This document shows, piece by piece, positions 1 through 64,000 of a DNA stretch of 64,000 bases. The notes below the pieces were generated by a model. The model was not told the DNA's origin, did no database searches, and saw only the letters and a program-made list of their open reading frames with translations. Location of the stretch: NCBI RefSeq assembly GCF_001467615.1, contig NZ_LNYA01000030.1, positions 1-64,000 on the forward strand. The letters are read 5' to 3'. A program made the translations under genes and the position numbers. The DNA comes from Legionella erythra. Lineage in GTDB: Bacteria > Pseudomonadota > Gammaproteobacteria > Legionellales > Legionellaceae. Numbering within the stretch: the first letter of the stretch is position 1; every line of letters starts with the position of its first letter.

Positions 1-20
1 TTGTCTGGATGCAGATTAAC

Positions 21-66
21 TGTTACCTATGTGTCCGGTCATTTTTGTTACCGATGTGACCGGGTC
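21..66. repeat. Imperfect direct repeat, possible insertion-sequence end
   Basis: Two near-identical ~20-bp blocks lie at 21-40 and 46-66, both reading tgttacc-N-atgtg-N-ccgg. Tandem copies of this kind are typical of the outer ends of IS481/IS3-type elements, so the window may begin just beyond an element. No transposase is visible inside the window, so this is inference from the motif alone. Confidence 0.3.
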
Positions 67-77
67 GGACCCCAAAT

Positions 78-180
78 ACTCCCTCTCCCTCTGGGAGAGG
101 AGGGGTAAACGCTCTTCCCGGGGGGAGAGGTACAGACAAAATACTCCCTCTCCCTCTGGGAGAGGGTTGGGAGAGGGATT
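78..180. repeat. REP-like palindromic repeats (CCCTCTCCC/GGGAGAGGG)
   Basis: The motif actccctctccctctggg plus agagg occurs twice, at 78-100 and 143-165, and each copy folds on itself (CTCTCCC with GGGAGAG). Partial copies of the GGGAGAGG half lie at 121-130 and 168-177. The structure resembles the interspersed REP-like palindromes common in gammaproteobacteria. Apart from this and the direct repeat at 21-66, I see nothing coding in 1-304. Confidence 0.6.
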
Positions 181-304
181 GGCTGGATACCGGATTGGCA
201 ATTCCTCCTAAAAGTTGCATTCACAGCCCCTTGAACTATAGCTAGCTTATCTTCTGTAAACGGGTAATAAACAGAGATAATTCCTGGTTCGGGAGCTCAA
301 AGTC

Positions 305-2197
305 ATGATTATTGCTGATAAGCCCTGTCGTGACGTATATCCTTTTGAGGGTCGACTTGCTGACACGAGGTTGTGTGTCAGAGCCTGTTTTTTGGCCTTC
401 ATCAGTATCCTGGCTGTATTGTCTGCATACCCCGTTCTGGCGCAAACCCGAAGTTCCTCTCTTTTTCTGCAATCAACTGAAGAAACCAAGGGTTCTTATG
501 GCCTTGTGACCCGCAATAATAATCAATTGCTGACCGCGTCAGTGCCCAAAGTGATACGGCTTTTTAATGTGGTCGAAAAGCAATTCGAGAGCGTTTTTTA
601 TACCCTGACCGAGGTGAGCAGTTTTCCTCTGGATTTAACGGTTATCCCACGTAATCCGGCACGTGATGTCCCAGGGGGAATTGCCATCAGCAGTTTTCTG
701 GACGGTCGCGTCATTACGGTGCTTAATGATGGCAGTATCTACCAATCCAATATGGAAGCATTTCAGGTATTGCCAGAAACGGGACTCTACAAAGCAACCT
801 TCGGCCCCAGTCTGCTGGGGGTTGACGGCATCGCCTATCGATGTCAGGATGATCGCCTGTATGTAGCCGGATTTGATCCTTATAATCTTTATCAATTGGA
901 TTGGCAGGGATCGTTCCCGCGTCCTATCCCCTTATTGCCTTTTTTACCGGAAGGACGTTGGTTAAATTCATTTGATTTTGGGCCGGATGGATTGCTTTAT
1001 GCACCCGATGTCGTGCATGGCCAAATTGTTGTTATCGATGTTACAACCGGCATCGTAACACCCTTGGTGCAAAATATTGATAAACCTGCCGCGGTCAAAG
1101 TCGATAGGGATGGTATCGTTTATTTTATCGGGCGACGCACAGGGGATGTTTATCGCCATAATCCGTTTACGGGTGAAAGCCTGTTGTTAGCGACCCTGCC
1201 GCCCGGACTGGATAACCTGACGCTTGATCGTTCCGGTGACAAGCTTTATGTGACCAATAATCAGAATCAACTGTTTGAAATTGATATCGCCACACGGGAA
1301 ACAGAGATTCTTTTTGATTCACCGGTAGCGCAAATGTGGGATTTTGCTTACGATTCCGATAGACGTTCCCTGCACGTCACTGATTTGGCATCCATCAAGG
1401 AATTCAATGCGGACGAGGCAACCCTTGAAAGCCACTTTGTTTTTGCAGACCTTGACTCCGGCCTGACCAATCTTAATTTTCATGCAACCAGCTTAACCCT
1501 CGATACCAGTCAGGAAGGTAAAATCATATTAACGGACATGTTTCTCGGCAATATTCTGGTTCTTAACCGTGCGGATTATTCTATCCATGATCAAACATTA
1601 ACCGGTGATTACACGGGATTATGGTATAAGCAACCCTCATCCACCGTGCGGGTGGAAAACAATGACGGGGAGTATTATCTCGCGGCGAGTTTGTTGGATG
1701 GCACGATTGTTAAAATCTCTCATAATGGCGGCATTGAATCCCGTAATATTGTCGTAGAATCGTTTGCTTCCGGACTGGATGCCCCAACAAAGCTTAAAAT
1801 TCATCAGGGGTATGTCTACATCGTAGAATTGGGACAGACCTCCAAGGGTTTGGCTAACAATGGCAAGATTAGCCGCATTTCATTGGCTAATCCGCGTATT
1901 AAAGAAGTCCTTGTCAGTAACCTTGCAGAACCCCAGGGCCTTGATATTGTGGATGACGTCATGTATTTCATTGAATCAAAAACCAAGCGCCTGTTAAAAG
2001 CGTCGGCATTGCACCCGGATACGGCGCAAATGGTGGAGGAGAATCTGGATTTAAGCAGCGATTTATTTGTTTCACAGCTTACCCCGGTAGCGCAATCAAC
2101 ACCGCCGGCAGCTGTTGCAGTTCCGCCTCAGGCTGAAAAAATATATGTCATAGAAACGCAACCCAATGCGATTCGGCTTTTTGAAGAAAAAGATTAA
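305..2197 (+). CDS. Secreted beta-propeller (NHL/SMP-30-like) protein
   Basis: A 630-residue protein with an N-terminal region that looks like a signal peptide: basic start, a hydrophobic stretch around residues 33-45 and a plausible cleavage after AQT near residue 48. The rest is a long series of short beta-rich segments with repeating D-G-I/L-Y/V and LYVTN-type motifs (for example DGLLYAPD, DGIVYFIG, DKLYVTNN), the pattern of NHL/SMP-30/YncE-type propellers. These bind ligands or act as lactonases; nothing here fixes a substrate. The C-terminus ends with a Pro/Ala-rich linker and a last strand motif (KIYVIETQ). It converges on the type II secretion gene lspE, overlapping its end by 4 bp. 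Secretion through that system is possible but unproven. The exact start is uncertain. Confidence 0.7.
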   Translation: MIIADKPCRDVYPFEGRLADTRLCVRACFLAFISILAVLSAYPVLAQTRSSSLFLQSTEETKGSYGLVTRNNNQLLTASVPKVIRLFNVVEKQFESVFYTLTEVSSFPLDLTVIPRNPARDVPGGIAISSFLDGRVITVLNDGSIYQSNMEAFQVLPETGLYKATFGPSLLGVDGIAYRCQDDRLYVAGFDPYNLYQLDWQGSFPRPIPLLPFLPEGRWLNSFDFGPDGLLYAPDVVHGQIVVIDVTTGIVTPLVQNIDKPAAVKVDRDGIVYFIGRRTGDVYRHNPFTGESLLLATLPPGLDNLTLDRSGDKLYVTNNQNQLFEIDIATRETEILFDSPVAQMWDFAYDSDRRSLHVTDLASIKEFNADEATLESHFVFADLDSGLTNLNFHATSLTLDTSQEGKIILTDMFLGNILVLNRADYSIHDQTLTGDYTGLWYKQPSSTVRVENNDGEYYLAASLLDGTIVKISHNGGIESRNIVVESFASGLDAPTKLKIHQGYVYIVELGQTSKGLANNGKISRISLANPRIKEVLVSNLAEPQGLDIVDDVMYFIESKTKRLLKASALHPDTAQMVEENLDLSSDLFVSQLTPVAQSTPPAAVAVPPQAEKIYVIETQPNAIRLFEEKD

Positions 2198-3675
2198 TGC
2201 TGGCTGGTCACGCGCAGGATTTCAGCTAAAGACGTATCGCCCATCAGCACGCGTTTAAACCCATCCTGGCGAATACTTGGATTATTGGGACGCAGGTAGT
2301 CTTCCAGCACTTGCAGATTCTCATCGCGGTGAATCATGCGCCGTAAGGTTTCATCCATTTCAATCAATTCATAAATCCCGGTTCGGCCTCGATAACCCAG
2401 ATTATTGCACTCCGTGCAGCCCTTTGGTTCATAGACGGTGATTTTTTCGGAATGTTTGGGAAGACTCATCAATTCCAGTTCATCATCCCTGAGTACGTGG
2501 GGCACTTTGCAAAAGGAGCACAATTTCCTCACCAGTCGCTGGGCGATAAGGCCAACCAGGCTGGAGGAGAGCAAAAATGATTCAACACCCATGTCACGCA
2601 ATCGGGTAATGGCGCCAAGCGCACTGTTGGTGTGCAGGGTCGATAGCACCAAATGGCCGGTTAGGCTTGCCTGCACTGCAATTTCAGCGGTTTCCAAATC
2701 GCGGATTTCGCCAATCATCACGACATCCGGATCCTGACGCAAAATAGCGCGCAGCCCTTTGGCAAACGTCATCTCCACTTTGGTGTTGACCTGGGTCTGA
2801 CCAATACCAGGCAGATCGTATTCGATGGGATCTTCAATGGTGAGAATATTACGGCTGACTTCGTTTAATTCTGTTAGCATGGCGTAAAGCGAGGTGGTTT
2901 TACCGGAGCCCGTGGGACCTGTCAATAAAATGATGCCATGGGGTTCGGCAATCATACGGCGAATAATGCTCAGGGTGCTTTCCGGCATGCCGAGCAGGTT
3001 TAAATCGAGCTGGGCCGCCTGCTTATCCAGAATCCTGAGCACGATGCGCTCACCATAATTGGAGGGTAGGGTGGATACGCGGACATCAATATTATGACCG
3101 CCGATGCGAAGGGCAATGCGGCCATCCTGAGGAATACGCTTTTCCGCAATGTCGAGTTTAGCCATGACCTTGACGCGGGAAATCAACAGCGGCGCAATAG
3201 CCCGTTGGATTTCGAGTACTTCATGAAGCACGCCGTCTATGCGGTTGCGGGCAATCACCCGGTTTTCGTAGGTTTCGATATGAATGTCTGAGGCTTTCTG
3301 TTTAATGGCTTGGGTAAACAAGGCATTAATCAGGCGAATAATGGGCGCATCATCCTTGTTATCCAGCAAATCCTCGCTGTTGGACAGTTGATCCGCAAAT
3401 TGTGAGAGATCAAAATCACCTTCCATGTCGATGGCTGCATCAAGAACGGAGGATTGCGATTGATAGCATTGGGCCAGGTGCTGCTGGAATTCATGTTCGT
3501 TGACTTCTTTTAGCGTTAAGGTGTGCTTAAGCAGGCGTTTGGCTTCAGCCAGGGCCGTCAAGGACAAATGGGGAAGATGATAGAGCAGGGTTTCTTCATC
3601 GTTTAAAACAGCAACCAGCCCATGGGTTTTGGCAAAACCGTAGGGTAATCGCTTGATGTTGTCGGACTCGTTCAT
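2194..3675 (-). CDS. lspE: Type II secretion ATPase GspE/LspE
   Basis: This 493-residue protein is the cytoplasmic ATPase that powers the type II secretion system. An N-terminal GspE/PilB-type region precedes the RecA-like motor. The Walker A motif GPTGSGKT is at residues 253-260. An Asp box (LTIEDPIEY), Walker B (VVMIGEIRD) and His box (LSTLHTN) follow in order. A zinc-binding tetracysteine motif (CSFC ... CTEC) sits in the C-terminal third, as expected for GspE. Length is normal. It lies 2 bp downstream of the secretin gene lspD on the same strand, which matches the two-gene lspDE operon I recall from L. pneumophila, separate from the pseudopilin genes. Confidence 0.96.
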   Translation of the reverse strand: MNESDNIKRLPYGFAKTHGLVAVLNDEETLLYHLPHLSLTALAEAKRLLKHTLTLKEVNEHEFQQHLAQCYQSQSSVLDAAIDMEGDFDLSQFADQLSNSEDLLDNKDDAPIIRLINALFTQAIKQKASDIHIETYENRVIARNRIDGVLHEVLEIQRAIAPLLISRVKVMAKLDIAEKRIPQDGRIALRIGGHNIDVRVSTLPSNYGERIVLRILDKQAAQLDLNLLGMPESTLSIIRRMIAEPHGIILLTGPTGSGKTTSLYAMLTELNEVSRNILTIEDPIEYDLPGIGQTQVNTKVEMTFAKGLRAILRQDPDVVMIGEIRDLETAEIAVQASLTGHLVLSTLHTNSALGAITRLRDMGVESFLLSSSLVGLIAQRLVRKLCSFCKVPHVLRDDELELMSLPKHSEKITVYEPKGCTECNNLGYRGRTGIYELIEMDETLRRMIHRDENLQVLEDYLRPNNPSIRQDGFKRVLMGDTSLAEILRVTSQH

Positions 3676-3677
3676 TG

Positions 3678-6032
3678 CTATTTCGTCGTGACTATGGTGG
3701 TGCTGCGTTGAACCAGTTGATTCTGGAATGGGCGCGGTAAATCCGCGGATTTCAACGGGGGCAACACAGTTTCATCATCGTGTTTGTGATACGTTTCCTG
3801 CGAACGGAGGAAGTCCAGCTGCGACTGGCGCAAATCATTGTACTTGCCGCCGCTTAAATGCACTGCATCCGCTTCTGTTCTTAAAATTATAGGACGGATA
3901 AAGACCATGAGCACGCGCTTTTCACGGTTGCGGATATTGTGTTGGAAAAGACGGCCAATGCCTGGAATATCGCCCAATATCGGTAGCCGGTTATCATCAT
4001 TGCCGAGGCTATCCTGTGTCAAACCGCCAAGGACCACAATATCACCGCTTTCCACATGAACCGAGGTAACAATGCTGCTGATTTTAAAGACTGGATTGGT
4101 TGTATCCAGTGTACTGGCTGGATCAACCGTGTCATTGCCCTGGTCAATCTGTAACTGGATGCCTTCACCGCGGGTAATTTGCGGCCGTACATAAAGGTGC
4201 AGGGCGACATTAACCCGATCAAACGTCACATAAGGGCTGGCGGTGGTCGTGCCGCCGGCATTGTTGGGGTAGGTGGTGGATGCCACAGATACCTGTCTAC
4301 CGACTAAAATTTTAGCCTGACGGTTATCTAATACGACGACGGACGGCGTCGACAGGATATTAGCCTTGCGCTTACGGGCCAGCGCATAAATTTGGGCCTG
4401 GAAATCATCAATGGTAGTCTGGTTGTTAATGATGGCAAACCCGGGGCGAAAATCACCTGGATCACCGGTTTGCTGGTTGGTTCCCCACTCAATACCCAGA
4501 CTGTTGACGTCACTGGCATCCACTTCCGCTACCAGCGCCTCAATCAATAATTGCGCCGGGCGGATATCCAATTGATGAATGACGCCTTTTAAAATACGGA
4601 TTAAGCTCGCCGGCGCATTGAGAATAATGGAATTGGTATTGGGTTCGGCAATAATCTGGACTGTAGGCTTGGTTGAGCCTTCACTCTGGGTGCTTGCGCC
4701 AGTAGTATTAGGGGTGGCCGTGGGGTTGGCTGCGCCTGTTTGAGCCGGTTGGGTTGTGCCGGTGCTATTGCCGCCGTAACCGCCGGAGGACGAATTATTA
4801 ACGAGGTTTGAAGCCGGGTTGGTGCTGTCGAGTTCAGGCCGGGTAATGGTGCCGATGGTTGTACCGACGTTGCCGCTGAAATTAGCCTGGGCAATACCCG
4901 CAAGAATTGGGACTAAATCTTCTGCTCGTAAATAATTCAAATAAACAACCTGGGTATTGCTGTTGGTGCCATTGGGGCTTTGGCGGTCGAGGCCGGCAAT
5001 CAGCAGACGCAGTTTAATACGCTCGGTGCGGCTGCCGCTGATTAAAATGGCATTGCTGCGATCATCAGCTGCAATCATAGTTTGCGCATGGCCGCTGCCT
5101 GGTTGTGATTTAATTAAGTCCTTTAGGGTAGTTGCGACATCCATGGCCAGGGCGTGCCGCAATCTAACCATGTCAATGTCATTGGCAGACGAGCTGTCGA
5201 CCTGTTTGATAATGTTCGCCAGACTTTTAATATTACTTGCCCGGCCGGAAAGTATCAGCATATTGGAAGGCGCATAGGCGGAAATGCTGCTCCATTGCGG
5301 CATCAGTGGACGCAACACGGGAACCAGTTGTTCAGCGGGTACGTAACGCACGGGCATGACTTCCACCATCATGTCATCGCCGCGCGGCGGGTTGCGCATC
5401 TGGCTTAATAAATCAGAAGAGACGGTTTTTGCATCAATATTGGGAATGATCTTGATGACGTCGCCGCTGGGAATGGCCGCGTAGCCTGAAACCTGCAATA
5501 CAGAAAGAAAAACCTGATAAAGTTCGTTATTGGACATGGGCGTTGAGGAAACAATGGAAATTTTTCCCTGGACGCGTGGATCAATAATGAAATTTTTACC
5601 CGTGACGCGGGAAACTTCGGCAATCACCGCACGGATGTCGGCATTGCGAAGATTCCATAATTTTTTCTCAGAACCCGTTAATTCAGTCGGTGTTAATTGT
5701 GGAGCTTGGGCCGCTGGCGGCTTATTGCTGCCCGTGGAGGGTTCATGATTTAACAGCTGTTTGATGTTTTGAGCAACGGTATAATCCTCAATCGGGCCAA
5801 TTTTGACCACATAGGCATTCTGACTTTTGTCATGCTCAATGGTTACCGGTTGTTTCAGGGTGGAGGACAGCTTGAGCTTTAACTGAAGGGCGCTGTTTTC
5901 ATTGGCAAAATGCCCGGCAATAAGCTCGTAGGCGGGTCGCCCATCAATCGCTATGTTTTTGATAGCAACGGTGGTCGCATAAGCACAGGCCAAACCAAGT
6001 GAAATCAGGATTAATGATAAAATCTTACGCAT
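3678..6032 (-). CDS. lspD: Type II secretion outer-membrane secretin GspD/LspD
   Basis: Outer-membrane channel of the type II secretion system, about 784 residues. I place the start at the ATG at 6032; a TTG sits directly before it. A hydrophobic signal peptide covers residues 1-20. A SPOR-like stretch follows (about 30-90), then N0-N3 domains (about 105-450; the N0 core includes NIRAVIAEVS). A low-complexity Gly/Ser/Thr/Asn/Pro linker is at about 415-470. The C-terminal secretin barrel contains the signature stretch VVVLGGLTQD and the late motif PILGDIPGIGRLF. It is followed 2 bp later by lspE, so the two are probably cotranscribed. The SPOR-like N-terminus is less usual for GspD but fits the Legionella form as I remember it. 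Confidence 0.95.
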   Translation of the reverse strand: MRKILSLILISLGLACAYATTVAIKNIAIDGRPAYELIAGHFANENSALQLKLKLSSTLKQPVTIEHDKSQNAYVVKIGPIEDYTVAQNIKQLLNHEPSTGSNKPPAAQAPQLTPTELTGSEKKLWNLRNADIRAVIAEVSRVTGKNFIIDPRVQGKISIVSSTPMSNNELYQVFLSVLQVSGYAAIPSGDVIKIIPNIDAKTVSSDLLSQMRNPPRGDDMMVEVMPVRYVPAEQLVPVLRPLMPQWSSISAYAPSNMLILSGRASNIKSLANIIKQVDSSSANDIDMVRLRHALAMDVATTLKDLIKSQPGSGHAQTMIAADDRSNAILISGSRTERIKLRLLIAGLDRQSPNGTNSNTQVVYLNYLRAEDLVPILAGIAQANFSGNVGTTIGTITRPELDSTNPASNLVNNSSSGGYGGNSTGTTQPAQTGAANPTATPNTTGASTQSEGSTKPTVQIIAEPNTNSIILNAPASLIRILKGVIHQLDIRPAQLLIEALVAEVDASDVNSLGIEWGTNQQTGDPGDFRPGFAIINNQTTIDDFQAQIYALARKRKANILSTPSVVVLDNRQAKILVGRQVSVASTTYPNNAGGTTTASPYVTFDRVNVALHLYVRPQITRGEGIQLQIDQGNDTVDPASTLDTTNPVFKISSIVTSVHVESGDIVVLGGLTQDSLGNDDNRLPILGDIPGIGRLFQHNIRNREKRVLMVFIRPIILRTEADAVHLSGGKYNDLRQSQLDFLRSQETYHKHDDETVLPPLKSADLPRPFQNQLVQRSTTIVTTK

Positions 6033-6061
6033 CAAGCAACACTGAAATAAGCAATTATGAC

Positions 6062-6088
6062 ATCATAACCAAATTTACACGGTTTCAA
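6062..6088 (-). promoter_or_regulatory. Candidate promoter for lspDE
   Basis: On the minus strand, TTGAAA (6083-6088) and TATGAT (6062-6067) are separated by 15 bp, just upstream of the lspD start. The spacing is shorter than the ideal 17 bp, so this is a weak call from pattern alone. Confidence 0.3.
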
Positions 6089-6211
6089 TAGCGTTTTTGA
6101 ATAATCAGAGTATTAATTGAAACAGGGTACTGGGTTAATGCCGCGTACAGGTATGAATCAGAGTTGGTGCAAAAAAGTGAATTGAATAGAAGGAATCAAT
6201 GAAGGCATAAA

Positions 6212-6288
6212 TGGTGGCTATGGGTGGACTCGAACCACCGACCTCAGCATTATGAGTGCCGCGCTCTAACCGGCTGAGCTACATAGCC
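6212..6288 (-). tRNA. tRNA-Met (CAT), elongator type
   Basis: A 77-base cloverleaf on the minus strand. The acceptor stem GGCTATG pairs with CATAGCC. The D-arm is AGCTCAGCCGGTTAGAGC. The anticodon loop CTCATAA gives anticodon CAT, and the T-arm is GGTGGTTCGAGTCCACC. The CCA end is encoded at 6212-6214. The sequence closely follows E. coli elongator tRNA-Met (GGCTACGTAGCTC...), and there is no initiator-type C1:A72 mismatch. A CAT-anticodon tRNA-Ile is the alternative but fits less well. The rest of 6036-6399 holds only the lspD promoter candidate and the hairpin at 6365. Confidence 0.95.
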
Positions 6289-6364
6289 ACAAGAGGCCGT
6301 GATTTTGTCGTTTATGAAGAATTCTGTCAAGAGTTAAATGCTTAAATTTTTAATTTTTTGGAGG

Positions 6365-6392
6365 GGCGAACAAGCCTTAAGACTTGTTCGCC
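6365..6392. terminator. Hairpin after htrA stop
   Basis: Perfect 10-bp arms GGCGAACAAG (6365-6374) and CTTGTTCGCC (6383-6392) with an 8-base loop, starting 8 bp past the htrA stop. There is no clear T-run on the minus-strand side (it is A-rich instead), so it may be a 3'-end-protecting hairpin rather than a classical intrinsic terminator. Confidence 0.5.
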
Positions 6393-6399
6393 TGAAAGA

Positions 6400-7767
6400 C
6401 TAGATGATCAGAATATACAGAGCGCCGGCGTCACGTAAAACCTGAATCAGCAATTGTTGTTTTTTTTGAGCTGCAATCGTTTGCAGGGTTTTCACGTTAG
6501 GCGTGCGTTCCTTGTTGGCGCTGATAATGATGTCGCCAGGTCTTAAACCGGCGCGCCAGCCGGCACTGCTTTCGGATGCGCCCACAACTTGAATACCCAC
6601 CACATGGCCATGCAGCGGAGAATCCTGCTCAAAATTCCTTAAAGCAAGGCCATAAAGGAACGGATTGGTCGCCTGCAATTCCTGTTCGTGCTTTTTGATA
6701 TCCGTTACCACGGCGTTTAAGGTCAGTTCCTTGCCATCCCGTTTGACTGTGATCTTGGCGTCGCTGCCGACACGCAGAAGGCTGATGGTGGTTTTTACCT
6801 GAGTCGCCTGAGTGATTTTCGTGTTGTTGATCTGGGTAATGATATCGCCCGGTTTCAATCCAGCTCGTTCAGCCGGGGATTTTTCATTCACCTGCGAAAC
6901 CAGTGCGCCCTGGAAATCTTCAGGATAGCCCATAGCCTGCGCTAACTCGGGGGTTAAATGCTGGACAAAAATGCCCATTAAGCCACGGTGGATGGAGCCA
7001 AATTTGATTAATTGCTGCACCACATCTTTCGCCATGTTAATGGGAATGGCAAAACCGATACCGACATTTCCGCCATAGGGAGAAAGGATGGCGGTATTGA
7101 TGCCGATTAATTCGCCACGGGCATTCACCAGCGCACCGCCGGAGTTTCCAGGGTTGATGGCGGCATCCGTCTGGATGAAGTTCTCAATGCCTTCGATGTT
7201 TAAATCGCTGCGTTTCATGGCGCTGATGATGCCAAACGTAGCCGATTGGCTGTTGCCAAAGCTGTTTAAACCGAAAGGGTTTCCGATAGCAACTACAAAA
7301 TCGCCGACTTCCGCTTTATCGGAGTCACCAATCGGCAGACTTTTTAAATTCTTGGCATCGATTTTTAACACCGCCAGATCGGTTTCACTGTCGCTGCCAA
7401 TCAGTTTGGCTTTGAGGCGACGGCCGTCATTTAAGGTGACGGTAATGAGGGTGGCGTTACGGATGACATGATCATTGGTAATGATGACACCGTGTTTGGG
7501 ATCAACAATAACGCCGGAACCAATGCTTTGAAATTTACGTGGTTTTTCGGGAGTAAGCTGGGAACGATCATTGTCCTCATCATCATTGTCTGCGGCAGGG
7601 GGGGCTGCGGGGATAACACCCTGGACGGCGACGTTAACGATAGCTGGCATCACGTTCTTAAGAACGGGGGCTAAGGTAGTGATGGTTTTATTATCATCGG
7701 CTGCGGCAGACGCAGTGAGTCCAATGAAGAGCAAACCAGTCAGAAATGAAAGTAATTTACGAGACAT
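6400..7767 (-). CDS. htrA: Periplasmic serine protease HtrA/DegP family
   Basis: A 455-residue Do-type protease/chaperone that handles misfolded envelope proteins. A signal peptide covers residues 1-23, with cleavage plausible after ASAAA. The trypsin-like domain carries the catalytic triad at His100 (TNDHVI), Asp130 (SETDLAV) and Ser209 (NPGNSGGAL). Two PDZ domains follow, each with the GLRPGD/GLKPGD carboxylate-binding loop. An acidic, Pro-rich insertion (about residues 52-75) sits in the LA-loop region. The gene is last in a minus-strand run after pgeF (15-bp gap) and is followed by a hairpin. DegP, DegQ and MucD cannot be told apart from this sequence alone. Confidence 0.94.
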   Translation of the reverse strand: MSRKLLSFLTGLLFIGLTASAAADDNKTITTLAPVLKNVMPAIVNVAVQGVIPAAPPAADNDDEDNDRSQLTPEKPRKFQSIGSGVIVDPKHGVIITNDHVIRNATLITVTLNDGRRLKAKLIGSDSETDLAVLKIDAKNLKSLPIGDSDKAEVGDFVVAIGNPFGLNSFGNSQSATFGIISAMKRSDLNIEGIENFIQTDAAINPGNSGGALVNARGELIGINTAILSPYGGNVGIGFAIPINMAKDVVQQLIKFGSIHRGLMGIFVQHLTPELAQAMGYPEDFQGALVSQVNEKSPAERAGLKPGDIITQINNTKITQATQVKTTISLLRVGSDAKITVKRDGKELTLNAVVTDIKKHEQELQATNPFLYGLALRNFEQDSPLHGHVVGIQVVGASESSAGWRAGLRPGDIIISANKERTPNVKTLQTIAAQKKQQLLIQVLRDAGALYILII

Positions 7768-7782
7768 AGTTTTTCCGAACGT

Positions 7783-8517
7783 TTAAGTGAACCAAATTAA
7801 AGTGGCCATTCTACCTGTTTGTGCCTCGCGGCGATAGGAATAGAAGTCATTTTTTTGCTCAAAAGTGCAAAGATTAGACTTCGACACAGTAGGAATGGAC
7901 ACATTTTCCAAAACAAGGGCAGCCAGGCTCGGCAAATCAGCTAGCCATTTGCTGTCCTTTTTTTGAAAAGCGGGTAATGAAAAGTCATATTTGTTTTGAA
8001 ATTGGTCACGCATGTCATCACCAACTTCATAACAGGATGCGCAGATGCCAGGCCCTATCCAGGCCATGAGATCCTTGGGCTGACTATGCATGGTTTCCAC
8101 CGTCTGTTCAACGATGCCATTAACCAGACCACGCCAGCCCGCATGGATGGCGGCAATTTCCGTTCCTTCGCGGTTGCAAAGCAGAATAGGGAGGCAATCG
8201 GCAGTCATAATGGCTAAAACCTGGCGTTTATCGCGGGTGATGGCGGCATCTGCGCGGCGATTAGGTGTTTCTTCGATGACCACACAGGTGGTGCTGTGCG
8301 TCTGGTCGAGCCAGGCCGGATCGCCGGGTAATTGCAACCTGGTTACCAATTCACGGCGGTTACGCAGCACATGATCGGGATTGTCGCCCACATGCAGGCC
8401 AAGATTATTTCGATCATAAGGGGCCTCACTAAAGCCGCCTGAATACCTTCGCGTGGTGATGGCGCGAATTGACGCAGGAGCCGGCCAATCGGCAATTAAA
8501 TCAGACAAGGTACTCAT
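7783..8517 (-). CDS. pgeF: Laccase-domain purine nucleoside phosphorylase YfiH/PgeF
   Basis: A 244-residue member of the YfiH (DUF152, multicopper polyphenol oxidase-like) family. Members act as purine nucleoside phosphorylases/adenosine deaminases and, as PgeF, have been linked to peptidoglycan editing. Key family motifs are visible: NLGLHVGD near residue 38, DQTHS near 71, the AIHAGWRG metal/active-site motif with its histidine, a Cys-containing IGPGICASCYEVG stretch, and a C-terminal FYSYRRE. Length is typical. It overlaps the rluD end by 17 bp, and the rluD-yfiH pairing is widely conserved in gammaproteobacteria. Confidence 0.93.
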   Translation of the reverse strand: MSTLSDLIADWPAPASIRAITTRRYSGGFSEAPYDRNNLGLHVGDNPDHVLRNRRELVTRLQLPGDPAWLDQTHSTTCVVIEETPNRRADAAITRDKRQVLAIMTADCLPILLCNREGTEIAAIHAGWRGLVNGIVEQTVETMHSQPKDLMAWIGPGICASCYEVGDDMRDQFQNKYDFSLPAFQKKDSKWLADLPSLAALVLENVSIPTVSKSNLCTFEQKNDFYSYRREAQTGRMATLIWFT

Positions 8518-9460
8518 CCAGACTATTTATCAAGGTTTGAAAATCATCCGGCAAAGGCGCAGTGAAAGTCAATAATTTATCGTGTTCGGGATGGTGAAAT
8601 GACAGGGAAGCGGCATGAAGGGCCTGGCGTTTGAAGGATTGCAAGGCCTCGCGTAATTCAGGAGCAATGTCAGCTGGTATCCTGGTGCGCCCGCCATAAA
8701 GGGGATCGCCAACCACTGGGTGGTTTATGTGGGCCATATGCACGCGGATCTGGTGGGTGCGGCCGGTTAACAGTTGCACATCAAGCAGGGTGAAATCATC
8801 ATACTGCCGTTTGACGGTATAGAGGGTTATGGCTTGTCGACCCTGATTAAGAACCGCCATTTTCAGGCGATTGCGGGGATGCCGGCCAAAAAACGTGTCA
8901 ATTTCCCCACCGCTTATCACATGCCCCTGGACTAACGTGACGTAACGGCGCTGGATTTCGCGATCCTGCATCTGCCGTACCAGCGAGGTGTGAGCTGGCA
9001 GGGTTTTAGCCACAACCAGCAAGCCGGTGGTGTCTTTATCCAGACGGTGCACGATGCCTGCCCTGGAAAGTGCAGCCAGTTGGGGAGCATGGTGAAGCAG
9101 CGCGTTGACCAGCGTGTGTTTGGGGTTTCCTGCACCGGGGTGCACGACAAGACCGGCCTGCTTATTGATCACCAGCAGCATGTCGTCTTCATACACGACA
9201 TCAAGCGGGATAGGCTCCGGTTCACAGGGTTGATTGGCCTGCTGATGGGCTGATTCATCCACGGTCAGCGAGATAATATCGCCTTCCATGACCTTGTCTT
9301 TGGGCTTTAATTGCCGCTGATTGACCTGAATGAGGCCTTGCTTTAACCATTGGCTCAATTGAGAACGCGAGTAGTCAGGAAGCAATTTCGCCAAGGCCAC
9401 GTCAATGCGTTGCCCATGCAGATCGCGGGGGACGTGTAAGTCATTGTCCAGTGCATTCAT
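8501..9460 (-). CDS. rluD: 23S rRNA pseudouridine synthase RluD
   Basis: A 319-residue RluA-family enzyme that converts U1911/U1915/U1917 of 23S rRNA helix 69 to pseudouridine. An S4 RNA-binding domain occupies about residues 12-75 ([18 protein letters not shown]). The catalytic domain contains the [10 protein letters not shown] motif, whose Asp is the family nucleophile, and the downstream [13 protein letters not shown] motif. Full length. The start overlaps the miaB stop by 4 bp (ATGA), and pgeF follows with overlap, so the genes look translationally coupled. Confidence 0.95.
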
Positions 9461-10803
9461 GCCGAAACAGTACTCTCGGATACGCTGATACGGCCACGCA
9501 AAGAGTTAGGCAAGGCTTCCGAAATGTCCACATGGACAAATTGGCCAATAAGCGTCTCTGGGCCATCAAAATTGACTACGCGATTGCATTCTGTACGTCC
9601 GGCTAATTGCTGAGCATTCTTTTTGGATTGGCCAGTCACCAGAATGCGCTGTGTGCTGCCCACCATGGATTGGCTGTATTGGGCCGCATTGATTAAAAGC
9701 CGGTTTTGCAGAATCTGCAGGCGCTGTTTCTTGACGTCCATGGGCGTATCATCCGGCAGGTTAGCTGCCGGTGTCCCGGGGCGGGCGCTGTAAATAAAAC
9801 TGAACGAAGTGTCGAAACCGATATCATGGACTAAATCCATCGTATCCTGGAAGTCCTTGTCGGTTTCGCCGGGGAAGCCGACAATGATGTCGGTTGACAA
9901 GCGAATGTCAGGCCTCACCTTGCGTAATTTTCTGATTTTTGATTTGTACTCCAGAGCGGTATAACCGCGCTTCATCATGGCAAGAACACGGTCTGAGCCG
10001 CTTTGCACAGGCAGGTGAAGGTGGTTAGCCAGTTCAGGCACTTCGGCAAAGGCATTGATGAGATTGTCTGAAAAGGCCAGCGGATGAGACGTCGTGAAAC
10101 GGATGCGTCCAATCCCGTCAATGGCCGCGAGGTAGTGAATGAGTAAGGCCAGGTCAGCGGTTTCGCCCGAATTCATCGCGCCACGGTAATCATTGACGTT
10201 CTGGCCGAGTAGATTAATTTCCCGCACCCCCTGGGAAGCCAGTTGATAGCATTCCGCCAGCACATCGTCAAAGGGGCGGCTGATTTCCTCGCCGCGGGTG
10301 TAAGGAACCACGCAGTAACTGCAGTATTTGCTGCAGCCCTCCATAATGGAAACAAAGGCGACAGGGCCTTCGGCACGGGGGGCGGGCAGGTGATCAAATT
10401 TTTCAATTTCAGGAAAACTGATATCGACGACCGGTTTTTTTGTTCGGGCGCGTTCTTCGAGCAGGGCAGGAAGACGATGCAGGGTCTGAGGGCCAAAAAC
10501 AATGTCCACATACGGCGCGCGCCTGATAATATCACCGCCTTCCTGACTGGCGACGCAGCCGCCCACGCCAATAATGACATGCGGGTTTTTTTCTTTGTAT
10601 TCCCGCCATTGACCCAGTTGCGAGAAGACTTTTTCCTGTGCCTTTTCACGGATTGAACAGGTATTTAAAAGGATCACATCGGCCTCTTCAAGCCGGTCTG
10701 TTTTTTCCAGGCCGTGTGTGTTTAGCAGTACATCCGCCATTTTGGATGAATCGTATTCATTCATCTGGCAGCCATTGGTTTTAATAAAAAGTTTTTTAGT
10801 CAT
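9457..10803 (-). CDS. miaB: tRNA-2-methylthio-N6-dimethylallyladenosine synthase MiaB
   Basis: A 448-residue radical SAM methylthiotransferase that thiomethylates i6A37 in tRNAs reading UNN codons. The N-terminal UPF0004 domain carries three cluster-binding cysteines ([15 protein letters not shown] and GGCVASQ). The radical SAM motif CSKYCSYC lies near residue 157. A C-terminal TRAM domain ends the protein. Length matches the family. It follows the MFS gene by 16 bp and overlaps rluD by 4 bp, giving a tRNA/rRNA-modification operon. Confidence 0.97.
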
Positions 10804-10819
10804 AGTCGTTTTCTGTTAA

Positions 10820-12112
10820 TTAGTCGTGAACACTTTGACAAAAGGTTTCTTTTATCTTCGGTAAAATCAGTAATGAAATTAAAATGCCAACCGGTAAAAT
10901 CGCCAGCGCAACATGATAGGCTTCGAGAGGATAAACCCGGACTTTATTGACAATTTCACCCTGCCACATTCTATCGAGAATAAAGCCGATGATGGGCTGG
11001 GCCAGGGCGATACCCACCATGTTCATCATATTCATAAAGCTTAAACCGGTCGCGACATACCGACGGCTGCAAAGCTCTTTGGCCACCGCAAAGGCCGGCA
11101 GGAAAGCAGACGAGAACACGCCAAAAATGAACAGCAGTCCCTGCATCTGCCAGCCTGAGGTAATGGGAGCAAAAATAAACAGGGTGCTGGTTATCAGAGC
11201 GCCTACAGCACCGATGTACAGCGGCGGCTTGCGGCGGCCAATGCGGTTGGAATAAACTCCCCACAGAGGGCTGGCAATCGCCCAGCCAATGAATACCAGG
11301 GAAATGTAATTCGCAGCCGTGGCTTTGGCCAGGCCCATTTTATACATGAGAAAGGGAACCCCCCAAAGACCACAGAAAACCGGTGTGGACATGTACATTA
11401 ATCCACCGTAGATGGCGACCAGCCACAATTGCTTATTTTTAACCAGGGTAACCAGGCTGCTCCATAACGGTTCATCGTGAGATGAGGTAACGACTGGTTT
11501 CTTGTTGGCTGGTGCGTCTTTGGCAATGACAAGAATGAGTATAGCGATGATTAAACCAATACTGCCCATGATCACCATGCTTTTGCGCCAGCCATAATGG
11601 TCAATCAGCAAAGCCAGAGGCGCTTCACCGCCGATAGCGCCGAGCATGCCAATGGTCACCATCAGCCCGGTCAGCAGGGCGAAGCGGTTGGCGGGAAACC
11701 AGTTGGCAGCCAGTTTCATGGCGCCTACTGCGGCGAATGCGGAGCCGAAACCAATCATCAGACGCGCAAGGCACGCGGCAAAAAAATTGTCGGTCAGGCC
11801 AAAGGCAATTGTGCTGACGGCACAGATGGTGGTGGCCAGGGTTAGCAACTTTTGCGGGCCAAAATAATCCATCATCACGCCGCCCGGCAATTGCATGGCC
11901 GCATAGGAATAAAAATAGATGCCGGATAAAATACCCAGGGTTTGGCTGGTTACGGCAAAATCACGCATCAATTCGTTACTCATGACGCTTGGGGAAACCT
12001 GCAGGAGGCATTCATAAAAGTAGAATACGCAACCTAATCCCCAAACAATCCAGGCCTTGGCTGTGCCGCTTAAGATAACATCCGTAACGCCATGATTTTT
12101 ACTGTTTGACAT
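10820..12112 (-). CDS. MFS transporter, Pht-like
   Basis: A 430-residue major facilitator with 12 predicted membrane helices and the loop motif MDYFGPQKLL between helices 2 and 3. The N-terminal pattern (WGLGCVFYFYECLLQVSPSV, then a helix with YSYAAMQLPGGVMMD) resembles the phagosomal transporter (Pht) family that Legionella and Coxiella use for amino-acid and other nutrient uptake. Substrate cannot be read from sequence. It is first in the minus-strand run that continues into miaB after 16 bp, though a functional link is doubtful. It is related in layout to the second MFS protein at 22213-23451. Confidence 0.85.
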   Translation of the reverse strand: MSNSKNHGVTDVILSGTAKAWIVWGLGCVFYFYECLLQVSPSVMSNELMRDFAVTSQTLGILSGIYFYSYAAMQLPGGVMMDYFGPQKLLTLATTICAVSTIAFGLTDNFFAACLARLMIGFGSAFAAVGAMKLAANWFPANRFALLTGLMVTIGMLGAIGGEAPLALLIDHYGWRKSMVIMGSIGLIIAILILVIAKDAPANKKPVVTSSHDEPLWSSLVTLVKNKQLWLVAIYGGLMYMSTPVFCGLWGVPFLMYKMGLAKATAANYISLVFIGWAIASPLWGVYSNRIGRRKPPLYIGAVGALITSTLFIFAPITSGWQMQGLLFIFGVFSSAFLPAFAVAKELCSRRYVATGLSFMNMMNMVGIALAQPIIGFILDRMWQGEIVNKVRVYPLEAYHVALAILPVGILISLLILPKIKETFCQSVHD

Positions 12113-12508
12113 CTACTGCAATACTCCCTGATTTTTAATAAAACACGCATGGGTTGGCTCGCCAACGATGCAATCGCTTTCGGCTTTGGGCAAAAAGGTC
12201 TGTATTGTACTGAATAAGTTTACTTTGGCATAGACCAACAAAAAATTTTATCATCTTGATAATTAATTGTCTATTCTGCTTTTTTGGAGGATTGCTGGCG
12301 GCGGTAGTCGGCAAGAATAACCGAAGCCTTGTCAGGTTCTCGGCGGATAAAAGGATTGGGTCTTCGCTATTCTGTGTTATCCTAGGGACAGCCAAGATCT
12401 TGATTCTGATAATGTTGAGGTAGATTCCCATGCAGGTGTTTTTTATAATGCCTCCTTTGGGTATTTGCTATTCATTTCAGATAACACGAACAGTAGGGCA
12501 TTCACGTT
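12113..12508. other. Divergent intergenic region with possible gene remnant
   Basis: A 396-bp gap between the divergent MFS and Kef-type genes, presumably holding both promoters. A small hairpin, GTTGGC/GCCAAC, sits at 12153-12166. On the minus strand, roughly 12280-12375, one frame reads about 31 codons of protein-like sequence (RRPNPFIRREPDKAS then VILADYRRQQSSKKAE, stop) without a start codon and just after a stop. It may be the tail of a lost gene. No other coding signal is seen. Confidence 0.35.
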
Positions 12509-13678
12509 ATGCATAATGAGTCGGTTTTTTATACAATTTTTTTAATATTTGCCGGAGCGGCCATTTTTTCGACTCTGGTATTGTATACAAAACAGTCCCT
12601 GCTGGTGGCCTACATATTACTGGGTGCGGCCCTGGGTCCCTGGGGCCTGCGTCTGGTTTCTGACGTCACCGTCGTGCAACAGGTCGGTGATATCGGCATT
12701 GTTTTTCTGCTTTTTCTGCTGGGGCTGCACCTGCAACCGCAGAATCTGGTCCATATGTTGCGCAAAATTACCTGGATTGCGATAGTCAGTTCCGTTGTCT
12801 TCGCCATCATTGCCTACCTTATTGGGCGCTGGTTTGGTCTTGGCGAAACAGAATCCTGGGTTCTTGGCGCAGCGATGATGTTCTCCAGTACCATCATTGG
12901 ACTCAAGCTGTTGCCCACAACTATTTTGCATCATCAACATACCGGTGAAGTGATGATTAGCGTGCTGCTGATGCAGGACGTGATTGCCATTATCATTCTT
13001 ATTATGATTAATGGTGCCCAGGGCAATGGCCTTGCGCTCGATGATTTCATTCTGGTGCTGGTGGCGCTGCCGTCGCTGACCTTATTTGCCTTTGCGGTTG
13101 AGCGCTACATTCTGGTTAAGCTGCTTGCCCGTTTTGACCGAACCCAGGAGTATGTGTTTCTGCTTTCCATCGGCTGGTGTCTTGGGCTGTCTTTCCTGGC
13201 CAAGCAATTAGGGCTGTCTGAAGATATCGGTGCTTTTGTCGCCGGCGTGGCCTTAGCCTCAAGCCCTATTTCGCTGTTCATTGCCGAAAGCTTAAAACCG
13301 CTGCGCGATTTCTTTCTGGTAATGTTCTTTTTCTCCATTGGGGCGACATTTAATTTCGGTTTTGGCGCTCAGGTTTTTATTCCGGCGATTATTCTATCGG
13401 TCTTGATGCTGGTACTGAAACCGTTGTTTTTCTGGTTCCTGCTGCAGCGAGCCGGAGAAAAGAAAACCATTGCCAAGGAAGTCGGCGTGCGCCTTGGGCA
13501 GGCGAGTGAGTTCTCGCTGTTGGTGGCCAGTATCGCGCTGAGTACAAAACTCATTTCAGAAGTGGCCTCTAACCTCATTCAGGCTACAACCATTTTAACG
13601 TTTATTGTGTCGTCATACCTCGTGGTGTTGAAATACCCAACGCCGATCGCTCTCTCGGAAAAAATGCAGAAGGATTAA
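12509..13678 (+). CDS. Kef-type cation:proton antiporter (membrane domain only)
   Basis: A 389-residue CPA2-family (Na+/H+ exchanger fold) integral membrane protein with about 12 hydrophobic segments. Family motifs include LLFLLGLHLQP in the fourth/fifth helix region, the MFSSTIIGLKLLP stretch, the acidic pair region GLSEDIGAFVAGV, and a late RLGQASEFSLLV motif. Length ends after the membrane domain: the C-terminal RCK/TrkA-N domain of KefB/KefC is absent, so nucleotide or glutathione gating by that domain is not expected. The next gene, ampE-like, begins 2 bp after the stop, so the two are likely cotranscribed. Confidence 0.88.
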   Translation: MHNESVFYTIFLIFAGAAIFSTLVLYTKQSLLVAYILLGAALGPWGLRLVSDVTVVQQVGDIGIVFLLFLLGLHLQPQNLVHMLRKITWIAIVSSVVFAIIAYLIGRWFGLGETESWVLGAAMMFSSTIIGLKLLPTTILHHQHTGEVMISVLLMQDVIAIIILIMINGAQGNGLALDDFILVLVALPSLTLFAFAVERYILVKLLARFDRTQEYVFLLSIGWCLGLSFLAKQLGLSEDIGAFVAGVALASSPISLFIAESLKPLRDFFLVMFFFSIGATFNFGFGAQVFIPAIILSVLMLVLKPLFFWFLLQRAGEKKTIAKEVGVRLGQASEFSLLVASIALSTKLISEVASNLIQATTILTFIVSSYLVVLKYPTPIALSEKMQKD

Positions 13679-13680
13679 TC

Positions 13681-14433
13681 ATGAAATTATTGGTCATTGT
13701 ACTGTGTCTATTTAGCGAACGTTACCTGATTCATGCTGCTTCTCTAAACCGGTTTACGTGGTTTGCCCGGTATTTTAACGCCATTAACCAGCGTCTGCCT
13801 GAGGGCTCTGCCCTGGCCAATCCCTACATGAGGCTTTTGGCGGTTCTGCTACCCTTAGTCCTGGTGACCTTTCTGGTTTTGTTTTTATTCTGCCACATAC
13901 TGTTTGGTTTTATTTATTTACTGCTTAATATCGTTATTTTTTACTATTGCTTAGGCCCCAACAACCCGTTTTATCCTGTGGCCACGGATAAATCCGATGA
14001 AGAAGACGATTCAGCGGCGAGGTATTATTTTGCCGCAGTTAATGGGCAATTATTCGCGGTGATTTTCTGGTATATTTTACTGGGTCCTTTAGCGGTGCTG
14101 GTGTACCGCTTGCTTTCCCTAAGCCAGGCTCAGGCGCAAACAGCCGAAGCCGCCGGGACAATAACCCGTTACCTCGACTGGATTACTGCCCGTGTCACCG
14201 TTCTGCTTTATTTGCTGGTCGGTAATTTCCAGAGAGGTTTCAGTTTCTTTACCCAGCACGTCCTGTCACGGCCCGATCAGAATGAATTGCTTCTTGGGCA
14301 GGGCGGGATACTTGCGGCGCGGACTTCGGAGCATGACGTGGTTACCCTGCCGCAGGCGCAGACACTGGTGGAACATGCCCTGATTGTTTATCTGGTGTTC
14401 TTGGCCTTTTTTACTTTGGTCGCCTGGCTGTAA
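13681..14433 (+). CDS. ampE: AmpE-like inner-membrane protein
   Basis: A 250-residue membrane protein with about four to five hydrophobic segments (about 60-95, 115-145, 170-180 and 232-250). It resembles AmpE/CobD-like proteins: a Leu/Phe-rich start with SERYLIH, the LGPNNPFYPV stretch (compare the LGP motif of CobD/AmpE), the RYYFAAVNGQLFAVIFWY helix, and LGPLAVLVYRLL. AmpE was described as an inner-membrane protein beside AmpD in beta-lactamase signalling; the activity is not established. No ampD is adjacent. The coupling to the Kef-type gene (2-bp gap) is unusual relative to enteric bacteria. Confidence 0.75.
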   Translation: MKLLVIVLCLFSERYLIHAASLNRFTWFARYFNAINQRLPEGSALANPYMRLLAVLLPLVLVTFLVLFLFCHILFGFIYLLLNIVIFYYCLGPNNPFYPVATDKSDEEDDSAARYYFAAVNGQLFAVIFWYILLGPLAVLVYRLLSLSQAQAQTAEAAGTITRYLDWITARVTVLLYLLVGNFQRGFSFFTQHVLSRPDQNELLLGQGGILAARTSEHDVVTLPQAQTLVEHALIVYLVFLAFFTLVAWL

Positions 14434-14465
14434 ACGGGTTAAATAATAACGAGGAAGCGTTTACT

Positions 14466-14858
14466 ATGATCAATTCGATGGCTCGTGTTGTACTGGCAAT
14501 CCTGACCCTGGCTCTGCTCGCTGCCTGCTCACACCCCGTGATAACCCCGCAAAGCAAACCCCATTACAAGGCCTGTACGTTGTCTTGTGAGCAGCGAGCC
14601 CGCGCCTGCAATAAAGTATGCCGTAATAATTGCGCCCAATGCACCGCCTATAATTTCCAAACGGCAGCAAAAAACTTTAATCATTATTTTCACGAAAGTG
14701 CTGTAAACGGGCAAATTATTAAACGGGATTTGAATTCCTATTTTGATCCACTACAATGCCGCAAAACAACGTGCAATTGCCGCGGCGATTATGTGGCTTG
14801 CGTGCAATCCTGTGGGGGCGTAGTGAAGAAACGCCTGCAGGCTGCGGCTGTTTGTTAA
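14466..14858 (+). CDS. Small cysteine-rich lipoprotein
   Basis: A 130-residue protein with a type II (lipoprotein) signal peptide: a hydrophobic core then the lipobox LLAAC with Cys21. The mature part is unusually Cys-rich: beyond Cys21 there are CTLSC, CNKVC, NCAQC, CRKTTCNC, CVQSC and a terminal Cys, about 15 in all, spaced in pairs that suggest disulphides or metal binding. No family recognised. It lies 30 bp upstream of aceE on the same strand, but a functional link to pyruvate dehydrogenase is not implied. Confidence 0.75.
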   Translation: MINSMARVVLAILTLALLAACSHPVITPQSKPHYKACTLSCEQRARACNKVCRNNCAQCTAYNFQTAAKNFNHYFHESAVNGQIIKRDLNSYFDPLQCRKTTCNCRGDYVACVQSCGGVVKKRLQAAAVC

Positions 14859-14888
14859 ACGTTTTATAGATTGACGAGGAAGACATCC

Positions 14889-17555
14889 ATGTCCCAAGAA
14901 AAGATAAACGATATAGATCCAATTGAAACACGTGAATGGCTGGATGCCTTGCAAGCGGTATTATTAAATGATGGAAATGAACGTGCCGCCTATATTCTCC
15001 AGGAGTTGGTGAGCAAGGCCAGCACGGAGGGTGTGAGATTGCGCGATGCGGTGCATACCCCTTACCGCAACACCATCAGACCCGATGAGGAAAAGCAAAT
15101 GCCACCCGATGAAGGGGTGGGCAAGCGCATTAATGCGCTGATTCGCTGGAATGCCGTGGCCATGGTGTTGCGTGCGGGTAAATACGCGCCCGAACTGGGC
15201 GGCCATATTGCATCCTATGCTTCGTCATCCACCCTCTATGAAACAGGGTTCAACTATTTTTTTAAAGGCCCTAATGCCACGCCTCATGGCGGCGACCTGC
15301 TTTATATTCAGGGTCATTCTTCACCCGGAATTTATGCGCGGGCCTTTCTTGAAGGCCGCTTAAATGAAAGCCAACTGGCTCATTTCCGTCAGGAAGTGGA
15401 AGCAGATGGCCTGTCGTCCTATCCTCACCCCTGGTTGATGAGCGATTTCTGGCAATTCCCTACGGTGTCCATGGGATTAGGGCCCTTGCAAGCCATTTAT
15501 CAGGCGCGTTTCTTAAAATACCTGGAAAACCGCGGCCTGATTAAAGCGGAAGGGCGCAAAGTCTGGGCATTCCTCGGCGATGGTGAAATGGATGAGCCTG
15601 AATCCGTCGGCGCATTGTCGATTGCCGCCCGTGAAAAGCTGGATAATCTGATTTTCGTGGTGAATTGCAACCTGCAGCGTCTGGATGGGCCTGTCCGTGG
15701 AAATGGCAAAATTATTCAGGAACTCGAAGGGGTGTTCCGCGGTGCTGGCTGGAATGTCATTAAAGTCATTTGGGGCGGCCGCTGGGATCCTTTATTTGCC
15801 CGTGATAAAACCGGCATTATGCAAAAGCGTATGGAAGAATGCGTTGACGGTGATTACCAGGCTTATAAGGCCAATAACGGCGCTTACGTCCGCGAACATT
15901 TTTTTGGCCAATACCCTGAATTGAAAAAAATGGTTGAGAACCTGTCGGATGAAGAAATCTGGCGTCTTAACCGGGGCGGTCATGATCCGCAAAAAGTCTA
16001 TGCCGCTTATGCCCAGGCAGTAGAGCACCAGGGGTCTCCGACGGTGATTCTGGCTAAAACCATTAAAGGATATGGTATGGGCGCGGCTGGTGAAGGGCAG
16101 AATATTACTCACCAGCAGAAAAAAATGACCATTGAACAATTACGGGCTTTCCGTGATCGCTTCAGTATTCCTATCAGTGATGACAAAATCACCGAGATTC
16201 CTTTCTATCGTCCAGCCCCTGACAGCCCTGAAGTGAAGTATCTGCAAAAACAGCGTGAGATGCTGGGGGGCTACCTGCCGGCCAGAAGCCATGCATTCGA
16301 ACCGTTGCCCATCCCCGAATTGTCTGCTTTTTCATCGGTGACGCAGAGCACGGGTGATCGTGAAATTTCGACCACCATGGCTTTTGTCCGTATTCTGTCT
16401 GTTTTGTTGAAAGATAAAGTTCTGGGCAGTCGCATTGTACCCATTGTTCCTGACGAGTGCAGAACCTTTGGTATGGAAGGTTTATTCCGTCAGATTGGTA
16501 TTTATTCGCCCGTTGGGCAGCTGTACACGCCCGTTGATCATGAGCAGGTAATGTATTACCGCGAAGCCCGGGACGGTCAGATTCTGGAGGAAGGGATTAA
16601 TGAAGCGGGAGCCTTTTGTTCCTGGATTGCGGCGGCCACGTCCTATAGTTCCAATAAACTGCCCATGATTCCGTTTTACATTTACTATTCCATGTTTGGT
16701 TTTCAGCGCATTGGTGATTTGGCCTGGGCTGCCGGCGACATGCAGGCAAGAGGGTTTTTGCTTGGTGGTACGGCGGGCCGCACGACATTGGCTGGTGAGG
16801 GCTTACAGCATCAGGATGGACACAGCCATTTGATGGCAGGAACCATCCCCAACTGCATTGCCTACGATCCCACCTATGCCTATGAATTGGCCGTGATTAT
16901 CCATGATGGTCTTCAGCGTATGTATCAAAAGCAGGAAAACGTCTTTTATTATATTACGGTGATGAATGAAAACTACACCCACCCGGATATGCCGGCAAAT
17001 GTGGAAGAGGGCATTCTCAAAGGCATGTATGTGCTGCAGGAAAGCAAGAAAAAAAGCAAGCAGCATGTCCAGCTAATGGGAAGCGGCACCATCTTAAGGG
17101 AAGTGATTAAGGCGGCTGAGATGCTTCAAGCAGACTTTGGCGTCACCGCCGACATCTGGAGCGTGACCAGCTTTAATGAACTACGACGCGATGGGCTGGC
17201 TGTTGAACGGCGCAACCGCATGAATCCAGACGCCAAACCTCAGCAATCCTACGTTTACGAGCAGTTAAGCGGACGTCAGGGACCGGTTATTGCGGCAACC
17301 GATTACATGCGCCTGTATGCCGATCAGATAAGACCTTATGTTCCAGGCCGCTACGTGGTACTGGGGACCGATGGTTATGGTCGAAGCGATACCCGTGAAC
17401 GTTTGCGTCATTTCTTTGAAGTCGATGCCAAATTTATTGTACTCGCGGCGCTTGAAGCCCTGGTGGCCGAAGGGCAAATGAAACCCGCCAGCATGGCAGA
17501 GGCCATCAAACGTTACGGTATTCAGTCTGATAAACCTGATCCTGTAACCGTTTAA
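14889..17555 (+). CDS. aceE: Pyruvate dehydrogenase E1 component AceE
   Basis: Homodimeric thiamine-diphosphate E1 of the pyruvate dehydrogenase complex (about 888 residues), which decarboxylates pyruvate and acetylates the E2 lipoyl groups. I choose the ATG at 14889 because GAGGAAG at 14876-14882 is correctly spaced before it; an upstream TTG reading adds six residues. The ThDP-binding GDGEMDEPES...N motif is present (FLGDGEMDEPES, followed by NCNLQRLDG). Other AceE-type motifs include HSSPGIYARAF, DHEQVMYYREA and LMGSGTILREV. Full length for the gammaproteobacterial type. It is first in the aceE-aceF-lpd order. Confidence 0.98.
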   Translation: MSQEKINDIDPIETREWLDALQAVLLNDGNERAAYILQELVSKASTEGVRLRDAVHTPYRNTIRPDEEKQMPPDEGVGKRINALIRWNAVAMVLRAGKYAPELGGHIASYASSSTLYETGFNYFFKGPNATPHGGDLLYIQGHSSPGIYARAFLEGRLNESQLAHFRQEVEADGLSSYPHPWLMSDFWQFPTVSMGLGPLQAIYQARFLKYLENRGLIKAEGRKVWAFLGDGEMDEPESVGALSIAAREKLDNLIFVVNCNLQRLDGPVRGNGKIIQELEGVFRGAGWNVIKVIWGGRWDPLFARDKTGIMQKRMEECVDGDYQAYKANNGAYVREHFFGQYPELKKMVENLSDEEIWRLNRGGHDPQKVYAAYAQAVEHQGSPTVILAKTIKGYGMGAAGEGQNITHQQKKMTIEQLRAFRDRFSIPISDDKITEIPFYRPAPDSPEVKYLQKQREMLGGYLPARSHAFEPLPIPELSAFSSVTQSTGDREISTTMAFVRILSVLLKDKVLGSRIVPIVPDECRTFGMEGLFRQIGIYSPVGQLYTPVDHEQVMYYREARDGQILEEGINEAGAFCSWIAAATSYSSNKLPMIPFYIYYSMFGFQRIGDLAWAAGDMQARGFLLGGTAGRTTLAGEGLQHQDGHSHLMAGTIPNCIAYDPTYAYELAVIIHDGLQRMYQKQENVFYYITVMNENYTHPDMPANVEEGILKGMYVLQESKKKSKQHVQLMGSGTILREVIKAAEMLQADFGVTADIWSVTSFNELRRDGLAVERRNRMNPDAKPQQSYVYEQLSGRQGPVIAATDYMRLYADQIRPYVPGRYVVLGTDGYGRSDTRERLRHFFEVDAKFIVLAALEALVAEGQMKPASMAEAIKRYGIQSDKPDPVTV

Positions 17556-17622
17556 TCGATGAATAATAAGGGCCATGATGCCATGCGTGCATGATGGCTT
17601 CCCCTTTTTGCTGAGGATAAAC

Positions 17623-19221
17623 ATGGCAGATGAGATGAAAGTGAAAGTTCCTGATATCGGCGGCGCGAGCGGTGTCGATGTCATTGAAGTATTAGTAAAA
17701 CCCGGTGACGACATTGATGTGGACACCCCTTTAATCACCCTGGAATCGGATAAGGCCAGCATGGAAATTCCTTCTCCCACAGCAGGAAAGGTTGTGGCAT
17801 TGCTGGTGAAGGTCGGAGATAAGGTTTCTGAAGGGGATTCGATTGTTGCGGTAGCGACAGACAATCTATCTGAAGCAAAGCAGGAGGCACCGGCTAAACC
17901 GGCTGAATCACCTGCCGAGGCAGAAACCCTAAAATCGAATGAACTCCATGCGCAACCCATTTCCCAGTCCATGGAAGTCAGGATTCCTGATATTGGCGGT
18001 GCCACGGATGTGGATGTGATTGAGGTGATGGTCAGTGCCGGTGATCGCGTCAAAAAAGATGAGGCCCTGATTACCCTTGAAGGCGATAAAGCAACAATGG
18101 ATATTCCCTCGCCTTTTGACGGCGAGGTTGAAAACCTGGCTATTAAGGTCGGGGATAAAGTATCGCAAGGCAGCTTAATTCTGACGATGAAAACGGCACA
18201 GGCAGCCGCCGCTTCTGCACCTTCAGAAAAACCAGAATCGACAGCGCCTGCTTCGACTCCAGCCACGGAGACGGTCAAAGCGATGCCAACGGCTCCAATC
18301 CCGATGCCTTCGACCACCAGCAATGCAGCACTTGCCGCTGGACCTGCTGTGCGGCGGATGGCCAGGGAATTTGGCGTCAATTTAAGCGAAGTAGCGGGTA
18401 GTGGGCGTAAAAACCGGATCACCAAAGACGATGTGCAGCAGTACATCAAATCGCGCTTAAGTGAGAAACCCACGGCGGGTGGTTTTTCCCTGCCCCAGGC
18501 GCCGGTTATCGATTTCAGTAAATTTGGCGCGGTCGAAACCAGACCGTTGAATAAAATCAAGCGCTTAACCGGTCAAAACGTCCATCGCTCCTGGATAACC
18601 ATTCCCCATGTGACGCAATTTGATGAAGCGGATATTACTGATCTTGAAGCCTTTCGCAAGGACGAGTCGGAGCGCGCCGCCCAAAACGGCTACAAACTAA
18701 CCATTCTCGCTTTTGTCGCCAAAGCGGTGACCAAAGCATTAATGGCTTTTCCCCAGTTTAACGCCTCACTGGATGCCAGCGGCGAAAATCTGATTTACAA
18801 AAAATATTTCAATATCGGTATCGCGGTTGAAACCCCGAACGGCCTGGTGGTTCCGGTTATCCGTCAGGTGGACCAGTTGCAGGTCAGTGATATTGCCCGC
18901 GTCATGGCTGAAATCAGTAAAAAAGCCCGCGACAAAGGATTAATGCCTGCGGACATGAGCGGCGGCTGCTTTACCATTTCAAGTTTAGGCGGCATCGGCG
19001 GCACCGCGTTCACACCCATCGTCAATAGCCCGGAAGTGGCTATCCTGGGGTTGTCGCGTTCCAGCATCAAGCCAGTCTATCAGGGTGGGGAGTTTAAACC
19101 GCGATTGATGCTTCCTTTATCCTTATCCTATGATCATCGCGTCATTGATGGTGCGGAGGCGGCGCGGTTTACCCGATATCTGGCTGATTTGCTGGGCGAT
19201 ATTCGCCGGATTTTACTGTAA
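17623..19221 (+). CDS. aceF: Pyruvate dehydrogenase E2 (dihydrolipoamide acetyltransferase) AceF
   Basis: A 532-residue E2 core protein that transfers acetyl groups from lipoyl to CoA. The ATG at 17623 is chosen because GAGGA precedes it by about 7 bases; the longer reading adds 16 unlikely residues. Two N-terminal lipoyl domains carry the lipoylated lysines in ESDKASMEIP and EGDKATMDIP, joined by Ala/Pro/Glu linkers. A peripheral-subunit-binding domain follows (AVRRMAREFGVNLSEVAGSG). The catalytic domain ends with the active-site SYDHRVIDGAEAARF motif. Two lipoyl domains instead of the three in E. coli is common in other proteobacteria. It lies 67 bp after aceE. Confidence 0.97.
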   Translation: MADEMKVKVPDIGGASGVDVIEVLVKPGDDIDVDTPLITLESDKASMEIPSPTAGKVVALLVKVGDKVSEGDSIVAVATDNLSEAKQEAPAKPAESPAEAETLKSNELHAQPISQSMEVRIPDIGGATDVDVIEVMVSAGDRVKKDEALITLEGDKATMDIPSPFDGEVENLAIKVGDKVSQGSLILTMKTAQAAAASAPSEKPESTAPASTPATETVKAMPTAPIPMPSTTSNAALAAGPAVRRMAREFGVNLSEVAGSGRKNRITKDDVQQYIKSRLSEKPTAGGFSLPQAPVIDFSKFGAVETRPLNKIKRLTGQNVHRSWITIPHVTQFDEADITDLEAFRKDESERAAQNGYKLTILAFVAKAVTKALMAFPQFNASLDASGENLIYKKYFNIGIAVETPNGLVVPVIRQVDQLQVSDIARVMAEISKKARDKGLMPADMSGGCFTISSLGGIGGTAFTPIVNSPEVAILGLSRSSIKPVYQGGEFKPRLMLPLSLSYDHRVIDGAEAARFTRYLADLLGDIRRILL

Positions 19222-19243
19222 TTTTAAAGAAAGAGGCTTTGTA

Positions 19244-20665
19244 ATGAGTTCGATTAAAACTGATGTGGTGGTGCTGGGCAGCGGCCCTGGCGGTTATACA
19301 GCGGCTTTTCGTGCTGCGGATCTGGGTAAAAAAGTGGTTCTTGTCGAGCGTTTTGACAGTTTGGGCGGGGTGTGCCTGAACGTGGGATGCATCCCTTCCA
19401 AAGCCCTGCTTCACATTGCCAAAGTGGTGGATGAGTCGCATGAGCTGGCCGATCAAGGGATTAGTTTTGGAGCGCCCAAGCTCGACAATAAAAAAATGGT
19501 CGCCTGGAAAAATTCAGTAGTCGGCCAATTAACCGGTGGCCTTAAAGCCCTGGCCAAGCAACGCAAGGTGGAGGTTATCACCGGCGTAGGGCAATTCTCA
19601 GGCACGCATGAAGTCACTGTGGCTGGTAAAGAAGCGAACACCACGATTGAATTTGAGCAGGCCATTATTGCCGTGGGCAGTGAATCGATTAAATTGCCTT
19701 TTGTTCCCGATGACCCGCGTATTTTCAGCTCGACAGGGGCTTTGGAGCTGGCAGACATCAAGGGCGATCTCCTGGTGTTGGGCGGCGGTATTATTGGTCT
19801 TGAAATGGCGACTGTTTATTCATCCCTGGGTGTTAAAGTCACGGTCGTTGAATTTATGGATCAATTGATGCCCGGTGCCGACGCTGATTTAGTCAGCGTT
19901 CTGCAAAAGCGCATGACTAAAAAGGGCGTGACCTTCCTGTTAAAAACCAAGGTTACCGCTGTCGAGGCCAAAAAAGACGGTATCTATGTCAGCATGGAAG
20001 GTGAGCATGGAACAGACAAACCGCTGCGCTTTCAGCAAGTCCTGTTATCTGTCGGCCGCAGGCCAAATGGCAAGAATATCAGCGCTGAAAAAGCGGGTGT
20101 CTCTGTGGATGAGCGCGGCTTTATTAAGGTCGACAAACAAATGCGCACCAATGTTCCTCATATTTTTGCCATTGGTGATGTGGTGGGTCAACCCATGCTG
20201 GCTCACAAAGCTATTCCTGAAGGTCGAGTGGCTGCAGAAGTTATTGCGGGTATGAAACACTATTTTGACCCCAAGTGCATCCCCAGCGTAGCCTACACCG
20301 ATCCAGAGGTTGCCTGGACTGGCTTGACCGAAAAGGAAGCCAAGGAAAAAGGCATTGCCTATGAGAAAGCCACATTTCCCTGGATGGCCAGCGGACGTGC
20401 CTTAAGTATGGGACGCGGAGAAGGCATGACCAAGCTGTTATTTTGCCCTGAAACCAACCGCATTTTGGGGGCTGGCATTGTGGGTGTGAATGCAGGCGAT
20501 TTAATTACCGAGGCGTCTTTGGCCATTGAGATGGAATGTGATGTGGAAGACATTGCCTTAACGATTCATCCCCACCCAACGCTCTCTGAAACCATCATGC
20601 TATCGTCCGAAGCGTTCGAAGGCACAATTACGGATTTGTACCTGCCCAAGAAAAAGAAGAAATAA
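19244..20665 (+). CDS. lpdA: Dihydrolipoamide dehydrogenase (E3)
   Basis: A 473-residue flavoprotein disulphide reductase that reoxidises dihydrolipoamide of PDH and other 2-oxoacid complexes with NAD+. The start at 19244 (ATGAGTTCG) follows AAAGAGGC; the longer reading overlaps aceF and is unlikely. FAD-binding GSGPGGYTAA lies near residue 14. The redox disulphide is in GGVCLNVGCIPSK. The NAD-binding GGGIIGLEMA lies near 180. The second FAD motif is THVPHIFAIGDVV-like (NVPHIFAIGDVV), and the C-terminal HPHPTLSE holds the catalytic His-Glu. Only 22 bp separate it from aceF. Confidence 0.98.
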   Translation: MSSIKTDVVVLGSGPGGYTAAFRAADLGKKVVLVERFDSLGGVCLNVGCIPSKALLHIAKVVDESHELADQGISFGAPKLDNKKMVAWKNSVVGQLTGGLKALAKQRKVEVITGVGQFSGTHEVTVAGKEANTTIEFEQAIIAVGSESIKLPFVPDDPRIFSSTGALELADIKGDLLVLGGGIIGLEMATVYSSLGVKVTVVEFMDQLMPGADADLVSVLQKRMTKKGVTFLLKTKVTAVEAKKDGIYVSMEGEHGTDKPLRFQQVLLSVGRRPNGKNISAEKAGVSVDERGFIKVDKQMRTNVPHIFAIGDVVGQPMLAHKAIPEGRVAAEVIAGMKHYFDPKCIPSVAYTDPEVAWTGLTEKEAKEKGIAYEKATFPWMASGRALSMGRGEGMTKLLFCPETNRILGAGIVGVNAGDLITEASLAIEMECDVEDIALTIHPHPTLSETIMLSSEAFEGTITDLYLPKKKKK

Positions 20666-20677
20666 ATTCGGTGCAGA

Positions 20678-20710
20678 CCGCTTGCTAATGACGTTGTGTC
20701 TGGCAAGCGG
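20678..20710 (+). terminator. Weak hairpin after lpdA
   Basis: Arms CCGCTTGC (20678-20685) and GCAAGCGG (20703-20710) flank a 17-base loop shortly after the lpdA stop. No clean T-run follows, so it is only a candidate end of the PDH operon. Confidence 0.3.
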
Positions 20711-20722
20711 CGCCGTCTTCGG

Positions 20723-20750
20723 TTACAAAAACAGCCAAACAGAGTATACT
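20723..20750 (+). promoter_or_regulatory. Candidate promoter for rimI
   Basis: TTACAA (20723-20728) and TATACT (20745-20750) with a 16-bp spacer, about 48 bp before the rimI start. It fits a housekeeping sigma factor promoter. Confidence 0.4.
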
Positions 20751-20798
20751 CAAAGAAAGCTTTTTTATTTCCAACAAATGCCAATGCCAGGGTGACCA

Positions 20799-21251
20799 AT
20801 GCTTAAAGTACGTCCCATGCAGGTCAGTGATATTGACAGGGTGTATGCCATCGAACTCGCAGCACATCGCGCCCCATGGAGCCGTGACATTTTGCGTGAT
20901 TGTGTACTGGTGGGGTACAACTGCCGAGTACTGGAATTGCATGAATCCTCGGCACAGGTGGTAGCGTATATCATTTGCCGGCATAGTTATGGCGTTTGTC
21001 ACATCCTTAATCTTTGTGTCGATAACAATCAACAGGGAAAGGGCTATGGGCGGTTTCTCCTGGAAAATCTGTTGAATTCACTGAATCCATCCTTGACGAC
21101 CACAGTGATGCTGGAGGTGAGACCCAGCAACAAAGCCGCTATCGCACTCTATGAAAGCCTGGGCTTTAAAGTGGAGACGATTAAAAAAGCTTATTACCGT
21201 GATGAGAACGGTGAGGAAGAAGATGCCTTGCTGCTTAAAAAGCAATTTTAG
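20799..21251 (+). CDS. rimI: Ribosomal protein S18 alanine N-acetyltransferase RimI
   Basis: A 150-residue GNAT enzyme that acetylates the N-terminal alanine of ribosomal protein S18. GNAT signatures are clear: an AAHRAPWSRDIL motif as in RimI, ILNLCVDNNQQGKGYGRFLL with the acetyl-CoA-binding Q/R-x-x-G-x-G/A loop, EVRPSNKAAIALYESLGF, and a C-terminal YYRDENGEEEDALL. Length is standard. The 3' end overlaps the convergent gene at 21235 by 17 bp. Confidence 0.95.
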   Translation: MLKVRPMQVSDIDRVYAIELAAHRAPWSRDILRDCVLVGYNCRVLELHESSAQVVAYIICRHSYGVCHILNLCVDNNQQGKGYGRFLLENLLNSLNPSLTTTVMLEVRPSNKAAIALYESLGFKVETIKKAYYRDENGEEEDALLLKKQF

Positions 21252-22203
21252 TCTGAGCTGCCACGTCCTTCAATAACGCATCAAACACCTTTTCTGTCGC
21301 CGTAGGGAATGAAATCCAATGGCTCTGGCGATGGCTGCCAATCAACGTTTGATTGTTTTTTACCCAGGCGGTCAGCCGCTCTAAAAGCAGGGCCATGCTG
21401 GTGGGTTGGCTTTGAGTTAAGGATAGATACAGTGCCTTAATGGCCGAAAATTTCTGCCTGGTCAGTGGATTGGCTTGGTGCGAGACCGTCAAGTTATCCA
21501 GACGTAAGTACAGGGGTTGTAGAATGTTATGCAAAGGGGAATCAGGCACAGCATAGGCTTCAGGGGGCAGAGGCAATAAATAAAGGCTATCATCCAGGCC
21601 CATCGCATCAGTTTCCAGGGTAGTGGTCAGCGGCAACTGTTTAAAAAAGAAGGACGACACACCACTGCCAGGATGCTTAAGGCCTGTGCCTTGCCTAAGA
21701 AGCGTTAAGGCACTGTGGCGGCAGCTATTGGTGATCAAATTCAAGTGCTGGTGCTGGTCATTGTTGTTTAAATTCTCTGCGTCCTCAAGACAATCCAGCG
21801 ATTGCCAGACGAGCGTGATGGCTGCTTTATCGGGTGAGGGGCAATAGGCCGTTAAAGACGGACTCTGCTGATTTTTTGCAATCTGCTTCATATACAGCAG
21901 AAATTCGACGTATTGTCGGTAGCTGATTTCATAAGCCTTGTAGGTGACTGGGGTTGCATCAATGTTGCCGTTACCGATCAGGGGTTCACTGCGTATATGT
22001 GCCTTGGTTTGACTAAACAGGGTTTTTATGAAGTATGCGCAGGTCGGTTCAATGGCCGAAACCTTACCGAAAGAAGCTAATAATCGCACCTCTTTATTGA
22101 GGATAATACCGGCATTAACAAAACTGTGCGTTTTGTATTGGCATAAGGCAATAAAAAAGTGGCTATCCTTAGCCACAGTGAGCTTGGGTGGTATCAATAT
22201 CAT
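21235..22203 (-). CDS. Hypothetical protein, possible Legionella-type effector
   Basis: A 322-residue soluble protein with no signal peptide or membrane segment and no family that I recognise. The middle contains YRQYVEFLLYMKQI and then NSCRHSALTLLRQG; an Asn-x-Cys-Arg motif after a helix is a pattern I associate loosely with Legionella effector-like proteins that may be papain-like, but the match is weak. A downstream GVSSFFFKQLPL stretch follows. The gene is convergent with rimI and co-directional with, and 9 bp downstream of, the MFS gene, so it may be in that transcript. Confidence 0.6.
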   Translation of the reverse strand: MILIPPKLTVAKDSHFFIALCQYKTHSFVNAGIILNKEVRLLASFGKVSAIEPTCAYFIKTLFSQTKAHIRSEPLIGNGNIDATPVTYKAYEISYRQYVEFLLYMKQIAKNQQSPSLTAYCPSPDKAAITLVWQSLDCLEDAENLNNNDQHQHLNLITNSCRHSALTLLRQGTGLKHPGSGVSSFFFKQLPLTTTLETDAMGLDDSLYLLPLPPEAYAVPDSPLHNILQPLYLRLDNLTVSHQANPLTRQKFSAIKALYLSLTQSQPTSMALLLERLTAWVKNNQTLIGSHRQSHWISFPTATEKVFDALLKDVAAQTKIAF

Positions 22204-22212
22204 TCCTGTTGA

Positions 22213-23451
22213 CTAGGCAGATAATAATTCCTTTCGTTGCAGAGCGGATGATGCCCGGCGTTCACTATATAAAAGCATCAAAAAGCCCAGACTGGCAACC
22301 CCGAGACTCACCGGTATAATGCCCACGCCGTAAATCAGTGCATGCGTTGACTTGGCGCCGCCAAAAGTCTGAATGATGATGCCGATGGTGGAGTGAAACG
22401 CGTAACCAAAACTCATGATAATCATATTGGCTACCGCCGTCGTTAAGCCAGCAATCTGTTCAGGGACATAGGTGGATGCCTTATAAATGGCCAGAATCTG
22501 ATAAGCGCAGCACACGCCGACGGCGATAAAGCTTCCCACCAGGCTGACAGACGTGAGGTATCCGGCCAGCATCAGGGTAAAGCTAAAGAACATGACAAGG
22601 CCCGCACCGATAATGACCCCTAAATAATTACCTGTTTTTTCACCCATTAAACTTAAAAAGGGAGCGCCGAAACACATGCCTAAAAAAATCATGGAGGTGA
22701 TGTAACTGGAACTTTCATGGCTTAAGCCATAAATCTGTTGCAGGAAAGCAGCTCCCCAGACATCGGCAAACCCTTCCAGAGGCCCTACCATCAAGCCGGC
22801 GAGCAGGCATAAAATAATCACTTTTCTGTTGGTAATTACGGCTTTGATATCCGACAAAATTTTATTTTTATTCGGTTTTTGCAAATCGGGTATGATGAAA
22901 TAGGTGATGAGCGCCAGGGCAAAACCAAACAGGCAAAACAGTTTGATGACGGCCTGATAACCCCATTTATCGCAAAGGGCGCTGACCGGGCCGCCGCCAT
23001 AAATGGCGCCAATCAAACCAATGGTTACTGACAGGCTCAACAAACGGGTAAAGCGTTGCTCATCAAAGGCCATGCGAATTATTTTGAAAATCCCAAGGAT
23101 GGCTGCTGAAGAACCCATGCCGATTAAGGCACGGCCGATAACCGGATAAATCCAGTGATCTGAAAAAATAATGGGCAGAAGGCCTGCAACGGTGAGCAGG
23201 ATACAGCCGGTCATCACTTTACGGGGCCCGAATCGGTCAAGCAGGATACCCAAGGGTAAATGCATCAATGAATAACCAATGTAGTAAACGCCTGAGAATT
23301 GACCAAACACGGCACTGTCAATATGAAATTGGCGAGTAAAATCCTCGAGCATAATGTTGGGCATGACGCGCAGAATGTATTGGTAAGCATAAAAAATCGA
23401 GGCGGTGGCCCACATAATCCAGGCAGCAAATCGTGTAGTAGACATCATCAT
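22213..23451 (-). CDS. MFS transporter
   Basis: About 412 residues, 12 hydrophobic helices, with the MFS loop motif LLDRFGPRKVM between helices 2 and 3. Starts with STTRFAAWIMWATASIFYAYQ, which resembles the Pht-like carrier at 10820. I place the start at the ATG cluster near 23451, after an AAGAG-type ribosome-binding site; a longer reading (to 23514) adds 21 polar residues that do not look like a membrane protein N-terminus. Substrate is unknown. The unknown gene at 21235 follows by 9 bp. Confidence 0.82.
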   Translation of the reverse strand: MMMSTTRFAAWIMWATASIFYAYQYILRVMPNIMLEDFTRQFHIDSAVFGQFSGVYYIGYSLMHLPLGILLDRFGPRKVMTGCILLTVAGLLPIIFSDHWIYPVIGRALIGMGSSAAILGIFKIIRMAFDEQRFTRLLSLSVTIGLIGAIYGGGPVSALCDKWGYQAVIKLFCLFGFALALITYFIIPDLQKPNKNKILSDIKAVITNRKVIILCLLAGLMVGPLEGFADVWGAAFLQQIYGLSHESSSYITSMIFLGMCFGAPFLSLMGEKTGNYLGVIIGAGLVMFFSFTLMLAGYLTSVSLVGSFIAVGVCCAYQILAIYKASTYVPEQIAGLTTAVANMIIMSFGYAFHSTIGIIIQTFGGAKSTHALIYGVGIIPVSLGVASLGFLMLLYSERRASSALQRKELLSA

Positions 23452-23756
23452 TACTCTTGTTGAATTAGAAAAAAATGACCTTGATTCAGGTGCATCAGTG
23501 AAAAAATATAACAATGGTGTGTAAGTATTGTCCGCCTTAGCGGAGGAGAGTAAGACGATTTGAAAGGGCAGGTTTGGTAAAATAATCCATCACAACACCA
23601 ATGTGAGTAAAAATAATTTACAATGAAGACATCTTATGTCCAATTTGGGGGTAATGTCAATAGTATATAGTAAACGACGTGGTTAATGACTTAAGCCAAC
23701 ACTATTGAAAGATAATATGGTATTCTCTATCAATTCATCTTTTTTTATACCTATTA
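23452..23756. other. Intergenic region, divergent
   Basis: About 305 bp between the MFS gene and the sensor kinase. It contains a short hairpin TCCGC-ctta-GCGGA near 23530 and is otherwise AT-rich. Presumably it holds both promoters, but I could not pick a convincing -35/-10 pair. Confidence 0.4.
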
Positions 23757-25019
23757 ATGCTGTGGTTAAAAAATAACCTTATTCTCATATACTCCTATCT
23801 GGTTAGGCAAACCGAAGAAGCCAGTCATCAGATCACGTTGTTTGGCATTGTGATGATGATTAATTACCCGCTTTTTGGCGTGTTTTGGAAGCTTGAAAGT
23901 TTCCAGTTAACCGAGGAATTTTTCTTGCGCCTGATTGCCACGACGCTCTGTGCTTTATTGGCATTTAATAAATTCTGGCCGACGCGCCTGTTAAAAGCGC
24001 TACCACTATTCTGGTATATGACCTTGCTTTTCTGTCTTCCCTTTTTCTTCTGCTACTTGACCTTGTTAAATCACGGTACAACCCTTTGGCTGATGAATTG
24101 TGTGTCGGCTATTTTCTTTCTGTTACTGGTAACCAGTGCCCTTGGCGCATTAATTCTGCTGCTTCTGGGTGTTGGGCTGGCTTTTTTTTGTTTTTTTCAT
24201 CTATCCACCAACGTTTTTGAATACATCCCGGGTAATTTATCCGTATTTGGTCTTACCATAACATACGCCGCCGCCATTCTTATTGGCGCCCTGTTTGCAC
24301 GCGACAGAGAAATAATCCAGGCGGGACGTTTGTCGGGCCTCCGGTTGCTGGCAGGGAGTATTGCCCATGACTTGCGAACGCCATTAGCCAGTATTCATTT
24401 GCAGGCAGAGCTGCAGGAGTTACTGCTTGCCAAACTAAATAACCCTGAGATTCAAAAAGACCTTAAAGAAAATCTTAACAAGATTACTCGAGGTATTGAG
24501 ATGGGTAATCAGCTAATCAGTATGCAGTTAAATAACATTAAACGTGAGAAGTTTGATACAAGTGCTTTCACGATTCATTCCGTGGAGGACTTACTTAAAA
24601 AAACCCTGGATGATTATCCTGCCAAGGACGAACAAAAAAGTTTGATTCACTGTGATTATGATCATGATTTCCAGGTTTGGATAGAGGAGATGGCTTTTAA
24701 AAACCTCATCTGGAATCTGTTAAAAAATAGCTTTGAATACATCGAGGAAACAGGTAAAGGGCAGATTTTTATCTGGTTGGAGATGGGAAGGGGGAAGGAC
24801 GATTTCAACTATCTTCATGTGAAAGATACCGCTAAAGGGTTATACACCAAAAATACGGAAAAAATTTTTGATTTCTTTTACTCCGATCGCAAAGACGGAA
24901 GCGGAGTGGGGTTGGCTTATTGTAAGTTACTGATGCAAGCTGCAGGAGGCGATATTCAATGTAAAGGGAAAATGAATGAGTTTGCTCATTTTATTGTCAA
25001 ATTCCCTAAAATTGATTAA
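23757..25019 (+). CDS. CqsS/LqsS-family quorum-sensing sensor histidine kinase
   Basis: A 420-residue membrane histidine kinase. Six or so hydrophobic segments fill residues 25-180, starting with a FGIVMMINYPLFGVFW helix that resembles the N-terminus of CqsS/LqsS receptors for alpha-hydroxyketone signals (LAI-1/CAI-1). There is no HAMP or PAS domain. The phosphorylation site is His204 in SIAHDLRTPLAS. The N-box is NLIWNLLKNSFEY (about 316-328), a variant G1 box is DTAKG (357-361) and G2 is GSGVGLAYCK (381-390). No response regulator or autoinducer synthase gene is adjacent, so it is an orphan like LqsT of L. pneumophila. Family assignment is by memory of motif order. Confidence 0.8.
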   Translation: MLWLKNNLILIYSYLVRQTEEASHQITLFGIVMMINYPLFGVFWKLESFQLTEEFFLRLIATTLCALLAFNKFWPTRLLKALPLFWYMTLLFCLPFFFCYLTLLNHGTTLWLMNCVSAIFFLLLVTSALGALILLLLGVGLAFFCFFHLSTNVFEYIPGNLSVFGLTITYAAAILIGALFARDREIIQAGRLSGLRLLAGSIAHDLRTPLASIHLQAELQELLLAKLNNPEIQKDLKENLNKITRGIEMGNQLISMQLNNIKREKFDTSAFTIHSVEDLLKKTLDDYPAKDEQKSLIHCDYDHDFQVWIEEMAFKNLIWNLLKNSFEYIEETGKGQIFIWLEMGRGKDDFNYLHVKDTAKGLYTKNTEKIFDFFYSDRKDGSGVGLAYCKLLMQAAGGDIQCKGKMNEFAHFIVKFPKID

Positions 25020-25738
25020 ACCCCAATTGCTTCCGAATGCGCCAGTGAGAATATGGTGTGCGACAGGTTTGACCACATCTGCCGTTGATGAGTATAAATA
25101 AATTCAAATGCGGCTTTTACTTTATGTTGCTCGGCTTCCCATAGAGGCAATAATAAATCAAGTACCGAATCGAAATGGGTCACATGGACATGGACGTTAA
25201 AAAACGCCATGCCTTGTTGAGAAATTTGCAGTGATTTAGCCAGATTGACCAGGAGGGGATAATCGAGGTTATCAAGGCGTTCATAAGCAGCAAAAGCGGC
25301 AATGCGTTCTTCCTCGCTATGGGAAGTGAGCCATTGTAAATGCTTTTTATTAAACTCGCGTGCAAAGGGCAAATAAAACGTCTCAGACAACATTTCCTCA
25401 TGAATATTGACCTGGCATTCAGTCGCAAAACGATCATAGAGCATTTCATGTGAAAAGCGGGTACCTGTGCCGATTTCTTCATGAATATTATTCAATATAG
25501 CCAATTTAATGTGTTCATTAGAAGAAAAATTGGCCATGTACCACATGAAATTAATAAAGTGCCCGCGTAAGTGATAAAAAGTGGCAGCAAAATATTGCTT
25601 TTGTTGCCTGGTCCAATGTTGTGTTTGGTCGGCATCAAATAACGGGATCGTGTCCAAAGAAGCGCGATACATTGAATCGGAATGCGCTAGAAACGCTTGC
25701 AGTGACGCAGGTATTGCTGTGGAATTATTGTTAGGCAT
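25016..25738 (-). CDS. Haem-oxygenase-fold (PqqC/CADD/TenA-like) protein
   Basis: About 240 residues, all-helical. The pattern of the haem-oxygenase-like diiron oxidase superfamily is visible: HLRGHFINFMWYMAN, then HEEIGTGTRFSHEML (Glu and His candidates), FFNVHVHVTHFDSVLD, and a late LWEAEQHKVKAAFEF helix. These E/H residues could bind two metals as in CADD or PqqC-type proteins. The reaction is unknown; pteridine, quinone or folate-related roles occur in relatives. The ATG at 25738 follows AGAAGA; a longer reading starts at 25780. Its 3' end overlaps the kinase stop by 4 bp in convergent orientation. Confidence 0.72.
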   Translation of the reverse strand: MPNNNSTAIPASLQAFLAHSDSMYRASLDTIPLFDADQTQHWTRQQKQYFAATFYHLRGHFINFMWYMANFSSNEHIKLAILNNIHEEIGTGTRFSHEMLYDRFATECQVNIHEEMLSETFYLPFAREFNKKHLQWLTSHSEEERIAAFAAYERLDNLDYPLLVNLAKSLQISQQGMAFFNVHVHVTHFDSVLDLLLPLWEAEQHKVKAAFEFIYTHQRQMWSNLSHTIFSLAHSEAIGV

Positions 25739-25953
25739 AACACATTCTTCTACTAAAGGAGAGGTGAATTTAAAATTCAAAAAATTTTACCATATGATTA
25801 AAATTTAATCAAATAAAATGGCTGTACATTTAACAAATTAAGCTTGAACGCATACTATTTGCGTATTTCATCATATTTTAATAGTGAATTAAAGGGATGC
25901 CTTGTTTATCAGGTAGTCTTTACTTAGTCCCTTCGGCATTGAAGCCTTATCCA

Positions 25954-25990
25954 TGCAGGTTGGCCTGGGCCCGACCTGCACTTGTTTTTC
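25954..25990 (+). terminator. Hairpin plus T-run upstream of the ankyrin gene
   Basis: Arms TGCAGGTTGG (25954-25963) and CCGACCTGCA (25971-25980, one G-U pair) are followed by CTTGTTTTTC. It has the shape of an intrinsic terminator on the plus strand, yet lies about 60 bp before the ankyrin gene with no plus-strand gene directly ahead. It could be a leader hairpin or a copy of a GCAGGTTGG-type intergenic palindrome. Confidence 0.45.
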
Positions 25991-26050
25991 TTAGTGATCT
26001 GCTCGCTATTTTTTATTATTACAACGCCACAAACAAACAAGGAAACCGCC

Positions 26051-27337
26051 ATGTCATTGGAGACTAATAATTTTATAGAAGAGCTCCTGGAGCTCAGAAT
26101 CGAATCGGATTCGATTCCATCGGCTCTCAGCAATGAAGTCTATCAATTGCTCCATAAGAAATTAAAATTATTCAGTCCGTTCTGGATTAGGGAAAACTGG
26201 CAACTGCAGGCCCTTCTCGGTGATGAGGCAACGTATAACGATTTACACAAAAAAGACCATAACGGTGTGAATATGGCGCATTATGCCGCGCTTTCCGGTC
26301 ATGTGAAGAGGCTTCATGCGGTATACGAGCGTAATCCTGCTCTTTTTGAGCAAAAAGACAATTACGGTCAATCGGCTTGGCATTATGCCGTTTATTATTC
26401 CGATAATCCAGAGGCCTTAAATTGGATGAAGCAATACTGTCCTAACTTGTCAGACTCAGCCGATTCATTGGGTCAAACACTAGGTCATCATGCTGCGCTC
26501 GCGGGTAATCTTGATGTCTTAAACCTGATAAAGCAGCACTGCCCCGATCAATTAACAGCTGCAGACCAATGGGGTTCGACGCTGGCGCATTATGCAGCAG
26601 AATCAGGTAATTTTGATGTTTTAAACTGGATAAATCAGCATTGTCCCAGGCTCTTGGACTCAGTGGACAAATGGGGTCGGACATTGGCGCATTATGGCGT
26701 GCGCTCACTTAGCCAGGAGGTTCTGAAATGGATTGCACGGAATTGTCCTCAATTACTGACTTTAAATGACAGGGATGGGCAGTCAATTGTCCGTGATGCA
26801 GCGCTTTGCGGTAATGCAGACCTGTTTAACTTGGCTTTAGCGCTGAGCGATAATCGGCATGAAGTAAATTTTGCTGGCTTGGGGATAACTCAATTTAAAC
26901 TATTGGCTATGCCCACCTTAAACGAAGCGCTTAAAACGAATACGACGTTGACCGACATCCGTGGCATAGACTCAAGCGCATGGGCAGAGTTAAAGCCGAT
27001 GCTGGATGCCAATAAACTTAGAATCCAAAATGAATTAAAGGAAATAATCAACACGTTCACTTTGTTGATTTATGAGAGAAACTCACAAGGCGACCGGTGT
27101 TTACCCAAGGATATTTTACTCACTCTGTTTATGCAGGCGGTGGAGTCGGTGACTGACCGCATGTCAAAACAGGATATTGCCGCACAGTTTAAAAAAATAG
27201 TTGATAATACGGAGAACTATAAGATCAAACGGGTTCTGCAACAACGTCAAGGGTTTGTTCTCTTTTTTAATATGCAAGCCGGGCAAGTGGACGGCGCTGC
27301 CATGCAGGAGTCTCAGGTCTATTCGCCGCAGATTTAA
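26051..27337 (+). CDS. Ankyrin-repeat protein, candidate effector
   Basis: A 428-residue cytoplasmic-type protein; the ATG at 26051 (MSLETNNF) is preferred because AAGGAAACC precedes it, while the longer reading adds a spurious hydrophobic leader. Six ankyrin-like repeats run from about residue 70 to 270. Each has the core G-x-T/S-x-A/G-H-x-A-x-x-x-x-x-x-D/V-L-x-x-I, seen in GVNMAHYAALSGH, GQTLGHHAALAGN, GSTLAHYAAESGN and GRTLAHYGVRS. A recurring N/Q-W-I/M-x-Q-H/Y-C-P ending marks the spacers. The C-terminal ~150 residues are helical without a known domain. Ankyrin proteins are common Dot/Icm substrates in Legionella; secretion here is inference. Confidence 0.8.
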   Translation: MSLETNNFIEELLELRIESDSIPSALSNEVYQLLHKKLKLFSPFWIRENWQLQALLGDEATYNDLHKKDHNGVNMAHYAALSGHVKRLHAVYERNPALFEQKDNYGQSAWHYAVYYSDNPEALNWMKQYCPNLSDSADSLGQTLGHHAALAGNLDVLNLIKQHCPDQLTAADQWGSTLAHYAAESGNFDVLNWINQHCPRLLDSVDKWGRTLAHYGVRSLSQEVLKWIARNCPQLLTLNDRDGQSIVRDAALCGNADLFNLALALSDNRHEVNFAGLGITQFKLLAMPTLNEALKTNTTLTDIRGIDSSAWAELKPMLDANKLRIQNELKEIINTFTLLIYERNSQGDRCLPKDILLTLFMQAVESVTDRMSKQDIAAQFKKIVDNTENYKIKRVLQQRQGFVLFFNMQAGQVDGAAMQESQVYSPQI

Positions 27338-27410
27338 TCCGCTCGCTCCATAACCAAATCACGGCAGGGTGTAATTTATGCTTCGCCGTGGCTGTTGCAT
27401 TATTAAATCA

Positions 27411-27537
27411 GTAGGTCGGTCTTGGCCCGGCAATTCCTTGATTCATAGTCAAAAGGAGATTACACGAGTGATTGGAATTTCTTCGATACATCACCGTTTG
27501 GAGAAACATTGATTTGATCTGGCCAATGCCAACCTGC
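27411..27537. repeat. Degenerate long inverted repeat (MITE-like)
   Basis: gtaggtcggtcttggcc (27411-27427) and ggccaatgccaacctgc (27521-27537) are inverted copies matching at 13 of 17 positions, 93 bp apart. The family resembles the GTAGGTTGGGC...GCCCAACCTAC intergenic elements found in many bacteria, and the palindrome at 25954 uses a similar core. It lies just upstream of the HPPD-like gene. Confidence 0.4.
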
Positions 27538-27611
27538 ACGCGCACCACTTCGGCTCTGATTTTGTGTATATACTTTATTAGAACCGGAGGCGATGACGAG
27601 CAGGAGTCAGA

Positions 27612-28871
27612 ATGATTAACCCGTTAACCTACACCCCAAAAGGCGACAAGCAAAATTCCGACTATTTCAATGAATACCGCATGAAAATTTATGAGCGGCG
27701 TCAAACGGTGGGTTTGCAGGATTTATATGGCGATATGTGTGCGGTCATCATTCAGGTTCAAACCGGCGATGCCCTTAATTACTTGAAAGAGCTCTATATC
27801 ATGACGCCATATCGCTACAAAGCCAGTTATATCAGCGATACCCATAAAATATATTGCCTGGTCAATACCACGGAGTCGCCTGTTTTGATTATCCTTGAGC
27901 CCTTGGATCCCAATTTTCGTGATGACATTACCCGCATCAATAAAATGTACCCCAATTCCCGGGAAAAATTTAATGCGCGTTATGTTGGTGAACTGTTTAA
28001 AACCAAGGATAAGCAGGAAACGCGAGAAATTCTTACCGCGCAGGGGTTTCATTTCTGTGAGCCTGAAACCACTGAAAATAAATTTTACTGCAACGGCAAT
28101 TTTGCATTTACCAAACTGTCGGATTATTCATTTAATGCCTTAGGCTATACCGATAAAGACCTGCTTGACTTTGAAAGCTTGAATCTGGGGCAGCCTTTTA
28201 GCCTGACCAAAGCCCAGCAGAAAGTGCTTGATAACATGGATCAATTAAGTCTGGACAAGGGCATTAAACCCTTGTTAAAAGGCATTGATCACATGGCCAC
28301 CCGCATTCTCGCAGGGGAGCGGGAAGATGCAATTTTAGAATTATTATGCCTGTCCAATTATTATTTCTGGGGCGCTTATAATATCAGCGACATGAATTCT
28401 TCCACCAATGTCAATCGCACCGCGCATGGTCATGATATTAAATCGCCCGCCAAGGTGTTTACGGCCAATAATACCCCTTTTATGGTTAATTCGTTCGAGG
28501 GCTTGCCAATGCCCACGGAGAACTTTGTTAGAAATTATGGCCGGCGTATGCACCATATTGCCATTGAAGTGGTTGATGGCGATCACCCGAGCGGCCTTAA
28601 AAACATAGATTACGTGGTCAATACCCTGCAAAACGAGCTGTCCATTCCTTTTTTGGCCCAGGTTTTCGGATCCTGCGGCACGGAGCCGGATTTAAAACAA
28701 ATTTTTTCCAAACACTCCCCTTACTCGATTCTTATAACGGAATACGTCGAACGCTGCCATCAGTTTGACGGGTTTTTTACCCGTGAAAATGTCGCGGCTT
28801 TAACAGAAGCCGCAAGCCTGGATGAGACCGTGCAGCAGCACAGTAAAAAGCATGGTTTGGTAGGGGATTAA
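27612..28871 (+). CDS. VOC-superfamily dioxygenase, divergent HPPD-like
   Basis: A 419-residue protein whose C-terminal half resembles 4-hydroxyphenylpyruvate dioxygenase. GIDHMATRI places a metal ligand at His227, RMHHIAIEVVDG gives the second at His314/315, and ILITEYVERC gives the third at Glu377, the usual 2-His-1-Glu iron set, followed by a HQFDGFFTRENVAALTEA tail like the HPPD C-terminus (GNFKALFEAIE). The N-terminal half is poorly conserved. Substrate may not be 4-hydroxyphenylpyruvate, because residues around the site differ and the gene sits away from tyrosine catabolism genes. It is followed after 78 bp by the trio at 28950-31649 on the same strand. Start supported by AGGAGTCAG. Confidence 0.72.
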   Translation: MINPLTYTPKGDKQNSDYFNEYRMKIYERRQTVGLQDLYGDMCAVIIQVQTGDALNYLKELYIMTPYRYKASYISDTHKIYCLVNTTESPVLIILEPLDPNFRDDITRINKMYPNSREKFNARYVGELFKTKDKQETREILTAQGFHFCEPETTENKFYCNGNFAFTKLSDYSFNALGYTDKDLLDFESLNLGQPFSLTKAQQKVLDNMDQLSLDKGIKPLLKGIDHMATRILAGEREDAILELLCLSNYYFWGAYNISDMNSSTNVNRTAHGHDIKSPAKVFTANNTPFMVNSFEGLPMPTENFVRNYGRRMHHIAIEVVDGDHPSGLKNIDYVVNTLQNELSIPFLAQVFGSCGTEPDLKQIFSKHSPYSILITEYVERCHQFDGFFTRENVAALTEAASLDETVQQHSKKHGLVGD

Positions 28872-28949
28872 AGGAGAGTTGCTCTGTTTGGCAAAGAATC
28901 ATGAACTTGTCTACGCTTAGGAAGAAGCCAAGAAAAACTGGAGAAAAAA

Positions 28950-29300
28950 ATGACTTCGCACATTGATGATACACCCAGTGAGCCACGCTCATCGTTTAAA
29001 GAGCGATATCAAGAGGTAAAACCCCTGACAGATACAGATAAGCTGATTATTGAGTTGGAAAGACAGCTTAAGCATGTGGAAAGTAAAGGCAAACCCGGGG
29101 GGATGCATGAGCAGAAGGCTAATGTGATTCGAGCGGCTATAGATATGTTAAATGGAAATGGCTCTCTTGATGACCTACGCAACACGATAACAGAAAATCC
29201 TCGTTATAATGAAGCTACTTTCAGGAGCACTACCGAGTCGTTGGTAAACCGGGCTATCACGATGCAACAGGATATAGAAAGCGGCATGAAACCCAAATGA
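28950..29300 (+). CDS. Small helical protein of unknown function
   Basis: A 116-residue, highly charged, predicted helical protein without Cys or signal peptide. CTGGAG sits before the ATG. The C-terminal half (VIRAAIDMLNGNGSLDDLR, then ENPRYNEATF) resembles a short helical module seen in Legionella effector-like proteins; the coiled-coil protein at 31663 has a similar SNPRYSEANT stretch. Its stop overlaps the start of the RtcB-like gene (ATGA), so the two are translationally coupled. It could be a partner, chaperone or substrate of the next two proteins; a peptide precursor role is possible but it lacks a classic leader/core layout. Confidence 0.6.
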   Translation: MTSHIDDTPSEPRSSFKERYQEVKPLTDTDKLIIELERQLKHVESKGKPGGMHEQKANVIRAAIDMLNGNGSLDDLRNTITENPRYNEATFRSTTESLVNRAITMQQDIESGMKPK

Positions 29301-30580
29301 AAAATGACCCCATCAGGATTTATGCTCTTCCTGAACAGCAGTCTTATTTTTATCGACCTGAGTTGTGGGATACTGGCCGTCACATAATGACTTTTCTTAG
29401 CGATGCTCATGACGTGCATTTGTTTCCCGAGGCCACGCTTAAAATGAATAAAATCCCGAATGGCTTGTTAGTCAGGAGTAAGAAACTACAGACTTTGTTG
29501 ATGCCTGCAATATTACGCGACCCGGGTTGCGGCTTTTTGATTTTTCGCCTTCACAATCTCCGAGGAGAGCCCACACAGGCCATTGCTAAAACACTGCTGC
29601 AATTTTGCCAGCATTTAGAGATGGATGAAGCCTATTTTTCCCTGTCACACTGGCGTGACGTCTTATGCCAGGGGGTTGACCAATACTCCGCAGGAAAAGA
29701 GCCCTTTTCCAATACCCGTTTTGATCTGGATCCTGACGCCTTGTATCTTGAGCTGGATAAAGATGAACTGAATCGGGATTTGAGGCGAGTCAGCAATACC
29801 ATTGAGCTTAAAACCTATGCGCCTGCATCAGAAAAATCACAAGAGGCTGAAGAGTTGTTGGGTTTTATCCATACCGGCAGTGAGTATTTTCCTGCTGTAC
29901 TTCATGAAGAATGGGCGAGTTTTGCTGCCACGTTTTGCTATATGCATCAACTGGCTTCTGATGAGCAGATTGCCCAAGGACTTTTCGGTATTCCTGCCGA
30001 CGATGAAAAGGGGTATCAATACCAGCAGGCCCTTAAAGCCGTGATGAATTATTGTTTATTCAAGCGGTATTGGTTGTTTCATCAGTTACGTGATTTTTTA
30101 GCTGAACGATTCAATATCATGAGTACGATTATGAGCGATCATTGCCACGCTGGGCTCTTTGAGGTTAAAGAAAACAATGGGGATTATTTATTGCAATCCC
30201 GAGGCGTGCAATTGTTATCCCATCCGCATTTGCCGTATTTGATCGCTGGGCAGAAAGAGTCGGAATCCTATCTGTTCAATACAAACGCAACAACCCTGGC
30301 ATACTGCGGCCATGGCACCAGCTACGCTTTCGATGCGGCAAAGAATTACGGCCAATTGCTGGGCCAGCAGGATGCTTTGCATTGTTTACGGCAATTGCAG
30401 CATGTCATAGCCAATACCGGGATTGAAACGGAAAAATGTTTGCCTTATACCTACAACATCCGTCAGCAGAAACAATACCTTGAGCAGTTTAATCTTAAAT
30501 TTATTCGGCTCTATCCCTTATTCAATTATCAAGGCCCTTATTTGCGGAGTGTCAGTCATGTCAATCAATCCACAGCATGA
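29297..30580 (+). CDS. Divergent RtcB-like protein
   Basis: A 427-residue protein that follows the RtcB (3'-phosphate RNA ligase) sequence layout in order. DVHLFPEAT (39-47) matches the PDVHxGKG region. LMPAILRDPGCGF (68-80) matches the DIGCG motif with metal-binding Cys78. DHCHAGLFEV (281-290) matches the xCHNxxxxE segment. QSRGV (300-304) matches HRKGA. YLIAGQKESESYLF matches IPGSMGxxSYI. CGHGTSY (337-343) matches SHGAGR, and LYPLFNYQG (405-413) matches the RPLxxxKG ending. Several ligase residues are changed (the GGNHF-equivalent reads TGSEYF), so ligation activity is doubtful. Start overlaps the previous stop by 4 bp; the radical SAM gene starts inside its last 23 bp. Confidence 0.65.
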   Translation: MKNDPIRIYALPEQQSYFYRPELWDTGRHIMTFLSDAHDVHLFPEATLKMNKIPNGLLVRSKKLQTLLMPAILRDPGCGFLIFRLHNLRGEPTQAIAKTLLQFCQHLEMDEAYFSLSHWRDVLCQGVDQYSAGKEPFSNTRFDLDPDALYLELDKDELNRDLRRVSNTIELKTYAPASEKSQEAEELLGFIHTGSEYFPAVLHEEWASFAATFCYMHQLASDEQIAQGLFGIPADDEKGYQYQQALKAVMNYCLFKRYWLFHQLRDFLAERFNIMSTIMSDHCHAGLFEVKENNGDYLLQSRGVQLLSHPHLPYLIAGQKESESYLFNTNATTLAYCGHGTSYAFDAAKNYGQLLGQQDALHCLRQLQHVIANTGIETEKCLPYTYNIRQQKQYLEQFNLKFIRLYPLFNYQGPYLRSVSHVNQSTA

Positions 30581-31649
30581 GGCATTGCCCATTCTGTTTG
30601 GTGATTTGGAAACCAGTTATTCCACTTGGCTTACGCTAACGAATTTATGCAATATTCATTGCAAATATTGCTTTAATTACATTTCCCATTGCAATGAGCA
30701 TATGCCGTCCAAACTGGCTGTTGGTATTTTAAAGGCACAACTATTGGCCTTAAATAAGGACACAAATGAAACGTATTCTGTCATTTATTTCGGGGGTGAA
30801 CCCACCCTGAATCAGGATGCATTGCTTGGGTCGATTGATTTTTTACTGGAAAATGATGTGCTTTGCCGCCAATGCCTGATGACCAATGGCGTATTTAACC
30901 AGAAACTCCTTGATCAATTAATCAATAAAAACATTGACTTCCAGGTATCCTTTGACGGCGTGTCCAACAATTTGCGCTTCAATAAAAATTTAACGAAACG
31001 CATCGCTAACGAGACCATTACTACCATAAAAAAACTCACGGACCATCATGAGTATGTCACCGTGCGTGCCACGATTCATGCTGATAATGTAAACAATATG
31101 TCAGATTTGGTTCGATTCTGCGCTGCCTATGGTGTATCGCGTTTGCAGTGTGCTCCCATTTGTGATTTTGGTGATGCCAAAGCGAATTTAGTTCGGCAAC
31201 CGGAACTGCATGCTTATATGGCTTCGTTTGAGGAGGCAATCCATTTAGCCTCTGAGTATGGTATTGACATGGAGGTCAAAGGCGCGGCTCACTTGCAGGC
31301 GATGACAAGGCACAAAATGAAAATTCCGCTGGTATGGCTTCCGGATGGGCAGGTGGCAATGACCATTACGTATGCTTCATCCGCAATAAAAGGCGCTGAA
31401 AAAATCATCATCGGGCGATACAGTGAGGAAGAGGAAGCGATTATTTTAGATCAGGATAAAGTGGATAAACTGAAAAGCAATTACCAAAAAAACCGCCAAA
31501 AATACTGCGAGAATTGTCCCATTCGCGAACTATGCAGCGGCACGGTCCAATTCACCCCGTTTGCAACGGATACCTTTATTCCTGAGCGCGACCAGTATTT
31601 TTGTCAGTTAGCCGTGCGTATGGTTCAACAATTTCCTGTGGTTGCCTAA
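30558..31649 (+). CDS. Radical SAM/SPASM-type enzyme
   Basis: A 363-residue radical SAM protein. The 4Fe-4S motif CNIHCKYC is at Cys31, Cys35 and Cys38, followed by FNY and a YFGGEPTLN SAM-binding stretch. A C-terminal cysteine set (Cys317, Cys320, Cys326, Cys349; C-x2-C-x5-C-x22-C) suggests a SPASM or twitch domain with an auxiliary cluster, typical of peptide- or protein-modifying enzymes such as anaerobic sulphatase maturases and RiPP maturases. I start it at 30558, where GGAG precedes the ATG; the longer frame overlaps the RtcB-like gene with implausible residues. It is the last gene of the coupled trio, so its substrate may be one of the upstream products. Confidence 0.8.
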   Translation: MSINPQHEALPILFGDLETSYSTWLTLTNLCNIHCKYCFNYISHCNEHMPSKLAVGILKAQLLALNKDTNETYSVIYFGGEPTLNQDALLGSIDFLLENDVLCRQCLMTNGVFNQKLLDQLINKNIDFQVSFDGVSNNLRFNKNLTKRIANETITTIKKLTDHHEYVTVRATIHADNVNNMSDLVRFCAAYGVSRLQCAPICDFGDAKANLVRQPELHAYMASFEEAIHLASEYGIDMEVKGAAHLQAMTRHKMKIPLVWLPDGQVAMTITYASSAIKGAEKIIIGRYSEEEEAIILDQDKVDKLKSNYQKNRQKYCENCPIRELCSGTVQFTPFATDTFIPERDQYFCQLAVRMVQQFPVVA

Positions 31650-31662
31650 ATGATCACCGTCC

Positions 31663-32868
31663 TCAAGAAGGTGCGGTCTGGGGAATATCAATTGCGTCTA
31701 AATCCCTTAATAAATCATCCAGTTTTTTGTGCGAATCAGTGCGAGGCGCTTTAAAAAAAGGCAAGCAAGTGCCCACGGTGCCGTGGACGCGGATCACCGC
31801 GTCAGCTATGTATTTTTTTACGCCGCGATGTTTATCTAATTCTGTGTGTGCATCCAGGATAAGCTGGGCATATTTTGTTCTTAAAGTGGCCGCATCTGCA
31901 ATTTTGGACTCATCAAAATAGTCGCGGCGTAACTGTTGCAAGGTCTTGCATAAATTATCAGCCACGGTGTTGGCTTCTGAGTAACGCGGATTGCTTTTTG
32001 CTTTGGCTTCAAGCTGTTCTTGTTTGACGCGCATTTTTTCCACAGCCCAATCAAACGTAACGGCAGCTAACCATTCTTTATTCTCACCAATGATATTATC
32101 CCGAAACGCCTGAATGAGTTTTTTCTTTGAGTATTTTTTAGCTTCAGTTTTTTTCTTCTGGGCTTCCTGGCTTTCTTTGAGGATTTGCTGGTACTGCTTT
32201 CTAATCTCAGGGTTGGTTTTTGCGGATTGAATATGCATTTTTACCTGCTGTTTGCATTGCATATAGTGGGCATCGGTTGCCTTGATTAACTCACAAATCC
32301 TATCCAGGTGTTGCAATCTGCGTAGGAAAGCAGGGTAGCTGAGTTGCGATGCACTGAGAGTAGAATAATACTTTTCCAGACACCGTGTCATCGCACTGGC
32401 TAGCGCATGGGCAGCGCTTTGGGCTAAGCGCAGATCATAATCAAACCGCGTTACGCCCAGGATAAATCCCTTAAGTTCCTGGCCATTGGAAATCGTTTTT
32501 AAATTCTCGCCGACCCATTCGGCATTATTGTCAAAAATGGTGTTTAGGTTAGTCTCTTCGAATTTTAGATTAGTCGATAATTTGGCAAGGAGGCGGTTTG
32601 CTTTCTCCATGGCCCGAGTTAAGTCCGGGATAGACAGGGCTTCTTCAAATTGTTTGATAAACAAATCCAGTTCACGATGGTGCAATCCTTCAATTTCTCT
32701 TGCTTTATTCAGGCTATCTATCTGACTCAGTGAGACTTCATGAATAGTGGGCGGGTAAATCAGTTCCTGTAAACCCCAGTGGGTAACGCGGTTGATGGTT
32801 TTGAGTTTTGCAACCGCATTGACTTTCGTTTTTAATGCCTTCAATCCGTCGCCAAGGGATTCTTTCAT
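31663..32868 (-). CDS. Coiled-coil protein, candidate effector
   Basis: A 401-residue, mostly helical protein with Lys/Glu-rich coiled-coil segments (about 205-260), no signal peptide and no recognised catalytic domain. Near the C-terminus it carries a SNPRYSEAN stretch and a later module VIRVHGTVGTCLPFFKAPRTDSHKKLDDLL; similar tails (LPFF..., TDSxKKL) occur in Legionella effector-like proteins as far as I recall. The gene converges on the radical SAM gene with 13 bp between stops. Dot/Icm export is inference. Start at 32868 follows ACAGGA. Confidence 0.65.
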   Translation of the reverse strand: MKESLGDGLKALKTKVNAVAKLKTINRVTHWGLQELIYPPTIHEVSLSQIDSLNKAREIEGLHHRELDLFIKQFEEALSIPDLTRAMEKANRLLAKLSTNLKFEETNLNTIFDNNAEWVGENLKTISNGQELKGFILGVTRFDYDLRLAQSAAHALASAMTRCLEKYYSTLSASQLSYPAFLRRLQHLDRICELIKATDAHYMQCKQQVKMHIQSAKTNPEIRKQYQQILKESQEAQKKKTEAKKYSKKKLIQAFRDNIIGENKEWLAAVTFDWAVEKMRVKQEQLEAKAKSNPRYSEANTVADNLCKTLQQLRRDYFDESKIADAATLRTKYAQLILDAHTELDKHRGVKKYIADAVIRVHGTVGTCLPFFKAPRTDSHKKLDDLLRDLDAIDIPQTAPS

Positions 32869-32956
32869 ATCAATCCTGTCAATAAAAAAACTTACAAAAT
32901 CATTTCACGGCAAGCCGTTATTTACAAGCGAAAATGGTATAAAAAATCACTAAAAA

Positions 32957-34039
32957 TCAGGCATTTTTAGCAAAATGTTCAAAAAGAATAATCAGACTGA
33001 CGATCAGAATAAATTTTAAACCCATAGCCACCGGGTGTGTTTTAGAAAGGGCTGCCAGGTAAGCAAAGGGGTGGCGTTTAATGAGGGCTTTTAATACGAT
33101 ACGGGTCACATGGCTTGGTGTGCCGCGATGAGGGATTTCATGAATGGTGATATTGGGATTAAAATTTCCTTCGAGTATAAACCAGGTTGAGTTTTCAAAA
33201 GAACGGTTGATGTCTTCACACAAGACATCAAATCCTACAAACTCAAGGCCCAGGGTTTTAGCCGCCTTGACCAGCAAGCGCGCATTGTTGGGCAGAATGG
33301 TTTTGCCATGTGACCAAATATCACCCCCACGGCCGGTATTGACCGTATGGCACAATTGGATGATTTGCCCCGCTTTCGGAATACTCTCAAGGCTTAGGTT
33401 TTGCTCCTTAAGGCATTGTTGATATTCCTGATCAACAACCAGGGGAGAAATGGTTAATTTCTCGCTTAGCTTGTCACGCGCCACATTCGCGTGCTCGATT
33501 AATTGGGCAATGGTGTGTTGGCCATCGCCAACCACGCGGGCGGCAAAGCGCTCAACGACGCCAATAACCCGGTTTTTAAACACGAGAACGCGATATTCTT
33601 TAAGACCCTGATGGAATTCTTCTACCTGCATGGATTTATGGGTTTTTAGCTGTTCCTGCAGATAATGGTAAAGGGTTTCCATGTCCTTGATGTTACAGAG
33701 CACGTCACGTCCACGTACAGTATCCTGAGCCGGTTTGGCGACGAGTGGAAAATTAAAATGCTCTAATTTTTGCAAGAGGCGTTCTCGATTAAAGGTGGTT
33801 GCGAGAAACAGAGCGGCCTTGGGGACAGGAAAACCTGCTGCATCGAGCAGATGATTAGCAAGGTATTTGTGTTTGGCGAGGTAGATACTCGCGCCCTGAT
33901 TAAAGGGTGTGATTGCCGCATGGAAAAAATAGGAGCGTCTGCCGAGTTTAATGGTCAAGACATTCAACTCAGGTTGAAAAAAGGCGGGTAATCCCAACGC
34001 GTGTGCTGTTTCTGCATAAATACGGATGTTTTTGTCCAT
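32957..34039 (-). CDS. ATP-grasp ligase, cyanophycin-synthetase-like, membrane anchored
   Basis: A 360-residue ATP-grasp protein. The ATP-binding fold shows NHLLDAAGFPVPKA (pre-grasp), FPLVAKPAQDTVRGRDV (Lys-containing strand and Gly-rich loop), MQVEEFHQGLKEYRVLVF (hinge and Arg) and late metal ligands in FVGFDVLCEDI and ILEGNFNPN. The middle motif LCHTVNTGRGGDIWSHG corresponds to the HxxxxGGD segment of cyanophycin synthetase and GshF-type C-terminal domains. A hydrophobic segment near the C-terminus (about 337-354) could anchor it to the inner membrane. These enzymes join a carboxylate to an amine; substrate unknown. It follows the radical SAM region but on the other strand. Confidence 0.8.
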   Translation of the reverse strand: MDKNIRIYAETAHALGLPAFFQPELNVLTIKLGRRSYFFHAAITPFNQGASIYLAKHKYLANHLLDAAGFPVPKAALFLATTFNRERLLQKLEHFNFPLVAKPAQDTVRGRDVLCNIKDMETLYHYLQEQLKTHKSMQVEEFHQGLKEYRVLVFKNRVIGVVERFAARVVGDGQHTIAQLIEHANVARDKLSEKLTISPLVVDQEYQQCLKEQNLSLESIPKAGQIIQLCHTVNTGRGGDIWSHGKTILPNNARLLVKAAKTLGLEFVGFDVLCEDINRSFENSTWFILEGNFNPNITIHEIPHRGTPSHVTRIVLKALIKRHPFAYLAALSKTHPVAMGLKFILIVSLIILFEHFAKNA

Positions 34040-34223
34040 AACCCTGTTGATTCATAAAGCATTCACTTAAGTTACCATACCCGAGACGCCTTGACAGTGC
34101 AATGATGACTAAAATTGCCTTGCTTGTTGGTACTGTGAGCAAAGTGGGAGTAGAATGGATTGGTGAGTCTCAACGCCTTCGTAAGCTGTCGCGAAGTCTT
34201 TTTCATTTTAAAAGGAATTAACT

Positions 34224-35069
34224 ATGAAAATGCCACTTGTAGCGTCACTGATTTTTTTATCCTTTTCAGGTTTTGCCAACATAGCGGAGCTGCCTAAAGA
34301 AGAAATGGTTGCTGCCGGGTTAAGCGAGCATACCGTTGTCAGACAATACACCAATTTTCAGGACGTTGCAGATCATAAACAATGGTTCGCCCGCCATCAA
34401 CCTTACCCCACTCAGGTCGTCCGGGTGCAGGGGGATCTTGGTGGGGAGCGTCATTGCGAGGCAGTCCTGAAGGAAATTGATGATTTTTTTGTTTCCAGAA
34501 TCACGCATGAAAAATTTTTCTACAATACGCTGGTGTTTTGCGGCTATGATCCAAAAACAGAGTATGCGGTCCATTTTGCCATCAACAGTTATTTTGATCC
34601 TTTAAATGATGGTGCCATTTATTATCTTGAAAATTACCTGGGTTCACACAATGGCCAGGATTTACTGGGTGTGCCTTTTGAGGTGGAGTCGGCAATCGGT
34701 GTGGCGGTATCCTTAAATATTGATGCCGGGGTTTTGAATCACCGCAATGACAGTACCTTGATTCGTTATCTGCATGACAATCAGAGCCATTTTTTTGCCA
34801 GCAACTATGATTTGATGAAAGAGTTAATTCAGGATATTTATGAGCGTTTTTATTCAAATGACCCCGATCTTATCCTGCCTTTTCTCAATCGCTGGTTTTA
34901 TTCGTATGCAGATAGGACCTATGATAGCATTTTAAGCCGCGTCAATTACGTGGAGCTGCAGCCGGAACGCTTGTTTTTGATGGATAAGGAGCCGAAGGTC
35001 TATACGTCGCCTTTGAGAATGTATTTTGCTCATCACTGTGCCAAATACGAGAATAAACATTGTTTATAA
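34224..35069 (+). CDS. Secreted protein of unknown function
   Basis: A 281-residue protein with a clean signal peptide (MKMPLVASLIFLSFSGFA, cleavage after about residue 18-20) and a preceding AAAGGAATTA ribosome-binding site. The mature part has no domain that I recognise. It contains a few Cys residues in CEAVLKEIDD, TLVFCGYD and HHCAKYENKHC, which could form disulphides. Secretion by type II secretion is possible. It is followed after 48 bp by a methyltransferase gene, but a shared role is not evident. Confidence 0.65.
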   Translation: MKMPLVASLIFLSFSGFANIAELPKEEMVAAGLSEHTVVRQYTNFQDVADHKQWFARHQPYPTQVVRVQGDLGGERHCEAVLKEIDDFFVSRITHEKFFYNTLVFCGYDPKTEYAVHFAINSYFDPLNDGAIYYLENYLGSHNGQDLLGVPFEVESAIGVAVSLNIDAGVLNHRNDSTLIRYLHDNQSHFFASNYDLMKELIQDIYERFYSNDPDLILPFLNRWFYSYADRTYDSILSRVNYVELQPERLFLMDKEPKVYTSPLRMYFAHHCAKYENKHCL

Positions 35070-35117
35070 CCTTTTCCGGGCCATTGTGTGGCCCGGGTTT
35101 TATCCCGTGAGGAAAAC

Positions 35118-35891
35118 ATGTCAAACAAAGAATGGCCGGCATCAGACTATGCTATAGGTTCGTTTATTCAGGCCACCGTCGCCGATACGTTTTTACCGTT
35201 GCTAGATATTAAACCGGATGATGCGGTGTTGGATATTGGTTGTGGCAACGGCAGTTTTAGCTTAAAAATCATTGAAAAAGTACCGCAGGGTTCATTTCTG
35301 GGTGTTGATGCCTCGGAGAATATGTTGACCCTGGCGAGAGAAACCGCCAAAGCTTGCCAGAACGCTGATTGGCAACAGGCGGATGTACTGACGCTGCCTT
35401 TTGAGGGGGCGTTTGATTACATCGTTTCTTTTTGGTGCCTGCAATGGGCAGTCGATATTAAACAGGCGTTTGTAAATATCACGCGGGCGCTTAAACAAGG
35501 GGGGCGATTCTTTACGCTATTCCCCACGGGGGATGATCCGTTCATGTGGACGTTTAACCACGTCAGGGATTCGGGGCAGTTTGCTTCCCTGCGGGCATTT
35601 AAACCGCCGGTCGATTATTCCCGATTGCACCAGGGTATTGAGACGCTTAACGTGTTGCCGCTTAAAACAGTCGATATACAACGAGTAGATGAAGCCTTGA
35701 CCCTGCCTTCTTTAGACACCTTCCGCAAATTTGTGAACGGCATCGCGTTTTTTCATGGGCAACTTGAGCTTGAAGAAATTAAACGAATCAATGAAGCCAT
35801 GGTACAAGCCTATGCCGAAAAAGTGAAGGAGCATTATCAGGGTAATTGCCTGTTTAAATTTTCAGTGTTTGTCGTCACCGGTGAAAAATAA
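35118..35891 (+). CDS. Class I SAM-dependent methyltransferase
   Basis: A 257-residue methyltransferase. Motif I VLDIGCGNGSFSL is near residue 38, followed by the acidic motif FLGVDASENML and the QADVLTLPF, FDYIVSFWCLQW and ALKQGGRFFTLFPT segments of a trans-aconitate/ubiquinone-type fold. The start is placed at 35118 because TGAGGAAA precedes it. The spacing of motifs resembles Tam-like small-molecule methyltransferases; the substrate is not determinable. Confidence 0.82.
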   Translation: MSNKEWPASDYAIGSFIQATVADTFLPLLDIKPDDAVLDIGCGNGSFSLKIIEKVPQGSFLGVDASENMLTLARETAKACQNADWQQADVLTLPFEGAFDYIVSFWCLQWAVDIKQAFVNITRALKQGGRFFTLFPTGDDPFMWTFNHVRDSGQFASLRAFKPPVDYSRLHQGIETLNVLPLKTVDIQRVDEALTLPSLDTFRKFVNGIAFFHGQLELEEIKRINEAMVQAYAEKVKEHYQGNCLFKFSVFVVTGEK

Positions 35892-35917
35892 CTGCCCCGA
35901 CTAGTATCAGGGCAGAG

Positions 35918-37489
35918 TTAGAATTTGTCCGCCGTGGCTAAATCCCAGTATTTTTTATAACTGGGCGGGATATCCGAACCTAAAAGCTGACCGGGCTTTA
36001 AGTAGTCATAAATTTCACAAAACGATTTCACGGATTCCTCACTGACACGGCGCATCAGGAAATCGGGTTTTAAATCGCTGGGGTTGGACAGACCCATGGC
36101 GCCCACCATCTCCAGAAAACTCTTCATGGTATTGCGATGATAATTGACCACACGTTGCTTTTTGACATCCACCACCAGACCGCGTTGCAGGCGTTCATTT
36201 TGAGTCGCAACCCCGGTAGGGCAGGTGTTGGCATTGCATTGTTTGGATTGAATGCAGCCGATGGCCATCATCATGGCTCGTGCAGCATTGCACATGTCAG
36301 CTCCCATGGCAATTTTCGCCACCAGATCATAGCCGCTGTAGACCTTGCCGCTGCAAATCACCCTGATTTTGTCACGTACATTGATGCCGACCAAGGCATT
36401 GTGCACAAACACCAACGCCGCCTCCAGAGGCTCGCCAACCCGGTTGGTGTATTCAAGCGGAGCGGCTCCAGTACCGCCTTCGGCGCCGTCAACTGTGATA
36501 AAATCCGGCAGAATATGAGTCGCCAGCATAGCTTTGCAAATGCTTAAAAATTCTTCTTTTCGACCCAGGCACAGCTTAAAGCCAACGGGTTTACCCCCCG
36601 ATAAATCGCGTAATTTTTTCACAAATTCCAAAAGGCCAATCGGTGAATTAAACGCAGTATGTGCAGGAGGAGACAGGACGTCTTCCTCCATTTTCACTTT
36701 CCTGACCCGTGCTATCTCCGGTGTTAATTTGGCCGCTGGAAGGATACCGCCATGCGAGGGTTTCGCACCTTGGGACAATTTAATTTCAATCATTTTGACC
36801 TGTTCGCGGTTGGCCTCAATTTTAAACTCCTCTTCGCTGAAACGGCCCTGATCATCGCGGCAGCCAAAGTAAGCTGTCCCTAGCTGAAAAATAATATCGC
36901 CGCCTTGTAGATGATAGGGGCTTAAACCGCCTTCGCCGGTATTATGGGCAAAGCTGCCGAGCTGCGCTCCCTTATTTAGGGCCATGATGGCATTGGGCGA
37001 TAACGAACCATAACTCATGGCTGAAATGTTTAAACGCGAGGCACTGTAGGGTTTTTTACAATCTGGTCCGCCGACAATGATGCGCGGTTCGACTTCGGAG
37101 ACATGCTTGGGTGCCAGGGAATGCAATACCCAGGTATACCCAACTCGGGTAATTTCCCGTTCGGTGCCGAAAGGAACAGTGTCGCGCACATTTTTGGCGC
37201 GCTGATAAATAAGGGAGCGTGCTTCGCGGTTGAATGGCCTTTCCGCTTCATTATCAGCAATAAAATACTGCTGGATTTCCGGGCGGAAAAACTCAAGGAG
37301 GTAGCGTGAATGACCAAGCACCGGGAAATTGCGTAAAATGGTGTGTTCTTTTTGGGTGATGTCGTAAATCCAGAGAATGATGATGGGTGTTAATACCGCC
37401 AAAAACCAAATGGTATCATGCAGCATCACCAGAAACAGCAGGATGCCTAATAAAACCACTCCAAAACCGATATACCATTGGCGTCGCAT
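35918..37489 (-). CDS. FMN-binding glutamate synthase family protein, membrane anchored
   Basis: About 523 residues; the ATG at 37489 follows GGAGAG, and longer readings extend into the next gene's region. Two hydrophobic segments near residues 8-45 suggest a membrane anchor. The rest is a GltS FMN-binding barrel: MSYGSLSPNAIMALN, NTGEGGLSPYH, IKLSQGAKPSHGG, FITVDGAEGGTGAAP, and the cluster-like CIQSKQCNANTCPTGVATQ stretch with Cys residues as in the 3Fe-4S region of glutamate synthase. These stand-alone proteins lack the amidotransferase domain, so the reaction is uncertain and glutamate synthesis is not assured. Confidence 0.85.
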   Translation of the reverse strand: MRRQWYIGFGVVLLGILLFLVMLHDTIWFLAVLTPIIILWIYDITQKEHTILRNFPVLGHSRYLLEFFRPEIQQYFIADNEAERPFNREARSLIYQRAKNVRDTVPFGTEREITRVGYTWVLHSLAPKHVSEVEPRIIVGGPDCKKPYSASRLNISAMSYGSLSPNAIMALNKGAQLGSFAHNTGEGGLSPYHLQGGDIIFQLGTAYFGCRDDQGRFSEEEFKIEANREQVKMIEIKLSQGAKPSHGGILPAAKLTPEIARVRKVKMEEDVLSPPAHTAFNSPIGLLEFVKKLRDLSGGKPVGFKLCLGRKEEFLSICKAMLATHILPDFITVDGAEGGTGAAPLEYTNRVGEPLEAALVFVHNALVGINVRDKIRVICSGKVYSGYDLVAKIAMGADMCNAARAMMMAIGCIQSKQCNANTCPTGVATQNERLQRGLVVDVKKQRVVNYHRNTMKSFLEMVGAMGLSNPSDLKPDFLMRRVSEESVKSFCEIYDYLKPGQLLGSDIPPSYKKYWDLATADKF

Positions 37490-37606
37490 CGTGTTCTCTC
37501 TCCTTGAAATCATGCTCTTGATTATAGGTATATTCCTGCTCATTAAACAACGTGAATTTGACAAACGCGCCTGACTTTTTAAAATGAAAGGATCTTTTTT
37601 TAAAGG

Positions 37607-38254
37607 ATGCTTCATTTGCCGCACTCAGCCCCACCCTCGCGTGTAAAGATTGATGCCGAAGGGCATTACACCCTGTTTCCTGGTGTGACAGTCATTTGTC
37701 CCATCAGGGATGAAGACAAGCCTTTTTGGTCGCTGATTTATCAAATACTCGCCGAGGAAAAATGGCTATTACGCTATTTTTCGCCCCTGCCATTGGACAG
37801 TTACCACATGACGGCCATCAACCTGTTTACCGAAGCTTTGGAGGGAGGAAACGATTGGGGTGGGTTTCTGTCTCAACACCGTTCTTGTTTACACCGTTTA
37901 AAAACCAGTCTTGACCGGCTGCACCTGTTGCCTGTGCTGACCATTGAGAAGATTGTGGTCAGCGATGTCATTCAGCTTTATGGTCATCTGCCGGCACAAA
38001 CGCGTGAGGATATTGTAACGCTGGCGCGTCAATATGATCTTGAACACAAAATACCGCGGGTTTTTCATATGACCCTGGCGTACCGCTATCAAAAGCCAGC
38101 CGATGAGTGCCTGCAAACCATCACCCATGAGGTCAGCGGCAGGCTTGAAAGCCTATTGCAACGCCACAGCTACACGTGGCCTCTTAAGCCCGCCGCTTTG
38201 TATTCCTTCAACGACATGACGGCGTTTACACCATGGGATGCGCCAGGGCCTTAA
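37607..38254 (+). CDS. 2H phosphoesterase-like protein (DUF1868 type)
   Basis: A 215-residue protein with two H-x-T motifs, SYHMTAI near residue 67 and FHMTLAY near 147, the hallmark of the 2H phosphoesterase superfamily (cyclic phosphodiesterases and RNA ligase-like proteins). Layout and length resemble the DUF1868 group. It probably hydrolyses a cyclic or 2'-5' phosphodiester; the substrate is unknown. It is divergent from the FMN glutamate-synthase-like gene and converges with the amidohydrolase gene, the two stops being adjacent. Confidence 0.75.
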   Translation: MLHLPHSAPPSRVKIDAEGHYTLFPGVTVICPIRDEDKPFWSLIYQILAEEKWLLRYFSPLPLDSYHMTAINLFTEALEGGNDWGGFLSQHRSCLHRLKTSLDRLHLLPVLTIEKIVVSDVIQLYGHLPAQTREDIVTLARQYDLEHKIPRVFHMTLAYRYQKPADECLQTITHEVSGRLESLLQRHSYTWPLKPAALYSFNDMTAFTPWDAPGP

Positions 38255-39178
38255 TCAATGACGGCTGCCATCATACAGGCCGCACAGGTAACTGTGGGTG
38301 GAGTCGGCCAGGGCCTCGAGATGGTAGCCGCCCTCGAGTACGGAAATAATATGATCCTCACAATAGTTCGCGGCAAGGTTGGCGAGCGTATGCCCAAGCC
38401 AATAAAAATCGTCTTCATCCAGATTTAAACCGCCGATGGGGTCGCGCTTGTGGGCGTCAAAGCCTGCGGAAACAAAGACAATATCCGGTTTGAAAGCCTG
38501 TAGGGGCCCGAGAATAGCTTCTTCGAAGCGTAGCCGGTATTCCTCGCCCGAGGTCCCTGCCGCAAGGGGCAGGTGGATAAGGTTCGGGTGATTATAGACC
38601 AAGGGCGTAAAAGGATAAAAAGGGTGTTGAAAAGAAGAGCAGAAAAGGACCTCATTCTTGTCTTTTAAAATGTGCTGGGTGCCATTGCCGTGGTGGACGT
38701 CAAAATCCACGATGGCTGCTCGTTTTACGCCGTAATGCTTGATGGCGTAAATGACCCCGCTGGCAATGGTATTAAAAAAACAAAACCCCATGGCCTGATT
38801 GTATTCCGCATGATGCCCAGGCGGCCTGACCAGGCAAAATACGTGCGTTGCCTGCTGCTGATATATTTTATCCACGGCTTGAATAGCGCTGCCGGCGGCA
38901 TGCAAGGCAGCGTTTAGAGAAAAGGGATTCATCAGGGCATCAGGACCGACGGCTTTATACCCCTGTCTGGGCGAGGCGGCCAAAACGTGATCAACATGCG
39001 CTTTGGCATGGGCGGCGTAAAGCCATTGGCTGTCAATGGGTCTTGCGCTATGCCATTGCAGGGGCAGAGCAGAGGTTTGTAATACCTCCATGATGGCTTC
39101 AATCCTCGCCGGTGACTCGGGGTGAAATTGGCCCATGTCATGCAGCTGGCAAGTTTCATGGGTAATGATATCAATCAT
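38255..39178 (-). CDS. Histone deacetylase family amidohydrolase
   Basis: A 307-residue arginase/deacetylase-fold zinc enzyme. The catalytic motif RPPGHHAEYNQAMGFCFFN (His-His pair), the zinc ligands in VDFDVHHGNGTQ (Asp, His) and the second Asp in SAGFDAHKRDPIGGL are all present, plus the substrate-binding Gly-rich LEGGYHLEAL. Length is normal for bacterial HdaH/AcuC/acetylpolyamine-type enzymes. The natural substrate is unknown; acetylpolyamines or acyl-lysines are likely. Confidence 0.9.
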   Translation of the reverse strand: MIDIITHETCQLHDMGQFHPESPARIEAIMEVLQTSALPLQWHSARPIDSQWLYAAHAKAHVDHVLAASPRQGYKAVGPDALMNPFSLNAALHAAGSAIQAVDKIYQQQATHVFCLVRPPGHHAEYNQAMGFCFFNTIASGVIYAIKHYGVKRAAIVDFDVHHGNGTQHILKDKNEVLFCSSFQHPFYPFTPLVYNHPNLIHLPLAAGTSGEEYRLRFEEAILGPLQAFKPDIVFVSAGFDAHKRDPIGGLNLDEDDFYWLGHTLANLAANYCEDHIISVLEGGYHLEALADSTHSYLCGLYDGSRH

Positions 39179-39232
39179 GGCAGATGAAGGATTAAGTTCT
39201 ATTTTAAAATTATAGCATTAACTGGATTAAAG

Positions 39233-39252
39233 CCGCCGCAGAAAGGCGGCGG
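39233..39252. terminator. Bidirectional hairpin terminator
   Basis: Arms CCGCCGC (39233-39239) and GCGGCGG (39246-39252), loop agaaag, with TTTATTATTT on the plus side and CTTTAATC on the minus side. It lies between the small gene at 39360 and the amidohydrolase gene and could end the small gene's transcript. Confidence 0.55.
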
Positions 39253-39359
39253 TTTATTATTTACAGCGGCTTGAGCTTGATGAGGGTCGCCATTGAATTC
39301 CACGCATAAAGCGCGAAAAGCAGGGCATTGAATGGTTACGCGCGTTGACCTGCGCTTCG

Positions 39360-39716
39360 TTACATTTTATGAGACTGGTTATTCTCGGGTTCTTTTGAAA
39401 ACTCTTCGTCTTTGGGTGCACCTGTGGAGGCGAATTTATTAGCCACTGTGCTTAAAAAACTTATATTCGTTCCCTGTAACAAGCTCAGGAGTGATGCCAT
39501 TTTCATCAATTGTTCCAGTTTTTCTTCCAGCTTCTCTTGTATCTTTGCCTGCACCTGGTCTTCGCTTAAGATCGTATCGTTATCATAAACCAGCCAGTTA
39601 TGTGCATGATCCCCACAAGGCCGAGTGATATGCAGGTGATTGTCGTGATGACGGATGTTTTGGGCATCTTTCGGGATTGTCGTTTTGCCAAATAAACCGC
39701 CGGCATAAAATGTCAC
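39360..39716 (-). CDS. Small hypothetical protein, 5' end apparently frameshifted
   Basis: The open frame gives a 118-residue protein beginning TFYAGGLFGKTT, with a Lys/Glu/Gln-rich helix (about 55-75) and a charged tail. A good ribosome-binding site (AAGGAG) and ATG lie upstream at 39784, but that frame ends at a TGA just before 39716. If the run of six C at about 39771-39776 (minus strand) had one more base, the two frames would join as MPNTPPSSPQTTKKSEVSP... into TFYAGGLFG, giving about 141 residues. So the gene is either phase-variable, a recent pseudogene or a sequencing error. Proteins starting with a short polar leader then VTFY- are common among Legionella effector-like proteins. Confidence 0.55.
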   Translation of the reverse strand: MTFYAGGLFGKTTIPKDAQNIRHHDNHLHITRPCGDHAHNWLVYDNDTILSEDQVQAKIQEKLEEKLEQLMKMASLLSLLQGTNISFLSTVANKFASTGAPKDEEFSKEPENNQSHKM

Positions 39717-39784
39717 CTGGGGAGTGGCTGGGGATACTTCACTCTTTTTAGTCGTTTGTGGGCTGGATGGGGGGTATTAGGCAT

Positions 39785-40136
39785 AACGTGCTCCTTGAGT
39801 TAAAAATCAATAAAGTCATTTTATGGCGTTGATTTTACAGATAATTACAAGAAAAGGTAGTTTTTTGGGGCAATGATTTTATTTCTCCAGGTGAAGGCGT
39901 CAGGACGTCCTGTTTGAATGGCCTCTTTTCACAAGCTATCGAAATAAATAAGACGGCGGTACATAGACAGCGCGGGCAAGACACGGGTTTGGCCAGCCTT
40001 TCTCTATGAGTTCAGCCCTTTCTCTGTACCCCGCTTTTCTCTGTAACTCCGCTTTTCTCTGTCATTCCCGCTTTTATGTGTTATTCCACCTTTTCTCTGT
40101 CATCCCCCGCGCAGGCGGGGGACCCATCCTTTCCCT
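39785..40136. repeat. Intergenic region with degenerate copy of the 133-bp repeat
   Basis: Contains a perfect 12-bp palindrome CAGGACGTCCTG (39901-39912). From about 39952, a rearranged copy of the repeat unit seen at 57.6-58.3 kb follows: gcggtacatag, gcgggcaagacacgggtttgg, then several ttttctctgt(c/a)-type blocks, and last catcccccgcgcaggcggg with ggacccatcc, ending within a few bases of the iolE stop. No gene is seen. Confidence 0.7.
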
Positions 40137-41018
40137 CTACATGACCTCCGCCAGATGGGCATACGCTTTGCGTGCATACTCTAAGGGTGGCGCTTTGGCA
40201 GGATCCTGTTCTGCTTCGACAATCAGCCAGCCCTGGTAATCCAATTGCCGTAATTCGCACAGCACTGTGGCGAAATCGAGTTTGCCATCCCCGGGTACAG
40301 TGAATACACCTTGGCGAACAGCGTCCATAAAGCTCAGTTTTTGGTGCTGTACCTGATAAAAAATGTCTTCACGGATGTCTTTTAAGTGCACATAACGAAT
40401 GCGACGGCCGTATTTTTTTATCAACTGCACGGGATCAATGCCCGCAAAAGCCGCATGACCGGTATCCAGCAGCAGAGAGACAAGCTGTGGGCTGGTGTGT
40501 TGCATCAGGTAATCAATTTCCTGCTCAGTGAATACGCCGGTGCCGGCATGATAATGGTAGACGACCTGCATATTGAAATCGTGGGCCATGCGGCCTAAGG
40601 TATGGAGTCCCTGAATTAAGTGTTGCCATTGTGTGCTGGTGAATTCGGGTTTAGTGTTGCCTAAAATAGCTTGCGGCGTATTCTGAATGGCGCCGCCACA
40701 TTCACAAACATTAACGAATTGAGCGCCTAAAGCACGCATGAAACTTAAGTGATTGAGAAAGCGTGACAGCGTGGCGTCATATTGCTCGGTTTCCGTGAAA
40801 AAGGTACTGAACCAGGCGCTTGCCATTTCAAGACCATGTGCAGCCAGGGATTGTTTAAGTTCGGTTAGATTGCGGGGATATTTATTGCCCATTTCCGTGC
40901 CCACAAAGCCTGCCTCGGCCATTTCACGGATGCATTGCTCAAATGTGATGTCGTTGCCTAAAGAGGGATCATCATCATTGCACCAGTTGATGGGGGCGAT
41001 ACCCAGTTTGATGGTCAT
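40137..41018 (-). CDS. iolE: Myo-inosose-2 dehydratase IolE
   Basis: A 293-residue xylose-isomerase-like TIM barrel that dehydrates scyllo-inosose (2-keto-myo-inositol) to 3D-(3,5/4)-trihydroxycyclohexane-1,2-dione. Family features: IGIAPINWCNDD at the start, EAGFVGTEMGNKYP, YHYHAGTGVFTEQE, LLLDTGHAAFAG, RYVHLKDIR with metal-ligand His and Asp, and VEAEQDP near the end. Length is standard. It is last of five genes in the minus-strand inositol operon, 12 bp after iolD. A copy of the interspersed repeat directly follows the stop. Confidence 0.95.
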   Translation of the reverse strand: MTIKLGIAPINWCNDDDPSLGNDITFEQCIREMAEAGFVGTEMGNKYPRNLTELKQSLAAHGLEMASAWFSTFFTETEQYDATLSRFLNHLSFMRALGAQFVNVCECGGAIQNTPQAILGNTKPEFTSTQWQHLIQGLHTLGRMAHDFNMQVVYHYHAGTGVFTEQEIDYLMQHTSPQLVSLLLDTGHAAFAGIDPVQLIKKYGRRIRYVHLKDIREDIFYQVQHQKLSFMDAVRQGVFTVPGDGKLDFATVLCELRQLDYQGWLIVEAEQDPAKAPPLEYARKAYAHLAEVM

Positions 41019-41030
41019 CGTATTGCTCCT

Positions 41031-42896
41031 TTAATAATCTTTAATTGTTTCAAGACGACGGGTCGCGTGTTCATAGGCCTGTTTCACCTGCGGTGATTTG
41101 GATTGAGCTGCAATCCCTACCCGCCACCAGGTGTGGTAACCCTGACTCATGGTTTTGGGTAGAACCGGTAAAACAATGACGCAACTCTGTGTTTCCCTTT
41201 TAGCCGCCTGTAAGGCTTCATCCAGTTTTGCATGGTCTTCTGCATAAAAACTTGTTGCTCCAAGCGCTGCGGCATACTGACAAAAATCAATGGCCAGGTA
41301 TGCTCCCCGTAACTGACCGGATTGGGCATCACGGTAGCGGAATTCATTGCCAAATCCCTGGCTGCCATGGGCTTCCTGCAGGTTGCGGATGCATTGATAA
41401 CCGTGGTTATCAAAAAGAATGATGGTGATTTTTTTATGCTCCTGAATACACGTGACTAATTCAGAATGCATCATCAGGTAACTGCCATCCCCTACCAGCA
41501 CATAAACCTCACCCGTATCCCCCTTGGCGAGGCGCACGCCCAGTCCCCCGGCGACTTCATAACCCATGCAGGAGTAGGCGTATTCGAGGTGGTAGTCTTT
41601 AGGCTGTTTGCATTGCCATAAGCGATGCAAATCCCCGGGGAGACTGCCGGCGGCACTGACAATGACATCCTCGGCGGTGACAAATTGATTGAGTTGGGCA
41701 AGGACGGCCGTTTGCTCAAGACCCTTGGCGCGGGTGGGCTGGCTCAGTCGTTTCAACTCTTGTTCCCAGCCGAGACGGTATTCTCTAATCTGTTGTTGAT
41801 AGGGCAGGTCGGTCTGGTAATCATTCAAGGCCTGCGATAATTGTTCAAGTCCAGTGCGCACATCAGCTTTTAGGCTTAAGCTATCCATTTTCACGCTGTC
41901 AAAACGGCTGATGTTGAGATTGATGAACTGGCAATCGGCGTGATTGAATCCCGATTTGGAGGCTGTTGTAAAATCAGAAAGCCGCGAGCCGGCTACCAGA
42001 ATAAGGTCTGCTTCGGCAGCGAGGCGGTTAGCCGCTGCTGAGCCCGTGACACCGATTCCGCCGACATAAAAAGGATGCTGGGCCAACAGGGCGCTTTTCC
42101 CCGCCTGTGTTTCAGCCACCGCAATCCCATGTCGGGCGGCGAAGTCAGCCAGGGTCGCTGCAGCCAGCGAATAATGCACGCCGCCTCCGGCGATGATGAG
42201 GGGGCGTTTTGCCCGCTTGAGTAAACCCACGGCCCGCTGCAGGGTATCCTGTGGCAGCGCGGGTCTGTCAATAAACCACAGGCGTTTACTGAAAAACGAT
42301 TCCGGGTAATCGTAGCATTCGGATTGCACATCCTGCGGCAGGCAGAGGGTCACAGCACCTGTGTCTGCCGGATCGGTGAGCACGCGAAACGCGTTGAGGC
42401 AGGCGGTCATGAGCTGTTCCGGACGGGAAATCCTGTCCCAATACCGGCTGACTGGTTTAAAACAATCATTGACAGACAAGGTGTAATCATGCGGCACTTC
42501 AAGCTGCTGCAACACCGGATCGGGCTGGCGGCAACTGAACACGTCCCCGGGTAAAAGCAGCAAGGGAATGCGGTTGGTGGTGGCTGTTGCGGCGGCGGTG
42601 ACCATATTGGTCGCACCGGGGCCAATAGATGATGTGCAGGCAAAAATTCTGAGGCGATTATGCTGCTTGGCAAAGGCAATGGCAGTATGGGCCATGCCCT
42701 GCTCATTGTGGCCCTGGTAATAGGTTAGTCCCTCGGCGTCATATTCCAGGGCTTCACCAAGGCCTGTGACGTTGCCATGCCCGAAAATGCCGAAGACGCC
42801 CTCGACGAAACGTTGCTCCACGCCATCCATGACCACGTATTGATTGGCTAAAAAGCGCAAAAGCGCCTGAGCCATGGTTAAACGAATTTTGTTCAT
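41031..42896 (-). CDS. iolD: 3D-(3,5/4)-trihydroxycyclohexane-1,2-dione hydrolase IolD
   Basis: A 621-residue ThDP enzyme that opens the ring of the cyclic dione to 5-deoxyglucuronate. The start is placed at ATG 42896 (AAGGAACAGC before it); the longer reading would run into iolCB. ThDP features: GVEQRFVEGVFGIFGHGNVTG near the N-terminus, EGLTYYQGHNEQGMAH with the catalytic Glu region, and the VLVGDGSYLMMHSEL...N ThDP-Mg motif. A DHGYQC-type segment (FDNHGYQCIRNLQ) follows. Full length. It lies 16 bp downstream of iolCB. Confidence 0.95.
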   Translation of the reverse strand: MNKIRLTMAQALLRFLANQYVVMDGVEQRFVEGVFGIFGHGNVTGLGEALEYDAEGLTYYQGHNEQGMAHTAIAFAKQHNRLRIFACTSSIGPGATNMVTAAATATTNRIPLLLLPGDVFSCRQPDPVLQQLEVPHDYTLSVNDCFKPVSRYWDRISRPEQLMTACLNAFRVLTDPADTGAVTLCLPQDVQSECYDYPESFFSKRLWFIDRPALPQDTLQRAVGLLKRAKRPLIIAGGGVHYSLAAATLADFAARHGIAVAETQAGKSALLAQHPFYVGGIGVTGSAAANRLAAEADLILVAGSRLSDFTTASKSGFNHADCQFINLNISRFDSVKMDSLSLKADVRTGLEQLSQALNDYQTDLPYQQQIREYRLGWEQELKRLSQPTRAKGLEQTAVLAQLNQFVTAEDVIVSAAGSLPGDLHRLWQCKQPKDYHLEYAYSCMGYEVAGGLGVRLAKGDTGEVYVLVGDGSYLMMHSELVTCIQEHKKITIILFDNHGYQCIRNLQEAHGSQGFGNEFRYRDAQSGQLRGAYLAIDFCQYAAALGATSFYAEDHAKLDEALQAAKRETQSCVIVLPVLPKTMSQGYHTWWRVGIAAQSKSPQVKQAYEHATRRLETIKDY

Positions 42897-42912
42897 GCTG
42901 TTCCTTAACTTC

Positions 42913-44796
42913 TTATCCTTGCCATGTACGCCATTGCGACTTCGGATCACGTGTCCAGGCGTGTTCATCCTGGAAGGTGGGGGTTAAATAGGGATTATCC
43001 GGTTGATGGCGAATAAACCACAGTGTGTACATGGTGTAACCCGGTGCGGTGCAATGGGCATGCGTTTGTCCCTTAGCAATTTGGAAGGTGTCATTGTGCT
43101 CAATGCGCAATACGTCCCGGCCATTTTCACCAAAGGCAAAGCCCTGCGGTTCAGAAAAGCGGTAATGATAAATTTCCGGTTGCGGGTGGGCATGCGGTGG
43201 GTAGCTGGACCAGCGACCCTGAAAGGTGATGATTTCACCGACAACGAGATTCGATTCGGGACGATTCCGTTTATCGAAGGCTGTTCGGACAATACGATAA
43301 GAGGTATCGTCGAGCAAATCCTTGCCGCGATGGTCGCATTCAAGCAGATTGCTCTCATCAAAAAAGAGAGGCGTAAATGCTTGATTGTTTTCTGTTTCAA
43401 TCAGCATGATCTCACAATCACTTAAGGCTTCAACATAAGCCGGTGTACTGGCAGGGCAGTGAAGGATGCGGGGCAGCTGTGAAAAATAATCCGTTCGTTC
43501 GGCTTCTTTTTTCAATGATTGATAGTGAAAAATAACCCGGCCAGTCATTAGCAGCGCTGCAAATTCATAATGGGTATCGAAGTGAAATGTTTGACCGCTT
43601 TTTAAACGCAGGGAACTGAAGTTCATGCCAATAGGCAACGTGGTTTTTTGCATGTCGACAATGCGGTTTAAACCGTCTTTGAACCCCTGGGGTTGTTTAA
43701 GCAGTGTTTCCGACTGCGACGGGGGGAGTAATTGTTGATGAAGCCTGGACAATTCGTCACTGGACCAGATGGCCGGGTCCCGGCCGTAATGGCTGATAAA
43801 ATAATTTAATTCAGGCCAGAAGGGGATGGCGGGTGCGCAGCCATGGCGGGTTACCACCAATGCGCCGCAGGCATTGGCATAGGTTGTTGCCGTGTCGAAG
43901 GATTCGCCTTTCAGCAAACCGCAAAGCAAACCAGCCATGAAACCATCGCCAGCGCCAAGCACATTGAGTACCGGTACCGGGAATGGTTTGGCGGATAAAG
44001 GGGAGTTGTCATGAGCGAAGTAAACCGCACAGCCTTTTTCGCCCTGTTTCATGACGATGGGCGCAGCTGTAAAGTCTCGAATCGTTTGCAAAGCCTTGTG
44101 AGTATCCTCGCTGCCGCCCGCGATGCAGATTTCTTCCTCTGTGCCGACGACCAAGGCACACTGAGGCAAAATCTGTTGATAGGTCTTAGTGACGCGGCGG
44201 CTGGTTAAATAGCGCAGTTCGCCATTGCCCCGATCGGTTAATCCCCATAAGACTGGGCGGTAATCCAGATCCAGAATGACGGCGGTGCGGGTTTTTTTAG
44301 CCACGTTCACCGCATGGCGGCTGGTGGCAAACATAGCGGACGTCGACAAACCCGTGCCGGTGATGAGCAAGGCTTTGGCTTCAGCCATCCTGTCTTCCTG
44401 GACATGCTCCGGTTTTAGTTGTATGTCGGCACAGTCGTTGCGGTAAAACATCAGGGGAAAATCATGCGGCGGTTTAATCCCCAATAATACCAGGCCCGTT
44501 AAATGCTGGCTCGATTCCTGGAGCAGGCTGATGTCCACCCCTTCCTGCATCAATGTTTGTTTGAGGAAGGTACCCATGTCATCCTTGCCGACGCAGGAAA
44601 ACATCATGGCCTTTAACCCAAGCCGTGCCGCACCCACGGCAATATTGCCGGCACAGCCGCCTAAATATTTTCTAAAAGTCTGCGCATCCACCAGGCTGCA
44701 ACCTACCTGTTCGGCATAGAGGTCTACGGCGACACGCCCCATGACAATGACATCAACAGGGCGATCGTTATCAACGGCAAACTCGGTCTGCGTCAT
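42913..44796 (-). CDS. iolCB: Fused IolC kinase - IolB isomerase
   Basis: A 627-residue two-domain protein. Residues about 1-330 form a PfkB-type 5-dehydro-2-deoxygluconokinase (IolC): GRVAVDLYAEQ, the Gly-rich GGCAGNIAVGAARLG, and the PfkB signature NVLGAGDGFMAGLL with the catalytic Asp. From about 355 an IolB 5-deoxyglucuronate isomerase follows, with its cupin metal site in HAHPQPEIYHYRF and a C-terminal TPTFQDEHAWTRDPK. It would do two steps of inositol breakdown (isomerisation, then phosphorylation). The start ATG at 44796 follows GAGGTGG. A fusion is not the usual arrangement, but I recall an iolCB annotation in L. pneumophila. Confidence 0.93.
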   Translation of the reverse strand: MTQTEFAVDNDRPVDVIVMGRVAVDLYAEQVGCSLVDAQTFRKYLGGCAGNIAVGAARLGLKAMMFSCVGKDDMGTFLKQTLMQEGVDISLLQESSQHLTGLVLLGIKPPHDFPLMFYRNDCADIQLKPEHVQEDRMAEAKALLITGTGLSTSAMFATSRHAVNVAKKTRTAVILDLDYRPVLWGLTDRGNGELRYLTSRRVTKTYQQILPQCALVVGTEEEICIAGGSEDTHKALQTIRDFTAAPIVMKQGEKGCAVYFAHDNSPLSAKPFPVPVLNVLGAGDGFMAGLLCGLLKGESFDTATTYANACGALVVTRHGCAPAIPFWPELNYFISHYGRDPAIWSSDELSRLHQQLLPPSQSETLLKQPQGFKDGLNRIVDMQKTTLPIGMNFSSLRLKSGQTFHFDTHYEFAALLMTGRVIFHYQSLKKEAERTDYFSQLPRILHCPASTPAYVEALSDCEIMLIETENNQAFTPLFFDESNLLECDHRGKDLLDDTSYRIVRTAFDKRNRPESNLVVGEIITFQGRWSSYPPHAHPQPEIYHYRFSEPQGFAFGENGRDVLRIEHNDTFQIAKGQTHAHCTAPGYTMYTLWFIRHQPDNPYLTPTFQDEHAWTRDPKSQWRTWQG

Positions 44797-44803
44797 AACC
44801 ACC

Positions 44804-45817
44804 TCAATCCAGATGAACAGGAAGGCCCGTGGCCAGTGATTGCTTGGCCGCACGGGCTATGCGCAGGGCCTGAAGGCCATCCCACCCTGACACCGGGCTG
44901 GGTTTCGACTGTTGCCAGGCGTCATGAAATGCCAGCAATTCCGCAATGAAAGCCTGTTGATAACGTTCCAGAAAAAAGAATTTGGGGTTAGCGGTGGTGG
45001 TGCTGTTTTGACGGTAATGCTTCACCGTGTGATTGGGTTGATTATCCGCGAGCAGCATGCCTTGGGACCCGAAAGCTTCAATGCGTTGATCATAACCGTA
45101 GACGGCCTGGCGGCTGTTGTCGATAACCCCTAAAGCGCCATTGGCAAAACGAAGCTGTATAATGGCGGTGTCCACATCCTGGCAGGCTTCAAAATCCGGA
45201 TCGATCAAGACGGCGCCGCTGGCGTATACCTCAACCACTTCGCAGGACGTTAAAAAACGCGCCATGTCAAAATCGTGGATGGTCATGTCCATAAACAGAT
45301 CGCCGGAGGTCGCGGCATAACCCTTGGGAGGGCAGACCGGATCACGGGAAGAAATACGCAGAATCTGCAGGGAACCAATATCACCTGCTCTAATTTGGGC
45401 CTGCAAGGTAGCAAAACTGTGATCAAAGCGGCGGTTGAAACCCAATTGCAGCAAAGTATGATTTGCCTCGACGCGGGTTAAGGCCTCCTGAATCGATTCT
45501 TCGGTAAGACCGATGGGTTTTTCACAAAAAATGGCCTTGCCGGCAGCGCTTGCGGCCTTAATCTGCTCGATGTGCAGGGACGAGGGCGAGGCAATCAGAA
45601 TTGCGTCGATATCCTCACGCTCTATGATGTCGCGGCTATCGCCGCTGATGAAGGGGATTTGCAATCTTTCGGCCCAGGATTTGTCCAGAGCCGGATCGGC
45701 AATGGCCATCAATTGAAATTGCGGCAGATGGAATTGAATGTTTTCCGCGTGCAGTTTGCCAATGCGTCCAGCGCCAAGGATGCCGAGACGGCAGCGTTTA
45801 TAAGTTAAATAAGTCAT
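44804..45817 (-). CDS. iolG: Inositol 2-dehydrogenase IolG
   Basis: A 337-residue Gfo/Idh/MocA oxidoreductase that oxidises myo-inositol to scyllo-inosose with NAD+. The Rossmann motif GILGAGRIGKLHAENI is at the N-terminus, followed by EKPIGLTEESI with the conserved EKP, FNRRFDHSFATLQ, and the MTIHDFDMARFL motif with catalytic Asp/His. Length is normal. It overlaps the iolT end by 20 bp and is followed after 7 bp by iolCB, so the operon is tightly packed. Confidence 0.94.
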   Translation of the reverse strand: MTYLTYKRCRLGILGAGRIGKLHAENIQFHLPQFQLMAIADPALDKSWAERLQIPFISGDSRDIIEREDIDAILIASPSSLHIEQIKAASAAGKAIFCEKPIGLTEESIQEALTRVEANHTLLQLGFNRRFDHSFATLQAQIRAGDIGSLQILRISSRDPVCPPKGYAATSGDLFMDMTIHDFDMARFLTSCEVVEVYASGAVLIDPDFEACQDVDTAIIQLRFANGALGVIDNSRQAVYGYDQRIEAFGSQGMLLADNQPNHTVKHYRQNSTTTANPKFFFLERYQQAFIAELLAFHDAWQQSKPSPVSGWDGLQALRIARAAKQSLATGLPVHLD

Positions 45818-47231
45818 GGTGTTTTTTCCAAAGTGAAGTCAATCGTATGATCCGGTGTCGACGCGGTTGGCCAATGTCTCTCAGTGGCAATCCATTCGAC
45901 AGGTTTTCTTCAATTTTTTCAAGGCTTATGCCTGAGGTTTCGGGGACAAAATAATAGGTAATGGCGAAGGCCAGTAAACAAATGAGGGCAAAACCAAGAA
46001 AAACCGTGCTTTCGCCGAATCGTTCATATGCCTGAAGAAATGAAATAGAGACGGCAAAATTAGCGGCCCATTGCATCAGAGTGGCGAAGCTCATGGCAAA
46101 CCCGCGCACGCTGGATGGATAAATTTCGGCAATGATGACCCAGAACAGTGAGCCTAAACTGATGCAATAGCCGATGACATAGAGTGTCATGGCCGACAAC
46201 AGGAAAAACGGCGATGGGGCGGGCGCGCATGCAAAGGAAAGACTTACCGTTAAAAGGCTCAGGCAGGCCAAAAAAGTTCCAACAAGCAATAAAAAGCGGC
46301 GGCCATGGCGATCAATAAGGCAGGCTGTTATGGCGGTAAAAATGAAATTAACCAGGCTGAGCCAGAACGTGGCCAGGATGGCCTGTTTAATCGGTGTGAA
46401 TCCGGCGTCATGAAAGATCATTGGCCCATAAAACAAAATGGCATTGATGCCTGATAATTGTTGAAAAATGCCGAGACTGACGCCAAGCAGTAAAAGTGCC
46501 GCAAGCGGCGGTTTCAGGAGGATTAAGCGGCTTGTCCGCGATGGGCTCTGGTGTCTTTTTATTTCCTGTAACTCAGTCATTACCTCCACGTGACTGCAAC
46601 GAAGCCGTTTTAAGGCGTCGCATGCTTTGTCCTCCCCCTGGTGTTTCATTAACCAGCGCGGTGAGTGGGGTACACAAAACAGGCCGAGGTATAATACCAG
46701 CGCTGGAAGAATACCCATGGCTAGCAGCAGTCGCCAGCTGGAAGACGATACATCATGAAGGGAGTACCCCAGAAGATAAGCAGCGGCCTGACCGGAGGTA
46801 ATGGCAAGGCCATTAATCAGCACCAGAGCCCCGCGTTTGTCCTTGGGCGCCATTTCGGCGATATAAAGCGGCGCTGTGTAGGAGGCCACGCCAATGCAAA
46901 GCCCGATTAACAGCCGGCCGGTGAGCAAGGCCGTCAGGCTATTGGCCTCTGCACAAATCAGGGTTCCGACTATAAAGAGCAACGCCACGGCTTTCAGCAG
47001 GGAACGTCGACTTATGCGGTCAGCGATGAGGCCGCTTAAAGGAATGCCGCAGACTGAGCCGAGTAAGCTGGCACTGACAACCTGTGACCATTGCCAGGTG
47101 CTTAAGGATAATTGCGCTGAAACCTGATGGTGAATATCGGCAATGACACTCGAATCAAAACCGAAAAGAAAGCCGGATAATCCTGCAATGGCTGCAACAA
47201 GTACAACAAAACGATTAATCCCACGGTTCAT
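45798..47231 (-). CDS. iolT: Inositol/sugar MFS transporter IolT
   Basis: A 477-residue sugar-porter MFS protein with 12 helices. Motifs: FGFDSSVIADI, DRISRRSLLK, GRLLIGLCIGVASYTAPLYIAEMAPKDKRGAL, PESPRWL-type PHSPRWLMKH, the QQLSGINAILFYGP sugar-binding helix, DRHGRRFLL, and a C-terminal PETSGISLEKIEE. I prefer the ATG at 47231; an upstream GTG at 47285 is the alternative. As first gene of the iolT-G-CB-D-E operon it probably imports myo-inositol. It is a paralogue of the hexose carrier at 56072. Confidence 0.9.
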   Translation of the reverse strand: MNRGINRFVVLVAAIAGLSGFLFGFDSSVIADIHHQVSAQLSLSTWQWSQVVSASLLGSVCGIPLSGLIADRISRRSLLKAVALLFIVGTLICAEANSLTALLTGRLLIGLCIGVASYTAPLYIAEMAPKDKRGALVLINGLAITSGQAAAYLLGYSLHDVSSSSWRLLLAMGILPALVLYLGLFCVPHSPRWLMKHQGEDKACDALKRLRCSHVEVMTELQEIKRHQSPSRTSRLILLKPPLAALLLLGVSLGIFQQLSGINAILFYGPMIFHDAGFTPIKQAILATFWLSLVNFIFTAITACLIDRHGRRFLLLVGTFLACLSLLTVSLSFACAPAPSPFFLLSAMTLYVIGYCISLGSLFWVIIAEIYPSSVRGFAMSFATLMQWAANFAVSISFLQAYERFGESTVFLGFALICLLAFAITYYFVPETSGISLEKIEENLSNGLPLRDIGQPRRHRIIRLTSLWKKHHDLFNL

Positions 47232-47369
47232 AGCGATGGCATAAGTCCTTTTATTTTCGCTGCCAATGCTAACACTGTCGTGCACAATCGTAAATGCTAC
47301 GCTTGTTTAGGCCAGTAAACTGCTGTAATTTAAAAGATATTATTAAATGGCGTAGGACCGTCTTAAACC

Positions 47370-49070
47370 ATGCGCAAATTCATTGCTACCCTGCTATTGC
47401 CTGCCTTACTGTCGCCGCAGTTCGCCCTGTCTTACAGCATGCGTCATGCCAGCAAACCCTTTGTTCCTATGGTTGATAATCAAGCTTTTCGAGATGAAAT
47501 CATCAACTACGTGCGCGGTATTGCCATTAACCAAATCAAACAGGTTCCACTAGAGAATCTGCAGACGCTGGATGCTACCTGGAATAATGCCTACCAAAAA
47601 TCAGACTGGGGTGTGCATGTCAGCCTTTATCACCTGGGCAATAAGGTCGGCGAGGGAGCAAGCCATGGGCCAAGCCTCGCGGCTGTCCTAAAAAAAGCCA
47701 CGGAAATTGCCCTGAAACCGCAGCCGACTGATCGTTTGAATGAAAAGGAATTAAATCATTACCGCTTCAAAGTCGCGTTTGATTATTATCCGGCGAGACG
47801 GTATTCCTTCATTGAATATGGCGAAAAGGGCCTTGAATTAACGGGCAGTCGAGTGGCTGTTCGCACGATGAATGCAGATTCCCTGAAAACGCAGATAAAA
47901 AGCAGCGAAGCCTATTTACTGAAAACCATGCATCCGCAATTGCATGGGTTTTTCAAATTTTACAACGCGGGCAAAGACAAACAGCAGGCCTTACTGCGTA
48001 CCATTTACTCATCTTCCAGTTTATACACCTTGCTGATGCTTTATCGAATGCATCCCGATGACCAGTTGGCGGCACAGTTTAAACCCATTGCCGAATTTAT
48101 TCTTTCCAATCAGGTGAAAGACGGACCTCATGCCGGAGGATTTTATTACGGCTACAACCCCAAAAACAAAGAAAAATCCTGCCGGGTCGTGGTCGGCACC
48201 ACATCCAAAACCATTTTTACCCTGCTTGAACTCAATCAATTCTACCCCAATGAACCCAAATACCTCGCCGCCGCTAAAAAGGCAGGCGATTGGTTATTGA
48301 CCCGGGTGAATCAGGACGGCACGGTCAACCCTGTGGCGAGCTGCACCAGCGGCCAATGGAAAGACTATAAGAAACAATCCTTTCTTTATTCCGGGCAGGT
48401 CCTTTCAGCGCTTTCGCGACTCTATGGCGTGACGCATGATCAGCGCTACCATCAGGGAGCTGCAATAATTGCCGGGCAGTTTTTAAAGCAATTACAAACG
48501 CAGGGCTTCATCGTCGGTGATGATTATCGACCGGCGAATTCCATTTCTTCAAGCTGGGTGATGATGTCGCTGATTGATTTGGCAAAAGTACATAACAACC
48601 CGGTCTATCGCAAAACCATCGATGACATTGCCAAGGCCATTCTCGCGCGGCAGATCACGGATAAAAACGACATTTACAGCAATGGCCGCTACCTCGATGC
48701 AATGACGACCAGCGGCAATGGCTGGATCAATGAAGTCATGGGGGTGCTCTATCAATTCTGCACCCAGCAGGGGGGCAGTCAATGTCAACGGTATCAAGAT
48801 GCCATGATGCTTACCAGCCGGTGGTTATTGCAGAATGCCTACACCGCAGAGAATACCTATAACGTCAAAAATCCTGAGCGGGCGATTGGCGGCTTTATAA
48901 CCAATTTCACCACGCGTACGGTACGAACCGATGCGGTTTGTCACGGTGTAAACAGCTTGATTATGCTGCTTTCAAGTATTGGTAATAACAATAAAACACT
49001 GGTGGATTTGCCGGAAAGGCCATTAATCGAAATACTTCCGCTTCTGCGCGCAGGCAATGGGTTTTTATGA
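47370..49070 (+). CDS. Secreted protein with alpha/alpha-toroid-like domain
   Basis: A 566-residue protein with a signal peptide (residues 1-22, cleavage near ALS-Y). The middle and C-terminal parts (about 195-540) repeat helix pairs with aromatic/Gly turn motifs, such as ADGGFYYGY-like HAGGFYYGYNP, SSWVMMSLIDLAKVH, NGWINEVMGVLY and GGFITN, the texture of six-hairpin glycosidase or epimerase-like toroids. The N-terminal region (about 60-170) is a separate alpha/beta domain of unknown type. A sugar-related role is inference. The next gene, a methyltransferase, overlaps its stop by 4 bp. Confidence 0.7.
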   Translation: MRKFIATLLLPALLSPQFALSYSMRHASKPFVPMVDNQAFRDEIINYVRGIAINQIKQVPLENLQTLDATWNNAYQKSDWGVHVSLYHLGNKVGEGASHGPSLAAVLKKATEIALKPQPTDRLNEKELNHYRFKVAFDYYPARRYSFIEYGEKGLELTGSRVAVRTMNADSLKTQIKSSEAYLLKTMHPQLHGFFKFYNAGKDKQQALLRTIYSSSSLYTLLMLYRMHPDDQLAAQFKPIAEFILSNQVKDGPHAGGFYYGYNPKNKEKSCRVVVGTTSKTIFTLLELNQFYPNEPKYLAAAKKAGDWLLTRVNQDGTVNPVASCTSGQWKDYKKQSFLYSGQVLSALSRLYGVTHDQRYHQGAAIIAGQFLKQLQTQGFIVGDDYRPANSISSSWVMMSLIDLAKVHNNPVYRKTIDDIAKAILARQITDKNDIYSNGRYLDAMTTSGNGWINEVMGVLYQFCTQQGGSQCQRYQDAMMLTSRWLLQNAYTAENTYNVKNPERAIGGFITNFTTRTVRTDAVCHGVNSLIMLLSSIGNNNKTLVDLPERPLIEILPLLRAGNGFL

Positions 49071-49693
49071 ACGAACAAAGCAATAAAGACAGGGTGTATG
49101 AGTCTTATAACAAAATAGTCGATTGGTATGACGCGCATCGTAGCCGTGAACTCTTCGAAAAGCCTTATCTTGAGGCGGTTTGTGATGAAATACGCCGCAG
49201 CAGTAAAAAGATATTGGATTTAGGCTGCGGAACGGGCGAACCGATGGCGCGCTATTTCATTGAACAGGGATTTGCTATCACGGGGGTAGATGCGTCGGTG
49301 AACATGATTGAGTTGGCGCGTCAGCGCTTTCCCGAGCAGCGTTTCATCGTTGATGATATGCGCAATCTGGCGCTCGGCGAAACCTTTGATGCGATTCTCG
49401 CCTGGCATAGTTTTTTTCATTTACCGCCGGATGATCAGCGCGCCATGTTCAAGGTGTTTGAACAACACCTCAACGTTGGGGGTGTCTTGCTCTTTACCAC
49501 CGACTTTGCCGAAGGGGAGATTTGGAGCGACAATGGCGGACAGAATCTTTATCATGCTTCTTTAAGCCTGGCAGAATATCAATATTTGCTGGCACTGCAT
49601 CATTTTACGGTGCTGACACACAAGGTAAGAGATCACGACTGTGGCGAAGCCACGGTTTGGCTTGTGAAATATACCCACAAGCCGATACGCTGA
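49067..49693 (+). CDS. Class I SAM-dependent methyltransferase
   Basis: A 208-residue methyltransferase with motif I LDLGCGTGEPMARYF near residue 46, ITGVDASVNMIELAR, an FIVDDMRNL segment, FDAILAWHSFFHLP and a GGVLLFTTD post-motif stretch. The ATGA overlap with the secreted toroid-like protein's stop suggests translational coupling. Substrate unknown; the fold resembles small-molecule methyltransferases. Convergent with the SH2-like gene. Confidence 0.82.
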   Translation: MNEQSNKDRVYESYNKIVDWYDAHRSRELFEKPYLEAVCDEIRRSSKKILDLGCGTGEPMARYFIEQGFAITGVDASVNMIELARQRFPEQRFIVDDMRNLALGETFDAILAWHSFFHLPPDDQRAMFKVFEQHLNVGGVLLFTTDFAEGEIWSDNGGQNLYHASLSLAEYQYLLALHHFTVLTHKVRDHDCGEATVWLVKYTHKPIR

Positions 49694-49704
49694 TGCCTTG
49701 GCTT

Positions 49705-50175
49705 TTAGGCGCTATAGGGCTTTAATGTGTTTATAGTACTCACATCGTAACCGGCATAAAATTTATTTTTTGTAGCCTGCGCCTCGGGCGGATGAATTAA
49801 ATTGACCGTATCATAGCCCTTTTCTGATAAAAAAGAGGCCAAAAGCACTGCGCCCGATTCATCTAACTTGTCTTTAGACACGTTTTGGCATTGCAAGGCT
49901 ACCGCTTTAGCCGCATTTAGATTAGAAGGGGCATAGTCCCATTGCTTTCCGTTAAAACAGAGGCGTAGGTGATGGATGTTCTTTGATTCAAGACTTAAAA
50001 AAGTGATAGAGAGAAGCCCGTCGACACTGCTGTCACGAATTAACCAGGGGGCTGAAAATTTACCACAGTTTTCCTCAACGATACCTTGCGCTGTTTCCGC
50101 ATCAAGTTTGGCATAAATATAAGTAGAGCCTTTCTCTTTCGATTCAGTTTTAAATAGACCATGTTTTTCTATCAT
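49705..50175 (-). CDS. Small protein with SH2-like motif
   Basis: A 156-residue protein; the ATG at 50175 follows AGGAG by six bases (a GTG at 50178 gives one more residue). From about residue 25 the sequence reads like an SH2 domain: an alpha-A helix (DAETAQGIVEEN), then SAPWLIRDSSVDGLLSITFLS, the counterpart of the FLxR-E/D-S strand whose Arg (about residue 47) binds phosphotyrosine, then NIHHLRLCF, corresponding to the KHYRI strand, and a final helix region SGAVLLASFL resembling the LVxHY helix. No other domain fits. SH2 proteins are known among Legionella effectors. The assignment is from motif pattern only. Confidence 0.6.
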   Translation of the reverse strand: MIEKHGLFKTESKEKGSTYIYAKLDAETAQGIVEENCGKFSAPWLIRDSSVDGLLSITFLSLESKNIHHLRLCFNGKQWDYAPSNLNAAKAVALQCQNVSKDKLDESGAVLLASFLSEKGYDTVNLIHPPEAQATKNKFYAGYDVSTINTLKPYSA

Positions 50176-50314
50176 CACCTTCTCCTAAATTAAGACAATC
50201 CATATTACCTGTTTCAATGAATCAGTAAATATTTTTTACACATGCCGCATTGCATACACACACGGAACGATAGCAAATACTGCAAAAATTCAATCCTTAA
50301 TCCGGTTTTAGCTG

Positions 50315-50342
50315 TTGACGCGGACCACCAGTATTGTACAAT
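50315..50342 (+). promoter_or_regulatory. Promoter of the Entner-Doudoroff operon
   Basis: TTGACG (50315-50320), 16-bp spacer and TACAAT (50337-50342), about 70 bp before zwf. This is a close match to a housekeeping promoter and the best such pair in the region between the divergent genes. Confidence 0.55.
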
Positions 50343-50412
50343 CCCGAATTCCGCGGAGGATCAAGCGGTTATTATCCTCGAACTTGCATTATCAGGAGTG
50401 TAATCAGGGTTC

Positions 50413-51882
50413 ATGATGCCAACAACGACTGACCATAAAGCCTGTGATTTAATCCTGTTTGGCACCTTGGGTGATCTTGCCCGGCGTAAGCTCCTTCCTG
50501 CCCTGTATCAACTGGAGAAGGCCAATCTATTGGCGGAAGAGACTCAACTGATAGGTTGTGCACGCGATCCCCTGAACCGTGACCAGTATCGCCAGTTTTT
50601 AAAAACCAACCTTGAACGGTTTGTGACTGAGCCGCTCGATGAGGCTGTGTTAAATCGTCTACAGCAACGCAGTATTTATGTGCAAATGGATTTAAGCCAG
50701 GCCGCGGATTATCGTAGACTTCTCGATGCCGCATCGTCCAAACAACGCACGCCGGTCAGCTATCTGGCCGTGCCCCCCTCATTATTTGGAGCCATCAGCC
50801 AGGGTTTAGCCAGTGTGGGTCTGGCTGAGGGGGCTGCGCGTATTGTTCTTGAAAAACCCATCGGTCATAATCTGGCCAGTTCTATTGCCACTAATAATCA
50901 GGTGGCCGATTATTTTAATGAAAATCAGATTTATCGTATTGATCATTATCTCGGTAAAGAAACCGTATTGAATTTATTGGTGTTGCGTTTTGCCAATTTC
51001 ATTTTTTCATCGAACTGGGATCGTACGGCCATCGATCATGTTCAGATTACTGTCGCCGAAGCCGTTGGGGTAGAAGGGCGTTGGGGCTATTATGATGACG
51101 CTGGCCAAATGCGGGACATGGTGCAGAACCATTTGTTGCAAATCCTGTCATTGATTGCCATGGAGCCGCCGGTCAGTCTCAATGCCGACAGTATTCGCGA
51201 TGAAAAATTAAAAGTGCTTAAAGCCTTGCGTCCCATTGATTCGGACAATGCGATAGATAACACGGTAAGAGGGCAATATGTCGGCGGCCATCTGGGTGGC
51301 ACGCCGGTTCCCGGCTATTTAGAGGAAGAGGGAGCGCGTGCCGCGAGCACCACGGAAACCTTTGTCGCACTCAAAGTCGCTATTGATAACTGGCGTTGGT
51401 CCGGGGTTCCTTTTTATCTGCGAACAGGCAAACGCATGGCGAAAAAACAAAGCGAAGTGGTTATTTATTTTAAATCGCAGCCGCATAATATTTTTGCCGC
51501 TACCTGCCCGCAGTTAAATGCCAACAAGCTGATTATCCGATTACAGCCGGATGAGGGGGTGGAAATTCAAATCATGAATAAAATCCCAGGCCTTGGCGAA
51601 ACCATGCAGCTTAAAGAAAGCCAACTCGATTTAAGTTTTAATAAAACCTTCGAAACCTTACGAATCGCCGACGCATACGAGCGCCTGCTACTGGAGGCCA
51701 TGCTGGGTCATCAGTACCTGTTTGTCCGCCGCGACGAGGTTGAGCAGGCTTGGCAATGGGTGGACGGGATTCTCAAGGCCTGGGAAGACGTCGACGTGCC
51801 TCTACATAGCTACCCCGCGGGCTCGTTTGGACCTGACGCGGCAGAAACGCTATTAGCCCGGCATCATCATCAATGGGATTAA
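50413..51882 (+). CDS. zwf: Glucose-6-phosphate 1-dehydrogenase Zwf
   Basis: A 489-residue enzyme oxidising glucose-6-phosphate to 6-phosphogluconolactone with NAD(P)+. The Rossmann start DLILFGTLGDLARRKLLPALY, the substrate-binding RIDHYLGKETVLNLL motif, EKPIGHN, and a C-terminal G6PD domain with RTGKRMAKK are all present. The coding start could also be the next ATG (50416). It is first in the order zwf-pgl-edd-glk-eda-transporter, with pgl 3 bp after the stop. Confidence 0.97.
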   Translation: MMPTTTDHKACDLILFGTLGDLARRKLLPALYQLEKANLLAEETQLIGCARDPLNRDQYRQFLKTNLERFVTEPLDEAVLNRLQQRSIYVQMDLSQAADYRRLLDAASSKQRTPVSYLAVPPSLFGAISQGLASVGLAEGAARIVLEKPIGHNLASSIATNNQVADYFNENQIYRIDHYLGKETVLNLLVLRFANFIFSSNWDRTAIDHVQITVAEAVGVEGRWGYYDDAGQMRDMVQNHLLQILSLIAMEPPVSLNADSIRDEKLKVLKALRPIDSDNAIDNTVRGQYVGGHLGGTPVPGYLEEEGARAASTTETFVALKVAIDNWRWSGVPFYLRTGKRMAKKQSEVVIYFKSQPHNIFAATCPQLNANKLIIRLQPDEGVEIQIMNKIPGLGETMQLKESQLDLSFNKTFETLRIADAYERLLLEAMLGHQYLFVRRDEVEQAWQWVDGILKAWEDVDVPLHSYPAGSFGPDAAETLLARHHHQWD

Positions 51883-51885
51883 CAG

Positions 51886-52575
51886 ATGCAATTAAATCAT
51901 TTTAATGATTCAGACTTATTAAACGAACAGTTTGTCAAGGACATGACCACCATTCTTGGCGAGGCCATCGCGGAGCGTGGACAGGCTTACCTGGTGGTTT
52001 CGGGGGGCAGCACGCCAAAAACCTTGTTTCAGCGTCTGGCTAAAGCCGATTTGGACTGGCAAAAGGTGACCATTACTCTGGCTGATGAACGCTGTGTTGC
52101 GCCCACCGATCCCGACAGTAATGAAACCCTGGTTAGGCATTATCTCCTGAAGCATCAGGCGGCCAATGCTCGCTTTATCAGCCTCCATAGCAACAAAACG
52201 ACAGAGGCTGAACGTCTATTAGACATCGAAGAACGGCTCAAGGCCTTACCGGTTTTTGATATTGTCATTCTGGGCATGGGGGAGGATGGACACACCGCGT
52301 CCCTGTTTCCCTGCAGCGAACAAATCGATGCCGGTCTTCATGATGAACGGCTTATCGTGTTAAACATAGTCCCTAAAACGGCACCCTATCCGCGGATTTC
52401 GCTCAGTAAAAACAGGTTATTGAAAAGCCGGCATGTTTACCTGCATTTAGTGGGTGAAAAAAAACTGGCGGTATTAAATCTGGCGCTGGCGTCAGACGAA
52501 GCCACCGCCATGCCGATCCGGGCTTTTCTGCAACATCCCGGCACGGACGTGCAGGTGATGTTTGCAGCACAATGA
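51886..52575 (+). CDS. pgl: 6-Phosphogluconolactonase Pgl
   Basis: A 229-residue NagB-fold lactonase that hydrolyses 6-phosphogluconolactone to 6-phosphogluconate. Signature stretches: LVVSGGSTPKTLFQRLA, TLADERCV, and the ILGMGEDGHTASLFPCS motif. Length is normal for DevB-type Pgl. It starts 3 bp after zwf and ends 8 bp before edd. Confidence 0.96.
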   Translation: MQLNHFNDSDLLNEQFVKDMTTILGEAIAERGQAYLVVSGGSTPKTLFQRLAKADLDWQKVTITLADERCVAPTDPDSNETLVRHYLLKHQAANARFISLHSNKTTEAERLLDIEERLKALPVFDIVILGMGEDGHTASLFPCSEQIDAGLHDERLIVLNIVPKTAPYPRISLSKNRLLKSRHVYLHLVGEKKLAVLNLALASDEATAMPIRAFLQHPGTDVQVMFAAQ

Positions 52576-52583
52576 GGTAAATC

Positions 52584-54416
52584 ATGCATCCGGTTATTCA
52601 GCAAGTCACTGACAGAATCAACGAGCGGAGCCTTAAAAGCCGTGAACATTATTTATCGCGCCTTGAAGCGGCTCGTCTTAAAGGACCGCATCGCAAGGCC
52701 CTGCATTGCGGTAATTTAGCCCATGGGTTTGCCGCCTGCAGCGCCTCGGACAAGCACGACATACGCGCCATGGTGAAGCCTAATATTGCTATCGTGTCGT
52801 CTTATAATGATCTGCTTTCAGCGCATCAGCCTTATGCGGCGTATCCATCGCTAATCAAGCTCGCGGTACGTGAAGCGGGAGGCGTGGCCCAATTTGCCGG
52901 TGGGGTGCCGGCCATGTGTGACGGTGTCACGCAGGGGCAGCCTGGCATGGAGTTAAGTCTTCTAAGCCGTGATGTCATTGCTATGGCCACCGCAGTGAGT
53001 CTTGCCCATAATTTGTTCGACGGCGGATTATTGCTTGGCATTTGCGACAAAATCGTGCCTGGCTTGCTCATGGCGGCGCTGACTTTCGGCCATCTGCCGT
53101 TCCTCTTTGTGCCGGCAGGCCCCATGCCGAGCGGCATTGCCAATAAGGAAAAGGCGAAGGTTCGGCAATTGTATGCTGAAGGGTTGGTCAGTGAGGATGC
53201 CTTACTCGATGTCGAAGCGGCTTCTTACCATAGCCCCGGGACCTGCACGTTTTATGGTACGGCTAACTCCAACCAACTGGTCATGGAGATCATGGGCCTG
53301 CAGTTGCCGGGATCGTCTTTCGTAAATCCGAATACCCCTTTGCGTCAGGAATTAACACGAGCCGCCGCACGGCGCATTGTGCAATTAACCGATTTAGATC
53401 AGGAGTACCTGCCTTTAGGAAAACTGGTGACGGCTGCTGTACTGGTCAATGGCATGGTGGGTTTACTGGCCTCAGGCGGCTCCACTAACCATACCATCCA
53501 TCTCATTGCGATTGCGCGGGCAGCGGGCTTTGTGTTGAATTGGGATGATTTTGCGGATTTATCGACCGTGACCCCGCTTCTTGCCAGAATTTATCCAAAT
53601 GGTCAAGCTGACATCAATCACTTTCAACAGGCGGGCGGCATGGCGTATTTCATTCGTACCCTGCTTGATGCCGGCTTACTGCATGAAGAGGTAGAAACCG
53701 TGGCCGGTTTTGGCTTGCGCCGATATACCGACGAGCCCCGGTTGACTGGCGATACCCTTGAGTGGGTCAATGGCCCGGCCTATTCTCTTGATGAGCAGGT
53801 ATTAACATCAGTGGAGAAACCTTTTAAACCGCAGGGCGGTTTGCAGGTTTTAGACGGTAACCTGGGTCGGGCAGTGATGAAAACATCCTCGCTGGCTGAA
53901 CATCAGGATGTTATTGAAGCACCGGCGGCTGTTTTTGCCAGTCAGCAGGCATTGGAGGAGGCGTTTAAGGCGGGTGAGCTCAACAAGGACTGTGTGGTGG
54001 TTGTCCGTTTTCAAGGACCCAAAGCCTGCGGGATGCCGGAATTGCACAAACTCACGCCCATTCTTGGGGTGCTGCAGGATAAGGGCTACCAGGTTGCCCT
54101 GGTGACGGATGGGCGCATGTCGGGTGCGTCTGGAAAAATACCGGCCGCTATTCATGTGACCCCGGAAGCCGTTGACGGCGGCTTGATAGCCCGGATTGAA
54201 AACGGTGACAGGATACGCGTGGATGGTCGGGAAGGGGTTTTGCAGTTGCTGGTCAGTGCAGACGAGTTGGCCCGACGTCGGCCGCAGGCAGTCGATTTAT
54301 CATCCTGTTATGCCGGGATGGGGCGGGAACTGTTTGGAAGCTTGAGAAATCAGTTGTCGGGAGCTGAAGAAGGGGCCTGTAGTTTGTTTGTAACGGAGGA
54401 CGATGTGCATGCCTAA
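52584..54416 (+). CDS. edd: Phosphogluconate dehydratase Edd
   Basis: A 610-residue IlvD/Edd-family Fe-S dehydratase that converts 6-phosphogluconate to KDPG. Cluster-ligand cysteines are in [11 protein letters not shown]-type context, the [16 protein letters not shown] motif and the [13 protein letters not shown] motif. [11 protein letters not shown] stretch and the C-terminal [22 protein letters not shown] are typical. Full length. GAGGT precedes the start; the stop overlaps the glk start. Confidence 0.97.
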
Positions 54417-55395
54417 CCAGAGTACCTATGCCATTGTGGCTGACATCGGCGGAACCAATGCCCGATTTAGTCGTGTGGATTTATATAATTTGCAGGTGGA
54501 TAGGCTCGCTGTGTTTCCCTGCGCGCAATTTTCCAATCTGGATGCAGCCCTTAAACATTATCAACATAGCCATGATTTGCATGACATCCGCCATGCGGCA
54601 ATTGCCATTGCCTGCCCGGTAACCAGTGATGAGGTGAGCATGACCAATCTGGATTGGCAATTTTCGATTCAGGATTTAAAACAAGCGCTTCAATTGGAAC
54701 AACTCCAGGTAGTGAATGACTTCACGGCGACGGCGATGAGTTTGCCTCTTTTGCCGGCTGATGATCGACTGTCCATTGGCGGCGGCACGGTGGATGAGAG
54801 CAAACCACTGGTTGTGCTGGGTGCTGGTACGGGCTTGGGCGTCGCGCATCTGGTCCCTGCGGTCGGCGGTTTCATACCGTTGCCGGGTGAGGCGGGGCAT
54901 GGGGGGTGGGCGGCTCAAACCGAACAGGAGTGGTTTATCCAGCGCTTTTTGCACGAGCGTTATGGCCATGTTTCTGTTGAACGGGTTATCTCAGGCCCCG
55001 GTCTTGAGAATTTATACCTCGCTCTTGCGGCGTTCAGTCAACAACGGGTTGAGCCTTTAAGCGCGGCTGAGATTGCTCACCAAGCCCTCAACGGACAGTC
55101 GCCGCTGGCTTGTGCTGCGGTTTCGCAGTTTTTTGCCAGTTTAGGCAGCTTTGCGGGTGATTTGGCGCTGTCGCTCAGCACCTTTGGCGGTGTGTACATT
55201 GCCGGCGGCATTGTGCCGAAACTCCTGCCCTTGATAGCCGGCAGCGAATTTAGAACGCGCTTTGAAGCAAAAGGCCGCTTTTCCGCGTTTAACCGCAGCA
55301 TTGCGACGTTTGTGGTGGCGGCCCATCAGCCGGGCCTGCTCGGCGCGGCCGTGTATCTTAAACAAACCATGGAAAAAAACAATGCACGTTGCTAA
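54409..55395 (+). CDS. glk: Glucokinase Glk
   Basis: A 328-residue ATP glucokinase (E. coli Glk type). The phosphate-1 motif [14 protein letters not shown], substrate-binding [15 protein letters not shown], the ATP/adenosine motif [24 protein letters not shown] (in place of the usual EGGH) and a C-terminal [14 protein letters not shown] are visible. I choose the ATG at 54409 because GGAGGA is 8 bases upstream; an in-frame ATG at 54403 is too close. It feeds glucose, including that released by the neighbouring glucoamylase, into the pathway. Confidence 0.95.
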
Positions 55396-56041
55396 TAACT
55401 TGTCTGCTTCGTCTTTATTGGCTATGGGGCCAGTGGTTCCAGTGATCGTGCTTCATGATCTGGCGGATGCCGAACCGCTGGCAGATGCCGTATTAACGGG
55501 TGGAATCCACGTACTCGAAATAACCCTGAGGACGCCAGTGGCCCTGGACGCCATCCGTTTGATCAGTCGGCAATTCGCTAAAGCCTGTGTCGGTGCCGGC
55601 ACCGTGATTAACGGCCAGCAATTGCAGCAGTGCCGGGAAGCAGGGGCGCAGTTTGCCATCAGCCCCGGCGCAACGCCTGCCTTGCTTAAAGCTGGATTGG
55701 CCAGTGACATACCGTTAATACCCGGGGTTTCAAGTGTGTCTGAAATCATGGAAGGTTTAGACCATGGCTATCATGAGTTTAAATTTTTCCCGGCCGAAGC
55801 GATTGGGGGTATTAAACTGTTGAAAGCGCTCTCCGCCCCATTTCCTACACTTAAGTTTTGTCCTACAGGCGGTATCCATGATAAGAATTACCTGGACTAT
55901 CTTGCGCTGCCTAATGTAGAGTGTGTAGGTGGTTCCTGGATTGTACCCGATGAGGCGATTAAGCAAAAAAACTGGTCATTGATTACCCATTTGTGTGCGA
56001 CCGCTTTGGAAAAAGCATTGCATCCTGCAGCAGTAAATTAA
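55382..56041 (+). CDS. eda: KDPG aldolase Eda
   Basis: A 219-residue class I aldolase that splits 2-keto-3-deoxy-6-phosphogluconate to pyruvate and glyceraldehyde-3-phosphate. Signatures: GGIHVLEITLRTP, CVGAGTVINGQQLQQ, the Schiff-base lysine in EFKFFPAEAIGGIK, and FCPTGGIHDKN with the phosphate-binding Gly loop. The start at 55382 lies inside the end of glk; longer frames overlap it further and are unlikely. It completes the Entner-Doudoroff route. Confidence 0.96.
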   Translation: MHVANNLSASSLLAMGPVVPVIVLHDLADAEPLADAVLTGGIHVLEITLRTPVALDAIRLISRQFAKACVGAGTVINGQQLQQCREAGAQFAISPGATPALLKAGLASDIPLIPGVSSVSEIMEGLDHGYHEFKFFPAEAIGGIKLLKALSAPFPTLKFCPTGGIHDKNYLDYLALPNVECVGGSWIVPDEAIKQKNWSLITHLCATALEKALHPAAVN

Positions 56042-56071
56042 AAAAACAACATGGACTTTTAAGGATATAAT

Positions 56072-57493
56072 ATGGCATGGTTAGTCGCAATTATTGGCTC
56101 GCTCGCTGGATTTCTTTTTGGTTATGATGAAGGCATTATAGCCGGATCGCTTGATCTCTTGAAAAATCATTTTACGCTTACCCACACCCATATCGGGACT
56201 ATGGCCGCCGCGCTTCCTTTTGGTGCGCTGTTTGGTTCCATGTTGATCGGTGCTCTGTTGGGAACGCGTTACGTGAAGCGCTATGGCCGCCGCGCATTGT
56301 TGTCCTTTGCCGGTGCGCTTTTTTTTGTTGGCGCCCTGGGTGCAGCCCTTGCCCCGGCAATCTGGATGCTTATTTTGTCGCGATTTGTTCTTGGATTGGC
56401 CATTGGTATTGCGTCAGTCACAACCCCGCTTTACCTGGCTGAAACGGCGCCGGTGAATTTACGGGGAGCAATGGTGGCCATTTATCAATTGGCGATTACA
56501 ATCGGCATTGTCTGTGCCTATTGTGCCAATTACCTGCTGATTGAACATCAGGCCTGGCGGACGATGTTTGCCTCCAGTGCCATACCGGCTTTCATTTTGT
56601 TTGCTGGCATCCTTTTCCTGCCTGAATCCCCCCGTTGGTTATTAAGTGTTGCCCGGCGCGAAGCGGCAGCTAAAGCCTTGCGTTTGTTGCGCAGGCAAGC
56701 GTCCATTACTGACGAGTTAACCCACATTGAAGCGACGCTGAAACGCGAGCCGCATGAAAAAAACTGGAAAAACCTGTTTCGTAAACCCTTGCTGCCGGTC
56801 TTGTCATTGGGGATGATTTTATTCTGCCTGCAGCAGTTAAGCGGCATTAACGTCATCATTTATTTCGCACCGGAAATTTTTAAAAATCTTGGCTTTACTA
56901 ATGCCACTGGCCAGATTCTCGCCACCATGGGGATTGGTATTGTCAATTTATTGGTCACCATCCTGGCTATTTTTTGCGTCGACTGGATTGGGCGCCGTAA
57001 ATTATTATTGATTGGCTTCAGCGGTGCTTGCATAAGCCTCGCGGCACTCAGCGTATTTTCCTTGTACCAGGTGTCTTTACTCGGCTATTTGTCGGTGCTT
57101 TGCCTGACAGTCTACATTTTTTCATTTGCCATCAGCATTGGGCCGGTACCGCACATCGCCATGGCTGAAATTTTTCCATTGTACGTTCGCGGCGCGGGTA
57201 TGGGCATGTCGTCGATGAGTAACTGGTCGTTTAATACATTGACTGTTTTCACGTTTCCTCTTTTGCATAAAGCCATTGGTATTGAATATACCTTTATCAT
57301 TTACGCCGTGATTTGTTTTCTCGGCTTGATTTATACGGTTTACTTCATGCCGGAAACAAAAAATATAAGCCTGGAAACCATTGAGGATTATCTGTTAAGC
57401 GGTAAACCCTTGCGTGAATTAGGGAGAAAACCCACATCGCAATCCACGACATCCTTGGCGCTGGATAATACCGGTGAGGCTGTATTCAATTAG
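56072..57493 (+). CDS. Sugar-porter MFS transporter
   Basis: A 473-residue sugar:H+ symporter with 12 helices. Motifs include GFLFGYDEGIIAGSL, RFVLGLAIGIASVTTPLYLAE, LPESPRWLLSV, the QQLSGINVIIYFAPEIF helix, and a C-terminal MPETKNISLETIEDY. It lies 30 bp after eda in the operon, so glucose is the likely substrate; in L. pneumophila the corresponding gene is called ywtG as I recall. A strong hairpin follows the stop by 7 bp. Confidence 0.9.
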   Translation: MAWLVAIIGSLAGFLFGYDEGIIAGSLDLLKNHFTLTHTHIGTMAAALPFGALFGSMLIGALLGTRYVKRYGRRALLSFAGALFFVGALGAALAPAIWMLILSRFVLGLAIGIASVTTPLYLAETAPVNLRGAMVAIYQLAITIGIVCAYCANYLLIEHQAWRTMFASSAIPAFILFAGILFLPESPRWLLSVARREAAAKALRLLRRQASITDELTHIEATLKREPHEKNWKNLFRKPLLPVLSLGMILFCLQQLSGINVIIYFAPEIFKNLGFTNATGQILATMGIGIVNLLVTILAIFCVDWIGRRKLLLIGFSGACISLAALSVFSLYQVSLLGYLSVLCLTVYIFSFAISIGPVPHIAMAEIFPLYVRGAGMGMSSMSNWSFNTLTVFTFPLLHKAIGIEYTFIIYAVICFLGLIYTVYFMPETKNISLETIEDYLLSGKPLRELGRKPTSQSTTSLALDNTGEAVFN

Positions 57494-57499
57494 TAATAA

Positions 57500-57534
57500 G
57501 CAGTCACTGCCTTAAAAAGAAAGGCAGTGGCTGC
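57500..57534 (+). terminator. Terminator hairpin of the Entner-Doudoroff operon
   Basis: Fourteen-base arms GCAGTCACTGCCTT (57500-57513) and AAGGCAGTGGCTGC (57521-57534) pair with one G-U, with a short AAAAAGA loop, directly after the transporter stop. A T-rich stretch follows only after some bases (gttttcactgtcattttt), so it may act with or without Rho. Confidence 0.7.
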
Positions 57535-57630
57535 TGACCAGTTTTCACTGTCATTTTTACTTTGCTCATCCATTCATTTTCCTTTGCTTTTATCCCCACC
57601 TTTTCTCTGTCATCGCCGTCTTTTCTCTGT

Positions 57631-58318
57631 CATCCCCCCACGCAGGTGGGGGACCCATCCTTTCGGTGGTACGTAGCCATGGTTACCCGCCTTCGCGGGT
57701 AAGACATGGGTTTGGCTAGCTTTTTATGGGGGATACGGGTATGGGTGATACAGGCCTTTTCTGTCATCCCCCGCGTAGGCGGGGGACCCATCCTTTCGGT
57801 GGTACATAGCCATGGTTACCCGCCTTCGCGGGCAAGACATGGGTTTGGCTAGCTTTTTATGGGGGATACGGGTATGTGTGATACAGGCCTTTTCTGTCAT
57901 TCCCCGCGCAGGCGGGGGACCCATCCTTTCGGCGGTACATAGCCATGGTTACCCGCCTTCGCGGGCAAGACATGGGTTTGGCTAGCTTTTTATGGGTGAT
58001 ACGGGTATGTGTGATACAGGCCTTTTCTGTCATCCCCCGCGCAGGCGGGGGATCCCTCCCTTCGGCGGTACGTAGCCATAGTTACCGCCTTCGCGGGCAA
58101 GACATGGGTTTGGCTAGCTTTTTATGGGTGATACGGGTATGTGTGATACAGGCCTTTTCTGTCATCCCCCGCGTAGGTGGGGGACCCATCCTTTCGATGG
58201 TACATAGCCATGGTTACCCGCCTTCGCGGGTAAGACATGGGTTTGGCTAGCTTTTTATGGGTGATACGGGTATGGGTGATACGGGCCTTTTCTGTCATCC
58301 CCCGCGCAGGCGGGGATC
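57631..58318. repeat. Tandem array of ~133-bp double-hairpin repeats
   Basis: About five full units and a final partial one. The shared ctgtcatcccc block recurs with cat at 57641, 57765, 57898, 58031, 58163 and 58296, a period of 132-133 bp (first step 124). Each unit has two palindromes: CCCCCGCgcagGCGGGGG-type and CCCGCcttcGCGGG, joined by an invariant aagacatgggtttggctagc block. Unit-to-unit variation is a few bases, suggesting recent duplication. It fills the gap between the convergent transporter and glucoamylase genes. A degenerate copy lies at 39952-40136. Small reading frames across it are by-products of the repetition. Confidence 0.9.
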
Positions 58319-58324
58319 ATGATG

Positions 58325-59620
58325 TTAAAGACCCAATTTAGCTTCCAGCTTCTGTTGCATAGCTATTGCACGGAGTGTTGCCACGTAGCTCCAGGTGAGG
58401 GAATTGGCGCCCTGCGGGTTACCGGTATACAAGTTGATTTGTTCACTTAAACTTAAATCCGAAGCATATTCTTTAACCAGATTGAGGTAAGCGTTGCCCT
58501 CTTCGAAGTATTGTTTAATCTGAGGTATATTCGCTTGTGTCAGCGGCAACATATCAGCCAGTGTGTAGTAATATTCCGCCATGGTTGCTGTCAGAATATA
58601 CCAGGGATTGCCTTCGCCGTCATTGCGGTAACCGTCGTAGGTATCACCTGGATAGCGGCCAAACAGCACGGCGTTGTTGTAATGGCTGTCATTAATGGGA
58701 AAGAGGGCTCTGAACTGTCTTTTTAAGGCGGCTGCTGTATTTTTTACATATATATTGTCCGGGGCATAAACGCCATCATGGGTATTGGCTAGCAGCACGC
58801 CCAACATGACGGCAGAATCGAGTTCCAGCGTTTTTTGCGGGCCAGAATGCGGGGGTTGGGTGGCCTGAATGATGATGTTTTTGGAATCCATGTGTTCGCC
58901 AAGGCGTAGTTCAATAAAACGGGCCTGTGCTTCATAATAGATTGCAGCGTCGTTATCATGCAGCGCTCTGGCCAGTTTGGCGCCTTCAATCAAGGCTTTT
59001 CGCTGGCACATGGCTGTGAAAAAATGATGACCATAGACTTCTTCCCAGAGATCGTAATTCATATCCTGCCAATGGTGGGCTGTGTATTCCAGGTCAATCT
59101 TGATGGCGCCCATGTTGGCGGTATCCAGGCTTTGATTGTACAGATGGGTTTTCACATAGTCTGATTCATTATTCTTAAGCAATACTTCGGCAAAACGGAT
59201 GAGGGTTAATGCCCTTAATGCCGGAGCGTCATTTTGTGGTCTGCCCCAGGGGCCTTGGTAAGGGCGGCTGTCCATGTAAAATTTGGGTTCGCCTAGAATA
59301 TCAAAGCCGGGCAAGGTTTCAGTCTGGTGTTGAACCCGCTCGACCCAATTGACATAGTTCAACAGACGGGTTTTGTCTTTGGCATGAAGGTTTTTCTCAT
59401 AAAAACTCTCGATCAAATCCATGGCAATGGCCGAATCACGGGTCCAGTCGTAATAGTAATCCGGATTGGCTTTTGACGGAGAAGCCATGATGGAACCTTC
59501 AGAGGTGATATTGGCGAGGAAATTTTTCTTGAGGGTTTTGATTTCATCCGCTGAGAAAATAGCAGCGGCAACTGCTTGGGCAACCACAAAATAAAGTAAA
59601 AAAGCGAAAATCCTTCTCAT
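58325..59620 (-). CDS. gamA: Secreted GH15 glucoamylase
   Basis: A 431-residue GH15 exo-glucosidase that releases glucose from starch or glycogen. A signal peptide covers residues 1-19 (FLLYFVVAQAVAA). The family landmarks are YYYDWTRDSAIAMDLI (substrate-binding Asp/Arg), GRPQNDAPALRALTLIRFA, the general-acid Glu in RNDGEGNPWYILTATMAEYYYT, and QGANSLTWSYV near the end. This matches the eukaryote-like glucoamylase GamA of L. pneumophila, which is next to the Entner-Doudoroff operon there and is type II-secreted. Here it faces the operon across the repeat array instead of following it co-directionally, as I recall for L. pneumophila. Confidence 0.9.
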   Translation of the reverse strand: MRRIFAFLLYFVVAQAVAAAIFSADEIKTLKKNFLANITSEGSIMASPSKANPDYYYDWTRDSAIAMDLIESFYEKNLHAKDKTRLLNYVNWVERVQHQTETLPGFDILGEPKFYMDSRPYQGPWGRPQNDAPALRALTLIRFAEVLLKNNESDYVKTHLYNQSLDTANMGAIKIDLEYTAHHWQDMNYDLWEEVYGHHFFTAMCQRKALIEGAKLARALHDNDAAIYYEAQARFIELRLGEHMDSKNIIIQATQPPHSGPQKTLELDSAVMLGVLLANTHDGVYAPDNIYVKNTAAALKRQFRALFPINDSHYNNAVLFGRYPGDTYDGYRNDGEGNPWYILTATMAEYYYTLADMLPLTQANIPQIKQYFEEGNAYLNLVKEYASDLSLSEQINLYTGNPQGANSLTWSYVATLRAIAMQQKLEAKLGL

Positions 59621-59687
59621 GTCTTAACCTGTTGATCGTGTTTAAGAATCGCCAATCTTACCGGAAAGCGATCTTTCCGGCTATAAA

Positions 59688-61115
59688 TTATTTAGGGGAA
59701 TAGTCTACCTGTACGGGGGATGTTTGTTCCGATCCACTGCTTCGTTTATTGGCGGGCGGGGCAGAAAAAAATGCACAGGTATTGTCACTTTCCATGGCCG
59801 CTTGCATATGAATGCGTTTAACCGTAAGTCCAGGGTATTTATCCTGATAGGGAGAAAAGATAGACTGTTGGTCTTTTTCAGGGAAATGATGACTAATCAT
59901 CACGTTGAGCGTAGGGTTTTTCTTAACTAGAACAGCGATAAGATTACTCAGTTCGAGCTGGTGCCGGGGCTCGTAGTGTTCAACAATAAGGCTTTCCAGT
60001 TGCGGCATGCTTGAAGCATTGAGTAAACCCAGCAAATCCATAAAACCATGCTTGTCTTCAGTCGCAGCGGTTGTCGTGGGTTGCTTGACCACGGTTAAAT
60101 GTCGGATTTTGGCCAGTGACCCTGAGTCGGGGCAAATGTCAAAACGCTTGCAGATTTCCAGCAGATCGCGCGAGGCTTGAAGCAACACGGCGACTTTGGC
60201 CGCTTCCATATCGGCTTTGGCGGTGATGGCCAAATCCTGCTTTTGTTTTTCAGACAAGGCATTGAAAAAGGCAATTTTTGCCTTTGCGATGTCGTCTTGC
60301 AGCGATTTTTCGCCAGAGAGCATATGCAAAAAAGCCTGTAATGCCTTGTTTTGCTCATCTTTATAAGCAAATAAGCTCAATACAGGACGGCTTTTAAATG
60401 CTTTTTCCATAGTTGCACCGTTTACCTCGGAATCAAACGGGTGTTCAAACAAGGCATTTGTTGCACACGGTTCACGGCAATCTCGCAAAAGAGAATGCAG
60501 GTGGTTTAGAATACCAACATACGAATAATGCCGCTTGACCGTTTTTTCCGAGGGTTCATCGTTCAGAACATAATGTTGCCTGCTGAATGGATCGACTAAA
60601 TAAAGGTATTGACCCGGATTTTTAAGCATCTCATCCAGAAGCCCTATCATTTCAAAAAGTCGAGTTTTGAATTGGCTTTGGTCCCAGGCGATGATTTGCT
60701 TGCGAAAATAGTCGGAATTTCCTGCCCAGTGCAAATCGATTTCGAGCAGGGCGCTATCTTGTATTTTGCCAAGTAATGAGGGGCTGGCAGGCAGGTCATC
60801 GATGTCTTGTAATGTCAGTACCCTGATTTCATTGAGCGGGGCGTTCTCATTGCTTTCTTTACCGGGTACGGTTGACTTTGACTTTATGGGCATACTCTCT
60901 TTTAACGATGTTGTTTCACGTTTGCCATCCTTTCCCGGAGTAGCGGGGGAATCGGGTTTGGTGTCGTATTTGGTGTCATATTTCTTGATTTTTCCGGCTT
61001 TGGCTGGCGAAGCCGCCTGTTTATTTCCATAGATGGGGAACTGGCTATAGGTTTGAGTATAGGAGAGGGTGGGTTTATCCTTGCTATGGGTAATAGCCTT
61101 TTGATCATCTTTCAT
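59688..61115 (-). CDS. Hypothetical protein, candidate effector
   Basis: A 475-residue protein preceded by a strong GGAGGG site. The first ~90 residues are disordered, Lys/Ser/Thr/Pro-rich, with a KKYDTKYDTK duplication. The remainder is helical without a recognised domain; segments such as HWAGNSDYFRKQIIAW and MLSGEKSLQDDIAKAK give no family match. The tail is polar and ends with SSGSEQTSPVQVDYSPK. The composition resembles Dot/Icm effector proteins, but this is inference. It lies 67 bp upstream of gamA on the same strand and could share its transcript. Confidence 0.6.
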   Translation of the reverse strand: MKDDQKAITHSKDKPTLSYTQTYSQFPIYGNKQAASPAKAGKIKKYDTKYDTKPDSPATPGKDGKRETTSLKESMPIKSKSTVPGKESNENAPLNEIRVLTLQDIDDLPASPSLLGKIQDSALLEIDLHWAGNSDYFRKQIIAWDQSQFKTRLFEMIGLLDEMLKNPGQYLYLVDPFSRQHYVLNDEPSEKTVKRHYSYVGILNHLHSLLRDCREPCATNALFEHPFDSEVNGATMEKAFKSRPVLSLFAYKDEQNKALQAFLHMLSGEKSLQDDIAKAKIAFFNALSEKQKQDLAITAKADMEAAKVAVLLQASRDLLEICKRFDICPDSGSLAKIRHLTVVKQPTTTAATEDKHGFMDLLGLLNASSMPQLESLIVEHYEPRHQLELSNLIAVLVKKNPTLNVMISHHFPEKDQQSIFSPYQDKYPGLTVKRIHMQAAMESDNTCAFFSAPPANKRSSGSEQTSPVQVDYSPK

Positions 61116-61257
61116 TATATCCCTCCAGGTGGATGAGTTGGAGTGCTTAGATTATGCCAAAAACAGTGGGATGAAAATGTGTTTTCAGTTTTTATCATGA
61201 GGCGGCGGGGTGTGTGCCCGCATGCCATCGGTTGTGTTTGTTCCTGTTGTTTAAACC

Positions 61258-61286
61258 TATACAAGCCCTGGCCAGTGGATTATAGT
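61258..61286 (+). promoter_or_regulatory. Promoter of the PdxH-like gene (pair member)
   Basis: TATACA (61258-61263), 17-bp spacer and TATAGT (61281-61286), 43 bp before the start at 61330. The flanking sequence (cctatacaagccc ... ggattatagtggcgccgt) is nearly identical to that before the avidin-like gene. Confidence 0.55.
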
Positions 61287-61329
61287 GGCGCCGTACATTT
61301 CTTTTTATCAATAAAGCGGGGTATCCATC

Positions 61330-61926
61330 ATGAGTCAGGTGCTTTCTCCGATTACCTGCCTTAAGCAATGGCTTACGGCAGAACAGGATGCCGGAGCGGT
61401 TAATCCACAGCAGGCTGTGTTGTCGACTGTTGCCTCAGCCCCTAAGCCCGTGCCGCATGCACGGGTCGTTGCTGTTCGCGAGATCACGGAAGAGGGCCTG
61501 TTATTTTTTACGCAGACAGGCAGTCGAAAAGTCGATGAACTGATGGCTAACCCGGCGGCTGTGCTGACTTTCTGGTTTGAATTGCACCAACGCCAAATAA
61601 GCCTCGAAGGTCAGGCAAATAAGCTGTCCGCTCAAGAAAATGCCTGGTATTGGCAAAACAACCCGCGCGAGGCGCAGATCAGGTTTTCAAGTTATGCTCC
61701 TACCTCAGGACAGGTTATCCCGAGCAAGGACATACTCGAGCAAAAGAGGGCATGTCTGCATGCGGAATTCGAGGGTAAAGCCATTGCCCCGAGCCCGTTT
61801 TATTGTGGTTTTCGCTTCAAACCCACAACGGTTTACTGCTACAGTTACCGCACCGACGAACTCTCCGATGCAAGCCGTTATACCTGTCGTGAGGACGGCT
61901 GGATTCATCAGTTGCTTTCGCCCTGA
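61330..61926 (+). CDS. PdxH-like pyridoxamine 5'-phosphate oxidase family protein
   Basis: A 198-residue flavin split-barrel protein of the PdxH type. FMN-binding and dimer motifs are seen: PHARVVAVREITEEGLLFFTQTGSRKVDEL, VLTFWFELHQRQISLEGQANKLS, YWQNNPREAQIRFSSYAP, and FYCGFRFKPTTVYCYSYRTDELSD. The C-terminus ends WIHQLLSP instead of the W-x-R-L-x-P of classical PdxH, so a substrate-binding Arg appears lost. It may act on another substrate or be a weak PNP oxidase. Its promoter is shared in sequence with the downstream avidin-like gene. Confidence 0.78.
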   Translation: MSQVLSPITCLKQWLTAEQDAGAVNPQQAVLSTVASAPKPVPHARVVAVREITEEGLLFFTQTGSRKVDELMANPAAVLTFWFELHQRQISLEGQANKLSAQENAWYWQNNPREAQIRFSSYAPTSGQVIPSKDILEQKRACLHAEFEGKAIAPSPFYCGFRFKPTTVYCYSYRTDELSDASRYTCREDGWIHQLLSP

Positions 61927-61933
61927 TTGAGCC

Positions 61934-61962
61934 TGTACAAGCCCGGGTGATTTGGTTATAGT
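61934..61962 (+). promoter_or_regulatory. Promoter of the avidin-like gene (pair member)
   Basis: TGTACA (61934-61939), 17-bp spacer and TATAGT (61957-61962), 46 bp before the ATG at 62009. The surroundings (cctgtacaagccc ... ggttatagtgcgccgt) match the promoter at 61258 almost base for base. Confidence 0.6.
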
Positions 61963-62008
61963 GCGCCGTCAATAATTGATTGACAACGCATTAATTACGG
62001 AGAATAGC

Positions 62009-62422
62009 ATGAATTTAAAAGCCATAACCTGCGCTGCCTTGGTGACCCTGTCTGCTGGCACCCAAGCTGCAACGGCAGACCGTGAAACCATCACTTACAA
62101 AAATGAGCGGGGTTCGGTTTTAACATTGCATTTTACTTCGAAAGACACATTAAGCGGCACATTCACGACCGCGGTTGCTTCCAAAGAATGTCAACAAGCC
62201 ATTGGCAATCAACGGCCGGTTATTGGTTATATTGTTAAGAATGCCATTACCATCAGCGTGGATTACCCTGCCTGCGGATCGGTGCTGGCTTTTATCGGCA
62301 ACATTGAACAAGATAAAGCGACAATTGATGTCACTGCCATTCTGGCTCATCAATCAACCCATATTGCCACGCAGGGCCCAGGCGCACGGTTTATTGGTCA
62401 CGATGTATTTAAGCGGGTTTAA
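62009..62422 (+). CDS. Secreted avidin-family protein lacking tryptophan
   Basis: A 137-residue protein. The ATG at 62009 gives a signal peptide (residues 1-20, cleavage after TQA-A). The mature part follows the avidin strand order: ITYKNERGSVLTLHF (usual W-x-N-x-x-GS), LSGTFTTAVASKECQ (GxYxTAV), RPVIGYIVKNAITISVDY (fSVxW), CGSVLAFIGNI (C-x-S-x-T-x-W-x-G), KATIDVTAIL and ARFIGHDVFKRV (GxDxFxR). The four biotin-contacting Trp positions read Tyr30, Tyr86, Phe95 and Ala110, and the protein has no Trp at all. Cys61 and Cys88 could form a disulphide. Biotin binding is therefore doubtful; the fold call is from motif order. It converges on the next gene with a 14-bp overlap. Confidence 0.75.
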   Translation: MNLKAITCAALVTLSAGTQAATADRETITYKNERGSVLTLHFTSKDTLSGTFTTAVASKECQQAIGNQRPVIGYIVKNAITISVDYPACGSVLAFIGNIEQDKATIDVTAILAHQSTHIATQGPGARFIGHDVFKRV

Positions 62423-63029
62423 TGCCATTGGCCGCCCTCTCGTTATTTATGCAGGCGGCCCGGTAGTTTTCAATGCCTGTGTGCAAGCGCTCAAGGTAGC
62501 GGTGAAAGCGTACGGGGTCTTCCCGCAGGGCTTCCCGTTCACCGCGTGAAATTTCAAGTTGTGCTCCCTGTTCAGGCGTTAAATTAATAAAATTGCGGGG
62601 GTTGGTCCCCGATACTGAACCACCGCATAATCCGGTTTCAAACCCGCCCGATTGCAGGGCCTCGCTTAAATAAACCTGCAGCTGTTGATTAAGTCCCCCC
62701 GTTAAAGTCAGGCGATTATCGCGTCCTTTTACTCCATGAATAGCCAGAGTAACGCGCGCCCCTTGTTGCAGGCCGGCGAGTTCGGGAGCGCGAAAGCGTG
62801 TGGATGTTACATGCAAAGCCTGCCCCGGCCGTTTAAGACCTTCAAAAATAAATAAACTGTAGTTGTTGGGGTAAGCCAGCTGCCTTGCAATCACCTGCGT
62901 AAACGGTTCAATGGTTCCGCCATGGGGAGCTACAATAAGCAGCCAGCTGTTACGAGAAATGCTTTCCTGATGCCATGCCGAAGCCAGTTCATGCTGTTTT
63001 AATTCATGAAGGCTGGTATAAATATCCAC
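62409..63029 (-). CDS. Poly-gamma-glutamate hydrolase family zinc peptidase-like protein
   Basis: A 206-residue protein of the phage PghP/YjqB (DUF867) type, which cleave gamma-glutamyl bonds. Motifs: VAPHGGTIEPFT with likely zinc ligands His and Glu, TLAIHGVKG with a further His, NPRNFINLTPEQGAQLEISRGER, in which QLE-S-R is the family signature. The start codon is GTG at 63029, with an AAAAGGA about 20 bases upstream, so the exact start is unsure. No signal peptide. Its substrate here could be folylpoly-glutamate, capsule polymer or another gamma-glutamyl compound. Confidence 0.8.
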   Translation of the reverse strand: MDIYTSLHELKQHELASAWHQESISRNSWLLIVAPHGGTIEPFTQVIARQLAYPNNYSLFIFEGLKRPGQALHVTSTRFRAPELAGLQQGARVTLAIHGVKGRDNRLTLTGGLNQQLQVYLSEALQSGGFETGLCGGSVSGTNPRNFINLTPEQGAQLEISRGEREALREDPVRFHRYLERLHTGIENYRAACINNERAANGIKPA

Positions 63030-63482
63030 TCGATAGTCCGATTGGAAATCCTTTTTATGAGTGTAGTGAATTTTGCGCTTTTGTGCATTTTTCTGACCAT
63101 GGCAATTTTTTTAAATTATTTTTAGAATAATCACTGTATTTTTTAAAATTATTTGCTAATATGGTCAACCCTACAGGATTTTTACTATTTTTATTCCTGT
63201 GGATAATTTTCAAGCTGTCCCCTGTTTTATCTGTTAACTTCCGTTTATCTTTGTCAAATCGCTCAGTATTTATAAGGTTTTTTGTGGTTTTTTGTACGTT
63301 ATGCACAATCTGCTTATCCACAAAATCTGTGGATAAGTCTGTGCATACGCTGTAAAACCGGCGGAATATCCACCTGTTTTCTCGCTGTTCAAATTTAATG
63401 CCTTTTTATAGGAAGCCTGCTTTAAGACTACAGGCCGAGTCGTTTTCACGATAAAATACTTTTTTTTCCCCGGTTTAAGATT
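63030..63482. other. AT-rich intergenic region with DnaA boxes
   Basis: A 450-bp gap between divergent genes. An AT-rich stretch lies at about 63105-63165. Three perfect 9-mers of the DnaA box TTATCCACA are present: minus strand at 63198-63206, plus strand at 63314-63322 and minus strand at 63328-63336. No credible reading frame is seen. It could be a DnaA-regulated promoter region or, less likely, part of a replication origin. Confidence 0.6.
63300..63347. promoter_or_regulatory. Nested palindrome of paired DnaA boxes
   Basis: Inner arms TTATCCACA (63314-63322) and TGTGGATAA (63328-63336) face each other across five bases, and outer arms TATGCACA (63300-63307) and TGTGCATA (63340-63347) enclose them. 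Two perfect DnaA boxes head to head fit cooperative DnaA binding or a protein dimer site upstream of epmC. Confidence 0.6.
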
Positions 63483-64000
63483 GTGCATCATTATCAGGAC
63501 TTAATTACTTTATTTAATCAATGCTTCGCTGCATCTCACAATACACGCCTGGTTAAAGGCGAGGATGAACCCATTTATTTGCCTGCCGATGAGCAGCGGC
63601 CGTGGCATGCCATTGTTTTTGCGCATGGCTTCTTCAGCAGCGCGTTGCATGAATGTGCTCACTGGCTGATTGCGGGACCTGAACGGCGCCTACGGGTCGA
63701 TTTTGGCTACTGGTATGTCCCTGATGGACGTAACGAAGCGCAGCAACAATTATTTCAACAGGTAGAAGTCAAGCCGCAGGCTATGGAGTGGATTTTATCG
63801 ATGGCTGCCGGTTGCCGTTTCCGCTTAAGCCTTGATAACTTGAATGGCGTGCCGACAGATGATAACGGTTTTAAAGAGGCGGTGTACCAGCAGGTTTTAA
63901 GGTATTGCCGGGATGGCCTGCCGTTGCGGGCCGCGCGTTTTCGCCAGGCTTTATGCCAATTTTATCGTACGGAGCCAGCCTTAAACGCCCAGCAATTTGA
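63483..64000 (+). CDS. epmC: Elongation factor P hydroxylase EpmC (partial, 3' end outside window)
   Basis: The first 172 codons of EpmC (YfcM), which hydroxylates the beta-lysylated lysine of elongation factor P. The GTG start at 63483 opens HHYQDLITLFNQCF, as in E. coli YfcM. Conserved blocks follow: GEDEPIYLPADE, FAHGFFSSALHECAHW with the metal-binding histidines, DFGYWYVPDGRN, VEVKPQAMEWIL and a Gly/Arg-rich RYCRDGLPLRAARF. The C-terminal residues are lost at the window edge. No clear ribosome-binding site precedes the GTG. The other EF-P modifying genes (epmA, epmB, efp) are not in the window. Confidence 0.93.
   Translation, partial: MHHYQDLITLFNQCFAASHNTRLVKGEDEPIYLPADEQRPWHAIVFAHGFFSSALHECAHWLIAGPERRLRVDFGYWYVPDGRNEAQQQLFQQVEVKPQAMEWILSMAAGCRFRLSLDNLNGVPTDDNGFKEAVYQQVLRYCRDGLPLRAARFRQALCQFYRTEPALNAQQF

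What the first reader, a model, noticed from the sequence alone, without database searches (positions are those of the whole stretch)
28950..31649. Coupled trio: small helical protein, degenerate RtcB-like protein and radical SAM/SPASM enzyme
Seen in the sequence: three genes overlap end to start (4 bp, then 23 bp), so they are made together. The middle protein follows the RtcB motif order (DVHL, DPGCG with Cys78, DHCH, GHGTSY, PLFNYQG) but has lost several catalytic motifs. The last has a CxxxCxxC cluster and a C-terminal C-x2-C-x5-C-x22-C set. I do not know an established system pairing a decayed RtcB fold with a SPASM-type radical SAM enzyme. It could be an RNA- or protein-modifying module in which the RtcB fold binds the substrate.
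Basis: partly seen in the sequence, partly recalled or inferred. Interest (0 to 1): 0.78.

Follow-up and report, generated by a model that had tools for sequence, protein, structure and literature searches.

The report
Legionella RtcB-fold and radical-SAM gene trio
A compact three-gene cassette, seen in a few Legionella species with different neighbours, joins a small helical protein, a remodelled relative of the RNA-joining enzyme RtcB and an iron-sulfur radical enzyme; it looks like an uncharacterised protein-modifying unit, but nothing here shows what it makes.

Summary

'Decayed' is half right. In MAFFT alignments the equivalents of D95, C98, H234, H329 and nucleophile H404 are kept. The Arg of HxGSRG and HGAGR and the C-terminal Lys are replaced, and H203 is probably lost. 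The radical SAM enzyme keeps only an Aux II-type cysteine set. The small protein is a helical domain seen in other Legionellaceae proteins plus a trio-specific N-terminus, without cysteine.

Best reading: a protein- or peptide-maturation cassette with the small protein as substrate (confidence 0.42). Substrate and chemistry are inferred. The paper library held no paper with RtcB, radical SAM and SPASM together.

The parts
28950..29300 (+). Small protein, 116 aa: trio-specific N-terminus MTSHIDD, then a helical domain (about residues 24-110) also found inside other Legionellaceae proteins; proposed substrate
29297..30580 (+). RtcB-fold protein, 427 aa; D75, C78, H192, H284, H339 correspond to D95, C98, H234, H329, H404 of P. 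horikoshii RtcB
30558..31649 (+). Radical SAM enzyme, 363 aa (ATG start), CX3CX2C at 31/35/38 and Aux II-type C317/C320/C326/C349, no Aux I cysteines of SPASM
29297..29300 (+). 4-base overlap of the first two genes
30558..30580 (+). 23-base overlap of the last two genes

Best explanation
A self-contained, laterally moved protein- or peptide-maturation cassette. Shown: three genes kept together in four Legionellaceae genomes; an RtcB fold with most of the ligand and nucleophile residues; a radical SAM enzyme with a reduced SPASM-like tail; a small cysteine-free protein with an invariant N-terminal stretch (M, T, H, I, D at 1, 2, 4, 5, 7). Inferred: the small protein is the substrate, its helical domain (residues about 24-110) serving for recognition and its N-terminus for modification; the radical SAM enzyme makes a bond or desaturation there by hydrogen abstraction; the RtcB-fold protein binds one metal and a nucleotide and, through the His of GHGTSY (H339), activates or nucleotidylates the same substrate before or after the radical step.
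For: Same order and tight spacing in 4 of 4 loci; RtcB-like and radical SAM genes found in the same 4 genomes, and the small protein over its whole length in those 4; only the trio is common to the four neighbourhoods. The RtcB-like and radical SAM trees agree with each other and both reject the grouping by genus (p-AU 0.001 and 0.0002, 1000 replicates only), so these two moved together. The best whole-length NCBIfam relatives of the radical SAM enzyme are peptide or protein maturases (PapB 68.2 bits, YhhB, DynA, the tungsten-enzyme maturase). Ligand and nucleophile equivalents invariant in 4 of 4.
Against: No NCBIfam match shown is near its cut-off (PapB 68.2 against 340), and the matches include lipid and cofactor enzymes (Tes, MoaA, NirJ). 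The radical SAM core begins at about residue 24, leaving no room for an N-terminal recognition domain. The small protein is large for a precursor, and its domain occurs elsewhere without the two enzymes. Its tree does not agree with the other two: the shared topology is disfavoured (p-AU 0.011) and nothing is resolved. RtcB enzymes are known for RNA work only (recalled).
Confidence: 0.42

Rival explanations
1. RNA end-modifying or repair module: the RtcB-like protein still binds or joins RNA ends and the radical SAM enzyme modifies the RNA.
For: RtcB fold; D95, C98, H234, H329, H404 and Y451 equivalents kept. The window genome and G111 have no other PF01139 match, so the protein does not merely duplicate a resident RtcB there.
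Against: L. parisiensis (G066) and L. lytica (G062) also carry a canonical RtcB. Arg of HxGSRG became Glu, N of HN became Ala, Arg of HGAGR became Tyr, the C-terminal Lys became Gln or His in 4 of 4. Among the listed NCBIfam relatives of the radical SAM enzyme I saw no RNA modifier (capped list).
Confidence: 0.2
2. The radical SAM enzyme is a maturase of the RtcB-like enzyme itself, as anaerobic sulfatase maturase is for sulfatase; the small protein is an adaptor or chaperone.
For: SPASM enzymes often act on proteins encoded beside them (passage of PMC5715301); the enzyme-maturase families for sulfatase and the tungsten oxidoreductase match 4 of 4 members. The RtcB-like protein has extra invariant cysteines (C104, C253, C283).
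Against: No conserved maturation motif is known to me in RtcB; the invariant trio-specific N-terminus of the small protein stays unexplained.
Confidence: 0.2
3. One reading: the RtcB fold is catalytically dead and serves as a substrate-binding partner of the radical SAM enzyme, in place of an RRE domain.
For: No room for an RRE in the radical SAM enzyme; several RtcB motif residues replaced in 4 of 4.
Against: The metal-ligand and nucleophile positions are the invariant ones, which a pure binding fold would not need.
Confidence: 0.15

Closest known systems
RtcB (PF01139), e.g. P. horikoshii RtcB 4dwq
   Different: 14% identity; window protein under the Pfam cut-off; R238, N330, R408, K480 positions and the Lys of RKGA replaced in 4 of 4; H203 probably Thr; neighbours are not RNA genes
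SPASM radical SAM peptide maturases (PapB, YhhB, DynA)
   Same: CX3CX2C core, C-terminal CX2CX5C and last Cys; best NCBIfam scores
   Different: All far under the cut-offs; Aux I cysteines absent (4 of 7 SPASM cysteines); substrate candidate has no Cys; no RRE-sized N-terminus
Twitch radical SAM enzymes (SkfB, BtrN, MoaA)
   Same: One auxiliary cluster expected
   Different: Twitch keeps the first half of SPASM and lacks CX2CX5CX3C (passages); here the reverse set is kept
Recurrent helical domain of other Legionellaceae proteins
   Same: Residues 24-110 of the small protein match it (alignment)
   Different: There mostly part of larger proteins; the N-terminus MTxHIxD is not in the aligned parts

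Membership tests
RtcB family (PF01139) | RtcB fold | tested here: met
RtcB family (PF01139) | Score over Pfam's curated cut-off | tested here: not met
   Window protein 24.4 bits against 27; two relatives pass at 35.1 and 27.5
RtcB family (PF01139) | Mn1 ligands C98, H234, H329 and nucleophile H404, plus D95 | tested here: met
   4 of 4 in MAFFT columns where 17 of 17 RtcBs carry the residue and invariant in A4. hmmalign of single members agreed only in part: D/C placed in 1 of 4, H234 in 3, H329 in 2 (Ala in the window protein), H404 in 2
RtcB family (PF01139) | Mn2 ligand H203 | tested here: inconclusive
   By eye N-T-(I/L)-E at 167-170 takes the place of N-H-x-x-E; neither MAFFT nor hmmalign placed it there; no His in that stretch in 4 of 4
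RtcB family (PF01139) | GTP-dependent 3'-phosphate/5'-OH RNA ligation | not testable with these tools
   Needs an assay
SPASM radical SAM enzymes | CX3CX2C radical SAM motif | tested here: met
   C31/C35/C38 invariant in 4 of 4; PF04055 40.4 bits over cut-off 29.5
SPASM radical SAM enzymes | Seven-cysteine motif CX9-15GX4C-gap-CX2CX5CX3C-gap-C | tested here: not met
   Only C317, C320, C326, C349; motif from PMC6231123 passages
Twitch domain | First half of SPASM kept, CX2CX5CX3C absent | tested here: not met
   The reverse (definition passages)
PapB ranthipeptide maturase | NCBIfam equivalog score; Cys-bearing precursor (recalled) | tested here: not met
   68.2 bits against 340; 0 Cys in 4 of 4 small proteins
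RiPP cassette | Small gene next to the modifying enzyme | tested here: met
   4 of 4 loci
RiPP cassette | Leader/core and modification shown | not testable with these tools
   Needs mass spectrometry
Viperin (pVip) | NCBIfam viperin cut-off | tested here: not met
   38.4 bits against 180; PADLOC pVip 42.1 bits, generic radical SAM core only

The most novel reading that the evidence does not exclude
An RtcB fold has left RNA and works as a metal-dependent nucleotidyl-transfer enzyme on a protein, in step with a radical SAM enzyme that carries only an Aux II-type cluster, both acting on a Legionella-specific helical domain: a new type of protein modification unit.
Probability: 0.27. Interest if true: 0.87.

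Novelty: new variant of a known kind. Interest (0 to 1): 0.62.

Why it matters
RtcB is treated as an RNA ligase family. A branch with the metal ligands and nucleophile kept, several other motif residues replaced, and a constant radical SAM and small-protein partner would be a case of that chemistry turned to another substrate, and would give a defined three-gene system in which to ask it. The Aux II-only cysteine set is the reverse of a Twitch domain and bears on what the auxiliary clusters of SPASM enzymes do. The candidate substrate uses a domain that other Legionellaceae proteins share.

Tried and rejected
Rejected: ranthipeptide or other thioether chemistry on the small protein (0 Cys in 4 of 4). 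Viperin-like antiviral enzyme (far under the NCBIfam cut-off, only the core matches). Duplicate of a resident RtcB as a general reading (no other PF01139 match in the window genome or G111). Phage or viral origin (no relative of the RtcB-like protein in the phage records; 67 pattern matches but no relative in viral contigs).

Led nowhere: hhalign with 18 RtcBs of the E. coli-type sub-group (Prob 0.2%, E 0.36; its motif filter had passed 24 of 42 loci). phmmer of the RtcB-like protein alone against PDB sequences (best E 0.039, a protein not of this family). The genome-contig scan by two short patterns gave one locus, L. parisiensis, so it is no census. Distant radical SAM relatives on two plasmids and in G209 had no RtcB-like or small-protein relative in the stretches read. 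PDB sequence search with the small-protein profile gave only weak matches (best E 0.012, TOM70). Promoter scan: 1 site against 6.9 expected. RtcB tree: the trio sits on a very long branch, placement not trusted. Papers: RtcB + radical SAM gave 5 listings, seen as a listing only, none on such a pairing by title; Legionella + radical SAM + RiPP + effector gave 2 listings; Legionella + SPASM domain gave 1 listing; the L. pneumophila effector atlas PMC11696984 does not hold the words RtcB or radical SAM in its main text (find).

Full report
Observation. The last gene is best read from the ATG at 30558 (363 aa); the mechanical ORF from TTG at 30423 is longer. The window belongs to a Legionellaceae genome: the next genes include a protein of the Lpg0189/NttE family of type II-secreted Legionella proteins.

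Active site. PMC10630183 (passages seen) gives P. horikoshii Mn1 ligands C98, H234, H329, Mn2 ligands D95, C98, H203, and nucleophile H404. In a MAFFT alignment of the 4 trio proteins with 17 RtcBs, D95, C98, H234, H329, H404 and Y451 columns carry the same residue in 4 of 4 and in 17 of 17; with 6 of those RtcBs the same residues come out invariant, D75, C78, H192, H284, H339, Y384 in window numbering. Replaced in 4 of 4: R238 by Glu, N330 by Ala, the Lys of RKGA by Arg, R408 by Tyr, K480 by Gln or His (the numbers R238, N330, R408, Y451 and K480 are recalled). H203 could not be placed: by eye, N167-T168-x-E170 takes the place of N202-H203-x-x-E206, the N and E being invariant in 4 of 4, but neither aligner put it there. 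hmmalign of single members agreed with the MAFFT columns only in part. So 'decayed' fits some motif residues, not the metal and nucleophile positions.

Radical SAM enzyme. It has the radical SAM core (PF04055 40.4 bits, over cut-off). In 4 of 4 members C31, C35, C38, C103, C188, C202, C317, C320, C326 and C349 are invariant. The SPASM motif is CX9-15GX4C-gap-CX2CX5CX3C-gap-C, and Twitch keeps its first half (PMC6231123 and PMC5715301, passages). Here only C-x2-C-x5-C and the last Cys remain; I recall these four as the Aux II ligands of anSME. That is the reverse of Twitch. NCBIfam relatives are mostly peptide or protein maturases, PapB first at 68.2 bits against a cut-off of 340, but lipid and cofactor enzymes are on the list too (25 of 53 rows shown). 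No RRE-sized N-terminus is present.

Small protein. 116-121 aa in the four loci, no Cys and no Trp. Its profile finds, besides the four, weaker partial matches so that 23 of 134 Legionellaceae genomes have one at E <= 0.1; the best of these are parts of larger proteins. The matching part is about residues 24-110; the N-terminus MTxHIxD, invariant at 1, 2, 4, 5 and 7 in the four, is not in the aligned parts of the others. A 122-aa stand-alone protein in G054 was aligned from position 1 but weakly (5.9e-5).

Distribution and transfer. RtcB-like: 4 of 143 family genomes (the same four with the profile), 1 of 369 class genomes, the window's own. Radical SAM: the same 4 of 134 at 1e-8, and in 339 class genomes the window's own plus a distant one, G209, at 1e-12. 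Plasmids: one record, the L. lytica plasmid pLlyPCM2298_1. GTDB 220 contigs by pattern: one, L. parisiensis. Phages and viral contigs: none. Metagenome contigs were not open to me. Within about 20 kb the four loci share the trio alone, apart from generic short-chain dehydrogenase matches of 26-29% between two of them. The RtcB-like and radical SAM trees both give ((window, L. parisiensis), (L. lytica, G111)) and reject the grouping by genus (p-AU 0.001 and 0.0002, with 1000 replicates, which the program calls too few). The small protein does not follow: it disfavours that tree (p-AU 0.011) and resolves nothing. So joint transfer is supported for two of the three genes.

Reading. A constant small gene with no other partner, a radical SAM enzyme nearest to maturases, and a conserved metal and nucleophile site in the RtcB fold are most simply read as a maturation cassette in which both enzymes act on the small protein. 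The substrate, the chemistry and the order of steps are inference. RNA work, maturation of the RtcB-like protein itself, and a dead binding fold remain open, with the odds given. Novelty: the library held no paper with RtcB, radical SAM and SPASM together, and the five with RtcB and radical SAM were not about a pairing by their titles. I rate it a new variant of a known kind (small protein plus radical SAM enzyme plus accessory enzyme) with an accessory fold that I do not know from such systems.

Noticed in passing
window 27612-28871 (+): 419-aa ORF ending 78 bases before the trio on the same strand; no Pfam or NCBIfam match at E <= 1, weak PDB match only. Its C-terminal third looks to me (by eye, recalled) like a VOC/HPPD-type protein. 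No counterpart in the ORFs around the other three trios.
   Followed up: partly
window 25982-27337 (+): Ankyrin-repeat protein (Pfam Ank_2 54.1 bits).
   Followed up: no
window 31663-32868 (-): 401-aa helical-looking protein with no match over a cut-off; not hit by the small-protein profile.
   Followed up: no
window 32957-34039 (-): 360-aa ATP-grasp protein resembling the middle of cyanophycin synthetase (191 bits against a cut-off of 850).
   Followed up: no
window 34224-35069 (+): Lpg0189/NttE family type II-secreted protein (404 bits).
   Followed up: no
L086:5575-5943 (-): Stand-alone 122-aa protein with weak similarity to the small protein, beside genes that look to me like parts of a secretion apparatus.
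   Followed up: no
L063, L064, L065, L066: A divergent RtcB sub-group with SADICCSM and HHGSR motifs in other Pseudomonadota.
   Followed up: no
G110:C1 and G138:C283: RtcB open frames split in two and three pieces in two Legionellaceae genomes.
   Followed up: no
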